Positions 1-64,000 of a stretch of 64,000 bases of DNA are shown piece by piece; the first letter of the stretch is position 1, and the number at the start of each line of letters is the position of its first letter. The position numbers and the translations under genes are program-made. Source of the DNA: Proteiniphilum sp. X52 (GTDB lineage Bacteria > Bacteroidota > Bacteroidia > Bacteroidales > Dysgonomonadaceae); the NCBI RefSeq assembly GCF_003712195.1, contig NZ_RDSD01000005.1, forward strand, positions 62,001-126,000, written 5' to 3'. The notes beneath the pieces were generated by a model. It had not been told where the DNA came from and made no database searches. It saw nothing but the letters and a program-made list of their open reading frames with translations.

Positions 1-352
1 AGGCGGCAATCAATCCCTGTTGATGATACGAGATGGCATTCGAGAAATCGGACATCTGCCGCATCCGTTTCCCTAACTCCCTGCAGAGTATGGAAATGGC
101 CACTTCGTCCTGAGAAGCAATACGCTCTTCCAGCAATATACGCATAGAGTCGGTAGGGAAATCCTCTGATATCTTATCTTCCCATTCCTTCTTGTATTCT
201 TCTGAAAATTGTTGTCTTTTATCGTCTTGCGCACATGAAAAAGTTAAGAATAGGACAAGCAAGATTACACCTGTTTTTAAAAGAGCAGATATCCCGCTGA
301 AAACGCAGACAGCGTATTGAGTTGAAAATCCTAATGGTAAGCGCATTCCCAT
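1..352 (-). CDS. N-terminal part of TPR-type lipoprotein regulator (partial)
   Basis: Reading the minus strand from the ATG at 352 gives an open frame to the window edge, about 117 codons. It starts with a hydrophobic stretch ending in the lipobox-like LTFSC (residues 37-41), followed by a charged helical region and the segment SNAISYHQQGLIAA, which resembles the start of a TPR repeat. Bacteroidetes genomes carry many such proteins, with a lipoprotein or membrane N-terminus, TPRs and a C-terminal signalling domain, but that C-terminal part lies outside the window. A second ATG at 346 is an equally possible start. The product type is inference; the open frame, signal and lipobox are seen. Confidence 0.5.
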   Translation of the reverse strand, partial: MGMRLPLGFSTQYAVCVFSGISALLKTGVILLVLFLTFSCAQDDKRQQFSEEYKKEWEDKISEDFPTDSMRILLEERIASQDEVAISILCRELGKRMRQMSDFSNAISYHQQGLIAA

Positions 353-536
353 GATTTATTGTGCAAATGTAATCAAAATATCAAATCCGCAAACAAGACC
401 TGAAATTTTAACTAATAAAAAGAAAGAAACCGGCAGGGATATAAATGAAACCTATTTTTTATTTCAAATACCTATAAGTAGGGATAAAACCGCGCTACTT
501 GTGGTTATTGTTATTCTTTTACTAATTTTGCGTCGG

Positions 537-728
537 AAAAGGAAGAGCTAACTGTTAGAACCAAGAATCAAGAACCAAGAATCAGTTTAAAAACAATGTG
601 TTATCCGGAATCCGAAGTCGTTTTTCAACATGAGAGCATTGGGCAAATTGGCGAATAAGAGCCAGAGATAAGGCCGATGGTTTTATTTCAGCGGTCATAC
701 CTGCTGGTTTGTTCGGATTCTTTTTTTT
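537..728 (+). ncRNA. Candidate small RNA with own promoter and terminator
   Basis: A Bacteroidetes-type -7 box TAATTTTG is at 523-530 with a TTG about 21 bases upstream. No credible gene follows. The predicted transcript contains GAATCCGAA at 608-616, complementary to TTCGGATTC at 712-720, which is followed directly by eight T residues (721-728), and an inner hairpin at 691-708 (CAGCGGT with ACCTGCTG). A closing stem followed by a T run is what a terminated structured RNA would look like. It does not match tmRNA, SRP RNA or RNase P motifs that I know. The 66-codon frame at 351-551 is not convincing. Prediction only. Confidence 0.3.
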
Positions 729-1037
729 GTTTCGCATAACTTGCCTTCCGAGAAACTGTTTTGAATTTCACGAGAAATCATATCACACTTGTTTTCCACT
801 CTTTCATCTTGTTTTTTGCCCTTTTCCCCGCCTTCGAATTTTCACTTCTTTCAAGTAGCCCGCCACATTGCAATAAATGAAATTCCAAATCCATCGAAAA
901 ATGGTTAAAAGACAATGGATGAAAAAATTCAAAACAGTTTCTAACTTATTTGGTAAGATTAGAACGCTCGCAAAGACCTTTTTATTGCAACAGGTTGAAA
1001 AAAAAGCAAAAAACACTTTTCATCAAACCTTTTTACA
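729..1037. other. Intergenic DNA, nothing recognised
   Basis: AT-rich sequence between the candidate small RNA and the promoter of the TlpA-like gene. A 70-codon minus-strand frame at 804-1016 shows no family resemblance and has no promoter or ribosome site, so I do not call it. Confidence 0.4.
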
Positions 1038-1045
1038 TATCTTTG
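1038..1045 (+). promoter_or_regulatory. Promoter -7 box of the TlpA-like gene
   Basis: TATCTTTG fits the Bacteroidetes primary sigma factor -7 consensus TAnnTTTG and lies 23 bases before the start codon at 1069. No clear -33 TTTG is visible. Confidence 0.5.
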
Positions 1046-1068
1046 TCGTGATTTAATTATAAAAAAGA

Positions 1069-2187
1069 ATGAAAATGAGAAAACTAGTTTATCTTTTTAT
1101 TGCTGTTAGCGCGCTTTTTTCGTGTCAAAATAACAATAAATATACAATCCAGGGTACCGTAACCGGTGATGCTTATGAAGGAACCAGCGTTTATTTGCAG
1201 CAAATGACCGAGAATGCGATGGTGGCAACCGATTCGGCTATTGTCCAAAATGGGACTTTCTCTTTCTCGGGAATGGCTGATACCGCGGTGCTTCGTTTTA
1301 TCGCACTGGATGAGACTGTGGATCCGCAACAAGAACGCAGAATACCGGTATTGGTGGAACCGGGCAAACTGGAAGTGACTTTCGATACCGTAGTTACGGT
1401 AAAAGGCACAAAAATAAATGATGCTTATACCAATTTCAGGTTGCAACAAAGAGAGCTGGTGCAAAATATCAGAAGTATTATAGGACAATACAACAGCCAA
1501 AATGCGGCAGGCACAATGACTGAAGAGCAGGATGCCCAATTGCAACAATCTTACGAAGAAATCAATAAGCAATTGACCGATCTCAATTTCAATTTTATCA
1601 AGGATAACATTGATAATAAACTGGGCGAATTTGTTTTTCAAAACTCTTCTTCCATGTTTGAGGCAGAACAGCAAAAAGAGATCCTTGATCTTGCCGGCGA
1701 AGAATTCAAATCCACAGAGAGGATTCAACGTGTGAGAAAGAGACTTGAAAATCTTGAGAATGTGGCCGTGGGTAAGAAATTTGTTGATTTTACTTTGAAG
1801 GATACTGAAGGGAATGAGGTTTCTCTCTCCGATTATGCCGGTAAAGGGAATTATGTGTTGGTCGATTTTTGGGCTGCCTGGTGCGGACCTTGTCGTCAGG
1901 AGATGCCTAATGTTGTTGCGGCATATGACAAATATAAAGCAAAAGGATTTGAGGTGGTAGGCGTGTCGCTTGATCAGGAACATACACGTTGGGTACAGGG
2001 AATCAAAGATTTGAACATGACCTGGCCGCAAATGTCCGATCTGCAGTACTGGGACAGTCCGATAGTGGATCTGTACGCTATACAGGGAATACCCCATACT
2101 ATACTTCTTGACAAAGAAGGCAAGATTATTGAAAAGAATCTGAGTGGGAAAGCCCTGGATGCCAAATTGGCTGAGTTGATGCCTTGA
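1069..2187 (+). CDS. TlpA-family thiol:disulfide oxidoreductase, lipoprotein
   Basis: 372 residues. The N-terminus is a lipoprotein signal ending in ALFSC (Cys19), so the protein is probably anchored outside the cytoplasm. Residues about 25-120 look like the DUF4369 domain that Bacteroidetes place in front of periplasmic thioredoxins, residues 140-225 are helical and charged, and 236-372 form an AhpC/TSA-TlpA thioredoxin fold with the WCGPC redox motif (Cys272, Cys275) and the cis-proline loop GIPHTILLD. The family reduces or exchanges disulfides in exported proteins; the particular substrate is unknown. ATG codons at 1069 and 1075 are both possible. The gene stands alone, with its own promoter and terminator. 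Confidence 0.9.
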   Translation: MKMRKLVYLFIAVSALFSCQNNNKYTIQGTVTGDAYEGTSVYLQQMTENAMVATDSAIVQNGTFSFSGMADTAVLRFIALDETVDPQQERRIPVLVEPGKLEVTFDTVVTVKGTKINDAYTNFRLQQRELVQNIRSIIGQYNSQNAAGTMTEEQDAQLQQSYEEINKQLTDLNFNFIKDNIDNKLGEFVFQNSSSMFEAEQQKEILDLAGEEFKSTERIQRVRKRLENLENVAVGKKFVDFTLKDTEGNEVSLSDYAGKGNYVLVDFWAAWCGPCRQEMPNVVAAYDKYKAKGFEVVGVSLDQEHTRWVQGIKDLNMTWPQMSDLQYWDSPIVDLYAIQGIPHTILLDKEGKIIEKNLSGKALDAKLAELMP

Positions 2188-2241
2188 GAGAGCGGGTATA
2201 AACCCTATATGCCTCTTCGCTGGAAACCGGCAGAGAAGAGA

Positions 2242-2274
2242 GTCTGTCTCACTAATTTGAGGCAGGCTTTTTTT
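2242..2274 (+). terminator. Intrinsic terminator after the TlpA-like gene
   Basis: A 10-bp stem (2242-2251 with 2258-2267, two G-T pairs), a 6-base loop and seven T residues lie 55 bases after the stop codon. Confidence 0.85.
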
Positions 2275-2482
2275 ATATTTATAATTCAAGTTTAACCCAA
2301 GGGCTGATGTATGTGCAGTCATCGTGGAACAAATGTATTCTTTTTATTGTTCTAATGATTGTTCTTCTAGAAATTCTAATATGCTATAAATATCAATGGT
2401 TCCACTAAAGTTAGATATTTGCATTTTAATTTACTATTTCAAGTTTTATTGCATTATTCGCTTATCGAAATAGTGCTTAGTA

Positions 2483-2518
2483 GTTCCATACACCGAAATA
2501 AAAAAATAGAATAATCAT
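2483..2518 (+). repeat. Shared gene leader, copy 1 (before mlaE)
   Basis: The 36 bases directly before the mlaE start codon (GTTCCATACACCGAAATA followed by an A-rich run and AATCAT) recur, with few changes, directly before sodB (56,385-56,429, reverse strand) and before a truncated gene next to attR (51,987-52,030, reverse strand). All three copies have the same orientation relative to the ATG. This suggests a duplicated 5' leader or promoter unit rather than chance. Confidence 0.7.
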
Positions 2519-3331
2519 ATGAAACAACTCAAAGTACGTCAATTAGCCTCACAAAAAATCCATATAAAAGAGGAAACCCGAAATTTTTATAATGGAATTT
2601 TTATTGATTTGGGAGAGTTGGTCATTTTTTCCATAAACGTAATAAAACAATTTTTTCGTCCGCCTTTTGAGCATAGGGAATTGATAAAACAAGGCTTTCT
2701 GCTGGGGAATAAATCTTTCGCCCTGGTGGGTGTGACCGGTTTTATAATGGGATTAGTATTAACCATGCAGATGAATCCGGTTTTAGCGGATTTTGGCGCT
2801 CAAACTTTATTGCCGAGTGCTATTTCTGTGGCAATGGTGCGTGAGTTGGGCCCGGTGATAACAGGACTTATTTGTGCGGGGAAAATGAGTTCCGGTATTG
2901 GAGCCGAGATTGCAGCCATGAGAGTAACCGAACAAATAGACGCCATGGAAGTTTCGGGAACGAATCCTTTGGGTTTTGTGGTTGCCAGCCGTGTGTTGGC
3001 AACAACCGTAACTGTTCCTCTCCTGGTTATTTTTGCCGATGCATTCAGTTTTTTGGGAGCCTTTCTTGCTGTAAATGTTTTCGAAGACACCTCCGCTACC
3101 CTGTTTATTGACAGAGCTTTTGCCATGCTGGGTTTCCGGGATCTGATCCCCGCTACCATAAAAACACTCTTTTTTGGTTTTTTTATCGGACTGATAGGTT
3201 GCTATAGAGGTTATAACGCGGGAATAGGAACAGAGTCGGTGGGAACCGCGGCCAATTCGGCGGTGGTAGTGGCTTCCCTTACTATTTTCGTGATAGACTT
3301 GATTTTTGTTTTAATCACCAATATTCTCTGA
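2519..3331 (+). CDS. mlaE: MlaE-family lipid ABC transporter permease
   Basis: 270 residues with several hydrophobic helices and the typical MlaE core: MVRELGPVITGLICAGKMSSG near residues 101-121, then the EIAAMRVTEQIDAM stretch in which the E-x-x-x-M-x-x-x-EQIDA pattern contacts the ATPase. It forms the inner-membrane part of a phospholipid transporter that works with the MlaF ATPase and MCE (MlaD) protein encoded just downstream, moving lipid between inner and outer membranes. The next gene starts 7 bases after the stop, so co-transcription is almost certain. The leader before the ATG is one of three copies of a shared repeat. Confidence 0.93.
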   Translation: MKQLKVRQLASQKIHIKEETRNFYNGIFIDLGELVIFSINVIKQFFRPPFEHRELIKQGFLLGNKSFALVGVTGFIMGLVLTMQMNPVLADFGAQTLLPSAISVAMVRELGPVITGLICAGKMSSGIGAEIAAMRVTEQIDAMEVSGTNPLGFVVASRVLATTVTVPLLVIFADAFSFLGAFLAVNVFEDTSATLFIDRAFAMLGFRDLIPATIKTLFFGFFIGLIGCYRGYNAGIGTESVGTAANSAVVVASLTIFVIDLIFVLITNIL

Positions 3332-3337
3332 TTTTGT

Positions 3338-4072
3338 ATGGAAAGGGAAGAGGTAATTGTGGTAAAGGAGCTATGTAAATCTTTCGGGGATAAGCGTATC
3401 CTTCGGGGGATTGATCTGGTGCTGCATAAGGGTGAGAATTTGGGTATTGTCGGCAAATCGGGCACGGGAAAATCGGTACTTACAAAATGTATAGTGAGAT
3501 TAATAGAGCCTGATGCGGGTGAGATCAAGGTCCTTGGAACTGATGTCCTGGCTTGTGATACTATTGAACTGAACGAGATAAGGAAAAAAGTGGGTTATCT
3601 TTTTCAAGGAGGTGCGCTGTATGATTCAATGAGTGTAAGGGAAAACCTGCTTTTCCCGATAAGAAGAACCCAATTTATAGATAAAAAACAAGATAGTGAC
3701 GAATTGGTGGAAAAATCCTTGAGAAGTGTGGGGTTGTTGGATGCCATAGACAAGATGCCCGCAGAATTATCGGGTGGGATGAAAAAAAGAATAGCTTTGG
3801 CAAGAACCCTGATATTAAAGCCTGAGATTATTCTATATGATGAGCCTACCACCGGTTTGGATGCCGTCACATCAGGAGAGATCAGTGAGCTTATCATCAA
3901 AATAAGGGAGGAGTATAATACTGCATCCATTATCATTACCCACGATATGAAATGCGCCAAAATTGCTACCGACACAATCAGAATTATGCAAGAAGGGGTT
4001 TTTGTCGTGGAGGGTACGTATGATGAGCTAAGCAGGAGTGCGGATAAAGAAATACGTGATTATTTTATATAG
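3338..4072 (+). CDS. mlaF: MlaF-family ABC transporter ATP-binding protein
   Basis: 244 residues, the usual length for the family. Walker A is GKSGTGKS (39-46), the signature is LSGGM (144-148), Walker B is ILYDEP (165-170), followed by TTGLD, and the switch histidine is in ITHD. The protein supplies ATP hydrolysis for the MlaE permease encoded 7 bases upstream. The order permease, ATPase, MCE protein is the common Bacteroidetes arrangement and differs from the E. coli mlaFEDCB order. Confidence 0.95.
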   Translation: MEREEVIVVKELCKSFGDKRILRGIDLVLHKGENLGIVGKSGTGKSVLTKCIVRLIEPDAGEIKVLGTDVLACDTIELNEIRKKVGYLFQGGALYDSMSVRENLLFPIRRTQFIDKKQDSDELVEKSLRSVGLLDAIDKMPAELSGGMKKRIALARTLILKPEIILYDEPTTGLDAVTSGEISELIIKIREEYNTASIIITHDMKCAKIATDTIRIMQEGVFVVEGTYDELSRSADKEIRDYFI

Positions 4073-4096
4073 TAATAAAAAAGATAACAGACAGTT

Positions 4097-5155
4097 ATGA
4101 AGAATACAAAAAAAGCTTTGCGCTTAGGTATTTTTGTTGCAGCGGCATTGATTTTATTTGTTGTGGCCGTATATTTAATAGGGAGCAAGGGAAACTTGTT
4201 CAGCCCTACCAAGGATGTGTTTTCATCATTTAAAGATATACGGGGTCTGGTGGAGGGAAACAATGTCAGGTTTGCAGGCATCAATGTGGGTACGGTGAAA
4301 AACATTCGCATTATATCCGATACCTCTGTTGTGGTGACAATGTCAATACGTGAAGATTATTCAAAGTATATTTATAAGAACTCCAAAGTACAGATCGGAC
4401 AGGAAGGTTTGATGGGGGGAAAGATCGTGCTGATCTCTTCCGGAACTCCCGAAGCGGGGGTAATTGAGGATAATGACTTCCTGGCTGTGGCCGAGGGACT
4501 GGATGTGCAGGGGATGATAGCCCAGGCCCAGACGATGCTTAGGGAAGCCACCCAAACCGTATCGAATCTTAATTCGGTGACTGATAAAATCAATGAAGGC
4601 GACGGAGATATAGCCCGTTTGTTGAATGGCAATGATTTAACTACCCAGTTGGGCATTGCCGCCCGTAAGTTGAATAGCTCGATGTCCGACGTGAACGAAA
4701 TAACGAGGAAAGTAAGCAATGGACAGGGAGATTTAGGTAAGCTGATTAGCGACGATGCCATTACAGACCAGTTGTCAGGCATCATGGAAAACCTATATGC
4801 CACCTCCGTAAAAGCCGATGGAGTTGTTGGCGAGTTGCAGCAGACAGCGCATGCTATAAATTATGGAGAAGGTGTTTTACCCCGCTTGCTTCACGACAAA
4901 GAATTGGGATTGAGTGTGGATACGGCCCTCACAAGGGTGGACAAGGGTGTTTTTGAGGTTACCAGAGCAGCCGAGACCATAGCAGACAGTTGGATCTTCA
5001 GGTTGTTTTCGAAAAAGAAAAAAGATGTCAACAAACCGCCCCAATCTGTACCCGTGAAAAGGCAGTCCAAAGAGTTTGAAGTTCACCCGGGAGATACCAT
5101 CATAGTGCCGATGACGGAATCGGCCGATCCCGAAATAAAAAGAAGCGAAAATTGA
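4097..5155 (+). CDS. mlaD: MlaD/MCE-domain lipid transport protein
   Basis: 352 residues. One N-terminal membrane anchor (about 10-29) is followed by an MCE domain starting near residue 37 with the pattern DIRGLVEGNNVRFAGINVGTV, then a long helical region with repeated NEGDGDIARLLNGN-like segments (residues 165-260), which may form the helical part of the MCE ring or tunnel. The C-terminus is basic and then acidic. MCE proteins form hexameric rings that pass lipids between the transporter and periplasmic partners. It follows mlaF by 24 bases and belongs to the same operon. Confidence 0.9.
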   Translation: MKNTKKALRLGIFVAAALILFVVAVYLIGSKGNLFSPTKDVFSSFKDIRGLVEGNNVRFAGINVGTVKNIRIISDTSVVVTMSIREDYSKYIYKNSKVQIGQEGLMGGKIVLISSGTPEAGVIEDNDFLAVAEGLDVQGMIAQAQTMLREATQTVSNLNSVTDKINEGDGDIARLLNGNDLTTQLGIAARKLNSSMSDVNEITRKVSNGQGDLGKLISDDAITDQLSGIMENLYATSVKADGVVGELQQTAHAINYGEGVLPRLLHDKELGLSVDTALTRVDKGVFEVTRAAETIADSWIFRLFSKKKKDVNKPPQSVPVKRQSKEFEVHPGDTIIVPMTESADPEIKRSEN

Positions 5156-5185
5156 ATGGGTGAACCCTTGGCTTAACGGAAATAT

Positions 5186-5233
5186 TCATTCCCTTCGGGT
5201 GTTTAATGATTATTTTAAACATGCCGGTTTCAT
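5186..5233 (+). repeat. Dispersed hairpin repeat, copy 1
   Basis: A 48-base sequence differing at one position from 52,041-52,088. It contains TCCCTTCGGG, a C(TTCG)G tetraloop stem, inside a longer imperfect inverted repeat (ATTCATT against AATGATTATTT). The two copies are 47 kb apart and both are intergenic, so this is a small dispersed structured repeat rather than coding sequence. Confidence 0.7.
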
Positions 5234-5308
5234 GTTAAATTCTTTCAAAGTTGGGTAAATTCATCTTAGCCCATACCCTGAAACTGTTTTCAATACGAAA
5301 TTTATATC

Positions 5309-5316
5309 TACTTTTG
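5309..5316 (+). promoter_or_regulatory. Promoter -7 box of the amidase gene
   Basis: TACTTTTG fits TAnnTTTG and ends 15 bases before the ATG at 5332. This supports separate transcription of the amidase and second MCE gene from the mlaEFD genes. Confidence 0.5.
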
Positions 5317-5331
5317 TAAAAAACAATTCGT

Positions 5332-6429
5332 ATGGCATTACATAGAAAGCAGTTTTTTTTTCTTTTTTGGATTCTGATGCCGGCTCTGTTTGTTACAGCG
5401 CAGCCGCTGTCGGCTCAAAACAGGAAATTTACCGTTGTGATTGACCCCGGTCATGGGGGTAAGGACCCCGGAGCTGTAGGATCGAGTTCCAAAGAGAAGG
5501 ATATTGTACTTTCGGTAGCCCTGAAGCTGGGGAAGCTCATCGAGAATAATCATCCCGATGTGAATGTTGTATATACGCGAAAAGAGGACCGGTTTGTGGA
5601 GCTGAATCGCAGAGCCGGGATTGCCAATAAGGCACATGCCGACCTGTTTATATCGCTTCATTGTAATGCTCTCGACCGCAGGAGGACATCTCCACAGGGA
5701 GTGGAGACTTTCGTGTTGGGGTTGCACAGGAGCAAAGACAACCTGGATGTTGCCAAGACGGAGAACTCGGTGATTATGTACGAGGAGGACTATTCAGTCA
5801 AGTACGAGGGGTTTAATCCGAATGAGCCGGAGTCTTATATTATTTTTGAATTCATGGCCAATGAGTTTCTCGACCGGAGTGTTTATTTCGCCACTATGGT
5901 ACAGAACCAGCTGGTTACCAATTCGAAGAGGATCAACAGGAATGTCCGTCAGGCCGGATTTCTCGTTTTGAGGCAGGTGGCCATGCCAAGTGTGCTCGTG
6001 GAGTTGGGATATATCAGTAACAGGGAGGAAGAGAAATACCTGCAGAGCGGGAGCGGCCAGAGTTCGCTCGCAGCAAGTATTTATAATGGCTTCAAAGAGT
6101 ATAAGCGGGAGTACGATAAGAAGAGTTATGTGTTTACTAACGGTGGAGCACAGCATCCGCAGTCCCAGGAAAGCCCCCTGCCGCCTCAGGCGGTGGGTGG
6201 AAAAGAATACAGGGTCCAGTTTCTTACTTCATCCAGGAAGTATGAGAACGGTGCTTCGGTGTTCAAAGGGTTAACCCCTGTCGACTATTATACCGATGGC
6301 AAGACTTATAAATATACATATGGGCGCACAACCGATCCTGAAGAAAGCCGGAAATTATTGCGCAAGGTGCGGAAGAATTTCAAAGATGCTTTTATTATCG
6401 AGTTCGAAAACGGAGAACGGGTGAAATAA
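5332..6429 (+). CDS. N-acetylmuramoyl-L-alanine amidase (Amidase_3)
   Basis: 365 residues with a signal peptide (cleavage near residue 29). The zinc amidase domain runs from about 33 to 250: VVIDPGHGG with His41, the glutamate in KEKD (Glu55), SLHCNA with His110, and the catalytic region VLVELGYISN with Glu224. It cuts the bond between MurNAc and the stem peptide in the cell wall. The C-terminal 80 residues (YRVQFLTSS onward) resemble a SPOR-like fold, which in other proteins binds denuded septal glycan; this part is inferred. The gene is co-directional with the MCE gene 15 bases downstream. Confidence 0.92.
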   Translation: MALHRKQFFFLFWILMPALFVTAQPLSAQNRKFTVVIDPGHGGKDPGAVGSSSKEKDIVLSVALKLGKLIENNHPDVNVVYTRKEDRFVELNRRAGIANKAHADLFISLHCNALDRRRTSPQGVETFVLGLHRSKDNLDVAKTENSVIMYEEDYSVKYEGFNPNEPESYIIFEFMANEFLDRSVYFATMVQNQLVTNSKRINRNVRQAGFLVLRQVAMPSVLVELGYISNREEEKYLQSGSGQSSLAASIYNGFKEYKREYDKKSYVFTNGGAQHPQSQESPLPPQAVGGKEYRVQFLTSSRKYENGASVFKGLTPVDYYTDGKTYKYTYGRTTDPEESRKLLRKVRKNFKDAFIIEFENGERVK

Positions 6430-6444
6430 ACAGATTTTCAATAT

Positions 6445-7338
6445 ATGAGAACCAAATTAAGCAGGAATGCTCTTATCGGACTGGCTTTTATCGCCAGCCT
6501 TGTCATGATTTATTTCGGGATCAATTTTCTGAAAGGGATGAATGTTCTCAAAAAACAGAATCAGTATTATGCCCTGTTTGACGACGTGTCGAAGTTGTTG
6601 ATCTCATCACCTATCTATGTGAAAGGTTATCAGATAGGGCTGATCAATAAGATCGAGATGGTGAGTGATGATCCGATGCGTTTCTCCGTGGGGCTTAACC
6701 TCTCGGAGGACATACGGATCCCGAAAGGGAGCCACCTCGAATATGGTCTCGACCTGTTCGGGGCCTCTACGGTAAATCTCATAATGGCAAAATCCGATGT
6801 CTATCTGCAAAAGGGAGATACCCTTACGGGCGGAAAAGAGGCCGGGTTGATGGACGGTGTGGCGACTGTGATGCCCAAGGCCGATTCCATTCTGCTAAGG
6901 GTGGATTCATTGATCTATTCTCTACAAAAAATCGCGGCCAATCCTGGCTGGGAACAGTCGATTAAAGGGATTGGCAGTACGGTGGAGCAACTCCATCACT
7001 CAAGCCAAAGCCTCAACAGGATGATTGCTCCCCTGGAACGGGAACTCCCCGAGATCAGCAGGAATCTCACCGCTGTTTCTTCAGATTTGAAAGAGGTCAG
7101 CAAGGAACTCAGCGGGATGGATATGGCGAGCACGTTCGCGTCTATCGATGAGACAGTAAACAACCTGAAACTACTCACAGCCAAAATCAATAGTGACGAT
7201 AATTCTCTCGGGCTGCTGCTGAACGATACCAAACTACATGATAGCCTCAATGTGACAATTGATACGGCAACCAAATTGTTAGAAGATATTCGGCAGAATC
7301 CGGATCGTTATTTGACCATACGATTACGTCTTTTCTAG
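6445..7338 (+). CDS. Second MlaD/MCE-domain protein
   Basis: 297 residues. A membrane anchor (about 9-27, ALIGLAFIASLVMIYFGINF) is followed by an MCE domain with the pattern SPIYVKGYQIGLINKI, then helical segments similar to the first MCE protein. It follows the amidase gene by 15 bases. In many Bacteroidetes an amidase and an MCE gene are paired in this way, so the pair may serve envelope assembly separately from the mlaEFD operon; that is inference. Confidence 0.88.
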   Translation: MRTKLSRNALIGLAFIASLVMIYFGINFLKGMNVLKKQNQYYALFDDVSKLLISSPIYVKGYQIGLINKIEMVSDDPMRFSVGLNLSEDIRIPKGSHLEYGLDLFGASTVNLIMAKSDVYLQKGDTLTGGKEAGLMDGVATVMPKADSILLRVDSLIYSLQKIAANPGWEQSIKGIGSTVEQLHHSSQSLNRMIAPLERELPEISRNLTAVSSDLKEVSKELSGMDMASTFASIDETVNNLKLLTAKINSDDNSLGLLLNDTKLHDSLNVTIDTATKLLEDIRQNPDRYLTIRLRLF

Positions 7339-7694
7339 AGGACGAAAGTTTTGGATTGATACCCTTCCGGTAATTTAAATAGAATTATTCTAAATAATGC
7401 CTTGTCCGGGAATGGAGGTGAACTCTTTGGTTTGATCGAAGCTAAGCAGCAATATCGTGCCTTTTTGGATAATCGTAAAGTAATTGCAGGCTTTTTATAT
7501 CCTATTGTCAATCAGTCCTGTTTAATATTGATTCACTATTTAATTGTCTGATATATAATACCTTGGTTCTATTTTGTTGATAAATAGGGTTTTTTTGGAA
7601 TGAGAAAAATACTCACCTGAAGTTTATTTTTTTATCTCGGTTTTTTTTTGAAAATTTGTAATCCGTTTGCGAAAAAAAAAGATCATTTTTACCA
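7339..7694. other. Intergenic region upstream of dnaA
   Basis: 356 bases, AT-rich towards dnaA, with long T and A runs. I looked for TTATNCACA DnaA boxes and saw none, so this is not obviously the chromosomal origin. No convincing TAnnTTTG box with a spaced TTTG was found, although TTTG sequences are present close to the start codon. Confidence 0.4.
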
Positions 7695-9101
7695 ATGAAT
7701 AAAGATTGCCGACTTTTATGGAATAATTGTTTGAATGTCATCCGGGATAATATCCCCGAACCGGCTTTCAATACGTGGTTTTTACCCATTATTCCGCTAA
7801 AGTATCAGGATCATGTGTTTACGGTTCAGGTTCCAAGCCAGTTTTTTTATGAGTATCTGGAAGACAAATACCTTGATCTTATCCAGCATACACTCTACCG
7901 TGAAATAGGAGAGGGGACTATCCTCAATTATCGTATACTGGTGGAGACAGAAAATAACACAGCCGTTGAACTCCGGGGGGAGACCAAGTCTTACGCGGGG
8001 GGAGTTGACAGGAATGCTGCCGGCAAGGTGTCTTCGAAAGTGCCCAGCCCTTTTGACAGGGTGGAGACTTCGGAGTTCGATTCCCAGATCAATTCCAAAT
8101 ATACCTTTCTCAATTTTTTTGAAGGCGAAAGTAATCGCCTTGCTCGCACAGCTGCCGAAGCGGTCGCCTTGAACCCGGCAAAGACGGCGTTCAATCCGCT
8201 GTTTGTGCATGGTTATTCCGGCGTGGGAAAGACCCACCTTTGTCATGCCATCGGATCAAAGGTGAAGGACCTTTATCCCGATAAGAAGGTGCTTTATCTT
8301 TCCGCCCATCTCTTTAAGGTGCAATATACCGATGCGCGCCGGTTCAATACGATCAATGACTTCATCAACTTTTACCAGAGTATTGATGTGCTTTTGATCG
8401 ATGATATCCAGGAGCTCGCGGGTTTGGAGAAAACGCAGAACACTTTTTTCCACATTTTTAATCACCTGCATCAGAATAACAAGCAGTTGATCATGACTTC
8501 CGATTGTCCGCCTATGGATATGCAGGGGGTGGAAGAGCGGTTGCTTACCCGTTTCCGCTGGGGGCTTACTACCAAGCTGGAGCGTCCCGACAAGGAACTC
8601 CGAAAGAAGATCCTTCAGAACAAAGTCCTCGCCGATGGACTCATCATCCCGGAAAACGTGATCGAATTTATTGCCGAGAACGTCACTGAAAATGTGCGTG
8701 ACCTGGAAGGAATTGTGGTCTCCCTGATGGCGCATTCCATCATCAATAATCGTGAGATTGACCTGGCGTTGGCACGGCGGGTGGTAGAACAAAGTATTAA
8801 ATTCGAAAAGAAACGTATTACCGTGCAGAAGATCCAGGATATAGTCTCTGACTTCTATCATGTGAAAAAAGAGCTTATCCATTCCGCATCCCGCAAGCGT
8901 GAAATAGTGCAGGCACGCCAGGTGACTATGTATTTTATCAAGAAACATACAGAATTGTCACTTTCACAGATCGGGGCCCAGGTGGGTAACCGCAATCATG
9001 CAACCGTGCTTCATGCCTGCAATACGGTAAAGGATTTCTATGAAGTAGACAAAGGATTCCGATCCGATATCGATGAAATCGAAAACTTGCTTAATTCATA
9101 A
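7695..9101 (+). CDS. dnaA: Chromosomal replication initiator DnaA
   Basis: 468 residues, normal for Bacteroidetes. Domain I (1-80) begins with the typical LWNNCLNVIRDNIPEPAFNTWF pattern, split here for length as residues 8-29. A short linker follows, then the AAA+ domain with Walker A GYSGVGKT (173-180) and Walker B VLLIDDIQE (232-240), and domain IV with the DNA-binding signature GNRNHATVLHACNTV near the C-terminus. It binds DnaA boxes and opens the replication origin. The next gene starts inside its last codons. The Walker A loop differs slightly from the common GGVGLGKT form but keeps all essential residues. Confidence 0.97.
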   Translation: MNKDCRLLWNNCLNVIRDNIPEPAFNTWFLPIIPLKYQDHVFTVQVPSQFFYEYLEDKYLDLIQHTLYREIGEGTILNYRILVETENNTAVELRGETKSYAGGVDRNAAGKVSSKVPSPFDRVETSEFDSQINSKYTFLNFFEGESNRLARTAAEAVALNPAKTAFNPLFVHGYSGVGKTHLCHAIGSKVKDLYPDKKVLYLSAHLFKVQYTDARRFNTINDFINFYQSIDVLLIDDIQELAGLEKTQNTFFHIFNHLHQNNKQLIMTSDCPPMDMQGVEERLLTRFRWGLTTKLERPDKELRKKILQNKVLADGLIIPENVIEFIAENVTENVRDLEGIVVSLMAHSIINNREIDLALARRVVEQSIKFEKKRITVQKIQDIVSDFYHVKKELIHSASRKREIVQARQVTMYFIKKHTELSLSQIGAQVGNRNHATVLHACNTVKDFYEVDKGFRSDIDEIENLLNS

Positions 9102-10353
9102 AAGAGGAGCTGTTCTTATTCTTTTTCTCCTCTTTCCCGGATATTATGCATCGTGCGGCATTGCCGCAACGATAAAGGTTGCCGTAATAACCGATATTCA
9201 TTTTCTTGATAAAAGCCTGGTCGCGGAGGGGGAAGCACTCTCCGCATATGAGAGGTCGACCGGTAGAAATATTGCCGATTTGCATGCTGTGCTGGATACG
9301 GTATTGGTCGATTTACTCAAAGAGTCACCCGACCTGTTATTGGTGACGGGTGACATTACCAATCACGGCGAGAGGCAAAGCCATCTTGGTTTTATAGAAA
9401 AACTCCGTTTGTTACAAAACCGGGGAACCCGTGTTCTGGTAATTCCCGGCAATCATGATATCAATATCCCCGACGCAAAAGCCTATCGGGGTGACAAGGC
9501 ATCCCCCACCGAAACTATTTCAAAAGAGGAATTCACAGAGCTATACGCACCCTTCGGTTATTCGGACGCATTGAAAAGGGATGAGGCCTCACTCAGTTAT
9601 CTCGCCGGGATAAACGATTCCCTTTGGTTTCTCTGTTTTGACACCAACCGCTATGAAGAACATACCACAAAATCTATTACCGCTGGTCGTCTCCTTCCTG
9701 CAACAATGGATTGGGCCATTGATATTCTCCACCAGGCAAAAGATAAAGGGGTAATGGTGTTGGGAATGATGCATCATGGCCTGGTGGAGCATATACCCTA
9801 TCAGGCTGCCTTCTTTCCGCAGTATCTGATTGATGGGTGGGAAAAGAATGCCGCTCTTCTTGCCGATGCCGGCCTGAAAGTAGTTTTTACAGGACATTTT
9901 CACGCCAATGACATCACCATGCATACCTCTTCCGCCGGAAATGTTATCTATGATGTGGAGACTGCTTCGTTGGCACAGTATCCTTTTGCCTACAGGCTGA
10001 TGGAGTTGACCGATACTGCCCTTTCTATCGATACCCGTTTTGTGACTTCTCTCCCGGGTAATCCGGACCTGGCAGCGATATATCGTGATAAACTGGAGGC
10101 TATAACCCGGCGCGTGGCCGAAAACAGGTTGGAAGAATTGGCTATTCCTATCCCTCAGGAGATTATCGAGGCCCTCACAGATGTGATTGTGAAGTTGGGC
10201 CTGATGCATATGAAGGGTGATGAAAAGTTGGATCCGGAGATGAAGGAAGCGATCCGCCTCTTTGCCGGGCAGATGGGAAGTGAAGCCGATCCCGAATTGT
10301 TCCTATTCGATTTCCCGCCGGAAGACAACCGGGTGGTGATACCCCTTCAATAA
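9073..10353 (+). CDS. Calcineurin-like metallophosphoesterase, exported
   Basis: 426 residues. The metal-binding signature of the family is complete: TDIHF, VTGDIT(N), PGNHDIN, MMHHG and GHFHAND. A hydrophobic stretch near residues 12-30 (GAVLILFLLFPGYYASCGIA) looks like a signal peptide, so the enzyme probably acts outside the cytoplasm on an unknown phosphoester. The start chosen overlaps the dnaA coding end by 29 bases; a later start would lose the signal peptide, which is why I keep it. The overlap suggests translational coupling with dnaA, which is odd for an exported enzyme. Confidence 0.85.
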   Translation: MKSKTCLIHKRGAVLILFLLFPGYYASCGIAATIKVAVITDIHFLDKSLVAEGEALSAYERSTGRNIADLHAVLDTVLVDLLKESPDLLLVTGDITNHGERQSHLGFIEKLRLLQNRGTRVLVIPGNHDINIPDAKAYRGDKASPTETISKEEFTELYAPFGYSDALKRDEASLSYLAGINDSLWFLCFDTNRYEEHTTKSITAGRLLPATMDWAIDILHQAKDKGVMVLGMMHHGLVEHIPYQAAFFPQYLIDGWEKNAALLADAGLKVVFTGHFHANDITMHTSSAGNVIYDVETASLAQYPFAYRLMELTDTALSIDTRFVTSLPGNPDLAAIYRDKLEAITRRVAENRLEELAIPIPQEIIEALTDVIVKLGLMHMKGDEKLDPEMKEAIRLFAGQMGSEADPELFLFDFPPEDNRVVIPLQ

Positions 10354-10416
10354 AGTGGAAAAGTGCCCGGCTGGTTTGGTGCCCGTAAGGGGTGGAGGAC
10401 AGTGAATGAAAATGGG

Positions 10417-11034
10417 ATGAAACAGTTTGATCCATTGATGATTTGTATGCAACCGGGTCGTTTGGAGGCCGGATGTGATGAAGCCGGGCGTGGTTGCCTG
10501 GCCGGCCCCGTTTTTGCCGCCGCGGTGATCTTGCCTGATGATTTTCATTGTGACGGATTGAATGATTCCAAACAGCTTTCGGAAAAAGAACGAGATGAAT
10601 TGCGGAAGATCATCGAAGAAAACGCGGTGTGTTATGCCGTGGAAAGTTGTTCCCCGGAAGAAATTGACGAGATCAATATCCTGTGGGCTTCCGTAAAAGC
10701 GATGCATCGGGCATTGGCTCGGCTGCAGACATCCCCTGAATATATTTTGGTGGACGGCAACCGTTTTCGTCCCTTCGGTAATATCCCCCATAGCTGCGTG
10801 ATAAAAGGTGATATGAAATACAGGTCTATAGCCGCCGCATCGATTCTTGCAAAAACATACCGCGATGAATATATGCGACAGCTCCACGGAAAATATCCCG
10901 CGTATGAGTGGTGCCGTAATAAAGGATATCCCACCAAGGCGCACCGGGAGGCGATAGCCCGATACGGAATTACACCCCATCACCGGAAAAGTTTTCGCCT
11001 CTCTGAGCAGCAGTTGACATTGGTTTTTAAGTAA
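10417..11034 (+). CDS. rnhB: Ribonuclease HII
   Basis: 205 residues from the ATG at 10,417, with DEAGRG near residue 20, [12 protein letters not shown] and the [14 protein letters not shown] motif, all diagnostic for RNase HII. It removes RNA from RNA-DNA hybrids and single ribonucleotides from DNA. The frame is open further upstream to a GTG at 10,363, but those extra 18 residues do not resemble the family, so I use the ATG. Confidence 0.94.
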
Positions 11035-11298
11035 ATCGGCCAAACAAAATCTTGAAATTTGAAATTTTGAATGAACAATCTATGCGGTTAAAATCTATGT
11101 GGTCAAATTCTAAAGTCTTGTCCATGATTCAAAAATCCTGTTGCTGGAACGTTACATATCCTCCCCTTTTGAAGGTAAATTGTAAAAAGTAGTTTAAACA
11201 AAAATTAAAAGTAGTTGTTGTAATATAGAAATTGAGACCGAATGGAATTGTCTCAGAGATTAAATAACATTTATGTAGAATCACTAAAACTTCAAGAA

Positions 11299-11844
11299 AT
11301 GAAAAAATTTTTGTTTAGTACTTTATTGGTTTTTGCCTGTTCTGTAGGGGTGGCTACCGCGCAACTTCAAAAAGGGAGTACGTTGGTAGGTGGTGGCATC
11401 GCAGATTTGAGTATGGGATTGGGTGATGAAAATGTTTTCAATATTACTTTGACCCCGCGTGTGGGATATTTTATCCAGGATAATGTCGCCATTGGAGGCA
11501 AGGTAGGCCTTACCTATACGGCACAACCCGGAGAAGATGCCTATGGGTATAGTGTGAATGCTTTCGGCCGTTATTATTTCGGGCCGGACGAATTTGACAC
11601 ACTGCTGAAGCAGGGCCGTTGGTTTTTAGAAGCCGGAGCAGGAGTCGGTGGCGCCAGAGGTGTTGATCTGGGTTTTAATGTGAACTTTGGCCCCGGTTAT
11701 GCCTATTTCCTGAGCGATAATGTAGCTGTGGAAGCGTTGTTGCTTTATAACGGGACGTTTGGAAATGGCAGTTCCAACGGATTGTCTTTGAACGTAGGCT
11801 TCCAAATCTATTTCCCAAAATCGTTGTATAAAAATCTCAAATAA
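11299..11844 (+). CDS. Small outer-membrane beta-barrel protein
   Basis: 181 residues from the ATG at 11,299, chosen because it starts directly at a good signal peptide (MKKFLFSTLLVFACSVGVAT, cleaved at AQL). The mature part has alternating hydrophobic strands with many Gly, Tyr and Asn residues and ends SLNVGFQIYFPKSLYKNLK, with aromatic residues close to the end as in outer-membrane barrels. It resembles small porin-like or OmpW/OmpX-type proteins. Transport specificity cannot be told. The frame is open upstream to 11,242 but that part is not signal-like. Confidence 0.8.
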   Translation: MKKFLFSTLLVFACSVGVATAQLQKGSTLVGGGIADLSMGLGDENVFNITLTPRVGYFIQDNVAIGGKVGLTYTAQPGEDAYGYSVNAFGRYYFGPDEFDTLLKQGRWFLEAGAGVGGARGVDLGFNVNFGPGYAYFLSDNVAVEALLLYNGTFGNGSSNGLSLNVGFQIYFPKSLYKNLK

Positions 11845-11890
11845 AATCTGACGATCTGAAGGCAGAACCTCCGGTGTTATGCCGTATCTG

Positions 11891-11936
11891 ACCCCCGAAA
11901 GTTGAACAATGAACTTTTTGGGGGTTTATTTTTTTT
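11891..11936 (+). terminator. Intrinsic terminator after the barrel protein gene
   Basis: ACCCCC and AAAGTT at 11,891-11,903 pair with AACTTT and GGGGGT at 11,912-11,925, followed by a T-rich run. Confidence 0.85.
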
Positions 11937-12066
11937 CTTCTTGCCTCTTTTTCTCCTCTTTTCACTTCCCTTCACTTCCTTTCTTTGCACTTCCCTTCTC
12001 CTCCTTTCTCCTCCCTTCCCTTCTTTTCGCCTTCTTTCACTCCCTTTCACCTCTTTTCCACGCCGC
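11937..12066. repeat. Homopyrimidine/homopurine low-complexity tract
   Basis: About 130 bases of almost only C and T on the plus strand (purine-only on the minus strand), made of short CTTCC and CCTTTT-like units. It lies between the barrel gene's terminator and the stop codon of tex. Open frames through it are an effect of composition and are not called as genes. Confidence 0.8.
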
Positions 12067-14202
12067 TCAACCTTCAGCCGCCACTTTTTTCATGCTCAAC
12101 CGGATCCGCTTGCGCTCCAAATCCACAGACAACACCCTTACTTTTACATGCTGGTGGAGGGAAACCACATCGGCGGGGTTGGAGACGAAACGGTCGGCCA
12201 GTTCAGAGATATGTACCAGCCCGTGCTCCTTAATACCCACATCCACGAAACAACCGAAATGGGTAATATTGGTGACGATACCGGCTAGTATCATTCCCTC
12301 TTTCAGGTGGTTAATGGCCCGGATATTGGGGTCAAACTCTAATACCTGCACCGTGGCGCGCAGATCCCGCCCCGGTTTCTCCAGTTCCTGCAATATGTCG
12401 GTAAGTGTCTCTTCACCAACTTTTTCTGTTTTATATCGGTTGATATCTATGGTTCCGATGAGCGGTTTGTTGCGGATTAATTCTTTCACCGTGCATTGCA
12501 GGTCACCGGCCATCTGTTCCACGATCGTGTAGCTTTCGGGATGCACGGCGGAGTTATCCAACGGATTTTCCGCATCCGGAATGCGAAGGAATCCGGCGCA
12601 TTGCTCAAACGCTTTTTCTCCCAGGCGGGGTACTTTTTTCAGCTCCTTGCGCGAGCGGAAAGGCCCGTTTTGCGTGCGCCAATTCACGATATTCTGTGCC
12701 AGCACATCACCCAACCCCGACACATAGGTGAGGAGATGCTTGCTGGCCGTATTGAGGTTCACTCCCACGAGGTTCACACAATTTTCCACGGTTTGGTCGA
12801 GAGATCTTTTCAGCTTTGTCTGATCTACATCGTGCTGGTATTGGCCCACCCCGATTGATTTGGGATCGATCTTCACCAACTCTGCCAGCGGGTCACTCAA
12901 CCGCCGCCCGATAGAGACGGCACCCCTTACGGTCACATCATATTCGGGGAACTCTTCACGCGCTATCTTCGAAGCGGAATAGACCGATGCGCCGCTTTCA
13001 CTTACTACGAATACCTTCACCTCTTTTTCGTAACGCAGGTTGGTTATAAAACGTTCCGTTTCGCGGCTGGCGGTGCCGTTCCCTATGGCAATGGCATCGA
13101 TCCGGTAGGTGGAAACCATTTTCACCACTTTACTTGCCGATTTGGTGAACTCGTTCTGTGGAGGATGCGGATAGATGGTCTCGTTATGCAGCAGATTTCC
13201 CTGTTCATCCAAACAGACTAACTTACAGCCGGTACGGTATCCGGGGTCAACACCCAGGATACGTTTCTGCCCTAAGGGAGGAGACAGAAGTAACTGGCGC
13301 AGGTTTTCCGCGAAGACGGCGATGGCCGCTTCATCGGCCTGTGCCTTGGAAAGATTGGCAAACTCCGTCTCTATGGAAGGTTTCAACAGGCGTTTGTAAC
13401 TGTCGGTCACCGCGTCCTCCACCTGATCGGCTGCTTCAGTGTCATTTTTCGCATAGCGAGGCACCAGCCTGTCGAGGCATTTCTCATCGTCGGGAGAAAT
13501 AGACACACGCAGAAATCCTTCCGATTCACCGCGGCGAATCGCCAAGATTCGGTGTGAAGGACAGCGGGATAAGGGTGCGGAAAAATCGAAATAATCCCGG
13601 TATTTCTCTCCTTCCTCTTCTTTTCCCTTCACCACTTTTGACGTGATCACCGCTTCACGCGCAAACATATTTCTCAGCAATTGACGCGCATGCCCGTCTT
13701 CGTTCACCCATTCGGCAATGATATCGCGCGCGCCTTTCAAGGCAGCTTCCCTATCGGTTACCTTCTCATTGAGATACTGTGCCGCTTTCGCTTCGGGTGA
13801 ACCGGGGTGTTGTGCCATCAGCCATTTCGCGAGGGGTTCCAGCCCGTTCTTGCGGGCAATCTCGGCGCGGGTCTGCCGTTTCGGTTTATAGGGCAGGTAG
13901 ATATCTTCGAGTTCCGCGCTGTCCCAGCAATCAGTGATCTTTTTTTCGAGTTCGGGCGTTAGTTTCTCCTGCTCGGAAATCGACTTGAGTACATATTCCT
14001 TTCGTTTCTCGAGTTCTGTATACTTTTCATTCAGCTCTTTGATATTGGCGATCTTCACCTCATCCAAACCTCCTGTCACCTCTTTGCGGTAGCGGCTGAT
14101 GAAAGGGATGGTGGCACCTTCTTCCAGCAGTTTGATACTGTTCTCCACATTTCTGACAGGAATATTCAGTGATTTGGAAATGAGTGTATGAATAACTGAC
14201 AT
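12067..14202 (-). CDS. tex: Tex-family S1 RNA-binding transcription accessory protein
   Basis: 711 residues. The order is typical of Tex: an N-terminal helical domain (1-190), a YqgF/RNase-H-like domain with GVDPGYRTGCKLVC near residue 320, two helix-hairpin-helix segments (YVSGLGDVLAQNIVNWR near 500), and a C-terminal S1 domain (about 635-707, GIVTNITHFGCFVDVGIKEH). Tex binds nucleic acid and affects transcription and stress survival in other bacteria. It is transcribed away from radA. The stop codon borders the homopurine tract. Confidence 0.95.
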   Translation of the reverse strand: MSVIHTLISKSLNIPVRNVENSIKLLEEGATIPFISRYRKEVTGGLDEVKIANIKELNEKYTELEKRKEYVLKSISEQEKLTPELEKKITDCWDSAELEDIYLPYKPKRQTRAEIARKNGLEPLAKWLMAQHPGSPEAKAAQYLNEKVTDREAALKGARDIIAEWVNEDGHARQLLRNMFAREAVITSKVVKGKEEEGEKYRDYFDFSAPLSRCPSHRILAIRRGESEGFLRVSISPDDEKCLDRLVPRYAKNDTEAADQVEDAVTDSYKRLLKPSIETEFANLSKAQADEAAIAVFAENLRQLLLSPPLGQKRILGVDPGYRTGCKLVCLDEQGNLLHNETIYPHPPQNEFTKSASKVVKMVSTYRIDAIAIGNGTASRETERFITNLRYEKEVKVFVVSESGASVYSASKIAREEFPEYDVTVRGAVSIGRRLSDPLAELVKIDPKSIGVGQYQHDVDQTKLKRSLDQTVENCVNLVGVNLNTASKHLLTYVSGLGDVLAQNIVNWRTQNGPFRSRKELKKVPRLGEKAFEQCAGFLRIPDAENPLDNSAVHPESYTIVEQMAGDLQCTVKELIRNKPLIGTIDINRYKTEKVGEETLTDILQELEKPGRDLRATVQVLEFDPNIRAINHLKEGMILAGIVTNITHFGCFVDVGIKEHGLVHISELADRFVSNPADVVSLHQHVKVRVLSVDLERKRIRLSMKKVAAEG

Positions 14203-14274
14203 CTGTAATCGATTTATATGCGCTACAAAAATACAAGAAATTTCTCTATCTTTACCTTTCTAAACAATAACTGC

Positions 14275-15642
14275 ATGGCGAAACTGAAATCTGTCTATTT
14301 TTGCTCCAGTTGCGGGTATGAATCTCCCAAGTGGATGGGGAAATGTCCCGCTTGCGGCGAATGGTCTACTTTCATAGAAGAACTGGTCCGCAAGGATACC
14401 CCTTCCAAACAGGAAGATACCCGTTCCTTCAGGGAAGTGAAAAGCGCACCGGTGACGCTGAGCGAGATCAAAGCCGACGAACTGCCGAGAATCGATATGA
14501 ACGACGGGGAGCTGAACCGTGTGCTGGGAGGAGGATTGGTTCCCGCCTCCGTTGTGCTGATCGGGGGAGAGCCCGGCATCGGAAAATCGACACTGGTGCT
14601 CCAAACTGTTTTGAAGCTCTCTGGCGTGAAGTCTCTCTATGTCTCGGGTGAAGAGAGCGCAGGTCAGTTAAAGCTGCGTGCCGACCGGATCGGTATACAA
14701 AATGATGATTGTCTGATCGTGTGTGAGACTAACCTCGATGAAATCTTCAAGCATGTAAGGAAAGTGTCGCCGCAATTGTTGATCATCGACTCGGTACAGA
14801 CCATTTACAGCGAGGCGCTGGAATCGTCTCCCGGCAGTATTTCACAGGTGCGCGAGTGTGCCTCGTTGCTCCTCAAATTTGCCAAACAATCAGCTACGCC
14901 TGTCTTACTTATCGGCCATATCACCAAGGAGGGCAGCATAGCCGGCCCTAAAATACTGGAACATATGGTGGACGCGGTGTTACAGTTTGAAGGCGACCAG
15001 CATTATATGTACCGTATCCTTCGCGGCGTCAAGAATCGGTTTGGAAGTACGGCGGAGTTGGCTATTTATGAGATGAACCGGTCGGGATTGCGCGAGGTGA
15101 CTAATCCGTCGGAGCTGCTGCTTACCCGGAACCATGATGGCCTGAGTGGTGTGGCTATCGCCGCGGCGGTTGAGGGTGTTCGTCCTTTTCTGATCGAAAC
15201 CCAGGCTTTGGTAAGTAGTGCCGCGTACGGTACGCCACAACGTTCCGCTACCGGATTTGATATCCGGCGGATGAATATGCTGTTGGCTGTGCTGGAAAAG
15301 CGGGCAGGGTTCAAACTGGCACAAAAAGATGTGTTTCTTAATATTGCCGGCGGTTTGCGAGTAAGCGACCCTGGTATGGATCTCGCGGTGATCAGTGCTG
15401 TGCTCTCCTCCAGCCTTGATATGACAATCGAAAACCAGACCTGTCTCTGTGGTGAGGTTGGTTTGTCGGGCGAGATCCGGCCTGTACATCGGATAGAACA
15501 GCGTATCCAGGAGGCCGAAAAACTGGGCTTTTCCCGTATTCTTGTGCCTTTCAACAACCTGAAAGGATTCAATAAGAAGATGAAGATCGATATTCAGCAG
15601 GTGAAAAGGGTGAGTGACGCTTTCAGGCTGCTTTTTTCTTGA
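14275..15642 (+). CDS. radA: DNA repair protein RadA
   Basis: 455 residues from the ATG at 14,275, which gives the standard RadA N-terminus with a four-cysteine zinc finger (CSSCGYES and CPACGEW). Walker A is GGEPGIGKST, the RadA-specific KNRFG motif is present (RGVKNRFGST), and the C-terminal 150 residues form the Lon-like domain. RadA is a helicase that drives branch migration in recombinational repair. An upstream in-frame ATG at 14,218 would add 19 residues before the zinc finger and is unlikely. Divergent from tex. Confidence 0.96.
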   Translation: MAKLKSVYFCSSCGYESPKWMGKCPACGEWSTFIEELVRKDTPSKQEDTRSFREVKSAPVTLSEIKADELPRIDMNDGELNRVLGGGLVPASVVLIGGEPGIGKSTLVLQTVLKLSGVKSLYVSGEESAGQLKLRADRIGIQNDDCLIVCETNLDEIFKHVRKVSPQLLIIDSVQTIYSEALESSPGSISQVRECASLLLKFAKQSATPVLLIGHITKEGSIAGPKILEHMVDAVLQFEGDQHYMYRILRGVKNRFGSTAELAIYEMNRSGLREVTNPSELLLTRNHDGLSGVAIAAAVEGVRPFLIETQALVSSAAYGTPQRSATGFDIRRMNMLLAVLEKRAGFKLAQKDVFLNIAGGLRVSDPGMDLAVISAVLSSSLDMTIENQTCLCGEVGLSGEIRPVHRIEQRIQEAEKLGFSRILVPFNNLKGFNKKMKIDIQQVKRVSDAFRLLFS

Positions 15643-15720
15643 AAAACCGGATTGACCGGGAAAGATTGATCGGGGAATGGAAAAAGAGGGGGAATCTTTT
15701 TATAAGTCAAAAAAATATCC

Positions 15721-15728
15721 TACCTTTG
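15721..15728 (+). promoter_or_regulatory. Promoter -7 box of tRNA-Cys
   Basis: TACCTTTG fits TAnnTTTG and ends 20 bases before the tRNA 5' end. Confidence 0.55.
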
Positions 15729-15748
15729 CAGTCTCTTTGAGGACAATT

Positions 15749-15822
15749 GGTACCTTGGCCGAGTGGTTAGGCACCGGTCTGCAAAACCGTTGACGGCGGT
15801 TCGAATCCGCCAGGTACCTCCA
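15749..15822 (+). tRNA. tRNA-Cys (GCA anticodon)
   Basis: The acceptor stem pairs GGTACCT (15,749-15,755) with AGGTACC (15,812-15,818). The anticodon loop is CTGCAAA with anticodon GCA, the T arm is GGCGGTTCGAATCCGCC, the discriminator base is T (as expected for Cys) and CCA is encoded (15,820-15,822). One mismatch sits at the outer end of the anticodon stem. The 3' end of the gene is the prophage attachment site and stays intact. Confidence 0.95.
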
Positions 15823-15873
15823 TCGTCACGGAACCGGTGAAATTGACAATAGCCGGTTCCGTTTATCTTTTAG
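15806..15873 (+). repeat. attL: attL, left attachment repeat of the prophage
   Basis: These 68 bases are identical to 51,770-51,837. They cover the last 17 bases of tRNA-Cys including CCA, plus 51 bases that include the tRNA terminator hairpin. The integrase gene starts 100 bases to the right. The tRNA therefore remains whole and keeps its terminator after insertion. Confidence 0.95.
15828..15871 (+). terminator. Intrinsic terminator of tRNA-Cys inside attL
   Basis: ACGGAACCGG (15,828-15,837) pairs perfectly with CCGGTTCCGT (15,853-15,862), followed by a T-rich tail. The same hairpin is present in attR. Confidence 0.8.
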
Positions 15874-15973
15874 ATAATCAGGACTCAACCCGTAATCGAA
15901 AAACACATTATTGTCATAACTATGTAGACCGTTTGCCCACCGGTGCAAAAAAACTACTCAAAAACATACCGCT

Positions 15974-17134
15974 ATGGTAAATCTGAAGATATACCTGCGC
16001 GAATACAAAACAAGCAATGAAGGTGTTGTTTGGTTTGACTTCTATGTGAACCGTGGCCGTGTTCACTTCTCCGCGAAAGTAAGATGTGCAAAAAAGAATT
16101 GGGATCCGAAAAAGATGCGTATAAAATCATCAGATCCTGATCATGAAGACAAGAATCAGCTTATCGAGAACATCCGTGCCCGGATCAATAATGTGTTCGT
16201 AACATACCGACTGAAGAATAAAAAACTTACCCGTGATGCTTTTCTGCGAGCGTACAACCGTCCATCCGACTATGCCACATTCTTTGATTTTATCAAAGCA
16301 AATAAACGGAACCTCAATTTCGGGAACGAACTATCGACTATCAATACGCATAACGTTGTTATAAAGAAGGTGCAGGAGTGGCAACCCAATCTCCATTTCG
16401 ATGATATCACAGAGGACTGGCTACACCGGTATTACATACATCTCAGGAAGAACTGCGGAAACAACGATAACACAACTGGTAAAAACATGGCTATTTTCAA
16501 AAAATACATATTAGCCGCTTGGAAGATGGGATATATGGATGAAAATCCTTTTGTGAATTTCAAAATAAAACGAGGAAAGGCAAGTTACACCTATCTCAGG
16601 GAAGATGAATTGAAAATATTGATGGATGCCTATAAAACCGGTGTTTTTGAGTCGAAATACCACCGGACACTGGAATTTTTCCTGTTCATGTGTTTTTCAT
16701 CGTTACACGTCACCGATGCCCGGAACCTGTCTCTTGAACAATTCACGGAGGAATCATTTGTTTATTATCGCGTAAAGAACCGGAATTCGAAACCTGAACC
16801 CATTTTGGTGCCGGTATCTGAAACATTGAAAATGATTATCCGGAATGTGGTTGGCCTACGAAAGAAAGGAAAGATTTTCCAGGATCTCCCGGCCGATCAG
16901 ACCATGAACCGGTACCTGAAAGATATTGCTGCAGAGTTGGAGATCCGAAAGCCGATCACCCACAAAGCCGGCCGACATACTTTCGCCACTTATTTTCTGG
17001 CAAAGACAAAAGATATCACGGCACTGCAGAAAATATTAGGCCATAGTTCGCTTTCTGAAACAATGATCTATGCCCACGTGCTGGATGAAAGTAAACAGGA
17101 AGGGGTTAAATGTTTTGATGGGTTTGCTCATTGA
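15974..17134 (+). CDS. int: Tyrosine-family phage integrase
   Basis: 386 residues. An N-terminal arm-binding domain and a SAM-like core-binding domain (about 100-195) are followed by the catalytic domain. Seen catalytic residues are His330, Arg334, His335 (HKAGRH), His357 (ILGHSS) and the nucleophile Tyr366 (YAHV). The position that normally holds the first catalytic arginine (GLRxSD) reads SSLHVTD, with His245. It probably recombines attP with the tRNA-Cys site. The ATG overlaps the stop of an ORF that is complete only in the excised circle (CTATGGTAA). Confidence 0.93.
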   Translation: MVNLKIYLREYKTSNEGVVWFDFYVNRGRVHFSAKVRCAKKNWDPKKMRIKSSDPDHEDKNQLIENIRARINNVFVTYRLKNKKLTRDAFLRAYNRPSDYATFFDFIKANKRNLNFGNELSTINTHNVVIKKVQEWQPNLHFDDITEDWLHRYYIHLRKNCGNNDNTTGKNMAIFKKYILAAWKMGYMDENPFVNFKIKRGKASYTYLREDELKILMDAYKTGVFESKYHRTLEFFLFMCFSSLHVTDARNLSLEQFTEESFVYYRVKNRNSKPEPILVPVSETLKMIIRNVVGLRKKGKIFQDLPADQTMNRYLKDIAAELEIRKPITHKAGRHTFATYFLAKTKDITALQKILGHSSLSETMIYAHVLDESKQEGVKCFDGFAH

Positions 17135-17376
17135 AAGAACAAATGTCCGGCCAGCGTGGCTGCGTTCTCTTCACGGGTGACACGGATGTACTTAAAAAAA
17201 GAACTCTCACTCTTATGGCCTGTGATGAGCATTATTCGGTACGTTGGTATATTCTGAAGAAACATGTTTGTTGCGAAACTCCTGCGGGCTGTGTGCGATG
17301 AAACCAATTCCCATTTAGGGATTTTCTTTCGAATCACCTCGGTTCCAACTGTTCTCTCAATAAGCTTCAGGCAAAA
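17128..17376 (-). pseudogene. C-terminal remnant of a second tyrosine integrase
   Basis: The minus strand encodes about 80 residues that match the end of a Bacteroidetes tyrosine recombinase: SSHTARRSFATNMF (His and Arg of the HxxR box), ITGHKSESSFFKYIRV with the nucleophilic tyrosine, and a normal C-terminus. The catalytic and DNA-binding parts before it are missing; the frame runs into the end of the tail-protein gene around 17,357-17,376. It is convergent with, and overlaps by 7 bases, the intact integrase. It is unlike the active integrase in sequence, so it comes from another element. Confidence 0.8.
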
Positions 17377-19900
17377 CTCCTTTTACAATCCTATTCCTTA
17401 CAGCGCCGCCATCATAATACTTTGCAATAATATAAATCGTTCCGTCTTTATATGCGAAGGCCTTCATATTATTATCCTTGAAATTTTCAGGTGCTTTGAA
17501 TGCGGCGTCAGTTTCGCGCCAAATCTCCCAGAATCTAACGCCGTCATAACTGATATGCACTAATCCGGATTGGTCAGGGGTTCCGATATTAGAGTATAAT
17601 CCAACCATTGGGGAGCACACAATAACCGGATAAGCTGAATTATCATCCATGACCCTTGTCATATGTCCCATAATGTGAGTAATTGTCCGTTCGTGACCAC
17701 TATAACCGGTGCTTGAGTTGGTTATTTGCAAATCATATCGTTTAGCTTCTTCAATGCAATCAGCTTGACTGCCTGAAATCATGTTACGATTAATTCGGTT
17801 GAATCTCCACATACCATTTGGCTGGCTGTCCGTTCCCATTAGAATACCTGTATCTAATGCATGAGCAGCGCAATATTTCATTGCCTGATAATTCCCGACA
17901 GTAAGCATCTTTTCCATATATGTCGTAGAGAGATGGGTCCACGTCACACCTTCATCATCCGAATATGAAATTACTTGTTGATTGACAGCGCTTTCTCCGG
18001 GAAACACCCATAACCTGCTCCAATAAGGGTCTATGGTGCATCCGTGAATGTGTTGATAATTAGTTGCCGGAACGCGATTATTTGAATTTCCAAATTGAGT
18101 TTCAATGTCGAAAATAGCTGAAAACGTTTGTCCGAAATCTTTCGAATAATATACGTAACTATTCTCAAAAGTTGTACCTGAAACAGAATATTCTGAAACA
18201 AGAACTTGATTCCCAACTACGTGAAACCCCCAAGCATCCTGAGGTGCATTTCTTTTGCTTTGCCATGCCTGTTTTATTGTAAATGCTACTGGCGTATTGG
18301 TCATGCTTGCCGTCTTCCATCCTGCAGAAACATAAACGCCACACCGAGCATCTATTTCACCACCGGTTAAAGCATTTCCTCCCATAATAACTAATTCGCC
18401 ATTTTGCATTTCTCTAACGCCGACAATACCTGCATACACATTATTGGTACTTATTTTAACGATGTTTCCTGAAAGAAAATCACCCCAATTGTTGGCGCAA
18501 TACAGTCCACCATAATCGGAGCCACTACAGTATATTTTTCCTGTATATTTTCCGATATGCCATATTTCGGGCTTGCTCAGATAAGTATCAGTAACAACGA
18601 CTTTCCCTATCGGTCGCCTTAAATCACGATTAATCGGCTCATAATCTTTCATGTAAGTGTTTACATTGTCAATCTTCACCGGATTGTCAACTATTTTTCT
18701 GACAGAAAAACTGCCAATATTTGCCACTTTCACAGACGGTTTATGTTTTTGAACCCATTCGACAGATTTAGCCAAGATGCCTTCATTTGACACCTCGTAG
18801 AACGAAGAGGTGCTGCCTTTTATCAATCTTAGATAAAAAGTTGAAATGTCAGCTGTCAAGCAACTCACTCTAATATGCGTTGCTTCTTTGAATGCTTCAC
18901 GATAACCAACATAAGGCATTTTACGATGAAAAATAGGAGTTAAGGCGCTCAGATATCCTGCAGTAGATGCATTTTTATAAAATAGAATCGGGCAATAGCC
19001 CGTTGCAAAGTTGGTGATCGACGCCCACATTTCTATCCTGTCAACTCCACTAATGTCTAAATAGTTGCTTGAAGTATAACCTGTTACGACAGCTTCCCCT
19101 CCGCCAAAATTGGAAATTGCTCTATCGGGAATATTAACTTGATCTTTTGAATCAGTAATTATTTCTATCCCGTCCAGCGAATTCTCTACTTTATCCAAAT
19201 CTGTTGACACGGTTGATACCGATTGTATTGTTTCAGATAAAAGTGCAGGATTAGATATGACTTGGATTAAGCCCCTAAAATCATTAATCGCGACATCTGT
19301 TAAAACTACATCATTGAGATAAACCTTCGCCCCTGTTGACAATGCTGTCGAATTAATAGACACATTCAACTTGACCTGTTTAGTTGACGAATCATAAGCA
19401 TTGACTATTGCTTTTATTCTTGAACCACTTTTAGGAATCGCTCCTATAAGCTGATTTATCATCGCTGTTCCGGCTGAGTTATGAAATGTCAAAGTAATAC
19501 TTGATTCATTACCAAAAACAGACGCTCCACGCATTGATATGTATTTACCTGCTTTCCATCGATTTGGGATATTTAAAGGAATAATTGCTGTTTTATTACC
19601 GCTCATTCCGGCTGCTTTTGTAAACACAAGGCTTCCATTCTCGATAGTGAATCCATCAGGCAATGTTGGGCTATTATTTGAAAAATCAACACGTTCAAAA
19701 ACAGAATGAATAATATTTTCAGAACTCACCTTCTCGCCCGCTAATTGAACTATTTGTTCATTAGTTTCCTCCAGCTTGGAATCGACAGTTTCTAATTCGT
19801 TTTTAATCTTCTCGAAATTGCCGTCAATCACAACCCGGGCATCGGAGCCAGTACCGGATTGTCCATCCCAAGGTTGTATTTGTTCTAATTCAATTGCCAT
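17357..19900 (-). CDS. Tail receptor-binding protein with sialidase-like propeller
   Basis: 847 residues, last in the leftward late operon, where phage tail fibres or tailspikes usually sit. Residues 1-60 are helical (virion attachment). Residues 60-380 look like beta-rich carbohydrate-binding or jelly-roll modules. The C-terminal half has the feel of a beta-propeller with two Asp-box-like motifs, SKDFGQTF (about 586-593) and SDDEGVTW (about 646-653), as in sialidases and BNR-repeat proteins. It likely binds, or possibly cuts, a capsule or surface polysaccharide. Enzymatic residues cannot be assigned from sequence alone. Confidence 0.7.
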   Translation of the reverse strand: MAIELEQIQPWDGQSGTGSDARVVIDGNFEKIKNELETVDSKLEETNEQIVQLAGEKVSSENIIHSVFERVDFSNNSPTLPDGFTIENGSLVFTKAAGMSGNKTAIIPLNIPNRWKAGKYISMRGASVFGNESSITLTFHNSAGTAMINQLIGAIPKSGSRIKAIVNAYDSSTKQVKLNVSINSTALSTGAKVYLNDVVLTDVAINDFRGLIQVISNPALLSETIQSVSTVSTDLDKVENSLDGIEIITDSKDQVNIPDRAISNFGGGEAVVTGYTSSNYLDISGVDRIEMWASITNFATGYCPILFYKNASTAGYLSALTPIFHRKMPYVGYREAFKEATHIRVSCLTADISTFYLRLIKGSTSSFYEVSNEGILAKSVEWVQKHKPSVKVANIGSFSVRKIVDNPVKIDNVNTYMKDYEPINRDLRRPIGKVVVTDTYLSKPEIWHIGKYTGKIYCSGSDYGGLYCANNWGDFLSGNIVKISTNNVYAGIVGVREMQNGELVIMGGNALTGGEIDARCGVYVSAGWKTASMTNTPVAFTIKQAWQSKRNAPQDAWGFHVVGNQVLVSEYSVSGTTFENSYVYYSKDFGQTFSAIFDIETQFGNSNNRVPATNYQHIHGCTIDPYWSRLWVFPGESAVNQQVISYSDDEGVTWTHLSTTYMEKMLTVGNYQAMKYCAAHALDTGILMGTDSQPNGMWRFNRINRNMISGSQADCIEEAKRYDLQITNSSTGYSGHERTITHIMGHMTRVMDDNSAYPVIVCSPMVGLYSNIGTPDQSGLVHISYDGVRFWEIWRETDAAFKAPENFKDNNMKAFAYKDGTIYIIAKYYDGGAVRNRIVKGVLPEAY

Positions 19901-19929
19901 ATCTCTTATGTAATTTAATCGTTAGTACT

Positions 19930-21768
19930 CTATTTTAGTTTGTAAAATTCCCCTTCAATGACTTCATCCATGCCGTCACTGGTGATGGTTTTATGAAATT
20001 GGTAGGCGCGGTAATACTCACCATTGATCACGAAAATATCAGTGATATCTAGGTCACGCATGGGACGGAAGAAACGGAAACGATAGCGCTTCGAAGGATC
20101 TATTTCTAATTCCTGCTCATAAAGGTGTCTGTTGAGATGGTCGAGCGACAGGAGATTGTCCACCTGCGGGGTGGTTGAAACAAGCGTGTGAAATCCTCCG
20201 TCGGGGTAGATATCTGAAACCGAACGGGTATAGGGTTCCGGAAGTCCTTCCATCGATACGAAAGCACCCTTAACTTCAGCATTCCTGTACCCGCTGTAAA
20301 GTACGATTTGCATTACTTCGCTGGTCTCCTTATCTCCGGTGATTGATGACGGATCTTGTATTGCGTCGTCTACCGGCATGCTATGCTGGGTATCATCGAT
20401 ATCTGTCAACAGGATGGAAGATTCCCGGTTGACCGGTACCATGGTGTAAACCCAACTGGATGTGGCGTTACTCGACCGATCGCGTACGTAGAACGTGATC
20501 AGCTTCATTTCGGCCGGCACGATATCCAGCGTCTCGTCGGCGCTGTCGGTATCGGGGTTGTTCTGTAACATTGGGTATTCATGCACGATTTTGGGCATCC
20601 CTCCCTGCATGATCAGCAATGGATCTGAATTATCAAAATAATAGATCCACGACGGATTGCCATTTGCCATCAGTGCTGTAACCGCAGCTTGTAATGTGCC
20701 GGCGCTCATCCCTACATTCGGGAACTCTTCCAAGATCTTTTGATCGATGCGGGTATATTTATATCCGTCCGTATCCGGAAGGTTGTATTCGATATTCCGC
20801 TGGCGGTTCATCACCGGATCTTCTTCCTCTGAGGCACCGGAGAAATCATCGAGTACTTCCAGTTCGGTATAGGTCGGGTTCTGCGAATTGCGATGATTGT
20901 AGCGGATATCTACCACACCGGTTATGGAATTGTAGATGAACCGGCAGTTCTGCCAGATCTGTACCTGTTCGATGAATTTCTTTACAGTCCAGTCCGGAAG
21001 CATGTCCGAGTAATGTAATGATGTGGCGCCGTTCACGATGATGGCGTATTTATACACCGGATGTTCCGTAATCTCATTTACTCCCAACTGGAATCCCAGC
21101 GCGTTGATTATCTTTTTTACGATCGCGGATAGATAAGGTTGCGGACTGTATAATACCTTCTTGATACGGAGATCTCCGTTCGCGAACATGCCATTTAGAT
21201 TTACATTCTCTCCGTCCAAGCCATAGGTAAGCAGATGCGTCGTACCGTTCCACACATAAGTGAGCCGGTTCAGCAGGTCGCCATCCACCAACTGAAATCC
21301 CGCGAAACTGTAAGTAATATCCGGATTATAGACCATCAGCAACTGAAAATCCACTTCCGGATAGGTTTTGTCGAAGTTCGATATAATTTCGCCTGGATTG
21401 ATGACAGCCGTTCCAAGGTTTAGGTGGCGGAGTTCCAGATCTTCACTTATCGCATAGGTGAAGATGCTATTTTTAAAAACCAGTTGGAACTTCACCTCTT
21501 CGTCCGAAAACTCCAGTATAATGCATTTTCCGTAATACTCAGTAGCATCGACCAGCAATTTGCAGTCAAGTGATTGGGAGATGTCTTTTTTCGAATTGGT
21601 CCGATGCAGGTACCCGAATATATAAGCGTTTGCCGGTTCCAGTAACGAACACGTGATGTCAAGCGACGTCTCCCCGATCGGGTTGATGAAAGGATTCCCC
21701 TCGATCACTTCCGTGCTGAATTTATCCGGAAGCGTCACCTGTTCATTATTGACAAATAATTCGGTCAT
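19930..21768 (-). CDS. Putative tail-tip or baseplate protein
   Basis: 612 residues, beta-rich, no signal peptide or membrane segment. It lies between small tail genes and the receptor-binding protein. Its size and position fit a tail-hub or baseplate protein of Bacteroidetes phages. A segment around residues 225-330 (KKIINALGFQLG, then KKFIEQVQIWQNCRFIYN) resembles the hub-type fold that seats the fibre. I know no defined domain for it; the assignment rests on position. Confidence 0.5.
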   Translation of the reverse strand: MTELFVNNEQVTLPDKFSTEVIEGNPFINPIGETSLDITCSLLEPANAYIFGYLHRTNSKKDISQSLDCKLLVDATEYYGKCIILEFSDEEVKFQLVFKNSIFTYAISEDLELRHLNLGTAVINPGEIISNFDKTYPEVDFQLLMVYNPDITYSFAGFQLVDGDLLNRLTYVWNGTTHLLTYGLDGENVNLNGMFANGDLRIKKVLYSPQPYLSAIVKKIINALGFQLGVNEITEHPVYKYAIIVNGATSLHYSDMLPDWTVKKFIEQVQIWQNCRFIYNSITGVVDIRYNHRNSQNPTYTELEVLDDFSGASEEEDPVMNRQRNIEYNLPDTDGYKYTRIDQKILEEFPNVGMSAGTLQAAVTALMANGNPSWIYYFDNSDPLLIMQGGMPKIVHEYPMLQNNPDTDSADETLDIVPAEMKLITFYVRDRSSNATSSWVYTMVPVNRESSILLTDIDDTQHSMPVDDAIQDPSSITGDKETSEVMQIVLYSGYRNAEVKGAFVSMEGLPEPYTRSVSDIYPDGGFHTLVSTTPQVDNLLSLDHLNRHLYEQELEIDPSKRYRFRFFRPMRDLDITDIFVINGEYYRAYQFHKTITSDGMDEVIEGEFYKLK

Positions 21769-22247
21769 AGTTCATAATCTTTGATGTCGAAACTCACACT
21801 CAGGCCGTTCCATCCGCCGAATTCCTGATATTCGTATTCCGTGTGGAATGCCTTGGCCAGCTCATTGTCGGTACGGCAGAAATCATTGCCCATCAACCGG
21901 TCGAGCAATTTCAGTTTGAATGCCGACGTGATCAGCTGCAGCTGGTTGTAATGATCCAGTTCCTGCTCATCGCTTTGCGAACCCGGATCCACTTTCTCTA
22001 TGATGTAAAAAAGCATTTTATTAATTTCCCCGTAATTGTCACCGCTCACAATATCGGTATCGGCACTCGGCATCCGGAATGCCAGGATCACTCCCGGCTT
22101 GTCTTTTAGTTTATTGACCAGGTGCTTTTCCGTGGGAGACACAATAACCCGTTTCACTGCGAACGGCAACAGGTCATCATCCAGTTCGCTGTTCACCTCC
22201 GCGGCCAATTCGCTAAACGTATTTCTTAATTCTTTAATTCCGATCAT
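21765..22247 (-). CDS. Phage tail-region protein of unknown function
   Basis: 160 residues, mixed alpha/beta, acidic. The stop overlaps the start of the 612-residue gene by 4 bases (ATGA type), and its own start lies inside the end of the preceding gene, so the three are translationally coupled. No motif recognised; a small tail-completion role is possible from position only. Confidence 0.55.
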   Translation of the reverse strand: MIGIKELRNTFSELAAEVNSELDDDLLPFAVKRVIVSPTEKHLVNKLKDKPGVILAFRMPSADTDIVSGDNYGEINKMLFYIIEKVDPGSQSDEQELDHYNQLQLITSAFKLKLLDRLMGNDFCRTDNELAKAFHTEYEYQEFGGWNGLSVSFDIKDYEL

Positions 22248-23076
22248 TTCGTTTCAATTTTTCAAACATTTGTTTGTCGTGCAGCAGCTTCATCAGTACG
22301 GGAAATAACAGGGCCTCTTCCGTCTGCGATACATTGCCGAACGTGCCGCTGTCAGCCAGGGTAAATACGATGCTCATCAACCCGATGGCCTGATCCTTTT
22401 CCGCTCCATCGGTGGTATCGTCCCGCTCAAAAAGAGATTCAAAACTCAGCGTATTACCGTCGATAATGAAAGGGCCTCCCTCTATCAGGTACCGGTTGAA
22501 ATAGGCAAACCAGAGGTACACACCCCATTTCAGGTATTCCGGAACCTTTTCGAAGTTGCGGGCGTACCGGTCGATTTTGTGCTTCGAAAAATTTTCCCGC
22601 ATGGTGATCCCCTCCGGATTGAGTTTCTTCAGTGCCGGCTTCCGGTACAGGATCCCGCAAAGGGCATCAAGGAAAAAGAGATCTTTTTCTTGTGAGTACC
22701 GGTTCATCATATCCACGGCTGCCTTGTATTCACCAAACGTGAGGTCGCTCCCATGGCTTTGAGGGCCAAGGTAACCGGCAAGTTCCGGAAGCAGGTTATA
22801 CGTTGTCTCGAAGTTCAGTAGGAAGTTATCATCTTCATCCCTGGCAAAGATCCAGTCCATGGTACCGGCCACATCGTTCACCAGTTTGTAATACTGGGTG
22901 CGTTTATCCGGGGCGATGAACTGCTTTTCACCGAGCAAATAATCGGCGAACTTCAGCAAAAGGTCGTGTATAGTCACTTCATCCGGTTTCGCTTCGAACA
23001 CCAGGCGCAACAGGTATGCGAACTGATCAGGTGCCAGCTCCTCCCACATCTCCGGTATTTCAAGTATTTTACTCAT
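22234..23076 (-). CDS. Phage protein of unknown function, tail region
   Basis: 280 residues, strongly helical with many aromatic residues (EELAPDQFAYLLRLVFEAK at the N-terminus). No signal or membrane segment. It overlaps its neighbours on both sides by 14 and 4 bases. Its start, where a small helical protein precedes another tail gene, recalls tail-assembly factors, but I cannot name a family. Confidence 0.55.
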   Translation of the reverse strand: MSKILEIPEMWEELAPDQFAYLLRLVFEAKPDEVTIHDLLLKFADYLLGEKQFIAPDKRTQYYKLVNDVAGTMDWIFARDEDDNFLLNFETTYNLLPELAGYLGPQSHGSDLTFGEYKAAVDMMNRYSQEKDLFFLDALCGILYRKPALKKLNPEGITMRENFSKHKIDRYARNFEKVPEYLKWGVYLWFAYFNRYLIEGGPFIIDGNTLSFESLFERDDTTDGAEKDQAIGLMSIVFTLADSGTFGNVSQTEEALLFPVLMKLLHDKQMFEKLKRNDRN

Positions 23077-23261
23077 TCGCCAAACAGTTTTCTGCTTTTG
23101 TTTTTAAAGGTCTTCCGGATTTTCATTTGGTATACCACCTCCCAGTAGTCGATCAACTCACGGGCGTCCTTATCGGTGATGTGGTCAGTCAGACTTCTCA
23201 TCAATTGAAAGATGGAGTAGTACCAGGCAATTTTTATCAGGAAAAAAAGATTGATCTTCAT
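23073..23261 (-). CDS. Small basic phage protein
   Basis: 62 residues, with a short hydrophobic N-terminus (INLFFLIKIAWYYSIF) and a basic C-terminus. It overlaps the next gene by 4 bases, which is the main support for its being real. Function unknown. Confidence 0.45.
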   Translation of the reverse strand: MKINLFFLIKIAWYYSIFQLMRSLTDHITDKDARELIDYWEVVYQMKIRKTFKNKSRKLFGE

Positions 23262-23304
23262 CGTTATTCCAATTTTCAGGGTAAAACTTAAATAAGCGCC
23301 TCCG

Positions 23305-23805
23305 TTATTTTACTTTTTGCCGGATAAATAGAATAGCCGCGACTGCTATCACTAATCCGACGATCACCCACACCCATTCAAAGCCCTGTACCGGCCGGCT
23401 GTCTGCCTGCGTATGCGATTTTTCTTTCACCACGACAGAGCTGCTGTCCCGCTCTGTTTTTACCGTTTCAGAGCCGGTCACGGAAATGGTCTCGGAGATG
23501 TTGTCCCGTACAGCCACGTCAGCGGATCGTCGGTCCCGCCATTCTTCAGATACTCTTCGTACAATCCCGGAAGAATCGTATTCGGTCGTTCGGATGTAAG
23601 ATCGTTCGGCTTCGGATCTCCGATCTTCTCCACGATTTGTTTCTCTTTGTTCAACTCGTGATGAATCCACAGATCTCTCAACCCGTTCAGTTCGTGTTGC
23701 AGTTTCTTCCACTCTCTGGAGGCTTTTCTTTGCTCGACAGCCGTTAAGACCAATACCAACACAAAGAGCAATCCCAATACAGTATATAAAAGCATAATAT
23801 CTCAT
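23305..23805 (-). CDS. Candidate unimolecular spanin (u-spanin)
   Basis: 166 residues. The N-terminus is a lipoprotein signal with lipobox GLNGC (Cys23), the middle is a charged, Ser/Arg/Glu-rich linker, and the C-terminus (about 144-162, WVWVIVGLVIAVAAILFI) is a single membrane helix followed by RQKVK. An outer-membrane lipid anchor plus an inner-membrane C-terminal helix is the layout of u-spanins such as T1 gp11, which fuse the two membranes at the last step of lysis. The start overlaps the stop of the DUF5675 gene by 4 bases, and holin is next upstream, so it lies in a lysis cassette. Another frame at 23,478-23,795 overlaps it. Confidence 0.65.
   Translation of the reverse strand: MRYYAFIYCIGIALCVGIGLNGCRAKKSLQRVEETATRTERVERSVDSSRVEQRETNRGEDRRSEAERSYIRTTEYDSSGIVRRVSEEWRDRRSADVAVRDNISETISVTGSETVKTERDSSSVVVKEKSHTQADSRPVQGFEWVWVIVGLVIAVAAILFIRQKVK
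23478..23795 (-). CDS. Alternative-frame ORF with N-terminal membrane helix
   Basis: 105 residues in another frame, nested within the u-spanin candidate. It begins 10 bases after that gene's start, with a hydrophobic helix (YTVLGLLFVLVLVLTAVEQ) followed by a charged coiled-coil-like region (REWKKLQHELNGLRDLWIHH). That is the topology of an inner-membrane i-spanin, and nested spanin genes are known (lambda Rz/Rz1). It could be a true partner or a by-product of the overlapping frame; no separate ribosome site is visible. Confidence 0.35.
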   Translation of the reverse strand: MLLYTVLGLLFVLVLVLTAVEQRKASREWKKLQHELNGLRDLWIHHELNKEKQIVEKIGDPKPNDLTSERPNTILPGLYEEYLKNGGTDDPLTWLYGTTSPRPFP

Positions 23806-24206
23806 TTTTTATTGATTATCTCGATTTCAGATTTTTTGCCACTCAGTATTTTTGTGAGCAGGAGTTCATATTGCGTAGAATTAATCACCCCGCCTTTAAC
23901 TTTGTTCTCACCTACCAAGATGCACCCGAGGGTATCTTTCGGATAATTTCCCCGGTGGATCCTTATCCCGGTGAAGTGAGGGACACCCATCAACAGCGGA
24001 AGGTTCCGTTTGAATTTCGGCGACCAGGTAACACGTACCTCATAGGTTCCGGCCGGAATAGCTGTTTCACCATATACTTTTTCTTCACTGGCCAGGTCAC
24101 GCACACGGTCCTCCAACGTATCGCAAAAATATTTATCATCGATGAATAACCGGCCGACGGTGTACTTATCACCAAAAAAGAATCGTTCTAATCTCAGTTT
24201 AATCAT
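23802..24206 (-). CDS. DUF5675-family protein, probable lysis enzyme
   Basis: 134 residues with the family pattern IPAGTYEVRVTWSPKF, then PHFTGIRIHRGN and DTLGCILVG. The invariant His and Cys (HRGN, GCILVG) resemble the catalytic pair of L,D-transpeptidase-like enzymes. The gene sits between holin and the spanin candidate, with 8- and 4-base overlaps, which supports a role in attacking the cell wall during lysis. The enzymatic activity is inferred from context and the residues. Confidence 0.7.
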   Translation of the reverse strand: MIKLRLERFFFGDKYTVGRLFIDDKYFCDTLEDRVRDLASEEKVYGETAIPAGTYEVRVTWSPKFKRNLPLLMGVPHFTGIRIHRGNYPKDTLGCILVGENKVKGGVINSTQYELLLTKILSGKKSEIEIINKK

Positions 24207-24681
24207 TTTGATAATCCTTATTATTTTTGATTCCGATCATATCTTTGAGCCGGCTGAATATCTCCGTTGACAAGAGATCGTATATGAAATTGATTGCGGC
24301 AGATTTAGGATATACCAGCCGTGCATTCCGAAAGATATTAGTGAGGTAGAAATAAACGACAATATAGGTAAGCCATTTGACAGCAGTAATACCGATATCG
24401 GCATCTCCCATCAGTCTCGCACCATAGTCGAGAAACACCACGCATACCGCGTAGAACAACAGTTGGGTAAAAGCGTTGAATGCTTTTTTCAGGCTGAACG
24501 GCGCCCGGTTCACATGCACATCGGTAATGATCCCGGAGATGATGTTGAACATGAAAGCGATCATCAAAAAGATGAGCGCGTGTTTGACCGGAGAAAATAC
24601 GGAGAACAATGCCGTGAGCAATAGCCAGTAGAATTCTTTAATTCGATCGAGGAAGATATCCATGCTGTAATCGATTTTCAT
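24199..24681 (-). CDS. Phage holin
   Basis: 160 residues from the ATG at 24,681, with three to four hydrophobic segments (FYWLLLTALFSVFS; ALIFLMIAFMFNIISGIIT; LLFYAVCVVFLDYG; WLTYIVVYFYLTNIF) and a charged C-terminus. Length and topology fit the holin family common in Bacteroidetes phages. It precedes the DUF5675 gene by an 8-base overlap. The frame is open to 24,726, but those added residues would overlap the terminator of the tape-measure gene. Confidence 0.75.
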   Translation of the reverse strand: MKIDYSMDIFLDRIKEFYWLLLTALFSVFSPVKHALIFLMIAFMFNIISGIITDVHVNRAPFSLKKAFNAFTQLLFYAVCVVFLDYGARLMGDADIGITAVKWLTYIVVYFYLTNIFRNARLVYPKSAAINFIYDLLSTEIFSRLKDMIGIKNNKDYQND

Positions 24682-24711
24682 TTTTATTTCAAAATTAGCT
24701 TGGCATGGACA

Positions 24712-24738
24712 CAAAAAAAAGGACATTGGAAATGCCCT
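24712..24738 (-). terminator. Terminator after the tape-measure gene
   Basis: On the minus strand, an 8-bp stem (24,738-24,731 with 24,727-24,720, one G-T pair) and a short loop precede a run of eight T. It lies between the tape measure and holin, so it may lower lysis-gene expression relative to tail genes. Confidence 0.7.
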
Positions 24739-27700
24739 TTACAAACGCGCGTTTTTCATGATGCGGTCATACAGCTCATTCTGTCGCCGCGCTCCTTGGG
24801 TACCGTGGATCACCGTATATGTTTTGATAGGAATATCCAATTTTTCTGTAAAACGGTCTACACTATCCCGTAATCGGTTCAAAGTTTCAATTGTTTCCAA
24901 ATCCGCTGACGGAGCGGGTGAATTGTCAACCGCCGCCTGTCTGGCCGGTGCATTGTTTGCCAGTTTTGCCCGTTCCAGGATCTGTGTGGTGTTCAGCATC
25001 CGGATGGTACCGTTCTTTTGGGCCACATCGAACACGTCAAGGAAACGTTTCACATGCGGGTTTCTCACGGCATCGGCCGTATTCACGAACTCATTGCGGT
25101 GCACCACACCCGCCTCGTCGCGGTCATCACCCCGGCCGGTATATCCTCCGGTACGATATCCTTCTTTGGCCGCATCCCGCTGTTGTTTTGCCACGGCGAT
25201 CTGGCTGGCACCATACGCCACGGCGGCAGCGGCAGCCACGGCACCCAACGCCGGACCTACCACGGGGATTCCCGCCATCGCTTTGAATGCTTCCATGGCG
25301 CTCACAGCGGTAGAAGCAATTACCTGGGCGACGGTGAGGATGAATTGCTTATCGGCATACTTTGCCCGGACCTCGTGCAGTTTCTTTTCCTTTTCTTCTT
25401 CCAACTGCTGAACTTTCCGACTGTTATTCCCGGCCGCCTGGATCATTTTATTGTAGCGACGTTCGATAGCCATTTCTTCAGCTCTGTTGAAGTTGACAGC
25501 GGCATTAATAATATTTGCTCCGGTCTCGGCGATTTTTGAAGCCTCTACACCCCACTTATCAAGAAAATCATTGAGCCACTCTACGTTTAGACCGTAGAGA
25601 AACTCATATAAATCCGTGTACTCATCGCCAATACCGTCCATAATCTCACGTCGGCGCTCTTCAATTTCTTTTAACCGGTCCTCTTCTTCTTTTGCTTTGG
25701 TATCAGCAGCATCCTTTTCAATTGCGGCGATCTCTTCCTGGTTTTTTTTCTCGGCTTCCTGTTCGAGTTTGTACCGACGGTTAGCTTCAGCTATCAACCG
25801 GTCGGTGATCTGCATATCGATATCAACCGTGTCCTGTCCATAGCTTTCATACAGGGCTCTCATTTCAATGAGATGAGCCGACTCCTTTTTATATGATTCA
25901 TCCCTGAATTCTTCTTCGGTAGCTTCTTTCTCCAATAAACCCTGTTTTAATTCGAGGATTTCTCGTTTCTGATTTTCTTTCAACAGCTTCAATTCTTCCT
26001 GAAAGGGATCTTTTTCTTTTTTGTCAGTTTTTGTTGTTTTATTATTGCCATCGACCGTTTCTGTGGTGGAAGCAAATCTGTTATTATAGACACGTTGTGC
26101 AATTTCAAGGTATTCGCTCGCAGTTTCTTCATTATTTTTAATCCATGTTTCTAGCTGGATCTTATCCATTTTATTGAAATTATTCTGTGCTTCCTTTCTC
26201 TTCTCCAGATCCTGAAGCATTTGTTCAGTGGTTTGTCCCGATAGATCCTGAATTAGTTCTTCCAGACCCAGTTTTTGCTGTCCCAACTTTTGTATCTCTG
26301 CCTCTACCTCCCCGATCGTGCTTGGATCAATCACGTATGAAGGCTGTGCAAATGTACCTCCACCGGGGATCGCAACCGTTTTCCCACCTGCTGCCTGCTG
26401 TTTATTCAATAATTCCAACTGCTTCTCCACTTCTTCCAACTCTTTTCGGTATTCTCGGAGTCGGTCTCTGTTAAGCACTTCCAGTTTGGCTTTCTCCGCC
26501 TCAATGAAATCATATACCTTGTCAGTATTGATCGAGAGTATATTACCGTATTTGTCAAATTCTGATATTACACCCGGAATGGTTTGCGAAATAGTCTGCA
26601 TGATCCGGTTTAGTTCGGTTTGTTCTTCGGTTGACAATATAGATTTTTCCTGCAATTCTTCGTAACGTTCCAAAAGAGGGAAAAGATTCACATTCAGATC
26701 AGCTACTTTGTTAATCTGATTATCGAAAGCAATAGATGCCTTTTCCTGGCCTTGTAACAACTTTGTCAGTCCTTCTGCAAATCGAGTAGTGAAGTCATCC
26801 CATCCTGACCGGAATCCGACAAAGAAATTGCCCACCGCCAGCTGTAAATTCTCCCATGCCACTTTTTTCCGGGTAGCAGCATCGGCGGCCGTATCAATGG
26901 CGGGGCCCGCTTTCTCCATTTCACCCTCAATGATTTTCCCGACAGCTGCTACAAAGTCACCTGTCTTTTTCACTTCTTCCTGCAGGCGAACGGCAGAGAT
27001 TCCCAGGTTATCGAGAATGAGCGGTGATTTTCGGCCGATACCGTTGATAATAGACTCTACCAAGTAATCCACGCTCTCACCCGTATCACGGGCTCGATTC
27101 TGGGCAAATTCAAGCAATGTCCCGAGTTGTTTGAGCGGAATATTAAAGTTTTCGGCACGAACAGCCGATTTCATCAAAGTTAGATCGCTCACTAACCCTT
27201 TGGTCTGCCTCCGCAACGAATCAAGGTAGTCCCGGTCGGCAATCCTTTCAAACGCATGTTGAATGCCTTGGGATGCGGCAGCCATCTGTACACCTTCACG
27301 GACAAAGTCGCGTGCTTTCACTGCCAGATCTTTCAACATCATTGCTCCTTTGGTTAACAGGTTTCCGGCAAAAACACCTTTCAGTACGGTAAGGAATCCA
27401 CCTTTACTACTGGTATTATTCAGTATCTTTTGAGTATCTCGAGCGCTTACGTTTAATTCCTTAAGACGCCCATTTATAGCTTCTAATTGTTCACGGTATT
27501 GTTTATATAACGGACTGTCGCCCGGAAGGCTCTGAAGGATAGCGATCAGTTCCCGTTGACGCCTACGCAATTCTTTTATAGAACTACCTGTTAATCCTAT
27601 CGAATCAGTTAATTTATCATACTCCCGGATTAACCTTTTAACCTGAAGTTCCTGTTTGGAAGTATCCTCTCCTTCCTTTTTCAGTTTTCGTATTTCTTTG

Positions 27701-27801
27701 TTCAGCTCCTTTACTTCCTCATCTATTTCACGCATCCGTTTGCGTGCCTGATCGTTGCCAATCACGATCTCCAGTTGTGCCCGATCTATTCTCAAACTCA
27801 T
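24739..27801 (-). CDS. Tail tape measure protein
   Basis: 1020 residues. The N-terminal 150 residues are coiled-coil (EIDEEVKELNKEIRKLKKEG), with more heptad-rich regions at about 590-720 and 770-830. A hydrophobic Ala/Gly-rich segment near 850-890 (VVGPALGAVAAAAAVAYGAS) precedes GGYTGRG and a C-terminal coiled coil. Very long, helical, with a hydrophobic patch: the pattern of tape measures that set tail length and help DNA pass the membrane. The family rule of about 1.5 angstrom of tail per residue suggests a tail around 150 nm. Confidence 0.88.
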   Translation of the reverse strand: MSLRIDRAQLEIVIGNDQARKRMREIDEEVKELNKEIRKLKKEGEDTSKQELQVKRLIREYDKLTDSIGLTGSSIKELRRRQRELIAILQSLPGDSPLYKQYREQLEAINGRLKELNVSARDTQKILNNTSSKGGFLTVLKGVFAGNLLTKGAMMLKDLAVKARDFVREGVQMAAASQGIQHAFERIADRDYLDSLRRQTKGLVSDLTLMKSAVRAENFNIPLKQLGTLLEFAQNRARDTGESVDYLVESIINGIGRKSPLILDNLGISAVRLQEEVKKTGDFVAAVGKIIEGEMEKAGPAIDTAADAATRKKVAWENLQLAVGNFFVGFRSGWDDFTTRFAEGLTKLLQGQEKASIAFDNQINKVADLNVNLFPLLERYEELQEKSILSTEEQTELNRIMQTISQTIPGVISEFDKYGNILSINTDKVYDFIEAEKAKLEVLNRDRLREYRKELEEVEKQLELLNKQQAAGGKTVAIPGGGTFAQPSYVIDPSTIGEVEAEIQKLGQQKLGLEELIQDLSGQTTEQMLQDLEKRKEAQNNFNKMDKIQLETWIKNNEETASEYLEIAQRVYNNRFASTTETVDGNNKTTKTDKKEKDPFQEELKLLKENQKREILELKQGLLEKEATEEEFRDESYKKESAHLIEMRALYESYGQDTVDIDMQITDRLIAEANRRYKLEQEAEKKNQEEIAAIEKDAADTKAKEEEDRLKEIEERRREIMDGIGDEYTDLYEFLYGLNVEWLNDFLDKWGVEASKIAETGANIINAAVNFNRAEEMAIERRYNKMIQAAGNNSRKVQQLEEEKEKKLHEVRAKYADKQFILTVAQVIASTAVSAMEAFKAMAGIPVVGPALGAVAAAAAVAYGASQIAVAKQQRDAAKEGYRTGGYTGRGDDRDEAGVVHRNEFVNTADAVRNPHVKRFLDVFDVAQKNGTIRMLNTTQILERAKLANNAPARQAAVDNSPAPSADLETIETLNRLRDSVDRFTEKLDIPIKTYTVIHGTQGARRQNELYDRIMKNARL

Positions 27802-28247
27802 AGTGATGTCTCAATTTTATTTGTAATTATTTTCTTAAGGCGTGCCAACTCATAATCAGTAAACTCATACATTAAAATCCCGATCAATCGGTTCAAGCTT
27901 CCGTACACGTTCTTACTATACCAACTCACATCTTTTGGCTTTTTCTTCATGGTATTTTCCTTAATTCCCCATATCAATTGGTTGGTATTCGTTTCCATTT
28001 TAGAGGGCTTTTTTTTATGCTTCCGGATTTCAATGAAACGACCGTAGTCAAAGAAAGAGATACGAAGACCTCTTTGGATACCGCGTTTGAAAGTCTCGTA
28101 ATCCAGGATGTCATGTAAATCCCCTTCAAAGATTATTTTTTTCTTCTCAAGGGTATCCTGCAACAAATCCACCACGAACTCTCCATGTTGGCTCAGGACT
28201 TCTTCCTGGAACAGGAATTCAATATCTTCTCTTGTCGGTTCCGCCAT
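27798..28247 (-). CDS. Phage protein of unknown function before tape measure
   Basis: 149 residues, 4-base overlap with the tape-measure start. The position directly before a tape measure is usually taken by tail-assembly chaperones, and the protein is helical and basic, but it shows no frameshift signal or family match that I recognise. Confidence 0.5.
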   Translation of the reverse strand: MAEPTREDIEFLFQEEVLSQHGEFVVDLLQDTLEKKKIIFEGDLHDILDYETFKRGIQRGLRISFFDYGRFIEIRKHKKKPSKMETNTNQLIWGIKENTMKKKPKDVSWYSKNVYGSLNRLIGILMYEFTDYELARLKKIITNKIETSL

Positions 28248-28258
28248 ATCTGTATTTT

Positions 28259-29410
28259 TTATTCCGGTTCATCCAGCCAGTGGCCGCTATCCATCCAGAT
28301 GCCTTCGTCATCCCATACGCCGTGTTCCAGAATCCATTCCAGGTACCTCATATAATCCCAGGTGTCGTTCTCGTCGGCAAAACGGAAAGTAAACACCAGT
28401 GATTTATTGATTCCTTTCAACCGATTGATGCTGTTTTTCGATTCCGTCACAAAAACCTTCCGGGGTGTGCCGTTCACATAGATGTACACATCGGGGCTCA
28501 TGAAGAGATCCCGCCACATCAGGTATTCATCCCGGAGGAATATCTTGCCGGTACTGGCCTCAAAAGTTTCATTCTCCCGCTGGTTCCACTTACGTGAAAT
28601 ATGGTGCACTTTACCTTCTTCGAAAGAGGCATTGACGTTCTGGATCACCTCACCGCGGATATACAATGTTTCTGGAACACCGAAACTGTTCATAAATACC
28701 AGTTGGGTGAGGTTAGGGTAGGTGCTCCGATCGATCAGGTATTCCACGTTGTAGCTGTCATTGCCTACCCGGTAGAACAGGCAGTTGTCCGACGCAATGG
28801 ATGGGAAGTAGCTTTTGATCCGACTGAAAGATGTGTCGAATGCGAAAAATCCGGTCTTACCGGATTCTATCGACACATAAGGCGTATTCATTATCTGGCC
28901 GGAGCTATGCAGGTAGTACATCCGGGCACTGACCTGGACACCGGTATTTTTAAAATAGTAGGTCAAAAACTCCTTGCCTCCGGGCATGGTGATTTTTTTC
29001 AGGTACTGTGTAGTGAGGAAGAGATCTCCTTTGAATTTTTCGGCCGGGATGTTCGATTTCATGCGGCTGTAAATCACATCGCAGCTTTTGGTTCCATCCA
29101 CTCCCAGGATGAACTGGAAATTCTCCTTAATTTGCGTGTTCTCGCCACCGATCACCAGTTCCTGGTTCTTCCTGCGTAGATACATCGACAGGATCTCTTT
29201 CAGCCCTTTTATTTCTAACCTGAAGTTGTAAGGCTTGTAACTTTCACTCAATATCGTGTTCCCCGCTTCATTTTTGATGATGAAATCTCGTGGGTCTGAT
29301 ACCGGTGATGCGTAAAGATCCGGGAACATGCTGCTCAGACTCACTTCCGGGAGACCTTGCAATGTGCCCCACCACGATGGCGGCGGAAGAATAATAATAG
29401 GATCGTCCAT
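28259..29410 (-). CDS. Phage virion protein of unknown function
   Basis: 383 residues, beta-rich, starting MDDPIIILPPPSWW and ending in Trp/Asp-rich repeats (GVWDDEGIWMDSGHWLDEPE, the last 20 residues). It lies 19 bases after the stop of the preceding gene. In this order (portal, 321-residue protein, this gene) it is likely to be a head-tail connector or tail protein. No domain recognised. Confidence 0.5.
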   Translation of the reverse strand: MDDPIIILPPPSWWGTLQGLPEVSLSSMFPDLYASPVSDPRDFIIKNEAGNTILSESYKPYNFRLEIKGLKEILSMYLRRKNQELVIGGENTQIKENFQFILGVDGTKSCDVIYSRMKSNIPAEKFKGDLFLTTQYLKKITMPGGKEFLTYYFKNTGVQVSARMYYLHSSGQIMNTPYVSIESGKTGFFAFDTSFSRIKSYFPSIASDNCLFYRVGNDSYNVEYLIDRSTYPNLTQLVFMNSFGVPETLYIRGEVIQNVNASFEEGKVHHISRKWNQRENETFEASTGKIFLRDEYLMWRDLFMSPDVYIYVNGTPRKVFVTESKNSINRLKGINKSLVFTFRFADENDTWDYMRYLEWILEHGVWDDEGIWMDSGHWLDEPE

Positions 29411-29429
29411 AACTACGTTTTCAACATTT

Positions 29430-30395
29430 TCACACCTTCATGTATTTGTTTCTCGGATGATTGTTCGGAAGCAACGGGAATAGGATCCCCTTCCCGTTCC
29501 GTTCATTCTTGAAATCGGCGATGGCCTCTTTTCCCTGTTGTTCCAGGTCTCGCGAAAAGGCAAATATTTCTTCCATGGTAGCCGGATCCGATGCGTTCAT
29601 CGTCTGCTGTTCGGCCTTGAAATTCCTGATCACGCCGAACGGGATGACTGCCAGCGGCATCCGCCGTAGCGCGATGCTCATGGCCAGCAACGGGATGGCC
29701 GGATAGATCCATTCTTTCAACTCCTCCTCTTCGGGCGTGAGTTCCGGATCCGTGGTTTGACCTGAATATTTTTCATACAGCTCTTTACCCAGGGTGGGAC
29801 GGATATATTTCCGTTCCACATCCCGTACGAACGGGGATATCATCACGAAAAAACGGCTGGACCTATCAATAGGATAATAGCTGTCGAACTCTTCGGCCGA
29901 CCGGATCAACTGCTTTTTGATGGCCTTCCGCGTCGGAGTATCCAGCCATTCCGCGATCTCCTTTTCATCCATCCAGTCAATCAAGCGATCCACTGCACGG
30001 TAGTAATTCTCCATTTGGATCTCATCATCCCGTTCCAGTTGCCATTGCCATGGTAACTTTTCTTTATCCGGATCCATTTTCACTTTCCGGCCGCTATCCT
30101 CATGGCTGACGTCGTTTTTCCGGTACATCATGAACGTGGCATAGATGGCAATCGGCAATTGCACCCGTTCCAACAAATCATTCTCCAGTTCTTTTTGCTC
30201 CGGAGTGAGATCCTGATCCGGATTCTTATAATGATCTTCGGCACGTTTGAAAACATTCCTACCGATGATTTTTATCAGCTCCTCTTCCGCCAGGACAATG
30301 TCCTGTTCAATCTTGGCGAAGTCATTGTTCGCATAGTAGTTGCCGGTCAGTCGCCGCAACTCCTCATTCCCTTTATTGTCTTTATTGAAAATCAT
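29430..30395 (-). CDS. Putative head-completion protein after portal
   Basis: 321 residues, helical, with Arg/Glu-rich amphipathic helices (AKIEQDIVLAEEELIKIIG). It follows portal by 11 bases. Proteins of this length directly after portal are common in Bacteroidetes phages and may be adaptors. Assignment from position; family name not certain. Confidence 0.5.
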   Translation of the reverse strand: MIFNKDNKGNEELRRLTGNYYANNDFAKIEQDIVLAEEELIKIIGRNVFKRAEDHYKNPDQDLTPEQKELENDLLERVQLPIAIYATFMMYRKNDVSHEDSGRKVKMDPDKEKLPWQWQLERDDEIQMENYYRAVDRLIDWMDEKEIAEWLDTPTRKAIKKQLIRSAEEFDSYYPIDRSSRFFVMISPFVRDVERKYIRPTLGKELYEKYSGQTTDPELTPEEEELKEWIYPAIPLLAMSIALRRMPLAVIPFGVIRNFKAEQQTMNASDPATMEEIFAFSRDLEQQGKEAIADFKNERNGKGILFPLLPNNHPRNKYMKV

Positions 30396-30406
30396 GATCG
30401 TAGAAA

Positions 30407-31819
30407 TTAAATCTGGTTTGTCATCCGGTCCCCGGCGCTCACGTTGTTCTCCTTATTCACTGCCAGGCGGTATATCCCCATGTCGATATTCTTCCCCGGG
30501 AAATTGATCCGGAACGCACGGTTGATAGGTTCAAAGACTATATCTTCAGCGATCTGCGTATCCGCCGCATAGAATATTTTCAGCGCGTAAATCATTTGGC
30601 TGCCGCTGTCACCCTTACCGTCAATGATAATATTTGACAATGCAGGATTCAATCCGAATCCGGAAGTGGTTGAGCTGTCTGCGATATTGGAGATCTTACT
30701 TTGCGCTTCGATAAACTTGTCGATGTTCATTTCGATCTGTTCTACTTTCCAGACGCACCTATTGCCTTGGTCATCCGTAAAGTCGATACTCTCCAGGAAC
30801 TTTCCCGTATTCTTTTTCCCGGAGAGCACTTTCGCAATCGTTTCGGTCAGTTCGTCCCGCAACTTCTGCATGCGGATCTCGATCTCTTTTTCGCTTTCCT
30901 CCGGATACTGTTCTACCAGTTTATCGTACTTCTCTTCCCAGTACTCCCGTGGAACATGTACGTGGTATGCTGCCGCGATCATGTTCTCCGTGAGATACTG
31001 TATGATCTCCGGAAGATCGTTTGCCCGTTTCACCCATGGCACGGCACCCAGAAACGATGCCACGCTGTAATATTTGTGTCCCCAACTGCGGAGCGAATGG
31101 TAATCCATGCACACCGGATATCTTCCCGGATCCTGCATGTTGAACCGTGCGTATTTCTCCAGTTCCTTGGGATAATTGCTCTCGAAATTCCCAATGTAAA
31201 AAGTATCCACGTCATCCAGCGACTTGTCTTTCCCCGGATAACCCATCCGGCAATCGGTGGAATGCAATGCCTTTATCCGGGAGATCCACGGTTTGCCCAG
31301 CCGCCGGCTACGTGCGGAGTGGTACCGTGCAAAAAAACCGCCGGAATGATTGAACTCGATCAGCGCGTCACGCACGTATTGGCGGTAATCCCATGAATCC
31401 AGCCACGCCTGGATCTCCTTGTCCTCCGTCCATTCTTTCCGGATCTCGTTATTCTCCAGTTTCAGGGAATAGAGAAACGGGCCCTGGCCGTATTGCAATC
31501 CCAATTTCCGGGAGAGGATCCCCGGCGCGAGGTTGTTTTTCTCCAGCAAATCCCGCATTTCGGCCGGCATATTGTTATTGTAGCCGTATGGCACCATCTC
31601 CACACCTCCATAGATTACCTTCTCCTGTTCCCATGGTCCGGTAAATTTACTCGACGGCGCATAGAAGGTATATTCCGTGTCAAGGCCGGTTATCGCATAA
31701 ACTCCCGTCTGGACTTTCGCAAAACTCACTCCTCCTAAATGCTTTGGTTTCTCGGGATCATATCCGGAGCCGGAGCGGTTTTCTGCCGGGATCATTCCCT
31801 CCTGTTTTGATTCACTCAT
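30407..31819 (-). CDS. Portal protein
   Basis: 470 residues, the usual length. It starts with a low-complexity N-terminus (NRSGSGYDPEKPKHLGG), then the YGYNNNMPAEMRDLLEKNN region and central helices and a long acidic-basic stem (ESEKEIEIRMQKLRDELTE), a general portal pattern with a final ADTQIAEDIVFEPINRAFRI segment. It forms the dodecameric ring at the head vertex. A 100-base part of the N-terminal coding region is repeated next to attR (51,841-51,940). The terminase gene is 5.9 kb upstream, so the normal terminase-portal pair is split by cargo. Confidence 0.72.
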   Translation of the reverse strand: MSESKQEGMIPAENRSGSGYDPEKPKHLGGVSFAKVQTGVYAITGLDTEYTFYAPSSKFTGPWEQEKVIYGGVEMVPYGYNNNMPAEMRDLLEKNNLAPGILSRKLGLQYGQGPFLYSLKLENNEIRKEWTEDKEIQAWLDSWDYRQYVRDALIEFNHSGGFFARYHSARSRRLGKPWISRIKALHSTDCRMGYPGKDKSLDDVDTFYIGNFESNYPKELEKYARFNMQDPGRYPVCMDYHSLRSWGHKYYSVASFLGAVPWVKRANDLPEIIQYLTENMIAAAYHVHVPREYWEEKYDKLVEQYPEESEKEIEIRMQKLRDELTETIAKVLSGKKNTGKFLESIDFTDDQGNRCVWKVEQIEMNIDKFIEAQSKISNIADSSTTSGFGLNPALSNIIIDGKGDSGSQMIYALKIFYAADTQIAEDIVFEPINRAFRINFPGKNIDMGIYRLAVNKENNVSAGDRMTNQI

Positions 31820-31831
31820 GATTTATGTGAT

Positions 31832-32104
31832 TTAATTCAGTTCCAATTTTTCACCATTGAACTCCATCAGGAGCGGCTGATAGCAACGTTTCGTCTCGTT
31901 CGTATCGAGATCGACGAAATAGAGCAGGTAATCTTTCCACGGATGTTTATCATCCCGATTCTGGGGTGCCAACCGGGCGCGCCTCACCTCGCTGATCCCG
32001 TGGCTTTTTCTTTTCGTCGCGCTGAACGTCATGAAAGCAAAGGAGAAACACTCTCCCCTGTTACTTAATTTCCGCATTTCCGCAATCGCTTTATACAGAT
32101 CCAT
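31832..32104 (-). CDS. Small phage protein before portal
   Basis: 90 residues from the ATG at 32,104 (MDLYKAIAEMRKLSNRGE). A longer frame reaches 32,161 but lies within the hicB terminators. Pattern: helix, then ARLAPQNRDDKHPWKDYLLY. Co-transcribed with portal, 12-base gap. Function unknown. Confidence 0.5.
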   Translation of the reverse strand: MDLYKAIAEMRKLSNRGECFSFAFMTFSATKRKSHGISEVRRARLAPQNRDDKHPWKDYLLYFVDLDTNETKRCYQPLLMEFNGEKLELN

Positions 32105-32150
32105 CTTTTTTACATCAAAATTAGTTTGATCGACAGCGGGAAAAAAGGAC

Positions 32151-32181
32151 AAAAAAAGCACCCACCGAAAAGAGTGAGTGC
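32151..32181 (-). terminator. Second terminator after hicB
   Basis: Minus-strand hairpin GCACTCAC (32,181-32,174) with GTGGGTGC (32,165-32,158), one mismatch, followed by seven T. Confidence 0.7.
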
Positions 32182-32186
32182 CTATT

Positions 32187-32216
32187 AAAAAAACCGCCCC
32201 CGATAATCGGGAGCGG
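32187..32216 (-). terminator. First terminator after hicB
   Basis: Minus-strand GC-rich stem (CCGCTCCCGATT with its complement, 32,216-32,194), followed by seven T. Two terminators in a row separate the toxin-antitoxin operon from the portal operon. Confidence 0.8.
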
Positions 32217-32245
32217 CCGTCAGTGAAATTACATAAGTGTATTAA

Positions 32246-32659
32246 TCAAACGAAATTCACTTGACTCAATTCATTTGCAAAACGATGGATCCCTGTTTCA
32301 ATTTTCTGGATCGTTTCCGGACGCGGTTTCTTTACCCCGTTCAAATAATGGCTTAACTGGCGTTGATTGATACCGGTAATTTTTTCCAATCCGGATAACG
32401 AAAGCATATCCGAATAGTGAGCTAAGAACGAAGCGGCATCATATTTAAACGTAAATTCTAAATCCCCAGGAAACTCTTTCCCTTTTTCGGCGTATAAAGC
32501 TTTCATTTCGTCGGCCGATGCATAAAAGTCATCGATACACTCCTGTACGGAATGTCCTTCACCTAATAACCCAAACGATAATCCATACTCTTTGTCAGGA
32601 TCTATAACAGCTTCAAAACGCTTGTCGGGACCGGTTTCAATAATCACATCTATTTTCAT
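32246..32659 (-). CDS. hicB: HicB-family antitoxin with C-terminal HTH
   Basis: 137 residues. The N-terminal half (1-60) has the HicB pseudo-RNase-H fold pattern (DYGLSFGLLGEGHSVQECID), where YGLSFGL and EGHSVQE are typical. The C-terminal part (about 83-120, GLEKITGINQRQLSHYLNG) is an XRE-type helix-turn-helix that can bind the operator. It neutralises the HicA toxin encoded upstream. Transcribed after hicA with a 29-base gap. Confidence 0.88.
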   Translation of the reverse strand: MKIDVIIETGPDKRFEAVIDPDKEYGLSFGLLGEGHSVQECIDDFYASADEMKALYAEKGKEFPGDLEFTFKYDAASFLAHYSDMLSLSGLEKITGINQRQLSHYLNGVKKPRPETIQKIETGIHRFANELSQVNFV

Positions 32660-32688
32660 ATTTTTTCCTCCGTTTTTTTACTCAGGGG

Positions 32689-32877
32689 TTAAAGCTTAAC
32701 CCCTGAGTCTTTACTGATTGATTTCATTGTTCCAAACTTGGCTTCCTCCGATCTGTGATAGCTGAGCGGGAACTCTTTCCCGGTAATCGGACTGTACCAT
32801 ATCGGATGTCTTTTCCCATCACATAGCCAGTAACAGCCGGCTTTCTTCAGTTTCTTTTCAATCTCTGAGTACTTCAT
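32689..32877 (-). CDS. hicA: HicA-family mRNA interferase toxin
   Basis: 62 residues, the usual size. Pattern: MKYSEIEKKLKKAGCYWLCD, then GKRHPIWYSPITGK with the catalytic histidine, and a final GTMKSISKDSG, which matches HicA toxins that cut mRNA. The pair with hicB lies inside the prophage cargo island and may stabilise the prophage or act against other phages. Controlled by an operator that overlaps the promoter at 32,908-32,973. Confidence 0.9.
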   Translation of the reverse strand: MKYSEIEKKLKKAGCYWLCDGKRHPIWYSPITGKEFPLSYHRSEEAKFGTMKSISKDSGVKL

Positions 32878-32907
32878 AATGTCAATGTCCGTTTGATTAA
32901 TACCTTA

Positions 32908-32973
32908 CAAAGGTAGTATATTTAATACTAATAAACAAGCAAAACCGGAACAAAAAGTATTATATTTAATACT
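32908..32973 (-). promoter_or_regulatory. hicAB promoter with two palindromic operators
   Basis: On the minus strand TACCTTTG (32,915-32,908) fits the -7 consensus, with TTG about 20 bases upstream. Two palindromes with identical arms, AGTAT-N5-ATACT (32,915-32,929) and AGTAT-N8-ATACT (32,956-32,973), lie at the -7/-33 spacer and upstream. They are probably the HicB or HicAB binding sites for autoregulation. Confidence 0.65.
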
Positions 32974-33016
32974 GTTTAACAAGATACGGCCGACAAACTG
33001 CCGGCCGCTCCTCGTA

Positions 33017-33319
33017 TCATTCATTACCTCCTTTTCTTTTTGGCATTGATATTTCACATTCTGCAATCTTTTGGAATAAATCGCTTAGGTCGTAAAGAAA
33101 AAAGTACATGTCAGAGGGTAATCCAAACCTGTGATGAATGCGTGATCTGTGATCGTCGTCAGTATCACTCAATATTGTAACCAGTGTACGAATAACGGAA
33201 TCTATACTTTCTTTAGCATCCGATTGTTCTTTCAAGAATTCAAAAAAAGGCTCCACGTTCACCAATTTATTCGTGTATGGATTGAGAGCCATTACGGGAT
33301 TAGGTAAATTGTCTTTCAT
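33017..33319 (-). CDS. Small phage cargo protein, third of coupled set
   Basis: 100 residues from the ATG at 33,319, which has a clear ribosome site (AGGAGGTCGCG) directly before it and overlaps the stop of the previous gene by 4 bases. Helical and acidic, no known family. The upstream frame to 33,394 is not needed. Confidence 0.6.
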   Translation of the reverse strand: MKDNLPNPVMALNPYTNKLVNVEPFFEFLKEQSDAKESIDSVIRTLVTILSDTDDDHRSRIHHRFGLPSDMYFFLYDLSDLFQKIAECEISMPKRKGGNE

Positions 33320-33585
33320 CGCGACCTCCTTTCCCGGGTAACCGTAAAGTGAATATAATACTTTCCCGTCCAGCATGCAATGGCGTCCTCCCAATGGATT
33401 CGTCCCTCAAATTGCCTTACCGGTGTTTCCGCATCATGAACTTTGTCTATTTTGGCAAGGATCTCTTCTATTCTTTCCTTGAACTTCCCAAGTGTAGTGT
33501 CACTGAATCTCTCACGATAACGGGCAGGTATTCCGTTGGAGTTGATTTTTTTACTTTTGGATATTACCGGTTTATTTCCTTTCAT
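33316..33585 (-). CDS. Small basic phage protein, second of coupled set
   Basis: 89 residues from the ATG at 33,585, with ribosome site AAGGAGGTGCGGT. It starts inside the stop of the preceding 60-residue gene and ends inside the next start (ATGA overlaps). Lys/Arg-rich N-terminus (KGNKPVISKSKKINSNG). Unknown function. Confidence 0.6.
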   Translation of the reverse strand: MKGNKPVISKSKKINSNGIPARYRERFSDTTLGKFKERIEEILAKIDKVHDAETPVRQFEGRIHWEDAIACWTGKYYIHFTVTRERRSR

Positions 33586-33764
33586 ACCGCACCTCCTTCC
33601 GTTTGCAAGGTAGTGGTGAAAACTCTGCCGCAATGGCGGTAAGTGAATGATGCCCGGCTGTTGCCACGGTTGAAAACTCCACAAGCACTAATAAGGACGG
33701 CTCCCCTGGGAAGTGTTGCCTGGGCCCGGTCGAAAAACCGGTCTTGTCTTTCTTTTTCTTTCAT
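33582..33764 (-). CDS. Small Arg-rich phage protein, first of coupled set
   Basis: 60 residues from the ATG at 33,764 (MKEKERQDRFFDRAQATLPR). It ends in an ATGA overlap with the next gene. The pattern with GAVLISACGVFNRGN is one that I associate with short proteins in Bacteroidetes mobile elements, without a known role. The frame is open upstream to 33,926 across a structured region, which I regard as leader rather than coding. Confidence 0.5.
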   Translation of the reverse strand: MKEKERQDRFFDRAQATLPRGAVLISACGVFNRGNSRASFTYRHCGRVFTTTLQTEGGAV

Positions 33765-34046
33765 TTTTTGTAGATCTTTAAAAATGATTAGTATTAGTGC
33801 GGAAATAAAAAGAGGGTTCCGCTTTCCCGTTGATCTACACCTCTCAGAGGCAGCCGGTGCATTAGCAGCCGGCACGGGGGTCAGAACCCAAATATCATAA
33901 AGTATAGGCATAAAAAATGCCCGCAAACTGGCGAGCCTTACCCGCCCCTGAGAATGTAGATCGATGCAAATATCGGGATAATTTTTTAACCGGCAAAGAA
34001 AAAAACCGGAATTTTTTTTGGGGATAGCAAATATGGACTTACCAGT
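33765..34046 (-). other. Structured leader upstream of the three coupled genes
   Basis: The 282-base gap contains a long-range inverted repeat: GATCTACA and CTCAG (33,832-33,847) are complementary to CTGAG and TGTAGATC (33,948-33,962), enclosing about 100 bases. Inside are GGCAT-AAAAA-ATGCC (near 33,907-33,921) and two CAGCCGG copies. On the minus strand, TGTAGATC-type sequence recurs a third time just before the first ATG. This looks like folded leader RNA; no known riboswitch class recognised. Confidence 0.4.
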
Positions 34047-35159
34047 TTATTTCAACATTTCAAGTAAATCATGTTCTTCCAAGACCACAATGTCATCTCT
34101 CAGCCTCTTTTGCTCTTCAATTTTCTCCAATTTTGATGGTCCCGCATTTTCACCTATGATGACAATATTCGTTTTGGAAGTAATTGCTCCTCTTTTTACA
34201 CCTCCGAGCCGAGTGAATATTTCGCCCAGATCGTCTCTCGAGAAATTATTGAAAACACCGGTAATCACAAATATTTTTCCTTTAAATATTTCTGGGTCTA
34301 TTTTTCCTACACATTTTGAAACAAATGCTTCATTATAAGTATGCTCATTCACCACTGGGATCTTTTTCTCAATCGGATAAGGAGGTTCCATGTCTTTCAT
34401 TTTCATAAAACATTTATAGGTAACCAGTACGTCGTAAAAAGCAGAATGTGCATTTTGAATAGTTATGTATTTATTGTTGTAGAACAGTTCTCCAAACAGT
34501 TCTTCCAACCGTGGATTCTTCCTTGTAAGTCCTTTACCATATGTGATGCAAAATTCTTTCCCATTCTCCATGGTGCAATAAACATCTTTTTCATTTAAAA
34601 CACTGAATATAAATCCATGTCTATATAGATCAGCCTTCAATACCTCGATGTCAAATTTTGCGTTATGCGCAACAATTGTATCACAGTTTTGAATCTGTGA
34701 TAGTAGAGATTCATAAATTGGTTTTGGATCCTCACCTTCAGCCAACATCTTTTCAGTTGTTATTTTATGAATATTGGTTGCTGATATGGGGATTGTTGTA
34801 TCCTGTTTCAAAATCACGTCCTCTCCTTCAACTAACAATCCCTCTTCATCCACAAGGATCCAGGCGATCTGAACAATATAGGGCCAGTCCGCAATATTGT
34901 CGGGTTTGAATATTCTACTTTTTGATGGAATGCCTGTTGTCTCCGTGTCGAGAATCAGATATTTACCAATGTTGGTGGAACTCTTTTCGGGTACATAAAT
35001 TGTAGTGTTGACAATAGATTTCTGATTGTCGAGTACCTGATCGACGGCATCAATGACACTCTGATCTCGAACCGGTTTCTTTCCATTTTTTTTGTCTGTT
35101 GTAAAAACTATAGCAATAGCCATAATTATCACTGCAAGAAGGATTAAAGCGAAAATCAT
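34047..35159 (-). CDS. Membrane-anchored DEDDh 3'-5' exonuclease with BRCT domain
   Basis: 370 residues. Residues 2-20 form one membrane helix. The exonuclease domain (about 66-250) has all DEDDh residues: DTETTG (Asp71, Glu73), AHNAKFD (Asp170) and HSAFYD (His238, Asp243). Residues 291-370 match a BRCT domain (FKGKIFVITGVF, LGG, TNIVIIGE). DnaQ-like exonucleases with BRCT occur in DNA repair; the membrane anchor and the location in prophage cargo are unusual. It may degrade DNA at the membrane, for example incoming phage DNA, but that is a hypothesis. Confidence 0.85.
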   Translation of the reverse strand: MIFALILLAVIIMAIAIVFTTDKKNGKKPVRDQSVIDAVDQVLDNQKSIVNTTIYVPEKSSTNIGKYLILDTETTGIPSKSRIFKPDNIADWPYIVQIAWILVDEEGLLVEGEDVILKQDTTIPISATNIHKITTEKMLAEGEDPKPIYESLLSQIQNCDTIVAHNAKFDIEVLKADLYRHGFIFSVLNEKDVYCTMENGKEFCITYGKGLTRKNPRLEELFGELFYNNKYITIQNAHSAFYDVLVTYKCFMKMKDMEPPYPIEKKIPVVNEHTYNEAFVSKCVGKIDPEIFKGKIFVITGVFNNFSRDDLGEIFTRLGGVKRGAITSKTNIVIIGENAGPSKLEKIEEQKRLRDDIVVLEEHDLLEMLK

Positions 35160-35171
35160 AGTATAGATAGT

Positions 35172-35354
35172 TTAAGAATTAATTCTCCAGATTCTTCCGG
35201 TTTTCTGATCTTCTAACATGATGCGTCCACCTTTTCCGTTGTAATTGGTAGCATAGTATCGAGCCAAACCCTTTAACTTCTCAATACTATTTGCTCGCAC
35301 TTGGCCAATAGCGTGCGGGTTGTTGTGATTGTAAATTAATACGTCGTATTTCAT
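35172..35354 (-). CDS. Small cargo protein of unknown function
   Basis: 60 residues (MKYDVLIYNHNNPHAIGQVR), beta-alpha-beta in feel, with a basic C-terminus. It is 13 bases before the exonuclease gene, co-directional, and the start lies 13 bases after a strong structured RNA. Could be a partner of the exonuclease. No family recognised. Confidence 0.55.
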   Translation of the reverse strand: MKYDVLIYNHNNPHAIGQVRANSIEKLKGLARYYATNYNGKGGRIMLEDQKTGRIWRINS

Positions 35355-35367
35355 AGTAATAAACGGA

Positions 35368-35443
35368 GAAACCTCTCAAGCGTGTGCCCACCGGAATTGA
35401 TTGCCGGAATCCGATTTTACGGATTACACGCCTGAGAGGCTTC
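35368..35443 (-). ncRNA. Three-way-junction RNA element in leader
   Basis: A 14-bp stem (35,372-35,385 with 35,426-35,439, one mismatch; extends three more pairs) encloses two hairpins, CCGG/CCGG (35,391-35,407) and AATCCG/CGGATT (35,408-35,425), which together form a compact three-way junction. It lies just before the 60-residue cargo gene in the same transcript as the upstream cassette. It may be a terminator, a leader regulator or a processed RNA. T runs follow it on the plus strand more than on the minus strand. Confidence 0.5.
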
Positions 35444-35522
35444 GTTTTATTTTCAATTTCGTGGGCAATGGCAAAGGTAATAAATATTTGAGAAAATGAA
35501 TTTTATCATGAATGATCAAGAG

Positions 35523-36152
35523 CTATTTTATTATTACTCCTTCATTTCTGTCAACTTTCTCCTGTAGTCGTGAAAAATGGATCGATATCTTTGTTAGCAA
35601 TAAGTAATGTCCGTAGTTACTCAAGGTGAAAAGCCTTTTTGTTTTTAAATTATTTCTTTCTATTATTGTGTTTTTGCAATTATTGATTCGATCCAGAAAA
35701 ACAATACCCTCATAATCCAAACCTTCTCCTGCTGGCAAATAAAGTATTTGAGTAATGTATTGTTTTCTTATTGATTCAATATGCTGATTAAGGCTCTCTT
35801 CTTGTTTATATTTATCAATTCTTTTTACAGCATTGATATATTTTTCAAGGTTGAATATTGGTGCATAACAAATGTGGGAAGGGAAAGCTCTTTCATTAGC
35901 CTCATCAATATCACAAGTGTTTGACAATATTATAGATGGAGTTTTTTTGATCGTTGTGTCAGGTAAATTAATAACAGGCAATTCCTTGATGGCATCACCT
36001 TGGAAAATTATGTTGTCATTTTGCAGTCTATTTGTATAAAGCGAACCATCAAGGATATTTGGGAAATCTGCAATTTCTCGTAGTAATTTTTTTGTAGATT
36101 CCTCTGATAGATATTTGGGCAGATATAATCTTATATCTTCATATATATTCAT
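35523..36152 (-). CDS. Cargo cassette protein C, unknown family
   Basis: 209 residues. Contains IILSNTCDIDEAN (about 73-86), resembling a recurrent (S/T)xTCD motif in uncharacterised bacterial proteins, then a helical section and ITQILYLPAGEGLDYEGIVFLD. No signal or membrane segment. It begins one base after the stop of the 115-residue gene, so translation is probably coupled. Function unknown. Confidence 0.6.
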   Translation of the reverse strand: MNIYEDIRLYLPKYLSEESTKKLLREIADFPNILDGSLYTNRLQNDNIIFQGDAIKELPVINLPDTTIKKTPSIILSNTCDIDEANERAFPSHICYAPIFNLEKYINAVKRIDKYKQEESLNQHIESIRKQYITQILYLPAGEGLDYEGIVFLDRINNCKNTIIERNNLKTKRLFTLSNYGHYLLLTKISIHFSRLQEKVDRNEGVIIK

Positions 36153-36153
36153 A

Positions 36154-36501
36154 TCAAATTAAATCCCAGAAGTTTTCATTAACCAAATCTACAATCTCTC
36201 TATCTAACTCACTACTATTCGTAAGCAAATTAGAAACAAACTCATGCAAAATAGAAATATCAAACATATCGTCAGTTGCGCTTTTGTATGAAATAATCGA
36301 AGAAGACGTGTTCAATGATGCCGGGTTAATATTAACTCCTGTGGAGATTGATGCGGACAGGATTAGAATACTAAATCCTAAAGTAGTAATAGGATATGAT
36401 TTCCGGCTGTTAATTGATCTAACTGACTCTTCATTATTGGAGTTCCTTAATACGGATGAAGTAGCAGGAAACATTGGAGTTAAATCTAGAGTTGAATCCA
36501 T
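36154..36501 (-). CDS. Cargo cassette protein B, unknown
   Basis: 115 residues, Ser/Thr/Asn-rich with a hydrophobic patch (TTLGFSILILSASIS) and an acidic C-terminal helix. It begins 8 bases after the stop of the TIGR04255 gene and ends one base before protein C. The plus strand also has a frame here (36,284-36,517), but the tight spacing in the cassette favours the minus-strand gene. Confidence 0.5.
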   Translation of the reverse strand: MDSTLDLTPMFPATSSVLRNSNNEESVRSINSRKSYPITTLGFSILILSASISTGVNINPASLNTSSSIISYKSATDDMFDISILHEFVSNLLTNSSELDREIVDLVNENFWDLI

Positions 36502-36509
36502 TTTACTAA

Positions 36510-37241
36510 TTATTTAAAGCTGTTATACATTTCTCCCTCAGTCATTTTCTTGAATTTTTCACTCAAGAAAGAATGCGCTTCCTCTAGCCATGAAGGTAAG
36601 ATATTAAAATCTGTAGAGCTGATTTTTTTTGAAACATTTGTTTCGATAACAAATCCTTCTTTATTGTTATATCCACCTCGGTTTATTATCACATTAAACA
36701 ACCCTATCTCTTCGTTGTAGCCACTAGCGAATGTGAAAAATACCGGATTATTGTTTTTCTCGGGACGTATATTATGTTTAATGTCTAAATGTAACAGTTT
36801 GTGTAAAAACTCGAATGCGTCATGATTGAAATTAAATTCAAAAAAATCAATATATTTCAACCCCATGTTCAATAATGTATCCTTCTCAAAATCATAAGAT
36901 TCTTTAAATACTTTTGTTATTTTCACTATTTCTTTTTCGAACTGTTCCCAGAAATAATGCGAATCAACTGTGTTGACGGATAATAACCCTGGTCCTATTT
37001 GATAGAGAGGGTATGATTCATTTTTACTGAATCTATAAACTGGTTTATTGGCCAAAATTTCTAACGGAATTTCTACATTTGGAGGTTGAACAAGCCTAAG
37101 ACGATTAGGGTATTCACTTCTTAATTTCGAATAAATATCACCAAGTAAAAATTGAAACTTTTCTTGCTCCTTCCCATTATTTATAGGCCACGTTAATTCA
37201 AATATAACCTCTATAAGAGGAGCCTTAGGTAATTTACTCAT
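36510..37241 (-). CDS. TIGR04255-family protein, first gene of cargo cassette
   Basis: 243 residues, the usual length for this family. The N-terminal pattern LPKAPLIEVIFELTWP matches the family hallmark, with later LRLVQPPNVEIPLEILANKP. TIGR04255 proteins are found sporadically across bacteria and have no known biochemical role, often beside small unknown genes. It has its own promoter at 37,351-37,383, and the genes are visibly more A+T-rich than the neighbouring structural genes, as expected for recent cargo. Confidence 0.75.
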   Translation of the reverse strand: MSKLPKAPLIEVIFELTWPINNGKEQEKFQFLLGDIYSKLRSEYPNRLRLVQPPNVEIPLEILANKPVYRFSKNESYPLYQIGPGLLSVNTVDSHYFWEQFEKEIVKITKVFKESYDFEKDTLLNMGLKYIDFFEFNFNHDAFEFLHKLLHLDIKHNIRPEKNNNPVFFTFASGYNEEIGLFNVIINRGGYNNKEGFVIETNVSKKISSTDFNILPSWLEEAHSFLSEKFKKMTEGEMYNSFK

Positions 37242-37708
37242 AATATATCTATTCTTTATACTCTGAGAGAGAAAGAGTTATAACTATATTGAAAATGACG
37301 ATTTAGTTGTGTCTACTGTCTTGTTACTGCGCTTTATGTGCTCTTTTGTGCAAAAGTAGCAAATTATTCATATGGTAAACAAAGTTTTGCTGTTAAAAGT
37401 TTAGTTTTAGGCTTGTTTTAGCCTTAAAACACCGATTTTTCACTAAAAATAGCCGATTTTCGCCTTAAAATGGTCGACTTTTGGCACTTTTTTCACGAGA
37501 AAAATTTGCAACATTTTGAAAAACAGTTAAAAAACCTGTTCAAAATGCGATTGGAGATCGCAAAACACGGAGTTGTGGCCGACCCGCTCTGCCCCGTGGA
37601 TGCAATTGCACGCCCCGTTTCGAGGGGAAATGTGATTTTTTGTGAAAAAATCCACTGATTCACCCTCTAATTTTAACATTTTCCCGTATGCCCTGCCGAT
37701 GGCGTGGA
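37242..37708. other. Intergenic region between terminase and cargo cassette
   Basis: 467 bases. It holds the cassette promoter and, between 37,385 and 37,470, several repeated GCCTTAAAA and CCGATTTT units. Open frames at 37,470-37,658 (plus) and 37,527-37,712 (minus) mirror each other and show no family likeness, so I do not call them. Confidence 0.5.
37351..37383 (-). promoter_or_regulatory. Promoter of the cargo cassette
   Basis: On the minus strand a TTTG (37,383-37,380) is followed after 21 bases by TACTTTTG (37,358-37,351), which fits the Bacteroidetes -33/-7 pattern. The start codon of the TIGR04255 gene is 109 bases downstream. It allows expression independent of the late phage operon, hence in the lysogen. 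Confidence 0.6.
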
Positions 37709-39409
37709 TCACCCGGCGTTGATGGATGTACCTATCTGGGATTGTTTGTTGTTCACCGCACGGAGGTAGTTACGACGACATAGCAGATACTTGAACGCAT
37801 CGGTGAAATTGGTGGATTCTTTCGCCAATCGGTTAATGGGTAACTTGTCGGTTTTCTTTTCTTTGACAATGAGTTTTACACCGGTGCGGCTGTTGTGTGT
37901 CTTGGTTCTGGTTTTCTCCAGCTGCGATTTAAGATTGGGGCACGTCGAGCGATCGATCAGGAGTTTAGGCAGCACGGGGTTCTTGCCGCTCATCAGTTCC
38001 ATCATGAAGTTGTATTCTGCATTGCTACCGATGTTGGCCTGGCCTATGCTCATCAACTGGACGGACCAACCGGTACGCCGGCCGTCGGCGTCGAACTCAA
38101 TGGCCTTTTTGATCTGGGAGGCTACATCCTGTCCCACCTTTTTGTAGGAATTGGCCGCCCTGTCGTAATAGAGCTTTAGCCGTTTGCGACCGTGCGGCTT
38201 AAAGTACCGCAGAAATTCGTCTGCCAGCTGGCGGATGTATTTCGGCGGAAGGGTATACATTTCCTTCATGATCCGCATGGTATTACCCTTGGTTTGGCTG
38301 AAGAGCATCCAAAGAGTGTTACCCACATCAAGACCTGCTTCGATGGGTTGACGTGGATCCAGAAACTTCAACTCACGGCAGTCCGGATCCTGGCCAAAGG
38401 GTAGGGAGTCGATGTATTTATAATCGATCCCGTCCAAATAGAAATGGCGTTCCTGCAGGCCGGCATAGAACATTGATACACCGGATAGTTTCGGAATAAT
38501 GGAAAGGATGGAAGCGCTCACACCTTCCAGGCCCACCTCGAATTCATCGTCGAACCATCCCAGGGAAAGGATATCGGCATTCACGAATGAACTGGCGATC
38601 CAGAAGAATGATGTTTGCCGGCGGCACTTTATCCAACGCTCCTCCCATCGCTTCATATTTCGTTCCGCCAGTGCGATCGCACGCTGATTCTTCCCATCCA
38701 ATGAGGTGGCATATTCCTTTTTGGTCTCATTGTACACGAACCCGGTTTGTATCAGATCCAGGATCTTTTTCTTGTCGTTCAACTGGGCATAGTTGAGTAA
38801 CCAGTCGTGTTCTCCGATATTGTTCGGATCCGGCATGTCGGTGGTGAAGGTAATGCTTCGGTAGAATGCACAATTCCCGTAACGGACCTTATACCCGCGG
38901 ACGGCTTTCAGGATGTTGGCGATGCGTTTCTGAGGAAAGTACTTCACTTCGTCTCCGAAAATACCCACGTATGACATACCGGCGCCGATGGCCGGCCGGT
39001 CCATGGAGATGAATGTGAAATTGAATCCGGTGAAGAAAACCATGGTATGCTTATAAGACGACATTTTGTTGTACATCTTATCCCGCCACTCTTTCGGCGG
39101 TTCCTTATTGATGACGTAATGCACGCCTTCCTCCCATCCCTTGATGCGTAACCCTTCCAGCAGGGAAGGTATCACGTTCTTGTGTAGGTTGGTATAGGTA
39201 TCGGACACAAAGGCGAACGGGGCGCCGGCACAATCGAATGCAGCCTCTTGTATCCGTTCTACCAGTACGTCTACTGTCTTGGATGTGCCCCGGCCGGCGA
39301 TCAATGTCAGGATCCTGGGCATCATGATCGCGAGCAGCTGGGCCAGCCAGTTGGAGAAACGGACTTCTACATCGTCACGCTTCAGATCGAGTTTTCTTTT
39401 CCTGCTCAT
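37709..39409 (-). CDS. terL: Terminase large subunit
   Basis: 566 residues. ATPase: Walker A-like AGRGTSKT (about 38-45), Walker B YVGIFGDEVKY (about 147-157), and a coupling motif in the following segment. Nuclease domain: GLDVGN (about 363-368), LYYDRAANSYKK and a later Asp. It packages DNA into the head with the portal. It overlaps the small-subunit-like gene upstream by 35 bases. Confidence 0.87.
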   Translation of the reverse strand: MSRKRKLDLKRDDVEVRFSNWLAQLLAIMMPRILTLIAGRGTSKTVDVLVERIQEAAFDCAGAPFAFVSDTYTNLHKNVIPSLLEGLRIKGWEEGVHYVINKEPPKEWRDKMYNKMSSYKHTMVFFTGFNFTFISMDRPAIGAGMSYVGIFGDEVKYFPQKRIANILKAVRGYKVRYGNCAFYRSITFTTDMPDPNNIGEHDWLLNYAQLNDKKKILDLIQTGFVYNETKKEYATSLDGKNQRAIALAERNMKRWEERWIKCRRQTSFFWIASSFVNADILSLGWFDDEFEVGLEGVSASILSIIPKLSGVSMFYAGLQERHFYLDGIDYKYIDSLPFGQDPDCRELKFLDPRQPIEAGLDVGNTLWMLFSQTKGNTMRIMKEMYTLPPKYIRQLADEFLRYFKPHGRKRLKLYYDRAANSYKKVGQDVASQIKKAIEFDADGRRTGWSVQLMSIGQANIGSNAEYNFMMELMSGKNPVLPKLLIDRSTCPNLKSQLEKTRTKTHNSRTGVKLIVKEKKTDKLPINRLAKESTNFTDAFKYLLCRRNYLRAVNNKQSQIGTSINAG

Positions 39410-40004
39410 CGAACATCTCTATAAAGTCCACATCTTCCACTTGTGCATCACGACGGAGGCGGGTTTTCTCGTCCTCCGGAATATCCATGCTGTCGATCCG
39501 TGCAGCCAGCGCGTCACGGTCGGCCGCTTCCAGTTTGATTGCCGCCGGATCCAGGGAATATACTTTGATCGGTTTTTTGTAGAATTCTTCTGGAAGTTTA
39601 GGTGCTTCTTCTTTGTCCAGGCCCTTGGCTTCCCGTCCCTGCATCATCAGTTTGCCGTAGATCTCCATGTCTTTCGCACTCTTGGCGGTCAGGAGTACAA
39701 CCTGGGCGGCTTTAAAAATATCTTCGGCAATCATGTTATTCATGGCCTGGCGGTCGATGCCGTCATCGGTATAAAAAAGGTTCACCGCTTCGTCGAACAT
39801 CAACCGGGCACGGCGGTAGTTGATACCGAACGGCGGACGCTGGATGAAAGCTATGGCGTTTTCCTTGCCGTATTTTCTCCGGAGGTTGATCAGCAGGTAA
39901 AGCACATCCAGATACTGTTCAGCCTCTTCGGATATCTTATCCTTGGAACCGCCCTGAATGTGATCCTGTAATTCATCGAAGTAACTCCGTTTAAAATCCG
40001 CCAT
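39375..40004 (-). CDS. Putative terminase-associated protein
   Basis: 209 residues, helical, directly before terL with a 35-base overlap. The pattern FIQRPPFGINYRRARLMFDEAVNLFY suggests a DNA-binding helical part, and the C-terminus is charged. Either this or the 117-residue upstream protein is likely to be the small terminase. Confidence 0.5.
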   Translation of the reverse strand: MADFKRSYFDELQDHIQGGSKDKISEEAEQYLDVLYLLINLRRKYGKENAIAFIQRPPFGINYRRARLMFDEAVNLFYTDDGIDRQAMNNMIAEDIFKAAQVVLLTAKSAKDMEIYGKLMMQGREAKGLDKEEAPKLPEEFYKKPIKVYSLDPAAIKLEAADRDALAARIDSMDIPEDEKTRLRRDAQVEDVDFIEMFDEQEKKTRSEA

Positions 40005-40344
40005 AGATCACGTCGTTTTTCGCGTTCTCGAATTCTATCTTATCACGGAGTTTGTCCAGCCGCTGCGCTTGGGTAACGTTGTATGCGGCGTCAGCCACCA
40101 TGTCCATCCCTTCACGGGCTTGACCATAAAGCTGGCCACGGTCGTAATGCCACTTTAATTTGCTGTCGATCATCATGAAGTAGAACATGAATTCCGCTTT
40201 GTCGATCTCATAAAACATGGCGATCTGTTCCGGTTTATATCCTATATAAGCCAGTTTCTCATAATGTTTCCAGTTGATCTTTTCCAACCAGTCCGGAGCG
40301 GTATTTTCATTCCATGTCGCCTGAGCGATGATTTCTGAAGCCAT
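39991..40344 (-). CDS. Putative terminase small subunit
   Basis: 117 residues with a helix-turn-helix feel (WKHYEKLAYIGYKPEQIAMF, then EIDKAEFMFYFMM), as in small terminases that recognise the packaging site. It overlaps the next gene by 14 bases. Confidence 0.5.
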   Translation of the reverse strand: MASEIIAQATWNENTAPDWLEKINWKHYEKLAYIGYKPEQIAMFYEIDKAEFMFYFMMIDSKLKWHYDRGQLYGQAREGMDMVADAAYNVTQAQRLDKLRDKIEFENAKNDVIYGGF

Positions 40345-40361
40345 ATAATTCCATCGATTTT

Positions 40362-41036
40362 TTATTCCAGCAACCTGTTCACTTCCGCCAGTTCCGCTTT
40401 CTTTTCCTGCAACCTTCGTTCCCGGTCTTCCAACAAATGAGGTTTATCCCCTCTTTTAATTTCCGATTCGATACGCCAGATGTTGTGCTGTAACTTTCCC
40501 TGTTTGAGTACCAGTTCTTTTATGGTAAGATTGTGCAATGCCTTCATTTTCCGGTAGTGATCGAAAACAGGATGTTTTCCAAGGAGTGAACCGTGTTTTT
40601 TATAATATTCCAGTTCCGCATAAATCATCCGGTTTTCGTGGTAATTGTCCAGAAGGGCGGCAGCCACATCGGCACACTCTTCGGCTGACGTGCAGTCGAA
40701 AAGTTTTTCATGCAGATCCCGGTACCGGTAAAATGACGAGAATTTATCCGTCACCAGGGCTTTCAGTTCAATCGGGCAACCCGGGGAGGCGAGAAAAGGA
40801 AACTCCTCCCTGAACGGAGTTCTGGGAAATGTTTCCCTTTTGGCTTTTTTCGGCTTGATCTCATAGTCCAGGTTCGCCAGTTCCGCCAGCTTCCGGATGA
40901 TCTTTGACCTGTTTTTCGTGGGGTTTAATTTCATTAAACGCACGAAAATCTGATCAGGACAATATTTATCCAGTAACAGGATCCCGGAAAAAGCGTCCGC
41001 TCCCGAGTTAAGCCACGATTGAATTTCCTCTTTCAT
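40362..41036 (-). CDS. Phage protein of unknown function, head operon
   Basis: 224 residues, strongly helical, Lys/Glu-rich, with a C-terminal coiled coil (EDRERRLQEKKAELAEVNRL). Located between capsid-associated genes and the terminase. A packaging or scaffold role is possible from place only. Confidence 0.5.
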   Translation of the reverse strand: MKEEIQSWLNSGADAFSGILLLDKYCPDQIFVRLMKLNPTKNRSKIIRKLAELANLDYEIKPKKAKRETFPRTPFREEFPFLASPGCPIELKALVTDKFSSFYRYRDLHEKLFDCTSAEECADVAAALLDNYHENRMIYAELEYYKKHGSLLGKHPVFDHYRKMKALHNLTIKELVLKQGKLQHNIWRIESEIKRGDKPHLLEDRERRLQEKKAELAEVNRLLE

Positions 41037-41045
41037 ACCAGGTTT

Positions 41046-41819
41046 TTATTCACTGAAAAACTCAAGCATTGCATCCACCGATGCTTCCGATACGTGTACC
41101 CACCTCTTGAAACGCAACAAATCGTTCAGGGTCTTGTGTGATGGATTCACACTCACTACCGGCAATGTAAACGTGTCGATCCTCCAATCGGTGACAAGGG
41201 GCAATTCATCACCATGGAAGGTTTCGAAATAACTTTGGATAAAATCTTTACCGGAAAGACCAGGGATGCTTTCCAACAGATCTACGATACGGGATCGTTC
41301 GAGTACGACAGGAGTTTTTGCGTTGTAATCCCAACCAATCCTTGACCGTTCGGCATAGATGGCGCCGACATCCTGTAAAAAGAATTTATTTACCGCCACA
41401 ATAGAATCGAAAAGGATCACTGTTTCGTTTTCGTATGTGGAAATGCAATCGGCCAGTTTCTCAACCAGGTTCATTTCGGGATCGAAATTTACAACAATCG
41501 CCCTTACATCGGCTTCAAAAAAATGCGCGATACTCCGGGATGCCACTTCCGCCAGCTTCTCGCTTTTCGTAACAACGAGTACAATCGGCTTGATCGCTTC
41601 ATTGTTTGTCTCATAGATGGGAGATGGACTCTCATTTACCTGATCTTCCGTGATAGGCGATTCTTCACCCGGATTATCATCAGTCGATGGATCCACATCT
41701 CCGGATTGAGGCGCCTGTTCAGCCGGAGAAGATTGTTCCGTCGAATTTTCGACGACTGGAGATACCTTTTCAACCGCCTCCCCGGTCGTTTTCTTTGTTG
41801 TACTTTTTTTGGTAGTCAT
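41046..41819 (-). CDS. Phage protein with acidic low-complexity N-terminus
   Basis: 257 residues from the ATG at 41,819 (MTTKKSTTKKTTGEAVEK). Residues 1-85 are Ser/Thr/Pro/Glu-rich and likely disordered; the rest is an alpha/beta domain (PIVLVVTKSEKLAEVASRS, then ETVILFDSIVAVNKFFLQD). The frame runs upstream to 41,921 across a terminator and is not used. Function unknown. Confidence 0.55.
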   Translation of the reverse strand: MTTKKSTTKKTTGEAVEKVSPVVENSTEQSSPAEQAPQSGDVDPSTDDNPGEESPITEDQVNESPSPIYETNNEAIKPIVLVVTKSEKLAEVASRSIAHFFEADVRAIVVNFDPEMNLVEKLADCISTYENETVILFDSIVAVNKFFLQDVGAIYAERSRIGWDYNAKTPVVLERSRIVDLLESIPGLSGKDFIQSYFETFHGDELPLVTDWRIDTFTLPVVSVNPSHKTLNDLLRFKRWVHVSEASVDAMLEFFSE

Positions 41820-41884
41820 AATATGATAATTAGTGTTTTGAAATACAATACAAATATGCAATTGCAAACGGTCAGATAAAAGGA

Positions 41885-41914
41885 CAAAAAAACCGCCGGG
41901 ACTTATCCGGCGGT
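41885..41914 (-). terminator. Terminator inside the head operon
   Basis: Minus-strand ACCGCCGG (41,914-41,907) pairs with CCGGCGGT (41,899-41,892), followed by seven T. It lies after the 195-residue gene and could set capsid genes apart from those downstream. Confidence 0.8.
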
Positions 41915-41939
41915 CTTGCATGTTATCGAATTGAAGAGT

Positions 41940-42527
41940 TCACACTCCTTCTCCTTCGCCATCTCCTCCAGGTGGTACATACGGTAATCCGAGAGCGGCG
42001 TTGATATCCGCGTTATCCGTCTCAGGGATCAGTTCTTTCGAAATGTGTCCGAGTACGCTGCCGATCATTTCGGAAACGAGCTGCACGGTATGTTTGCCGG
42101 CTTCGTTGTTATCCTGAGAGGAAACCGTCATCACCAACGGGATGCACGGAGTTCCTGCAATCCGGGCATCAACGCCGTCACACGGGATCACGATGGCGCC
42201 TAGTTCGCGGTTGATATTGTTCTCGATGAACTCGTCGAATTCCAGGTCGGTACCGGGATGCTCAAAGTCCACATGCTGAAGAAACCCTGCCTGGCCGGAT
42301 TCGCCGCTCGATTCGGAATAAGGGTTGATCGTTCTTGATGTAGCAAAGACACCGATGGGTTTTTTACCTTCTTTGAATTCAAGGGTGGTAACCCTCACAT
42401 TCTTTTCGTCACGCGCGTAATCGGCCACATCATCCCAATCGAAAATCATGACATATTTTTTCTTGGGCGTAGGCCGTCCCTGATTCACGTTCTTTTTGGG
42501 GACTGATACTAAAGTATATGGAGGCAT
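41940..42527 (-). CDS. Phage virion protein next to capsid
   Basis: 195 residues with a central beta-rich domain (KKKYVMIFDWDDVADYARD, then LEFKEGKKPIGVFATSRT) and a flexible Gly/Glu C-terminus (PPGGDGEGEGV). Placed directly after the capsid gene. A head decoration or tail-tube protein is possible; I cannot choose. Confidence 0.5.
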   Translation of the reverse strand: MPPYTLVSVPKKNVNQGRPTPKKKYVMIFDWDDVADYARDEKNVRVTTLEFKEGKKPIGVFATSRTINPYSESSGESGQAGFLQHVDFEHPGTDLEFDEFIENNINRELGAIVIPCDGVDARIAGTPCIPLVMTVSSQDNNEAGKHTVQLVSEMIGSVLGHISKELIPETDNADINAALGLPYVPPGGDGEGEGV

Positions 42528-42565
42528 AATGAAATTTTTTTATTGTTCGTAAAACTTTTGAGTAG

Positions 42566-42594
42566 AAATTCGGGGAAACGAATCCCCCGAATTT
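42566..42594 (-). terminator. Hairpin after the capsid gene
   Basis: AAATTCGGGG and its complement (about 42,594-42,566) form a strong hairpin without a long T run. More likely an mRNA-stabilising or partial terminator element that gives high capsid mRNA relative to downstream genes. Confidence 0.5.
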
Positions 42595-42602
42595 AAAAGT
42601 GG

Positions 42603-44072
42603 TTAAACACCTTCAGGATCTTCCGGCTCTTCGTCTCCTTCTTCTCCTGCGGGAGGCAGATAAGCGAACAACGCTTCCTGAATGGCAAACCCTGTACCTT
42701 TACGGAATTCCATGAACACCTTCACGTCGTAGTTCTGTACCTGGATGTAGATCCTGGCTTCCCGGTGATCTTTGCTCATCAGGTGTTTGAAGTTCTCTTT
42801 CGGAGTGAGGAAAAAGATACCGGTACCGATCAAACCCTCCAGCGGCTGGAAGTAGAAATTGGTGAAGTCAAGACGGTTCTCATTCTTGTCTTCGTTCTTG
42901 GTCGTCGGGTACTTGTCGCGATACGCGAGATTGTACATCCGTACCAGGTCGGGATCGATATGGATCGGCAACTTTTTGTAGCGGTACTTCGGCGAGATCT
43001 CGTTCACGATACCCTCGATCGATGCCAGGATATTGGCAGGAGTCAGCGTCACGCCATCAAGTAGCCAGGTTACTTTATTTCCAACGGCTTCCTTCAATCT
43101 CTCCAGAATAGTCACATATCCGTCCATGGAAGCAAGCACGTGACCGGCGGGAGCGGCTTCACCATCTTCTGACGGATTGAATTCCTCGAATTCACCTTTT
43201 GCCATTGCTTGCGCTAGGTCTTCCGACAGCTTCGGCAGGATCAGTTCGTTCACGATGTACTTCACGATCGGCATCTTGTCGGGTGTGAGGTTCTCATCGT
43301 ACATATAACCGAGATACTGGTCGATGATATCGGCCGGCTTGATCGGCTGGTTCACCTTCAGAATGAAATTCTTGATGGTGATGGGCGTAAATTTCGCCTT
43401 TCCGGTCGGAGTCCAGTAGGGCGTGAACTGCTGCAGCACGGAATCGATGTCGGCCTGGGAAGCACGCCATTCCATTTTGTCCGTCACGATCGTGGTCATG
43501 TACTTGGTATCCGTCAGATCCATCGTGAGTTTGCGGATGATATCCACTTTCTCGGTCTGGACGTACTTGCCGAACTCTGTCTGGAGTTCGGCGGTATCGA
43601 TGGTCGTATCGGTAGAATACATGGCACCCACGTCGCCACGGAAATAAGCATCCACATACTTGTTGTGGATGTAGTTCATGTTCGGTTTGAACGCTTGTTT
43701 TGCTCCCATACCCATTGGAATTACAGTCGGTTTGCCGGGTTCTTCCTCTTTCGAGAGAAATTCCACTTTCTTTTTCAGCTCTTCGGCTTCTTTATCGGAT
43801 TTCTGTTTGTCGTTCAGGGCGGCAGAGAGATCCGTTTTCAGTTTGTCGAGTTGCGTTCTCATCGCAACCATCTCGTCCGATTCGGTATCGACCGGACCGT
43901 CCTTTTCGGCTTCCGCCAGTTCGGCCTCGAACTTGGCGACGAACTTGTCGCCGTATTCTTCTTTCAGTTTTGCTTTCATGTCGTCGGTCAGGAATGATTT
44001 TCCTTCCTTATTTACAGGAAGTTTGCTCATTGTGAACATCGACAGGACTACAGCTAAGATTTGTTTGAACAT
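42603..44072 (-). CDS. Major capsid protein
   Basis: 489 residues. Residues 25-115 form an acidic helical scaffold-type domain (MKAKLKEEYGDKFVAKFEAE; KSDKEAEELKKKVEFLSKEE), followed by GKPTVIPMG, a likely prohead protease cut site, and the HK97-like capsid part (YFRGDVGAMYSTDTTIDTAE, then a mixed alpha/beta domain and WLLDGVTLTPANIL). The C-terminus is acidic (EEGDEEPEDPEGV). It follows the protease gene by 11 bases, a classic protease-capsid order. Confidence 0.75.
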   Translation of the reverse strand: MFKQILAVVLSMFTMSKLPVNKEGKSFLTDDMKAKLKEEYGDKFVAKFEAELAEAEKDGPVDTESDEMVAMRTQLDKLKTDLSAALNDKQKSDKEAEELKKKVEFLSKEEEPGKPTVIPMGMGAKQAFKPNMNYIHNKYVDAYFRGDVGAMYSTDTTIDTAELQTEFGKYVQTEKVDIIRKLTMDLTDTKYMTTIVTDKMEWRASQADIDSVLQQFTPYWTPTGKAKFTPITIKNFILKVNQPIKPADIIDQYLGYMYDENLTPDKMPIVKYIVNELILPKLSEDLAQAMAKGEFEEFNPSEDGEAAPAGHVLASMDGYVTILERLKEAVGNKVTWLLDGVTLTPANILASIEGIVNEISPKYRYKKLPIHIDPDLVRMYNLAYRDKYPTTKNEDKNENRLDFTNFYFQPLEGLIGTGIFFLTPKENFKHLMSKDHREARIYIQVQNYDVKVFMEFRKGTGFAIQEALFAYLPPAGEEGDEEPEDPEGV

Positions 44073-44083
44073 AAAGGAAAATT

Positions 44084-44989
44084 TTAAGAGTTAGTATAAT
44101 CGTTGATAAGTCTCTTTTGTCTCAGTTTGCGAGCCCGGGAAATTGAATAATCCAGGTCACCGATGGCGTGGATCATCCCGTTTTGGAGCGCCTCTTTTGC
44201 ATAGAAAGTCTTTCCGGAGAGTATGCCTTCCTGTTTGAGGTTCAATTGCGGCATATTCTCTTTCACTGTTTCCTGGAATTCACGTGCCAGCGGATCCAGC
44301 ATTTCGGTTTTGATCAGATCGTATTTTCCCTGAAGAGCCAGTTCCAGGGGTTCATTCTTGTGTTCGCTCAGGTTGGAATAGATGCGATGTTCGATGATCC
44401 CGTTTTTCTCATAGTATTTCTGATAATCCCGGAACGACATCATCACACCAATGGATCCGAATTCGGCGGAGATATCGTTGTCGGCATGGATCTCGTCGCA
44501 AAAGGTCGCCACGAAATAAGCCGCGCTGGCGCAAAGGTCGCATGAAGCTACTACCGGTTTACCATTGGCTTTCGCTAACCGGATCACTTCCGCCAGTGGA
44601 GCGATGGAATCGACGGATCCTCCACCGGAATCGAATCGTATAACAAGGCTGCTTATTTTCTTATGCAAAGCCGCTTTCCGGATAACCGCCGCGATTTCAG
44701 TGGTACCGTAATGGCTCAGTGACCCGTATTTCAACATGGTACCTTCCACCAGGAAGACGGCCGTGGTATCGTCCGGTATATTGTCGGGGATCTCTTCGGC
44801 TACCGGTATGGCACCACCGCTGGAGATAATGGAAAAAGAAAACGGTTTATCGTCCGACAGAATTCCTGTTTGTCCCGAAAATTGCCGATCGAGTAACTTA
44901 TCGACAATCGCACCGGTTTCCAGGTCAATCCTGTGGTCAATAAACCATTTGCCACGAAGCAGGGTAGTGATCAAATAATTCGATTTCAT
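44084..44989 (-). CDS. Prohead protease, S49 (SppA/ClpP-fold) family
   Basis: 301 residues. The ClpP-like fold has FDSGGGSVDSIAPLAEVIRL, the nucleophilic serine in LCASAAYFVATFCDEI and the lysine region GKTFYAKEAL. In other phages this enzyme cuts the scaffold and matures the head. Encoded directly before the capsid gene. Confidence 0.85.
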   Translation of the reverse strand: MKSNYLITTLLRGKWFIDHRIDLETGAIVDKLLDRQFSGQTGILSDDKPFSFSIISSGGAIPVAEEIPDNIPDDTTAVFLVEGTMLKYGSLSHYGTTEIAAVIRKAALHKKISSLVIRFDSGGGSVDSIAPLAEVIRLAKANGKPVVASCDLCASAAYFVATFCDEIHADNDISAEFGSIGVMMSFRDYQKYYEKNGIIEHRIYSNLSEHKNEPLELALQGKYDLIKTEMLDPLAREFQETVKENMPQLNLKQEGILSGKTFYAKEALQNGMIHAIGDLDYSISRARKLRQKRLINDYTNS

Positions 44990-45033
44990 TGTAAACGCGT
45001 TTATAGTGCAAGTTTACAACGAAACACGGAGTG

Positions 45034-45456
45034 TCAAAAGGACTGCAATATTTTGGATTTTTCGGCGGATGTCCGCTTTGAGGTCAGGTTTGTTCCAGAC
45101 AGGACGCCTGATGTCTCATGTGATAATACCACCGGGTTCTCGGTCGTACCCACGATCCGGTTTTCACCGTTGGAGTACGCCAGGCGGAATATATTCGGTC
45201 TGGAAATGATATCGTTCAATTCCGCATCCATCTCCCTGCTTTTTCCCAGGATCCGGATTGTCAGTTCCTGGTTGATCATTTCGCCTTTTATCGGCTCTTC
45301 TTCCTTTAATTCCGCGTCGGCGTAGATTAGTTCTTTCCAGGTGGTGGTAACCTGGACAAAATCCCGTCCGGGGATATCTACCATGGAGCATTCATTTGCC
45401 GGAGTATAGTATATGTTACATATCCGGTTTCTTAATTCGCTGTTTTTTCGTGTCAT
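45034..45456 (-). CDS. Phage protein of unknown function before protease
   Basis: 140 residues, beta-rich, with DIPGRDFVQVTTTWKEL and QELTIRILG. Position suggests a head-tail joining or virion protein. No family recognised. Confidence 0.5.
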   Translation of the reverse strand: MTRKNSELRNRICNIYYTPANECSMVDIPGRDFVQVTTTWKELIYADAELKEEEPIKGEMINQELTIRILGKSREMDAELNDIISRPNIFRLAYSNGENRIVGTTENPVVLSHETSGVLSGTNLTSKRTSAEKSKILQSF

Positions 45457-45519
45457 AAGAGTAAACGGTTTTACCGATTTGTGAGATTTTTTTCACAAAA
45501 GGGTGAGATTTTTTTTAAT

Positions 45520-46023
45520 TTATTGGATAATAGTGCTTTGGATTGTTTTTGCAATTTCTTCCCGGAATCTGAACCTGTTCCGGTAGTCTAATTTCTTGAC
45601 CTGGTCGAAATTCAGCGCGTTATTTTTGATGTTATACGCCTGCAAAAAAGCATTGATGATATCGGTCTGTTTGAACTTTTTCTCATATCCGATCGAGAAG
45701 AAATCCCTCACACGCCGTTTGAATTCCGCTTCAATGTAGTTGATGATCTGCACATGCTTCCATGTAGTAACATGGATGAAATTATACTTCAGGATATGGG
45801 CACTGTTGGGTTGTACCGGGATGATCATCTTCACCGGGTATTTGTAATCCTTTTTGCTGACCGGTTTGTCTGATATGGACCACATGGTGTTGATGAATCT
45901 TCCGATGTCGTGCCGTTCGTGCAGGATGATGGCGCCATCATCGGAAGAATTGAATTCATGCAACATAAAATCTTGTAATATAGGACGTAAGTTGATAATG
46001 ATATGTGGGCGATTGTCTGTCAT
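45520..46023 (-). CDS. Phage protein of unknown function, start of late genes
   Basis: 167 residues with basic, aromatic-rich middle (WKHVQIINYIEAEFKRRVRD) and C-terminal RNRFRFREEIAKTIQ. It is the first gene leftward of the repeat-rich region at 46.07-46.36 kb. Possibly DNA-binding; unknown. Confidence 0.5.
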   Translation of the reverse strand: MTDNRPHIIINLRPILQDFMLHEFNSSDDGAIILHERHDIGRFINTMWSISDKPVSKKDYKYPVKMIIPVQPNSAHILKYNFIHVTTWKHVQIINYIEAEFKRRVRDFFSIGYEKKFKQTDIINAFLQAYNIKNNALNFDQVKKLDYRNRFRFREEIAKTIQSTIIQ

Positions 46024-46065
46024 ACAACGAAAAAATTTAGAATAAAATCCAAAAATGAAAATACC

Positions 46066-46355
46066 TACTACAAACTACATTGGATATATATTGCTGAAAT
46101 ATAATATATTATATGTAGTAAGCAAAAAAATAAGCCTACAACTTGTAGTAACTTTGTAGTAACTTAAATAAACGTACCTACTACATTGCAAACATCGTTT
46201 GGGAAACGGTTATGTAAAATATGTAGTAAGTAGTATGTGTTTTTTGCAAAAAATAATTTTACGTGCGTAAAAAAAATATATAATATTGTAACTTATTAAT
46301 AATAAATATATTATAAATATTATATATGCGTATGCACCCATATAGCGTATATACA
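46066..46355. promoter_or_regulatory. Candidate phage replication origin with iterons
   Basis: Six exact TGTAGTA heptamers lie at 46,066 (reverse), 46,114, 46,144, 46,155, 46,179 (reverse) and 46,222, plus a CTACA-ACT-TGTAG palindrome at 46,135-46,148 and a partial copy near 46,230. From about 46,241 to 46,355 follows a very AT-rich stretch. The region lies directly downstream of the VapE-like replication gene. Repeats beside an AT-rich unwinding-type stretch fit an origin; they could also be operators for a late-gene regulator. Confidence 0.5.
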
Positions 46356-47612
46356 TTAAAAATTGAACTTTATGTGATACTTGTATTCGGGGTACGATTT
46401 TGACGCGGACCGTTTCGATTCCCTCCGGAACCCGATGGATGTCAAAGCTCGGCCGATGTTCTGGGGGGTAACCCGCATCATGTCGTTCGAGAGAATCTTC
46501 CTGTTCCGTCTCAGGTTCGAGAGTATCTCGCTGGCCGTACACCATTCCGCCTCTTCGTCCTCTTCGTCGGTAGGGGGCGTGATATAGAGTCTCACGTATT
46601 TCTCCTCGTCCGTCTGTATCAGGTACCGCTGATTGTATTCCTGCAGTTCCTCGATCTCCTCATCGCTATAATGGGGATCAAATTCCGAGTTCTCATACAA
46701 CATCAGGGCCTCCGCCCACATCTGGTCGATCTTCACCCGCTGCGAGTAGCGTTTATCGATCCTGTCCACCTCTATGGTGCCGAAACGGCTGGTCCCATGG
46801 ATAGGCGAGAGGAACCCTCCCATCTCGGCCGTACGGTTAGCTGTGAACATCGGCACGGCCACCCGCGGCTGTTCGGCCGGAAACTCATCATTCCGGCGTT
46901 GCACCAGGATCATGCGTGACCGGGTGTATTTCTTGAATTCCTCGATCCTGGCTGTCCCCTTGTTTATTCCCACCAGGTCGTCGAAACAGACGATCAGGTA
47001 ACGGGTGAATACATCCGAGAGGGAAAACCGGCTGTCATTCTCCGGCTGCACGTAATACGACTCTAATTCTGCCGGCAGGAAAAACCTGGTCAGGAAAGTT
47101 TTGCCAATATATTCCTCCATGGAGATAAATCCGAGCGCCACCGGATTGGGAGTTCCGTCGATCCATTGCGCCACGCTGGCCACCATCCATTTCCGGATAA
47201 GGGTGTTCATCCGTTCCCGGTAATAATCCGGTTCCCGGTCGAAGATCCTGGGCGTGATGTGGTCGCATAGCTTGTCGATATGGCTGTCCCCTTTGTATGA
47301 TCCCCGGATGGTATTGAAGTAATTCAACACCGGGTTCTCCTGGTCGAAATAGTTCTGGTCCCGGAGGATGATCCGGAGATCCGTCCGGGATATCGTCTTT
47401 CCGATCCCTTTCAGATAGAGATACAGCGTGTCCGCCGTCGGTTCATACCGGTACCGGTCTTTATCCCGGCTCTCGATACTGAATTTAGATGGATCCAGGC
47501 ATGAGGTCTTGACAATGAAAGCTTCATTAATCGTGTCCACAATGTCCTGGATCCGGTCATCTACGAATACCAGCGAATTGCTGGTAATCTCAGGCAGTTT
47601 AATTTTTGTCAT
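46356..47612 (-). CDS. VapE-like replication ATPase/helicase
   Basis: 418 residues. The central P-loop region reads SMEEYIGKTFLTRFF (GKT kept, loop otherwise shortened), the Walker B-like segment is YLIVCFDDLVG and the VapE-type NDEFPAEQPRVAVPMFTANR follows, with the R-x-x-x-F-x-x-T-x-N pattern. The C-terminus holds a winged-helix-like domain (SKSYPEYKYHIKF). VapE/D5-like ATPases load or unwind DNA in phage and island replication. The AT-rich repeat region begins right at its end. Confidence 0.7.
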   Translation of the reverse strand: MTKIKLPEITSNSLVFVDDRIQDIVDTINEAFIVKTSCLDPSKFSIESRDKDRYRYEPTADTLYLYLKGIGKTISRTDLRIILRDQNYFDQENPVLNYFNTIRGSYKGDSHIDKLCDHITPRIFDREPDYYRERMNTLIRKWMVASVAQWIDGTPNPVALGFISMEEYIGKTFLTRFFLPAELESYYVQPENDSRFSLSDVFTRYLIVCFDDLVGINKGTARIEEFKKYTRSRMILVQRRNDEFPAEQPRVAVPMFTANRTAEMGGFLSPIHGTSRFGTIEVDRIDKRYSQRVKIDQMWAEALMLYENSEFDPHYSDEEIEELQEYNQRYLIQTDEEKYVRLYITPPTDEEDEEAEWCTASEILSNLRRNRKILSNDMMRVTPQNIGRALTSIGFRRESKRSASKSYPEYKYHIKFNF

Positions 47613-47618
47613 ATATCA

Positions 47619-47873
47619 CTAATTATCACTTTTCAGAGGAGTCCCCGTCAATTTTAGCCAGAAGTTGGAAACTTCCATTATCAGATCGTCAAGTAAATCA
47701 ACAGCCTTCATCTCTTCTATATTCGCGAGTGCGAGATAGAACAAAACGGATTGGGAAACGCCGGCAAAAAAAGCCTGTCGTGTTTCTTTTTTCTGGGTTT
47801 CTCCCATTTTGTTCTCATCAAGATATACTTTCTGAAGGTAGATCTGGTATTGTTCTTCCAAATTAAATTTCAT
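47619..47873 (-). CDS. Small phage early protein
   Basis: 84 residues, helical (QAFFAGVSQSVLFYLALANI), 6 bases before the VapE-like gene, so co-translated. Function unknown; a small helper of replication is a guess. Confidence 0.55.
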   Translation of the reverse strand: MKFNLEEQYQIYLQKVYLDENKMGETQKKETRQAFFAGVSQSVLFYLALANIEEMKAVDLLDDLIMEVSNFWLKLTGTPLKSDN

Positions 47874-47888
47874 GCTGGTCTTTTATGA

Positions 47889-48053
47889 TTAATCGGTAAT
47901 GACGGTCATATCTAACAACTTTTCATCAAACTCATATCCCCAAATAGTCATGAGTTCAATCCCGTTGCTCCCGTCGATTTTGGCAAACCCTTCCTTATTT
48001 TCAAACTCTCGTTTTACTCCATTGACATTTTCGAATGTGATGTAATTGATCAT
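47889..48053 (-). CDS. Small phage early protein, 54 residues
   Basis: An open frame from the ATG at 48,053 (MINYITFENVNGVKREFENK) to TAA at 47,889. It has a ribosome site (AAAGGAG about 11 bases before the ATG) and its start overlaps the stop of the preceding gene by 4 bases, which supports that it is real. Acidic; no family known. Confidence 0.65.
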   Translation of the reverse strand: MINYITFENVNGVKREFENKEGFAKIDGSNGIELMTIWGYEFDEKLLDMTVITD

Positions 48054-48349
48054 AGCTTTGCCTCTCCTTTAATTGCGTGAAAATATATATACAAGTACCA
48101 GTTACCGGCATTAAGAAAAAAACTGAAATCCGAATCTTCGACCAATGAGTGGCGCCGACTATCCGAGACTTTGACAGGTGTACAGCGCGGATACTTTTTG
48201 TTCAATATTCGGACTTGTTCATTGAGACCCTTTTCGAACTGATCCGGATCCGAATTCGTGCGATGGTCTATTTTTTCGGCCATCTCTTTCACTGCTTTCT
48301 GAAGCAGATTCACGGGATTGATATCCGCTGTTGTGATGAAATAAGTCAT
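48050..48349 (-). CDS. Small phage early protein, 99 residues
   Basis: Pattern of a small alpha/beta protein (VKEMAEKIDHRTN, then DFSFFLNAGNWYLYIYFH). Coupled to the next gene by ATGA and adjacent to the previous. Unknown function. Confidence 0.55.
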   Translation of the reverse strand: MTYFITTADINPVNLLQKAVKEMAEKIDHRTNSDPDQFEKGLNEQVRILNKKYPRCTPVKVSDSRRHSLVEDSDFSFFLNAGNWYLYIYFHAIKGEAKL

Positions 48350-48350
48350 G

Positions 48351-48641
48351 TCAATCTATTTGTTTAGCTGTTAATGTTGCTGAATAAAATCTGGTGGATA
48401 TATCGATCACGTGAAGGCCTTTGTCTTTCGCCCAATAGATATCGAGCACCGTTTCACACTTGTAATACCTATCGAGTTGCAGGATATCTTCACGCATGCA
48501 TCTGAGAATTGCGTAAAATTCTGATGATGTTACAATACGATTGTCAATACCTTTGAGTAGGTTATGTAGAGAGTAGGCCTTGTAGTGTTGCCCTCTCTTT
48601 ACAGGATCCTGCTCGGAAAATATGGACAGGATGAAAATCAT
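48351..48641 (-). CDS. Small phage early protein, 96 residues
   Basis: MIFILSIFSEQDPVKRGQHY start; 4-base overlap with the upstream 198-residue gene and one-base gap to the next. Unknown. Confidence 0.55.
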   Translation of the reverse strand: MIFILSIFSEQDPVKRGQHYKAYSLHNLLKGIDNRIVTSSEFYAILRCMREDILQLDRYYKCETVLDIYWAKDKGLHVIDISTRFYSATLTAKQID

Positions 48642-49234
48642 ACGCTTTTTTCTCTGGCCAGCGATTCAATATACTTTTCTCCGCCTTTTAGGATGCCGTA
48701 GATATTTTCGTACTTCGACAGATCAGGTGGTGTGTAAGGCTTCTCATTTTCGGCTTTTTTTTCAGCCGCACGTTGTCTGTCTCGAATCTTTCCGAATGTC
48801 TCTTCGCGTTCCCGGTTGTAATCAAAAAAACTGGAGACGATCCTCTGGGTATCAATACTTCCGTAAAAAGTGCCGTACCGGCTTTCCAGGATATAATAGA
48901 ACAGCAATTTGAGATCTGATAATCGGAAGTGATTATATTTGGCATACAGCATATATGAGAGCTGCTTTATATATTGAGTCTGGAGGCTCTTATTTATATT
49001 CAGGAAATCGTTCAGGAAACGGAGCCAAAGATCCAAATATTCGAATCCGGCATAACTTTGCTTCCGTGGATAGATCTTCGTGAGGAATAACAGCGTGATG
49101 GGTGATGTTTCATACACGTCAAATAAATTATTGACAAAATCATAATTGACCACCAATTGTTCCGGACTCTGATCTTTTACGAAGTCCTGCCAGGTGGGAT
49201 AATCTTGCAATAGTTGTTTTTCTAAATCGTTCAT
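48638..49234 (-). CDS. Phage early protein, possible helicase-loader type
   Basis: 198 residues, all-helical, with the middle segment YGTFYGSIDTQRIVSSFFDY, and a charged C-terminus. Position among replication-region genes suggests a replisome accessory protein. No motif is decisive. Its start overlaps the end of the 90-residue gene by 95 bases in another frame. Confidence 0.5.
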   Translation of the reverse strand: MNDLEKQLLQDYPTWQDFVKDQSPEQLVVNYDFVNNLFDVYETSPITLLFLTKIYPRKQSYAGFEYLDLWLRFLNDFLNINKSLQTQYIKQLSYMLYAKYNHFRLSDLKLLFYYILESRYGTFYGSIDTQRIVSSFFDYNREREETFGKIRDRQRAAEKKAENEKPYTPPDLSKYENIYGILKGGEKYIESLAREKSV

Positions 49235-49412
49235 ATTCGAAAAGTTTTAATTGAACGGCAAAACCGTATGTTGATAATTTCTTTTCTAAGTTCGTATCAA
49301 TTACCCCCCCCCTATAGATAGTTCTACGCCGGGAGTGAATTGTATATCCTTTCTTTCTCGCCCGGTAGCATAGATTGTACCGGCGTTTCAAACGCGGGTC
49401 AACTTTCGCCAT
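49140..49412 (-). CDS. Small Arg-rich phage protein with a G9 tract
   Basis: 90 residues, strongly basic (DPRLKRRYNLCYRARKKGYT). The coding strand has nine consecutive G (plus-strand C run 49,304-49,312), where one slip would hit a stop at once. The C-terminal third overlaps the next gene by 95 bases. The N-terminal two thirds match small phage proteins I recall from Bacteroidetes elements; the C-terminus may be out of frame. Confidence 0.5.
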   Translation of the reverse strand: MAKVDPRLKRRYNLCYRARKKGYTIHSRRRTIYRGGVIDTNLEKKLSTYGFAVQLKLFEYERFRKTTIARLSHLAGLRKRSESGTIGGQL

Positions 49413-49674
49413 AAAGCACGGTTTTGATTGCTTTTACAATATGGTTGTAAGTTGACTTCTCCTTCAGTCTGATAAGGAGGAATCCGTCTTTGAAATTGAT
49501 CCTTACCACTTCCATATTTGCCTTATACAGGTCATTGATCTGATCCGCCATCCGGGAGGTTAGTTTTATAGTCGTGAATACCTGGTGCACTCCCTTGAAT
49601 TTCTTTTTCGCAATGCTGGTAAAACTGTCCTCCGTTTTTAGAAAGACATGAGTTGACTTGTCCTTAATTTCCAT
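49399..49674 (-). CDS. Small phage early protein, 91 residues
   Basis: Basic, beta-rich (SFTSIAKKKFKGVHQVFTTI). Overlaps the next gene by 14 bases. Unknown function. Confidence 0.55.
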   Translation of the reverse strand: MEIKDKSTHVFLKTEDSFTSIAKKKFKGVHQVFTTIKLTSRMADQINDLYKANMEVVRINFKDGFLLIRLKEKSTYNHIVKAIKTVLYGES

Positions 49675-49680
49675 GTTCTA

Positions 49681-49818
49681 TTAATTTGTCGCGAATAATT
49701 TATCTGGTTTCTCTGATAGCAAAATGAGGCAAAGACACAATCCAATTAACACTACTGCCAGTAGACCGTAGATGATAATTTCGAGCCATTCTTCTTTCGT
49801 TTTCTTTTTGAATTTCAT
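49681..49818 (-). CDS. Small single-pass membrane protein, 45 residues
   Basis: ATG at 49,818 to TAA at 49,681. A basic N-terminus (MKFKKKTKEEW) is followed by one membrane helix (IIYGLLAVVLIGLCLCLIL). The start overlaps the stop of the preceding gene (ATGA). Could be a superinfection-exclusion or inner-membrane accessory protein; there is no direct evidence. Confidence 0.6.
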   Translation of the reverse strand: MKFKKKTKEEWLEIIIYGLLAVVLIGLCLCLILLSEKPDKLFATN

Positions 49819-50300
49819 ATTGTTTTTTTCTTTAGAGTAAATCCGGATTCTTTTGCCGGTTCGTCGCCGGGTTGGTCGTTATTCAACTGGAAATCTTTCG
49901 GTAGGAAGATCGATTTGTACCGGCTGCAGATATAGAAATCCAGGAATTCCAGTGCACGTTCTTCGTTTTTTTTCGAGATATTGAAAAGTTTCTTTAACCT
50001 ACGTCTTTCTTCTACTGGTACCAGGATAATGCCGAACACGTCATACAGGAACTCTTTATAGTCTTTCCATGTGCCTGCGAATTCTTCACTGTCGAACGGC
50101 ATCTCAATCTCATCCGCTTCCGGATCCGGGACAAATACGCTGAACTCGTCGATCTGTTTGCCCAATGTTTTCACGTTTCGCTCAAAATTCTTTTTGATCT
50201 TCGTCACGTCCGGACCGTTTCGCAACCCGTTGATCACGGTCGCTTCGTCGTCAATCATTTTTTGAATCTGATCCACCAGATTGTTCCAATGCTCTTTCAT
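49815..50300 (-). CDS. Phage early protein, 161 residues
   Basis: Helical, charged (MKEHWNNLVDQIQKMIDDEA), with an acidic middle (PDPEADEIEMPFDSEEF) and basic end. I use the ATG at 50,300; ATG codons at 50,333 and 50,258 are also possible. Overlaps the upstream gene by 50 bases. Unknown. Confidence 0.5.
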   Translation of the reverse strand: MKEHWNNLVDQIQKMIDDEATVINGLRNGPDVTKIKKNFERNVKTLGKQIDEFSVFVPDPEADEIEMPFDSEEFAGTWKDYKEFLYDVFGIILVPVEERRRLKKLFNISKKNEERALEFLDFYICSRYKSIFLPKDFQLNNDQPGDEPAKESGFTLKKKTI

Positions 50301-50550
50301 ACTTTTCAATAAAACTGTGTAATGTCCTGTCATTCACGCTGAATAAATCTTCCGCTTTTGTAAGAAGATATTTTGCCTGTCTGGATTTTCTGTTCGTGCA
50401 TCTGGCAATATCATAAATACTGTAGTCCGACATATACGCGAACAGGATCCATGCTTTTCGCTCCGTCTCGGTCGGTTCAGACCGTGTCCGGGATCTGATC
50501 CTTATCCGGTCATCCTCCGTGAATAGTTGGTTGAATAATGCTTCAATCAT
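50251..50550 (-). CDS. Phage HTH protein, 99 residues
   Basis: The segment YSIYDIARCTNRKSRQAKYL has a helix-turn-helix pattern (D-IA-x(5)-R-QA). May be an early regulator or replication factor. Six bases after the LuxR-type gene. Confidence 0.55.
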   Translation of the reverse strand: MIEALFNQLFTEDDRIRIRSRTRSEPTETERKAWILFAYMSDYSIYDIARCTNRKSRQAKYLLTKAEDLFSVNDRTLHSFIEKYERALEQSGGSDSKND

Positions 50551-50555
50551 ACCTT

Positions 50556-50942
50556 TTAAGTAAAAGTGAATTCTAACTCATCGCGCTGGATTCGGGACCT
50601 ACGTATTTCGGCAGTTTTCGTCTGCCTGGCATATCGTCCACGAGTGAAAAGATCAAATCCTTGCGAAATGTCGCCAGACAGATATATTGTGAGTAAGAAA
50701 GCGGCGACTACGTTTTTCAATGGGGACAATTCCATGCTGATGTTGAAGTGTGTACAGAAATACCATGCTGAAAATTCGTTGGCGCTCCGGCACTCGGTTT
50801 TTGCGAAAATATTCCTCACATGGTTTTCTACTGTATGCACTGAGATTGATAGTCGATAGGCAACTTCTTTCTTTATCGCTCCCCATGCAATAAGCTCTCC
50901 AATCTCTTTTTCTCGTTTCGTTAGTTGAGCACGTGCATTCAT
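50556..50942 (-). CDS. LuxR-type HTH regulator
   Basis: 128 residues. The N-terminal 65 residues are a GerE/LuxR DNA-binding domain (LTKREKEIGELIAWG, KKEVAYRLSISVHTVENHVR). It has no receiver domain. The C-terminal half contains one hydrophobic segment (NVVAAFLLTIYLSG) and a basic tail. A stand-alone LuxR HTH is often found in the early region of Bacteroidetes prophages. Overlaps the Cro-like gene end by 1 base. Confidence 0.75.
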   Translation of the reverse strand: MNARAQLTKREKEIGELIAWGAIKKEVAYRLSISVHTVENHVRNIFAKTECRSANEFSAWYFCTHFNISMELSPLKNVVAAFLLTIYLSGDISQGFDLFTRGRYARQTKTAEIRRSRIQRDELEFTFT

Positions 50943-51175
50943 CAGCTTCCCCAGATATCGGACTGTTTAACTTTGTACTTTGAGAATATTTTCTCAATTG
51001 CCTCTTTTTCCTCAACATTTGGGATGATGTTTCCATATAACCGCTGATACCATTGTGATCTTGCGGAAATACCAAGGGCTTCCATTATCTCGTCTTTTGC
51101 TCTACGGATGTCCTTGTAGGGTATCAATCCGAATCCTTTTTTAAAACTGTGGATGTTTTCTTTGTTTTTTGCCAT
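50942..51175 (-). CDS. Cro-like early regulator
   Basis: 77 residues, basic, with a HTH-like middle (DEIMEALGISARSQWYQRLYG). First leftward gene after the divergent operator region, the place of cro-type genes. Its promoter carries repressor operators (51,245-51,298). Confidence 0.6.
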   Translation of the reverse strand: MAKNKENIHSFKKGFGLIPYKDIRRAKDEIMEALGISARSQWYQRLYGNIIPNVEEKEAIEKIFSKYKVKQSDIWGS

Positions 51176-51244
51176 ATCCTGAAAAAAATAGTCTAAATTT
51201 GCTATTTACATGTGTTCGTTTTAAGCGTACATTTGTGCCGCTCA

Positions 51245-51298
51245 AAACATACGTTTGCAAATATAAAACAAATGTTTGTGTTTGGCAAACAATTGTTT
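51245..51298 (-). promoter_or_regulatory. Lysogeny operators O1-O3 and leftward promoter
   Basis: Three AAAC-N4-GTTT palindromes lie at 51,245-51,256, 51,266-51,277 and 51,287-51,298, with centres exactly 21 bp (two helical turns) apart. On the minus strand, TTTG (51,289-51,286), 20 bases and TATATTTG (51,265-51,258) make a promoter, with O2 filling the spacer, O1 at the transcription start and O3 on the -33 box. A fourth site is at 51,480-51,491 in the repressor gene. Confidence 0.75.
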
Positions 51299-51316
51299 GT
51301 TTAAAGATTGTTAATA

Positions 51317-51694
51317 ATGAGTGAGATTTTTGACAGGATATCTTATTTGATTGAAAAAGAGGCAGGTGGTACGGCTGATAAATTCGGAAAAATGATCGGA
51401 TTTTCCGGACAAGCAGTGCGTTATGTCTCAGATTTGCGGAGAAATAAACCGAAATACGATATGCTTGTCGCTATTTTGCAAACATTTGTTTGGGTAAATC
51501 CGGATTGGTTGCTCCTGGGGAAGGAGCCAATTCAACGGGTGGAAGGAAATGAAACGTCTGTAGCCCCTGAATGGCTCCTGAAGCGTGTGGAAGAATTGGC
51601 AATAGAAAATAATGAACTGAAAAAAGAGGTTGTAAGGTTAAAGGAAAGCAAAAAAAATAGGACTTATCCTATTGCTTCGGAACCTGAGCCGTAA
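51317..51694 (+). CDS. CI-like phage repressor
   Basis: 125 residues from the ATG at 51,317. An N-terminal helix-turn-helix (GGTADKFGKMIGFSGQAVRY, then DMLVAILQTF) is followed by a coiled-coil C-terminus (LAIENNELKKEVVRLKESKK) that could dimerise it. No RecA-cleavable peptidase domain is present, so induction must use another signal. It is divergent from the leftward early genes, and probably binds the AAAC-N4-GTTT sites. Confidence 0.8.
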   Translation: MSEIFDRISYLIEKEAGGTADKFGKMIGFSGQAVRYVSDLRRNKPKYDMLVAILQTFVWVNPDWLLLGKEPIQRVEGNETSVAPEWLLKRVEELAIENNELKKEVVRLKESKKNRTYPIASEPEP

Positions 51695-51700
51695 TTAAAA

Positions 51701-51723
51701 AAACGGGGAAATGTCCCCCGTTT
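51701..51723 (-). terminator. Terminator between repressor and attR
   Basis: AAACGGGG (51,701-51,708) pairs with CCCCGTTT (51,716-51,723). The T run is on the minus strand, so it stops leftward transcription entering from the host side; on the plus strand it would be weaker. Confidence 0.6.
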
Positions 51724-51743
51724 GCAAACCAATAATTTATAAT

Positions 51744-51837
51744 ATGAAGAAAATCAGGTCTAAAGAATGTCCGCCAGGTACCTCCATCGTCACGGAACCG
51801 GTGAAATTGACAATAGCCGGTTCCGTTTATCTTTTAG
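51744..51837 (+). other. 5' half of an attP-spanning ORF
   Basis: From ATG at 51,744 (MKKIRSKECPPGTSIVTEP) the frame runs through attR. In the excised circle it would continue from the identical attL sequence to TAA at 15,978-15,980, giving a 66-residue protein whose stop overlaps the integrase ATG. In the lysogen the frame instead continues into host DNA and stops at 51,896, giving a 50-residue protein. No promoter is visible directly upstream. Confidence 0.5.
51770..51837 (+). repeat. attR: attR, right attachment repeat of the prophage
   Basis: 68 bases identical to 15,806-15,873. It carries the last bases of the tRNA-Cys gene and its terminator, but no complete tRNA. Confidence 0.95.
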
Positions 51838-51986
51838 TCCAGGCCGGTTATTGCGTACACTCCCGCCTGGACTTTCCCGAAACTCACGCCTCCTAAATGC
51901 TTTGGTTTCTCGGGATCATATCCGGAGCCGGAGCGGTTTTTATATCCACCTTGGTTGATGAAAGTTCCTGCCTTATAATTTTTCAT
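51834..51986 (-). pseudogene. Chimeric remnant: host gene start fused to portal fragment
   Basis: A 50-residue minus-strand frame. The first 16 residues (MKNYKAGTFINQGGYK) recall the start of Fic-family proteins, a tentative guess. The other 34 (NRSGSGYDPEKPKHLGGVSF onward) match the N-terminus of the portal protein; 51,841-51,940 differs from 31,683-31,782 at 7 of 100 bases and the part nearer the host is identical for about 50 bases. The portal match begins right at the end of attR. Confidence 0.75.
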
Positions 51987-52030
51987 TTGATTATTTTATT
52001 TTTTTATTTCGGTATATGGAACCTTTGATG
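51987..52030 (-). repeat. Shared gene leader, copy 3
   Basis: Directly before the remnant's ATG; matches the sodB leader at 56,385-56,429 for nearly its whole length, and the mlaE leader for about 36 bases. Confidence 0.7.
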
Positions 52031-52040
52031 TTCAAAATAA

Positions 52041-52088
52041 TCATTCCCTTCGGGTGTTTAATGATTATTTTAAACATGTCGGTTTCAT
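52041..52088 (+). repeat. Dispersed hairpin repeat, copy 2
   Basis: Same 48-base unit as 5,186-5,233 with one change. Here the flanking arms AAAATAATCATT (from 52,034) and AATGATTATTTT are perfectly complementary and enclose the CCCTTCGGG tetraloop stem. Confidence 0.7.
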
Positions 52089-52100
52089 ATAAAATTACTT

Positions 52101-52217
52101 TAGAATAATTAGAACAAAGATACCCCTTATTCTAAAATATCCGTCTTTTTTAGAATAAGAAAAATGTTATTCTATTTTTGGTGTAAAAATTAGAATAGGG
52201 AAAAATATCTTATTCCA
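52101..52217. repeat. Array of alternating TAGAATAA / TTATTCTA motifs
   Basis: Exact copies at 52,101, 52,127 (reverse), 52,151 and 52,167 (reverse), with near copies at 52,191 and 52,210 (reverse). Orientation alternates strictly. CTTATTCTAAAA (52,126-52,137) and TTTTAGAATAAG form a perfect 12-bp inverted repeat. May be an operator array or a folded RNA; no neighbouring regulator is obvious. Confidence 0.6.
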
Positions 52218-52268
52218 AATTTGTTTGTGTTCATATCAAATGTAAAACATGATGCTGAACAATTACCT

Positions 52269-52293
52269 GTGCGACCTCTTGTCGCACTTTTTT
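52269..52293 (+). terminator. Plus-strand intrinsic terminator
   Basis: GTGCGAC (52,269-52,275) and GTCGCAC (52,281-52,287) with six T. No plus-strand gene lies upstream within the right arm, so a short unannotated transcript may end here. Another hairpin (GTGAGCC/GGCTCAC) follows at 52,335-52,353. Confidence 0.7.
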
Positions 52294-52418
52294 ACAAAGT
52301 TACTTCTTCTTTTTAGAAACACATATCTTTACTGGTGAGCCCGAAAGGCTCACTGGAATATCAAAATAAACTTCCTTCTGTTTTTCCACCACAGAAAATA
52401 TAACTGATTGAAACAGAC

Positions 52419-52453
52419 AAGGAGCTGTCCCAAATCGAGACGGCTCCTTTTTC
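52419..52453 (-). terminator. Terminator after the coiled-coil protein gene
   Basis: A stem (AGGAGCTGTC with GACGGCTCCT, one G-T pair) at about 52,420-52,448 with a T run on the plus strand and a shorter one on the minus strand; probably serves both strands. Confidence 0.6.
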
Positions 52454-52473
52454 AATATAACTTGTAATCTGTA

Positions 52474-52821
52474 TCAGGCCGTTGTATCGGCATTATCGTC
52501 GTCGCAACATTCTTCGTTTTTTCCCTTTTTGAATGCTTCTGCCACTTTACCGAAATTTTCTTTCCATGCATCGGCTACTGAAGCAAAGAAACTGATGGCA
52601 CTATCCTTCACCACATCCCATTTGGAGTCGGCCACTTGCTCATATTCCTCCAATTTGGCGGACAGGTTGTTTTTAATCTCTTTGAGATTCTCCAGGCGCG
52701 CCTGGTATTCTTCTTTTGCATCTTCCGCAATTTCACCTGCTTTGTCTTCCAGTTTGGTGATGTAATCAGCCAATTCGTTCAGTACATCATACGTTTTTTG
52801 TTTGAATTCTTCTTTTTTCAT
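52474..52821 (-). CDS. Coiled-coil stress-type protein
   Basis: 115 residues, almost all helix with heptads (YITKLEDKAGEIAEDAKEEY; ARLENLKEIKNNLSAKLEEY), and an acidic Cys-containing tail (NEECCDDDNADTTA). No signal peptide. Resembles small coiled-coil proteins labelled as stress-associated; no direct function known. Confidence 0.65.
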   Translation of the reverse strand: MKKEEFKQKTYDVLNELADYITKLEDKAGEIAEDAKEEYQARLENLKEIKNNLSAKLEEYEQVADSKWDVVKDSAISFFASVADAWKENFGKVAEAFKKGKNEECCDDDNADTTA

Positions 52822-53029
52822 TTGTAGAGAGTGTTAAGAGTATTATATGTTCAATTACATTGGACATTTTCTGTGCTCGGCAAAACAAATAAATTTGTTC
52901 TGCTCTTGCTTAACGAAAATGTTGACTTTTACTTTATAAACAGATGGCAAACAAATTAGTTCAACCTCAATTGAATGAGATAGTGTAAAAACGGTGATGG
53001 AGCTACAGCCCAGGAAAAAATAAAAATCG

Positions 53030-53037
53030 TATCTTTG
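53030..53037 (+). promoter_or_regulatory. Promoter -7 box of adk
   Basis: TATCTTTG fits TAnnTTTG, 20 bases before the adk start. Confidence 0.55.
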
Positions 53038-53057
53038 CATCTTAACGAAAAACGGAT

Positions 53058-53633
53058 ATGTTGAATATTGTAATTTTTGGAGCTCCCGGATCGGGAAAAG
53101 GAACACAAAGCGCGAAATTAGTTGAGAAATACGGACTCAAGCATCTCTCTACCGGAGATATGTTGCGCAACGAGATTGAAGCAGACACGGAATTGGGAAA
53201 ATTGGCGGACTCATATATGTCGAAAGGAGATCTTGTCCCCGACGAGTTGGTGATTGATATATTGGATAATCTGATTGGCAAGCATAGAGACGCCAAAGGA
53301 TTTATCTTTGACGGATTTCCCCGCACGCTTGCCCAGGGCGAAGCGCTGGGTAAGATGATGGAAAAGCACGGAGAGGAAATAGATGCTGTTCTCAGTTTGG
53401 AAGTGGAGGAGGAAGAGTTGATCGACCGCCTGCTGAAACGGGGGCAGATCTCCGGCAGGAGAGATGACAACCGTGAAACTATTGAATCCAGGCTAAAGGT
53501 ATACCACTCTCAGACTGAACCCCTCAAGGAGTTTTACCGGACGAAAGGGACATTGAAAAATATTGAAGGGGTCGGTTCTATCGATGATATTTTTGGTTCT
53601 ATCGAAAGAGAGATCGACCAGATAGGAAAATAA
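53058..53633 (+). CDS. adk: Adenylate kinase
   Basis: 191 residues: P-loop [10 protein letters not shown] (8-17), [18 protein letters not shown] and GRRDDN. The short lid variety lacks the zinc-binding segment. It interconverts ATP, AMP and ADP. Followed by obgE after 2 bases; likely one operon with pgeF. Confidence 0.97.
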
Positions 53634-53635
53634 GA

Positions 53636-54784
53636 ATGGCAGAAACAAATTTTGTAGATTACGTAAAGATTTTCTGTAGATCGGGGAAGGGTGGACGCGG
53701 CTCGGCCCACCTCAGACGAGAAAAGTATATCCCCAAAGGTGGCCCTGACGGCGGGGACGGGGGTGATGGCGGTAGCATTATCCTGCGTGGTAATCGTAAC
53801 TACTGGACATTGCTCCATCTGCGTTATCAGCGACACATCTTTGCCGGACACGGCGAAAGCGGATCAAAGGCTCAACGTTCGGGGAAAAAGGGCGAGAGCA
53901 AGATCATTGAAGTGCCCTGCGGTACGGTAGCCTATGATGCGCATACCGGAGAATATCTGTGTGATATCACAGATCATGGACAGGAAGTGACCTTGCTCAA
54001 AGGGGGACGTGGCGGCTTGGGCAATGTCCATTTTAAGTCGTCTACAAATCAGACACCGCGTTATGCGCAGCCGGGAGAACCGTATAAGGAGCGATGGATA
54101 ATCCTTGAGTTGAAGCTGTTGGCAGATGTGGGATTAGTGGGTTTTCCGAATGCGGGGAAGTCCACATTGCTTTCAGTGGTGTCAGCCGCAAAACCGAAGA
54201 TCGCCAATTATCCCTTTACCACGCTCCAGCCCAATTTGGGCATTGTGGAATATCGCGACGGAAAATCGTTTGTGATGGCCGATATTCCCGGCATTATCGA
54301 GGGTGCCAGTGAAGGAAGAGGACTTGGATTACGTTTCCTGCGGCATATAGAGCGCAATTCTCTATTGCTCTTTGTTATTCCTGCCGATGCGGACGACATA
54401 AAGAAAGAATACAATATCTTACTCAACGAACTGGCTCAATATAATCCCGAGCTGTTGGATAAAACTCATTTGTTGGCAATATCCAAAGCGGATATGCTCG
54501 ATGAAGAACTGATGCAGGAAATGACATTCGGCCTGCCCGATATCCCCTGCTTGTTTATCTCTTCCATTACGGGATATGGTATTCCCGCGCTGAAAGATAT
54601 GCTCTGGCGTGAACTCAATTCGGAGGATTATGTGCCCATCTCAGCCTCGTGGGATGCATTGATACATAGGAATCTCGATATTTCCCTATTCGAATTTGAT
54701 CCGGAAGAGGAATTTTCCGGTGATGATGCCGGATTGGAAGAGGATATGGAGGAGGATGATAACTACTTCGAAGAGGATTTTTAA
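53636..54784 (+). CDS. obgE: Obg-family GTPase
   Basis: 382 residues. The N-terminal Obg fold (1-160) is Gly-rich ([20 protein letters not shown]); G domain: [29 protein letters not shown] and SSITGYG. An acidic tail ([15 protein letters not shown]). Acts in ribosome assembly and stress response. Between adk and pgeF. Confidence 0.97.
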
Positions 54785-54793
54785 CGATGAGAA

Positions 54794-55612
54794 ATGAACC
54801 CACATCCTCTGTATAGCAATCTGCTCTTGTTCGACCTGTTCGACAGGGAAGAAGATATTGTCCATTTTACCACTACCCGGCAGGGAGGAGTGAGCGAGGG
54901 TGCCTTCTCCTCTTTCAATATGGGCAATTTTTCTGATGACAGCCCGTTGAATATCAGAGAGAACCGGGAGATACTTGCCCGTATGCTCTATATGGATATA
55001 GACCGGTTCATTATCCCCCACCAGACGCATGGAACCAGGGTGTTGACGATTGACAGGAATTTCTTTAACCTCGACCATGCTACAGCCATTGAAACCCTGT
55101 ATGGGGTAGATGCCACTGTTACCGCGGAGAAAGATGTCTTCCTGTGTGTCACTACCGCTGATTGTGTGCCAATGATCCTGTATGATAGGAAGAATGGGAT
55201 AATTGCAGCTATTCATGCAGGATGGAGAGGCACTGTGGGGCGGATTGTTGAGAAAACCGTCGTGGCGATGGAGCGACAATTCGGTTCGTTGCCGGAAAAC
55301 ATAATTGCCGGCATCGGTCCGGCCATAGATGTGTCGCGTTACGAAGTGGGAGATGAAGTGGTGAGCCGTTTTCATGGTGAAGGATTCGACCTTTCCGATG
55401 CCTCCCTTTTTCCCGGAGAGACCTTATACTCCAGATACCATGTCAATTTGAAAGAGATCAACAGGAGGGAACTGATCAGGCTTGGAATACCTGAGGGTCG
55501 GATCGAGAAAAGTAGTTTGTGCACCTTCGAGAGGGGGGATATTTTCTTTTCTGCCCGCAGGCAAACCGTGCATTCCGGGAGAATGCTTACCGGGATCATG
55601 ATGAAGAGATAA
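54794..55612 (+). CDS. pgeF: Peptidoglycan editing factor PgeF (laccase-domain protein)
   Basis: 272 residues with HQTHGTRVLTI, VTTADCVPMILYD and AIHAGWRGTVGRIVE, where the His and Cys residues make the metal site. In E. coli PgeF edits wrong amino acids from peptidoglycan precursors. Start lies 9 bases after obgE. Confidence 0.93.
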   Translation: MNPHPLYSNLLLFDLFDREEDIVHFTTTRQGGVSEGAFSSFNMGNFSDDSPLNIRENREILARMLYMDIDRFIIPHQTHGTRVLTIDRNFFNLDHATAIETLYGVDATVTAEKDVFLCVTTADCVPMILYDRKNGIIAAIHAGWRGTVGRIVEKTVVAMERQFGSLPENIIAGIGPAIDVSRYEVGDEVVSRFHGEGFDLSDASLFPGETLYSRYHVNLKEINRRELIRLGIPEGRIEKSSLCTFERGDIFFSARRQTVHSGRMLTGIMMKR

Positions 55613-55616
55613 AAAA

Positions 55617-55651
55617 GGGAGAGAGTGAATTGTTGATATTCACTCTCTCCC
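55617..55651 (+). terminator. Bidirectional terminator between pgeF and sodB
   Basis: A 13-bp perfect stem GGGAGAGAGTGAA with its complement. An A-run before and a T-poor region after suggest it works best on the minus strand for sodB; both genes end here. Confidence 0.7.
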
Positions 55652-55694
55652 GTTCAGTTGACGATTGCGATCTTCGCCGGAAGATTGCTTTCAA

Positions 55695-56384
55695 TCAATA
55701 ACGCGCGCTTACCACATCCCAATCTATAATCTTCCATATCTCCTTCAAGTGATCGGCACGGCGATTCTGATAGTCAAGATAGTATGAATGTTCCCATACA
55801 TCAAAACCCAAAATAGGAACCAGGCCACTTGTAACCGGATTACCGGCATTGCTTTCTTTCAAGATGGAAAGTTTACCATCCTGGTCCTTTGCCAGCCATA
55901 CCCATCCCGAACCGAATAGGGAAACGCCTGCTGCATTGAATTCTTCTTTAAACTTCTCGAACGAGCCGAAGTGCTCGTTGATTGCATCGGCCAGTTTCCC
56001 TTTGGGCTCACCACCGCCGTCTTTTTTGAATGAGGTGAAGTAGATATTGTGATTGAGGACCTGTCCCGCATTGTTGAAAATAGCACCATCACTCTCTTTT
56101 ACGACTGTTTCAAGATCGACATTTTCAAATTTTGTCCCCACCACCAACTTATTCAGATTATCCACATAGGCCTGATGGTGCTTGCCATGGTGAAGCTCTA
56201 CTGTCTGTTTGCTGATAACCGGCTCCAAAGCATCGGTTGGATAAGGTAATGCTACTTTTTCGAATTTCATATTCACACTGTTTTTAGAATTGTCGTTTTC
56301 ACTGTTTCTCGCATTGGAGTTATTGCAACTGATTGCCGATAACGCAAATAATCCTGTCAATAAGTAATAATGAATTGTTTTCAT
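55695..56384 (-). CDS. sodB: Lipoprotein Fe/Mn superoxide dismutase
   Basis: 229 residues. Unlike the normal cytoplasmic enzyme, it has a lipoprotein signal (LFALSAISC, Cys20) and a Ser/Asn-rich linker. The mature domain (about 40-229) shows HHGKHHQAYV, NHNIYFTSF, DVWEHSYYLDYQNRR, all metal ligands and second-shell residues present. It removes superoxide, here likely outside the cytoplasm. It shares its leader repeat with mlaE. Confidence 0.92.
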   Translation of the reverse strand: MKTIHYYLLTGLFALSAISCNNSNARNSENDNSKNSVNMKFEKVALPYPTDALEPVISKQTVELHHGKHHQAYVDNLNKLVVGTKFENVDLETVVKESDGAIFNNAGQVLNHNIYFTSFKKDGGGEPKGKLADAINEHFGSFEKFKEEFNAAGVSLFGSGWVWLAKDQDGKLSILKESNAGNPVTSGLVPILGFDVWEHSYYLDYQNRRADHLKEIWKIIDWDVVSARY

Positions 56385-56429
56385 ATGATTATTTTATTTT
56401 TTTTATTTCGGTATGTGGAACCTTTGATG
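56385..56429 (-). repeat. Shared gene leader, copy 2 (before sodB)
   Basis: Directly upstream of the sodB ATG; matches 51,987-52,030 for about 45 bases and mlaE's leader for about 36. Confidence 0.7.
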
Positions 56430-56501
56430 TGAATCAACTTCCGGTCTGTTTATAACGAAAACACGCTGAGAAATGTTCGCGCCCATTGATACCGATTCTA
56501 C

Positions 56502-58616
56502 CTATTCCTCGCTGTTATCATCCGCTCCTTCCTTATCATCCGCTCTTTCCTTGTTCTCTTGGGAAGCGTCGGGGAAAGGGATCTTCTCATCGGTGTCGAT
56601 GAATATGTGATCTCCGGAACCGTGATGTTTGGGCGGGAGTTGTATGCCCGAGGAAGATCCTTTCTCATTCTCGAGTATTTCCTGAGAACGGGATATCCAG
56701 GGACGTTTGCCGAATATTTTTTCCAGGTCGTCAGAATAGATAATCTCCCTTTCCAGCAGGATGCCGGCCAATTGGTTGTGCCCCTCGGCTTTATCCATAA
56801 GGATTTGCTTGGCCCTGTCATATTGCTGGTTGATCATGGCTTTCACCTCGTTATCGATCAACTTGGCCGTTTCATCGCTGTATGGTTTTGAGAAAGTGTA
56901 TTCTTGTCCCGATGAATCATAGTAACTCAGGTTGGGGAGTTTTTCGCTCATCCCCATATAGGTGATCATGGCGTAGGCTTGTTTGGTCACCCGCTCCAGA
57001 TCATTCATTGCTCCTGAAGAGATCGATCCTATGAACAATTCTTCAGCGGCCCTTCCTCCCAGTAGGGCGCACATCTCATCAAGCATCTGCTCTTTAGTGG
57101 TGATTTGCCTTTCCTCGGGCAAATACCATGCCGCTCCCAATGCTTTACCCCGGGGTACGATAGTAACCTTCACCAACGGGTTGGCATGTTCCAGGAACCA
57201 GCTTAGCGTGGCGTGCCCGGCCTCATGGATGGCAATGGATTTCTTCTCATTCTGGGTGATGATCTTATTCTTCTTTTCGAGTCCACCCACAATACGGTCG
57301 ACTGCATTCATGAAGTCTTCTTTCTCCACGAATTTCTTCTTCTTCCGGGCAGCGATCAGTGCTGCTTCGTTGCAGACGTTGGCTATGTCGGCCCCGGAAA
57401 ATCCGGGTGTTTGACGGGCCAGGAATTCCACATCCACAGATTCATCTATCTTGATGGGGCGGAGGTGTACTTTGAATATCTCCTTCCGGTCGTTCAGGTC
57501 GGGAAGCTCCACGTAGATCTGCCTGTCGAAACGGCCTGCGCGCAGCAGCGCTTTGTCCAGCACATCGGCACGGTTAGTAGCTGCCAGGATGATCACACCG
57601 CTGTTGGATCCGAAACCATCCATTTCAGTGAGAAGTTGATTCAATGTGTTTTCCCGTTCATCGTTCGATCCGAAATTATTGTTCTTTCCGCGGGCACGGC
57701 CTACGGCATCAATCTCGTCGATAAATACGATACAGGGTGCTTTTTCCTTTGCCTGGCGGAAAAGGTCCCTTACGCGGGATGCGCCCACCCCCACGAACAT
57801 CTCCACAAAATCGGATCCTGAGATGGAAAAGAAGGGAACGTTGGCCTCACCTGCCACCGCTTTTGCCAGCAATGTCTTTCCCGTTCCGGGAGGGCCCACG
57901 AGCAGCGCTCCTTTGGGAATTTTCCCACCCAGATTGGTGTAATTATTGGGGTTTTTCAGGAATTCCACAATCTCCTGCACCTCCTCCTTGGCTTCGGACA
58001 ACCCGGCAACATCCTTGAAAGTCACTTTCTGGCTGGAGTCCTTGTCGAAGAGTTGGGCTTTTGATTTGCCCACGTTGAAAACACCTCCGCCGGCGCCGGC
58101 TCCACCCTGCATCCTGCGCATCATCCATACCCAAAATACGATGATCAAAAGAAAAGGAGCAAAAGTAAGTAACACGCCCCAGAATTCCGAGGTTGTGTCG
58201 AAGCGTACTTCAATGTCATAGTTTTTTTCGGCCTTTACAGTATCTATAAACTCAGATATGGCATCGGTCGAGGGAATCTTTATAAGAATCAGAGGCGTTC
58301 TCATGGCTTTGCCGGCATCATCTCCGAAAACATGATTTACAGACTCCTCCCGGACGATTGCTTCCGCGGTCTCTTTGTTGCTGTACACCACCACGCTCCT
58401 CACCCGGTTGTCTCTCACATATTCCTGAAACTCCGACCATTTTACCTCTTTTACGGTGGTGTCTTGTCCGAAAAACCACATTCCCATGAGTAGTGCCAAC
58501 ACTACGGCATAAATCCAGTAAGGATTGAATGGTCTCTTGGGATTATTATTGCCACTTATCTTAGGCCGCAGGGTAGGTTGTTTATCCTGTTTATTTTCTT
58601 TGCTCGTATTGTTCAT
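56502..58616 (-). CDS. ftsH: ATP-dependent zinc metalloprotease FtsH
   Basis: 704 residues. Two membrane helices (about 32-49 and 147-167) flank a periplasmic domain; AAA+ part with GPPGTGKT and [13 protein letters not shown]41 protease site HEAGH; acidic C-terminus. Degrades membrane and regulatory proteins. rsfS lies 56 bases upstream, same strand, so they are probably one operon. Confidence 0.97.
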
Positions 58617-58672
58617 TTGAGTGACTCTCTATTTCTTCTGAGTTATTGTAACAATTTTTTGAGAAATAAGTT

Positions 58673-59032
58673 TTAATCTATGGATGGAATACGTTCTGAA
58701 TTGGCATCTTCCCAAAGGTGGTCGATATTGTAGAAATTGCGGAGTTCGGGTAGGAATATATGTACGATTATATCACCATAATCCATCGCAATCCATTCGG
58801 CAAGCTGTTGGCCATGCACACGGATAGGATCTTCTTTGGTGTTTTTCTTCACAATCTCATCAATTGAATCGGCCAAGGCCGATACCTGGGTGGGTGTGTT
58901 GCCTTCACAAATTACAAAATAATCACATACGGCACCCGTCATGCCTTTCAAGCGGATAGTACAAATGTTTTTTCCTTTCTTCTCCTGAATTCCTTCAATA
59001 ATACTTTGTAAGAGTTCGTTTTTTTCTGTCAT
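58673..59032 (-). CDS. rsfS: Ribosome silencing factor RsfS
   Basis: 119 residues with the family pattern ICTIRLKGMTGAVCDYFVIC, then AEWIAMDYGDIIVHIF. It binds ribosomal protein L14 and blocks subunit joining under starvation. It has its own -7 box upstream and is followed by ftsH. Confidence 0.95.
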   Translation of the reverse strand: MTEKNELLQSIIEGIQEKKGKNICTIRLKGMTGAVCDYFVICEGNTPTQVSALADSIDEIVKKNTKEDPIRVHGQQLAEWIAMDYGDIIVHIFLPELRNFYNIDHLWEDANSERIPSID

Positions 59033-59058
59033 TCTTTGTTTTAAGTGAGTTGATCATG

Positions 59059-59066
59059 CAAAGATA
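59059..59066 (-). promoter_or_regulatory. Promoter -7 box of rsfS-ftsH
   Basis: Minus-strand TATCTTTG fits TAnnTTTG, 26 bases before the rsfS start. Confidence 0.55.
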
Positions 59067-59088
59067 GGCTGTTTTTTAGATAAAATCG

Positions 59089-59119
59089 AAAAAAGCCCCG
59101 TCTTTTTGAGACGAGGCTT
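59089..59119 (-). terminator. Terminator after the DUF1080 gene
   Basis: Minus-strand GCCTCGTCT with AGACGGGGC (59,117-59,094), then six T. Confidence 0.8.
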
Positions 59120-59160
59120 CGACATATATATTATTAAGGAAGAGGAAGAACGTTCAATTA

Positions 59161-60432
59161 TTACAATGTTTTTAGCTGGAGATTCCTCCAAAGCACTTTA
59201 ATACCTCCTCCGTCATGGATTTGCAAAGCGATGCGTCCTTGTGCCTTGCCTATCTTCTCGTCGGTCAGGTCAACCATCTCTTCTCCATTCAGGAAAGTCT
59301 TTACGTTGTCACCTTTTACCAGGATACGCAAGGTATTCCACTCGCCCTCTTTCAATATTTCTTCCTTTTCATCGGGAATCTGTGCCAGCCATCCACGTCC
59401 GTAGGACTCATAGATGCCGCCGGTGTCATGCCCTTTGGGTGCCACTTCCACCTGCCAGCCATTCACAATGGCGCCCGGTTCCACGAATGAGCGGATGAAG
59501 ACACCGGAATTACCGTCAGCTTCCTGCTTGAATTCGACGGTCAGGTCGAAATCATCGTAGTATTCACGTGTGGCAAGATAGCCGTACTGTTTGTCCGGGC
59601 CGCTTTCGCATACCAGAAGGCCATCCTGTACATACCATTTTTCGGTTCCGTAGATTTCCCATCCGTGCAGATCAGTGCCATTGAACAGGCTTACCTCTTT
59701 GGTTTTGCGGGGTAATTCCTTGATCTTCACATTCCGGAACCATGCGGCCGAACCGTGGTCTTGCAGGCAGATCACGCCTTTGCGCGCCAATCCGTATTCG
59801 GGAGCGTTTTCCCATTTGCCGCTGTGCTTGCGCGCAAACCAATCCTCTGTCCAGGCCTCGAACTCAATCACCTTTTCTCCGTTGAGCCAATGCTCCACAT
59901 GGCCATTATCGAAAACGATCCTGGAGTTGTTCCATTCTCCTGCCGGTTTGATAATGGTCTTTTCCGGATCGGTGGTGTGCATGGCATAATCGGCCGCTGT
60001 TTTCTGCCAATCTTCCAACGGTTCGGGGAATCCGAGGTCGTCGATCAATTGGTATTCCGGGCCGGTCACATAGGGAACGGCAAACTTGGGATGTTCGACC
60101 ACGTGGTACAGCACCCCGCTGTTACCGCCGTCGGCAATTTTCCAGTCCCATGCCAGTTCGAAATTTTCATACGTTTTTTCGGTAACGATGTAACCGTGTT
60201 CATCGGCGCCTTCACCCTTGGCCTGTATCATGCCGTCTTCAGCAAACCAGGGAGCGGTCAGTTCCTCGCCATTGTAATCGCGCCACCCATTGAGTGTGGT
60301 GCCGTCGAACAGCAATTCCCATCCCTCGGCAATCTCCTGTTGCGTCAGCGTGTTGTGCTTCGCTTCACCTGTGCAACCTGTCGTCAAAATAGTCATACTC
60401 ATTAGAGCCAATAAAATAAATTTAGCATTCAT
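59161..60432 (-). CDS. Two-domain DUF1080 lipoprotein (3-keto-disaccharide hydrolase type)
   Basis: 423 residues: a lipobox (MTILTTGC, Cys20), then two concanavalin-like DUF1080 domains (about 35-235 with WELLFDGTTLNGWRDYNG and 245-423 with VSLFNGTDLHGWEIYG), so the protein is an internal duplication. The family includes 3-keto-glycoside hydrolases. Likely surface or periplasmic sugar use; the exact substrate is unknown. Confidence 0.85.
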   Translation of the reverse strand: MNAKFILLALMSMTILTTGCTGEAKHNTLTQQEIAEGWELLFDGTTLNGWRDYNGEELTAPWFAEDGMIQAKGEGADEHGYIVTEKTYENFELAWDWKIADGGNSGVLYHVVEHPKFAVPYVTGPEYQLIDDLGFPEPLEDWQKTAADYAMHTTDPEKTIIKPAGEWNNSRIVFDNGHVEHWLNGEKVIEFEAWTEDWFARKHSGKWENAPEYGLARKGVICLQDHGSAAWFRNVKIKELPRKTKEVSLFNGTDLHGWEIYGTEKWYVQDGLLVCESGPDKQYGYLATREYYDDFDLTVEFKQEADGNSGVFIRSFVEPGAIVNGWQVEVAPKGHDTGGIYESYGRGWLAQIPDEKEEILKEGEWNTLRILVKGDNVKTFLNGEEMVDLTDEKIGKAQGRIALQIHDGGGIKVLWRNLQLKTL

Positions 60433-60480
60433 CGCTTCTTTTTTAAAGGATTAAACTTTGCAGTGTGATAATATTGAATG

Positions 60481-60488
60481 CAAAGGTA
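60481..60488 (-). promoter_or_regulatory. Promoter -7 box of the DUF1080 gene
   Basis: Minus-strand TACCTTTG fits TAnnTTTG, 48 bases before the start. Confidence 0.5.
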
Positions 60489-60516
60489 CTGAAATGATGT
60501 TGATATGAAAGTGTTT

Positions 60517-61359
60517 TTATGAAAATTCTCCGGAAGACAACCATCCTTGTTCTTTAAGGTATTGTTCTGACTTTTTCACATTGCCGCATTTTTTTATGAC
60601 CTCTTTGACAAATTCGTAATCGGTGATTTGCGGGTTGCGTTCCATGAGCATTCGAACGGAACGATCCACCACTTTATTATTGATCAACCGGGCATTTACC
60701 ATACGGTTTCCTTCCACTCTTCCCAACCGTATCAATACCGTAGTGCTGATCATGTCGAAGATCATTTTCTGTGCCGTCCCGCATTTCATCCGGGTACTTC
60801 CTGTGACAAATTCAGGTCCGGTAATCACTTCGATTGGGAAATCGGAGTATTGCGAAATGAGCGAGTCCGGATTGTTGACGATCGAACCGCAGGGAATACC
60901 GTTTTCACGGCATTTTTTTAAGGCGGCCAACACAAAGGGAGTTATTCCGCTGGCAGATATGCCTATTACGATATCCTTGGGAGATATGTTTTCTTTTTGC
61001 AGGGAATGCCAGCCTTCTATCTCATCATCTTCTTTTTCTTCGAGGGCGAAGACGAGATTTTGCACTCCCCCGGCAAGAATCACGTTTATGATCCCTTTTT
61101 CTATCCCATAAGTATTGGGTAGCTCAATGACGTCGAGCACGGCCAGCCGTCCCCCGGACCCACATCCCAGATAAAACATCCTGCCCCCGTTTTTTAATTG
61201 CCGCTCGATGGCACTTATCAATTTCCCTATTTCCGGTAAAACTTTTTCGATGGCCAAGGCCACGATTTTGTTTTCGGTATTGATATTGCGGATTAGTTCA
61301 TCCACCGTTTTCTTTTCCAGATCATCATATCTGGATGGTTGTTCTGTTAATCTGACCAT
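60517..61359 (-). CDS. murQ: N-acetylmuramic acid 6-phosphate etherase MurQ
   Basis: 280 residues with the SIS domain GCGSGGRLAVLD, GISASGITPFV and TGSTRMKCGTAQK, plus Glu-containing catalytic region. It splits MurNAc 6-phosphate to GlcNAc 6-phosphate and lactate. With the MFS transporter and kinase gene upstream it makes a MurNAc-use cluster similar in content to murTKQ of Tannerella. Confidence 0.94.
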   Translation of the reverse strand: MVRLTEQPSRYDDLEKKTVDELIRNINTENKIVALAIEKVLPEIGKLISAIERQLKNGGRMFYLGCGSGGRLAVLDVIELPNTYGIEKGIINVILAGGVQNLVFALEEKEDDEIEGWHSLQKENISPKDIVIGISASGITPFVLAALKKCRENGIPCGSIVNNPDSLISQYSDFPIEVITGPEFVTGSTRMKCGTAQKMIFDMISTTVLIRLGRVEGNRMVNARLINNKVVDRSVRMLMERNPQITDYEFVKEVIKKCGNVKKSEQYLKEQGWLSSGEFS

Positions 61360-61412
61360 TTGTTCTCAATTTGTTACATCCATCTTTTTGATGGTTGGTT
61401 CATATGCTGATA

Positions 61413-62672
61413 TTACTTTTTTAGTCCCGCTTTATGCCCGGCTATCGCATAATAAAGGATATACAGATAACAGGGGATAAATAACCAGTAGGCTTTCTGA
61501 AAATCCATTGCTTCACTCACCATGCCTGTCGTCTTAACGGCATCGAGGATAAATCCGAACACCAGAGGAAGAATGGCCCCTCCCACAATAGCCATCACCA
61601 ATATGGATGACCCCGATTGGGTGAATTTTCCCAACTTGTCGATGGCCAATGCCCAGATCGCGCCCCACATCAGGGAATGGGCAAATCCCAATGCTCCCAG
61701 GCAGTAGATGGCCTGTTGCGCGGGAAGCCGGACAAGACAAAATGATGCGGACAAGGCGATCAGGGAAAACAGGATCAATGCCTTCTTCTGATGCATCACC
61801 TGCAATAGAAAGATGCTGACAATATATCCGATGACCAATCCAAAGGAAACAATACCTGAATACTGCGCCGGATTATCAAGGCCGATAGCTTTGGCAAAAT
61901 CAATCGCCGATGCCATGGGAAGGGTTTCCACGCCTACATAAATAAATAATGCGATAGCTCCCAGAATCAGGTGCGGAAACTGCCCTATACTTGTTTTCTT
62001 ATTTGCCCCAAGCATTTCACTATTGCTGTTTGCGTCTGGCATATCCTCTTCCTCTCCAACGGCCTTCACTTCAGGCAGGGAGACGAAAAAAATGAGGATT
62101 GCCAGCAGGATGATCACTCCCGCGGCCAGTCCGAAGGGAATGTAGGCCTGATCCATTAACGGATTTTTCACATCAATGAACAAGCTGAGGAAAATAGGGC
62201 CGAGGAACCATGCCGATTTGTTCATGATTCCCATGAAACACATGCGTTGTGCAGCCTTTTCTATTGGCCCGCAAATAGTAACATATGGATTGACAGCCGC
62301 CTGCAACAAGGTATTCCCTATTCCCCCGATAAAAGAAGCTGCCAGAAACATATAAAAACCGTCCATGGAAGCAGTCATGTTGGCCGAAGGAATAAATAAC
62401 AGCATCCCCAAAGCCATGATCAATAATGCTATGACCATGGATTTCTTGTACCCGATCTTCTTTATCAGCATGCCCGCAGGCCTTCCGAAAATCAAAAAGG
62501 CGGAAAAAGTCGCTGTCAATACCATGTAGGACATTCCTTTGCTCAAGGAGAAAGCCCCTTCAAGGATGGGCACCATGATGCCATTGATCCCCACACCGAA
62601 GCCAATAATGAAAAATGCGATCCCGATAATCAAGAGCGGGAACAAATAATTCGATTTATATTTTTTGTTCAT
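61413..62672 (-). CDS. MFS sugar transporter, probable MurNAc uptake
   Basis: 419 residues with 12 predicted membrane helices and the FucP/GluP-type pattern (IGFGVGINGIMVPIL; FGRPAGMLIKKIGYKKSM). Located 53 bases before murQ and 75 after the kinase remnant. The substrate is inferred from the neighbours as MurNAc or a related amino sugar. Confidence 0.82.
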   Translation of the reverse strand: MNKKYKSNYLFPLLIIGIAFFIIGFGVGINGIMVPILEGAFSLSKGMSYMVLTATFSAFLIFGRPAGMLIKKIGYKKSMVIALLIMALGMLLFIPSANMTASMDGFYMFLAASFIGGIGNTLLQAAVNPYVTICGPIEKAAQRMCFMGIMNKSAWFLGPIFLSLFIDVKNPLMDQAYIPFGLAAGVIILLAILIFFVSLPEVKAVGEEEDMPDANSNSEMLGANKKTSIGQFPHLILGAIALFIYVGVETLPMASAIDFAKAIGLDNPAQYSGIVSFGLVIGYIVSIFLLQVMHQKKALILFSLIALSASFCLVRLPAQQAIYCLGALGFAHSLMWGAIWALAIDKLGKFTQSGSSILVMAIVGGAILPLVFGFILDAVKTTGMVSEAMDFQKAYWLFIPCYLYILYYAIAGHKAGLKK

Positions 62673-62747
62673 AATGGATATTTAATTGTTATGCGTGAAG
62701 TGTAGTTTCCCACACGGAGTGTTTAAATGCTTAAATCTTGAGGATCC

Positions 62748-63140
62748 CTAAATTTGATGATATGCGATAAGGCCTTCCATGGGGCTTTGGATGATTTTTC
62801 CCGTCTCCATTCCGAATTCGTTCGCGATAAGCGTCAGAGTATCTTTAAACACCCAGCCTATACTTCCCACGCAATTAAACAGATAAGCGGAGTAATCCGG
62901 GTAATGCACGATAATATTCCTGAAAAAATCACGGAAGCATTCCCGTTTCACATTTTCACTATAATCATGTCCGAACACCTGCTCCCCGCCCAGAAATCGG
63001 GTGAAAGACGCACAGTAACGGTTAGGCATGGGATCAGCGTAGACACGGTCGATTAATTCATCGGGGGAAACCCTGTACACATTATAGAAGTGTTCCCGAA
63101 TATCGTGCGGCATGTGGCCGCGGATAAAATCCCTGATCAT
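62748..63140 (-). pseudogene. Truncated BadF-type sugar kinase (MurK-like C-terminal half)
   Basis: 130 residues that match only the C-terminal half of BadF/GlcNAc-kinase-like proteins (RVSPDELIDRVYADPMPNR; NCVGSIGWVFKDTLTLIANE; PMEGLIAYH). The ATP-binding N-terminal part is missing, and the sequence immediately upstream (63,141-63,188) does not encode it. In other species this gene phosphorylates MurNAc before MurQ acts. Confidence 0.75.
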
Positions 63141-63188
63141 GGATATTTTAGTGCTTTAAGTTATTCTTTTACTATTAGCTGGCCCTGT

Positions 63189-64000
63189 TCATCTGTTGTT
63201 TTCCCTGATACGGTTTATCACCCTGTCGAATGTTCCCAGCGGATAGTTGTTGGGCTGTCCGTACCAGAAGAAGGACCCGTATCCCTCGTAGTCTTTTGCT
63301 TTTATATGGGGATCGGTGGCCAGGTAGCTGGGTATATCATTTGTATAGGCGGCTACGGACACTTTTTGGCCGGGCCATAAATCCCTGATGGCAATGGCAA
63401 ATTCAGTGGTTGCCTCCCTTGAAAGTCCCACCAACTTCCAATCCCCGATATTTAACGTCTGCACATACACCGGCATGTCAGTGGGGGGTATTCCGTTTTG
63501 CTCGTAATGGGCCAACATGCGTTTTGCCCAACGGACATCTCTCCGGGCAATACCATCGGCGGGATTGGCTTCCGCATTTTTCAAATATACTTCTACCTGC
63601 TCCCGGCTCCAAGGGGTGACCGGAATAGAAATGGTGTCGAGGTGGAAAGATATATCGCCTTGAATGGGAGACATTGTTTTCTTTAAAACAGACATCACAT
63701 TGTCAGCCAATTGTTTGCCTGTGGCGCGAAAAGTGGTGTTAGGATTGATATCGCCGGCGCACCCTTGAAGGAATACACTGTTTTGGATGCCTGCGGCAGA
63801 TTCTATGATGCTTCTGGCATACCCCGGAAAGTTAGCGCTTGCGATAAAACGGTTTACTTCGGGATCAGCTACGACTGGGTGGCATCCGGTTAAGAACAAG
63901 ACCGATTTTTCATTGTCTTTTTTGGAAATGATTTGTACTACGTCAACCGTATTATCATAGACTGCGTTCTCCATTTTCAGACTCCTGTTTCTCCCGATAG
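63189..64000 (-). CDS. Neutral/alkaline ceramidase-family protein (partial)
   Basis: Open to the window edge; about 270 residues of the C-terminal part. Family features: GRNRS upstream of the first Met at 63,974, VLFLTGCHPVV, QGCAGDINP and a long beta-rich remainder. The family contains neutral ceramidases, and in Bacteroidetes many members of uncertain activity. The missing N-terminus lies beyond 64,000. Confidence 0.75.
   Translation of the reverse strand, partial: IGRNRSLKMENAVYDNTVDVVQIISKKDNEKSVLFLTGCHPVVADPEVNRFIASANFPGYARSIIESAAGIQNSVFLQGCAGDINPNTTFRATGKQLADNVMSVLKKTMSPIQGDISFHLDTISIPVTPWSREQVEVYLKNAEANPADGIARRDVRWAKRMLAHYEQNGIPPTDMPVYVQTLNIGDWKLVGLSREATTEFAIAIRDLWPGQKVSVAAYTNDIPSYLATDPHIKAKDYEGYGSFFWYGQPNNYPLGTFDRVINRIRENNR

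What the first reader, a model, noticed from the sequence alone, without database searches (positions are those of the whole stretch)
36154..37241. Promoter-driven cassette of a TIGR04255 protein and two unknown genes in prophage cargo
Three leftward genes (36,510-37,241, 36,154-36,501, 35,523-36,152) are 8 and 1 bases apart and have their own -33/-7 promoter at 37,351-37,383. They sit between terminase and portal, are visibly more AT-rich than the neighbours, and none has a structural-gene look. The first is TIGR04255-like, a sporadic family of unknown role. Constitutive cargo in a prophage is where superinfection-exclusion and anti-phage systems lie. This is my best candidate for an undescribed system.
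Basis: partly seen in the sequence, partly recalled or inferred. Interest (0 to 1): 0.78.

Follow-up and report, generated by a model that had tools for sequence, protein, structure and literature searches.

The report
Three-gene toxin-like cassette in prophages
A prophage carries a three-gene cassette that recurs in the same order in bacteria and phages of several phyla; its last protein is predicted to have the shape of a known RNA-cutting toxin, so it may be an undescribed phage-defence system.

Summary
The three leftward genes are real. A (36,510-37,241) is a TIGR04255 protein; B (36,154-36,501) and C (35,523-36,152) are coding. The triple recurs far beyond this prophage: profiles found A and B with C in 104 of 114 C loci from at least six phyla and phage contigs. 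Three exceptions are contig ends; five, of Bacilli type where named, have similarly sized genes in the A and B places that match no profile. The predicted fold of C matches MazF/PemK mRNA interferases, though its sequence does not. In six other TIGR04255 operons a PemK/MazF gene fills C's place, and their A proteins group among C-type A proteins. E. coli carries the cassette in 92 of 5,426 genomes, flanked by the same holin and antiterminator-Q DNA; elsewhere that slot holds Kiwa-like, TIR, KAP-NTPase, but also porin genes. Best reading: a tripartite toxin-antitoxin-like defence cargo (C toxin, B inhibitor, A a TBP-like holder or sensor). Gene set, order and slot are shown and folds predicted; toxicity, inhibition and defence are inferred. 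PADLOC has no match; no held paper names TIGR04255.

The parts
36510..37241 (-). Gene A, TIGR04255 family protein, 243 aa; predicted two-part TBP-like (helix-grip) fold; third component, proposed sensor or holder
   Evidence: TIGR04255 E 1.7e-29; AF2 pLDDT 83.0 from 53 sequences; best PDB match TATA-binding protein, E 2.4e-3, prob 0.94, TM only 0.30, none at E 0.001 or better; BFVD matches include viral early transcription factors
36154..36501 (-). Gene B, 115 aa; weakly apolar stretch in the N-terminal half, conserved C-terminal part ending NENFWDLI; proposed inhibitor/adaptor of C
   Evidence: dN/dS 0.24; family found in 107 of 114 C loci; tail pattern in 55 of 65 non-redundant members
35523..36152 (-). 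Gene C, 209 aa; phrog_4575 (no function); predicted MazF/PemK-like fold with invariant QGD and SNxCD signatures; proposed toxin
   Evidence: phrog_4575 E 1.4e-43; AF2 pLDDT 84.5; 49 of the 50 PDB matches listed are MazF-type, best E 1.8e-4, prob 1.00; invariant residues in 32 sequences
37351..37383 (-). Possible Bacteroidota-type promoter (TTTG, 21 bases, TANNTTTG), 110 bases upstream of A
   Evidence: pattern present, but 3 in the window against 1.25 expected, 13 of 100 shuffles with 3 or more

Best explanation
The cassette is a mobile tripartite toxin-antitoxin-like system carried as prophage cargo, most likely an abortive-infection or superinfection-blocking defence. C is a toxin with a MazF/PemK-type barrel, diverged in sequence. 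B is a small inhibitor that sits on C through its conserved acidic-aromatic tail (NFWDL / NLWDLYES). A, a TIGR04255 protein with a TBP-like fold, is the third part that holds B (perhaps through its apolar N-terminal stretch) and is released or altered by a product of an infecting phage; B is then lost and C stops growth or translation before the phage matures. Shown by computation: three coding genes, recurring order, predicted fold of C, a MazF in C's place in relatives, cargo position. Inferred: toxicity of C, inhibition by B, sensing by A, and defence itself.
For: A and B found with C in 104 of 114 loci, and read by eye in Pseudomonas phages Dobby and VW-6S. 49 of the 50 listed PDB matches of C are MazF-type toxins (355 matches at E up to 10 in all). 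In six TIGR04255 operons the third gene is a MazF (one scanned: PF02452 E 3.1e-13; the six are 70% or more identical to the first), and their A proteins form one group (support 100) inside a 46-row group of otherwise C-type A proteins (support 94), within a 68-row group (96) (quick tree, root arbitrary). One third gene has a sub-threshold HEPN match and one second gene sub-threshold HTH matches. In E. coli 92 of 92 records with the cassette share its holin/Q-side flanks, antiparallel to the lysis genes in the two opened; in three other strains KwaB-like, TIR and KAP NTPase genes stand there.
Against: C does not match PemK/MazF by sequence: no PF02452 among 32 members, no PDB sequence match, and hhalign against the MazF alignment gives probability 16% over 23 columns (E 0.0016 for the single comparison) in an implausible register. 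The window's B has no Pfam or NCBIfam match, so no known antitoxin domain. No PADLOC model matches A, B or C. The E. coli slot also holds an OmpC-type porin next to the antiterminator in 7 of the 60 rows listed, so the slot is not proof of defence. Among 101 nearest neighbours of 58 genome-contig copies no kind recurs: integrase 5, every other Pfam family and every PADLOC family at most 2; 265 PADLOC families matched at least one neighbour but only 25 were shown, so the share with a defence match is unknown, and there was no background control. A of the window's own lineage does not group with the main C-type A proteins. The TBP match of A is weak.
Confidence: 0.46

Rival explanations
1. A tripartite addiction module: the same toxin-inhibitor arrangement, but its job is to keep the prophage or island in the host, not to stop other phages.
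For: Prophage and other genome settings, no recurring neighbour, toxin-like fold.
Against: In E. coli it shares a slot with Kiwa-like, TIR and KAP NTPase genes, though also with porins; plasmid copies are rare: one PLSDB record by tblastn with C and one of 93 places in E. coli.
Confidence: 0.22
2. A membrane-acting exclusion system: B inserts in the membrane through its N-terminal apolar stretch and blocks entry or depolarises the cell; A and C control it.
For: The most apolar 18-residue stretch of B lies in the N-terminal half in 63 of 65 non-redundant members and has no charged residue in 46 of 65.
Against: Only 22 of 65 reach a mean hydropathy of 1.6 and only 10 of 65 exceed their own shuffles at 5%; the B-sized genes of the five Bacilli-type loci show no clear such stretch by eye.
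Confidence: 0.1
3. A counter-defence, regulatory or other lysogenic-conversion cargo: C or A is a non-toxic binding protein that serves the prophage or host in another way.
For: A has a TBP-like predicted fold; no MazF sequence signature in C; the E. coli slot also holds porins.
Against: Copies in genome contigs of many phyla; a real MazF in C's place beside related A proteins.
Confidence: 0.14
4. Ordinary structural or packaging genes of the phage.
For: They sit between the terminase and a putative portal.
Against: Found outside this phage at unrelated sites and in genome contigs; base composition unlike the structural genes measured.
Confidence: 0.02

Closest known systems
MazEF / PemIK toxin-antitoxin systems
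   Same: Predicted fold of C; small gene directly upstream with a conserved acidic-aromatic tail; a PemK/MazF fills C's place in related TIGR04255 operons.
   Different: Third gene A; no PemK sequence signature in C; no known DNA-binding antitoxin domain in the window's B.
CmdTAC toxin-antitoxin-chaperone defence (PMC11618068; abstract and section list seen)
   Same: Three genes; a proposed toxin, inhibitor and third sensing or holding part.
   Different: A looks TBP-like and has no match to a SecB-type chaperone (that CmdC is SecB-like is recalled); C is MazF-like, not an ADP-ribosyltransferase; sensing is inferred here.
Three-gene system without clear domains from the P2 gpA-gpQ hotspot (Rousset et al. 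2022, PMC9122126; section 10 and found passages read; the name Rst_3HP is recalled)
   Same: Three genes without clear predicted domains, carried by a prophage; reported to protect against P1.
   Different: The E. coli copies of our triple that were found have lambdoid Q-holin flanks, not the P2 hotspot. Identity cannot be settled here.
Kiwa-like, TIR and KAP-NTPase cargo of E. coli prophages
   Same: Same slot between holin and antiterminator Q, same orientation.
   Different: Unrelated annotated proteins.

Membership tests
TIGR04255 (NCBIfam) | Score above the curated cut-off over the full model | tested here: met
   103.4 bits against 30, positions 1-252 of 252
MazF/PemK toxin family | Sequence match to PF02452 | tested here: not met
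   No PF02452 match in 32 C members at E up to 10; hhalign against a 6-sequence MazF alignment: probability 16%
MazF/PemK toxin family | MazF-type barrel fold | tested here: met
   Predicted model of C; ranks 1-39 and 41-50 of the PDB matches listed are MazF-type, best E 1.8e-4, prob 1.00; TM in ranks 1-39 by target 0.59-0.74, by query 0.35-0.44
MazF/PemK toxin family | Catalytic Arg and Thr of MazF (recalled) | tested here: inconclusive
   No residue-level structure alignment could be had; C has other invariant residues, QGD and SNxCD
MazF/PemK toxin family | RNase activity and toxicity | not testable with these tools
   needs the bench
Type II toxin-antitoxin operon | Small inhibitor gene directly upstream of the toxin, co-transcribed | tested here: inconclusive
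   B is directly upstream, 1-base gap, and its family occurs in 107 of 114 C loci; inhibition and co-transcription not tested
Type II toxin-antitoxin operon | Known DNA-binding domain in the antitoxin | tested here: not met
   Window B has no Pfam or NCBIfam match; one second gene of another TIGR04255 operon (L197) has sub-threshold HTH matches
Toxin-antitoxin-chaperone (TAC, CmdTAC) | SecB-like chaperone as third gene (recalled) | tested here: not met
   A matches TIGR04255 only, no Pfam family, and a weak TBP-like fold
Known anti-phage systems in PADLOC-DB 2.0.0 | Match to a system model | tested here: not met
   A, B and C: 0 families at E up to 10 (filters drop most matches above about 0.1)
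Rousset three-gene P2 hotspot system | Same proteins | not tested
   Reference sequences not available in the tools

The most novel reading that the evidence does not exclude
TIGR04255 is the hub of a large undescribed family of three-gene immune or addiction systems: a TBP-fold protein common to all, a fast-changing small adaptor, and an exchangeable effector (MazF-like, true MazF, HEPN-like, NlpC/P60-looking and several unnamed kinds), with TIGR04255 present in roughly 6-8% of the sampled genomes of two phyla.
Probability: 0.4. Interest if true: 0.85.

Novelty: new variant of a known kind. Interest (0 to 1): 0.72.

Why it matters
A family of unknown role would gain a testable job: the constant part of a modular three-part system whose effector can be swapped. 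TIGR04255 was found in 24 of 395 genomes drawn from the window's phylum and 30 of 398 from the phylum of an Aggregatibacter genome; C itself is rarer, 4 of 395, two of them weak. An E. coli version exists in 92 of 5,426 complete genomes, so the test can be made in a laboratory strain at once. It would also give a role to a TBP-like fold in bacterial conflict systems, if the fold holds.

Tried and rejected
Membrane-effector reading of B: the apolar stretch is only modestly above shuffles, kept as a rival. Internal repeat of A: N- and C-halves do not match by profile, so the two-part reading rests on the model alone. Sequence link of C to MazF: not found. Relatives of A or C in viral contigs by single sequence: only the contig with an identical copy; an alignment was needed. 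Phage records for A by tblastn: none. Defence-island reading of genome-contig copies: not claimed; the capped lists cannot give the share of neighbours with defence matches, and no control was run. Identity with the Rousset three-gene system: not settled; no E. coli copy with other flanks was found, but blastn would miss one below about 65% identity. Papers: no held paper contains TIGR04255 or the E. coli accessions or phrog_4575; searches gave background. Subscription journals, preprints and supplements were not searched.

Rows dropped and limits: the 114 loci are partly redundant (several near-identical E. coli-type prophages). Searches gave 58 matches and 56 loci (L160-L215); three C-type triples (L164, L175, L199) were set aside, eight gave no A with my profile, 45 were read for the second gene and 44 for the third. 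The tree holds 61 thinned C-type A proteins, 39 from the survey and one Bacilli-type; L179 (short) and five unclassified loci (L180, L181, L182, L194, L211) are not in it. Overlong B rows (over 135 aa) were cut to their last 110 residues. Of neighbours only ORFs of 130-800 aa, at most one a side, were taken.

Full report
What is there. The minus strand of the window holds three tightly packed genes: A 37,241-36,510 (243 aa), B 36,501-36,154 (115 aa) and C 36,152-35,523 (209 aa), with gaps of 8 and 1 bases. A is a TIGR04255 protein (103.4 bits, cut-off 30). C belongs to PHROG family 4575, which has no function (E 1.4e-43). B has no Pfam, NCBIfam or PADLOC match and only weak PHROG ones (best E 0.047). 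The triple has 31.5% GC against 44.6% for the window.

B and C are genes. Against the copy in a same-genus genome (G016, L008; its contig is as long as that of L045, titled Proteiniphilum sp.), dN/dS is 0.09 for A, 0.24 for B and 0.14 for C. The nearest upstream ORF taken in L045 encodes a polysaccharide export protein, so the cassette also occurs away from phage genes.

The triple is conserved. tblastn with C found four Pseudomonas phage records (two of them the same phage), about 30% identical. In Dobby and VW-6S I read A, B and C in the same order; annotated A and B start later there than the conserved ORFs. Alignments of C found 66 loci in genome contigs and 48 in viral contigs. Of these 114, profiles found both A and B in 104, and B without A in three more. 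Every full A hit lies upstream on the strand of C; one A fragment (L069) and two B hits (L070, L102) fell outside my spacing limits, where C's frame is longer or broken. The ten without A: L064, L106 and L115, cut by a contig end; L098, where C looks degraded; L118, which has B, C and a 209-aa gene in A's place without an NCBIfam match; and L103, L104, L107, L109 and L110, where genes of 241-245 and 93-95 aa stand in the places of A and B but match none of my profiles (those of L104 also no NCBIfam model). C is split or short in L069, L096, L100, L101, L102, L108 and L147, and A is split or short in L069, L097, L100 and L105; draft-assembly errors may cause some of this. In 61 genomes near the window's, C was found in 3, the window's own included, one of them with an in-frame stop.

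What C looks like. The AlphaFold2 model of C from 32 sequences has mean pLDDT 84.5. Of the 50 PDB matches listed, 49 are MazF-type mRNA interferases (best E 1.8e-4, prob 1.00; TM by target 0.59-0.74 and by query 0.35-0.44 in ranks 1-39) and one, rank 40, is a type III toxin. No sequence method links C to MazF. Invariant residues include Q50-G51-D52, S76-N77, C79-D80 and R87. Whether these replace the MazF catalytic pair (recalled) cannot be told without a structure alignment.

What the relatives of A say. TIGR04255 occurs in 24 of 395 genomes sampled from the window's phylum and 30 of 398 from the phylum of an Aggregatibacter genome. I read downstream genes at 45 of the 56 loci returned. Third genes at 44 loci fall into groups: 12 of one small family, 6 MazF, 5 of about 280 aa (one cut short), 4 of about 170 aa, 4 C-type, and smaller groups. 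One of the six MazF genes was scanned and is PF02452 at 3.1e-13; the others align with it. One third gene (L160) has a sub-threshold HEPN match (E 0.004); L208, which I read as HEPN-like by eye, has none; L197's second gene has sub-threshold HTH matches. The NlpC/P60 likeness of L187 and L188 is my reading of the letters; Pfam gave no match for L188. On a quick tree of 101 A proteins the six MazF-type A proteins form one group (support 100) inside a 46-row group whose other 40 rows are C-type (94), within a 68-row group (96); the ten partner labels need at least 15 changes. So C and a real MazF stand beside closely related A proteins. Against a simple story, the window's own A lineage lies apart from that group, next to long branches, and the root is arbitrary.

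What A looks like. The model of A (pLDDT 83.0, 53 sequences) has the order strand-helix-strands-helix twice. The eight best PDB matches are TATA-binding proteins, but none reaches E 0.001 (best 2.4e-3, prob 0.94, TM 0.30). Viral matches include early transcription factors of large DNA viruses, which carry TBP-like parts (recalled). The halves do not match by sequence profile. I take a TBP-like fold as likely but unproven.

What B looks like. Among 65 non-redundant B proteins the most apolar 18-residue stretch lies in the N-terminal half in 63 and is uncharged in 46, but reaches a hydropathy of 1.6 in only 22 and beats its own shuffles in only 10. The last residues fit a loose acidic-aromatic pattern (NFWDL, NLWDLYES), made after seeing the sequences, in 55 of 65. 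Tails of MazE-type antitoxins bind the toxin groove in a similar way (recalled); here that is inference.

Where it sits in E. coli. The cassette is in 92 of 5,426 complete genomes at 99% identity or more, 93 places, one of them on a plasmid. A 3-kb query with its flanks is covered at 80% or more in the same number of records, 92; such coverage is impossible without both cassette and flank. In the two opened it lies between the lambda-type holin and antiterminator Q, on the opposite strand to the lysis genes. One search listed 60 of 4,697 records, spread down the ranking. Two of these rows hold the triple; three hold a KwaB-like Kiwa protein with a partner, a TIR protein and a KAP NTPase, which I opened and found in the same slot and orientation; one opened row holds a hypothetical protein and another (H58) lists one; seven list an OmpC-type porin beside the antiterminator; most of the rest match one side only. 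So this is a cargo slot with defence-type and other genes. In Pseudomonas phage Dobby the triple lies between integrase and portal. Rousset et al. (PMC9122126, section 10) describe the P2 gpA-gpQ interval as a defence hotspot and report there three genes without clear predicted domain that protect against P1; I could not compare the sequence.

Mechanism. I read the cassette as a three-part toxin-antitoxin-like defence: C toxin, B inhibitor, A holder or sensor, by analogy with CmdTAC, where capsid protein draws off the chaperone, the antitoxin is degraded and the toxin is freed (PMC11618068, abstract). Steps shown: gene set, order, coding, cargo slot; predicted: folds; seen by comparison: a MazF in C's place. 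Inferred: toxicity, inhibition, sensing, defence. The main rival is an addiction module with the same parts.

Noticed in passing
window 34,047-35,159 (-): A protein with an apolar N-terminus, a DEDDh-type exonuclease domain and a BRCT domain lies in the same AT-rich stretch (36% GC) and matches a PADLOC candidate model (PDC-S48, E 5e-14).
   Followed up: partly
window 32,246-32,659 (-): A small HTH_3 protein stands at the other end of the stretch between terminase and putative portal.
   Followed up: no
L159 3,623-5,522: In E. coli NCCP12480 a SLATT protein and a reverse transcriptase lie near the prophage end on the other side of the tail fibre gene from the triple.
   Followed up: no
L158 11,274-14,098; L217-L220: The Q-holin slot of E. 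coli prophages holds varied cargo; in the five kinds opened it is antiparallel to the lysis genes, and other rows list porins there.
   Followed up: partly
L189, L192, L197, L200, L215: TIGR04255 operons whose third gene, about 280 aa, has a [S/T]xxC stretch like that of C (by eye); possibly a larger relative of C.
   Followed up: partly
L006 (OQ658368) 2,117-2,677: This phage record has no gene annotated over C or before it up to the attL repeat; in Dobby and VW-6S annotated A and B start late.
   Followed up: partly
L012 1,267-1,818: A distant C-like protein with QGD and SHSCDID stretches stands without a recognised TIGR04255 neighbour.
   Followed up: no
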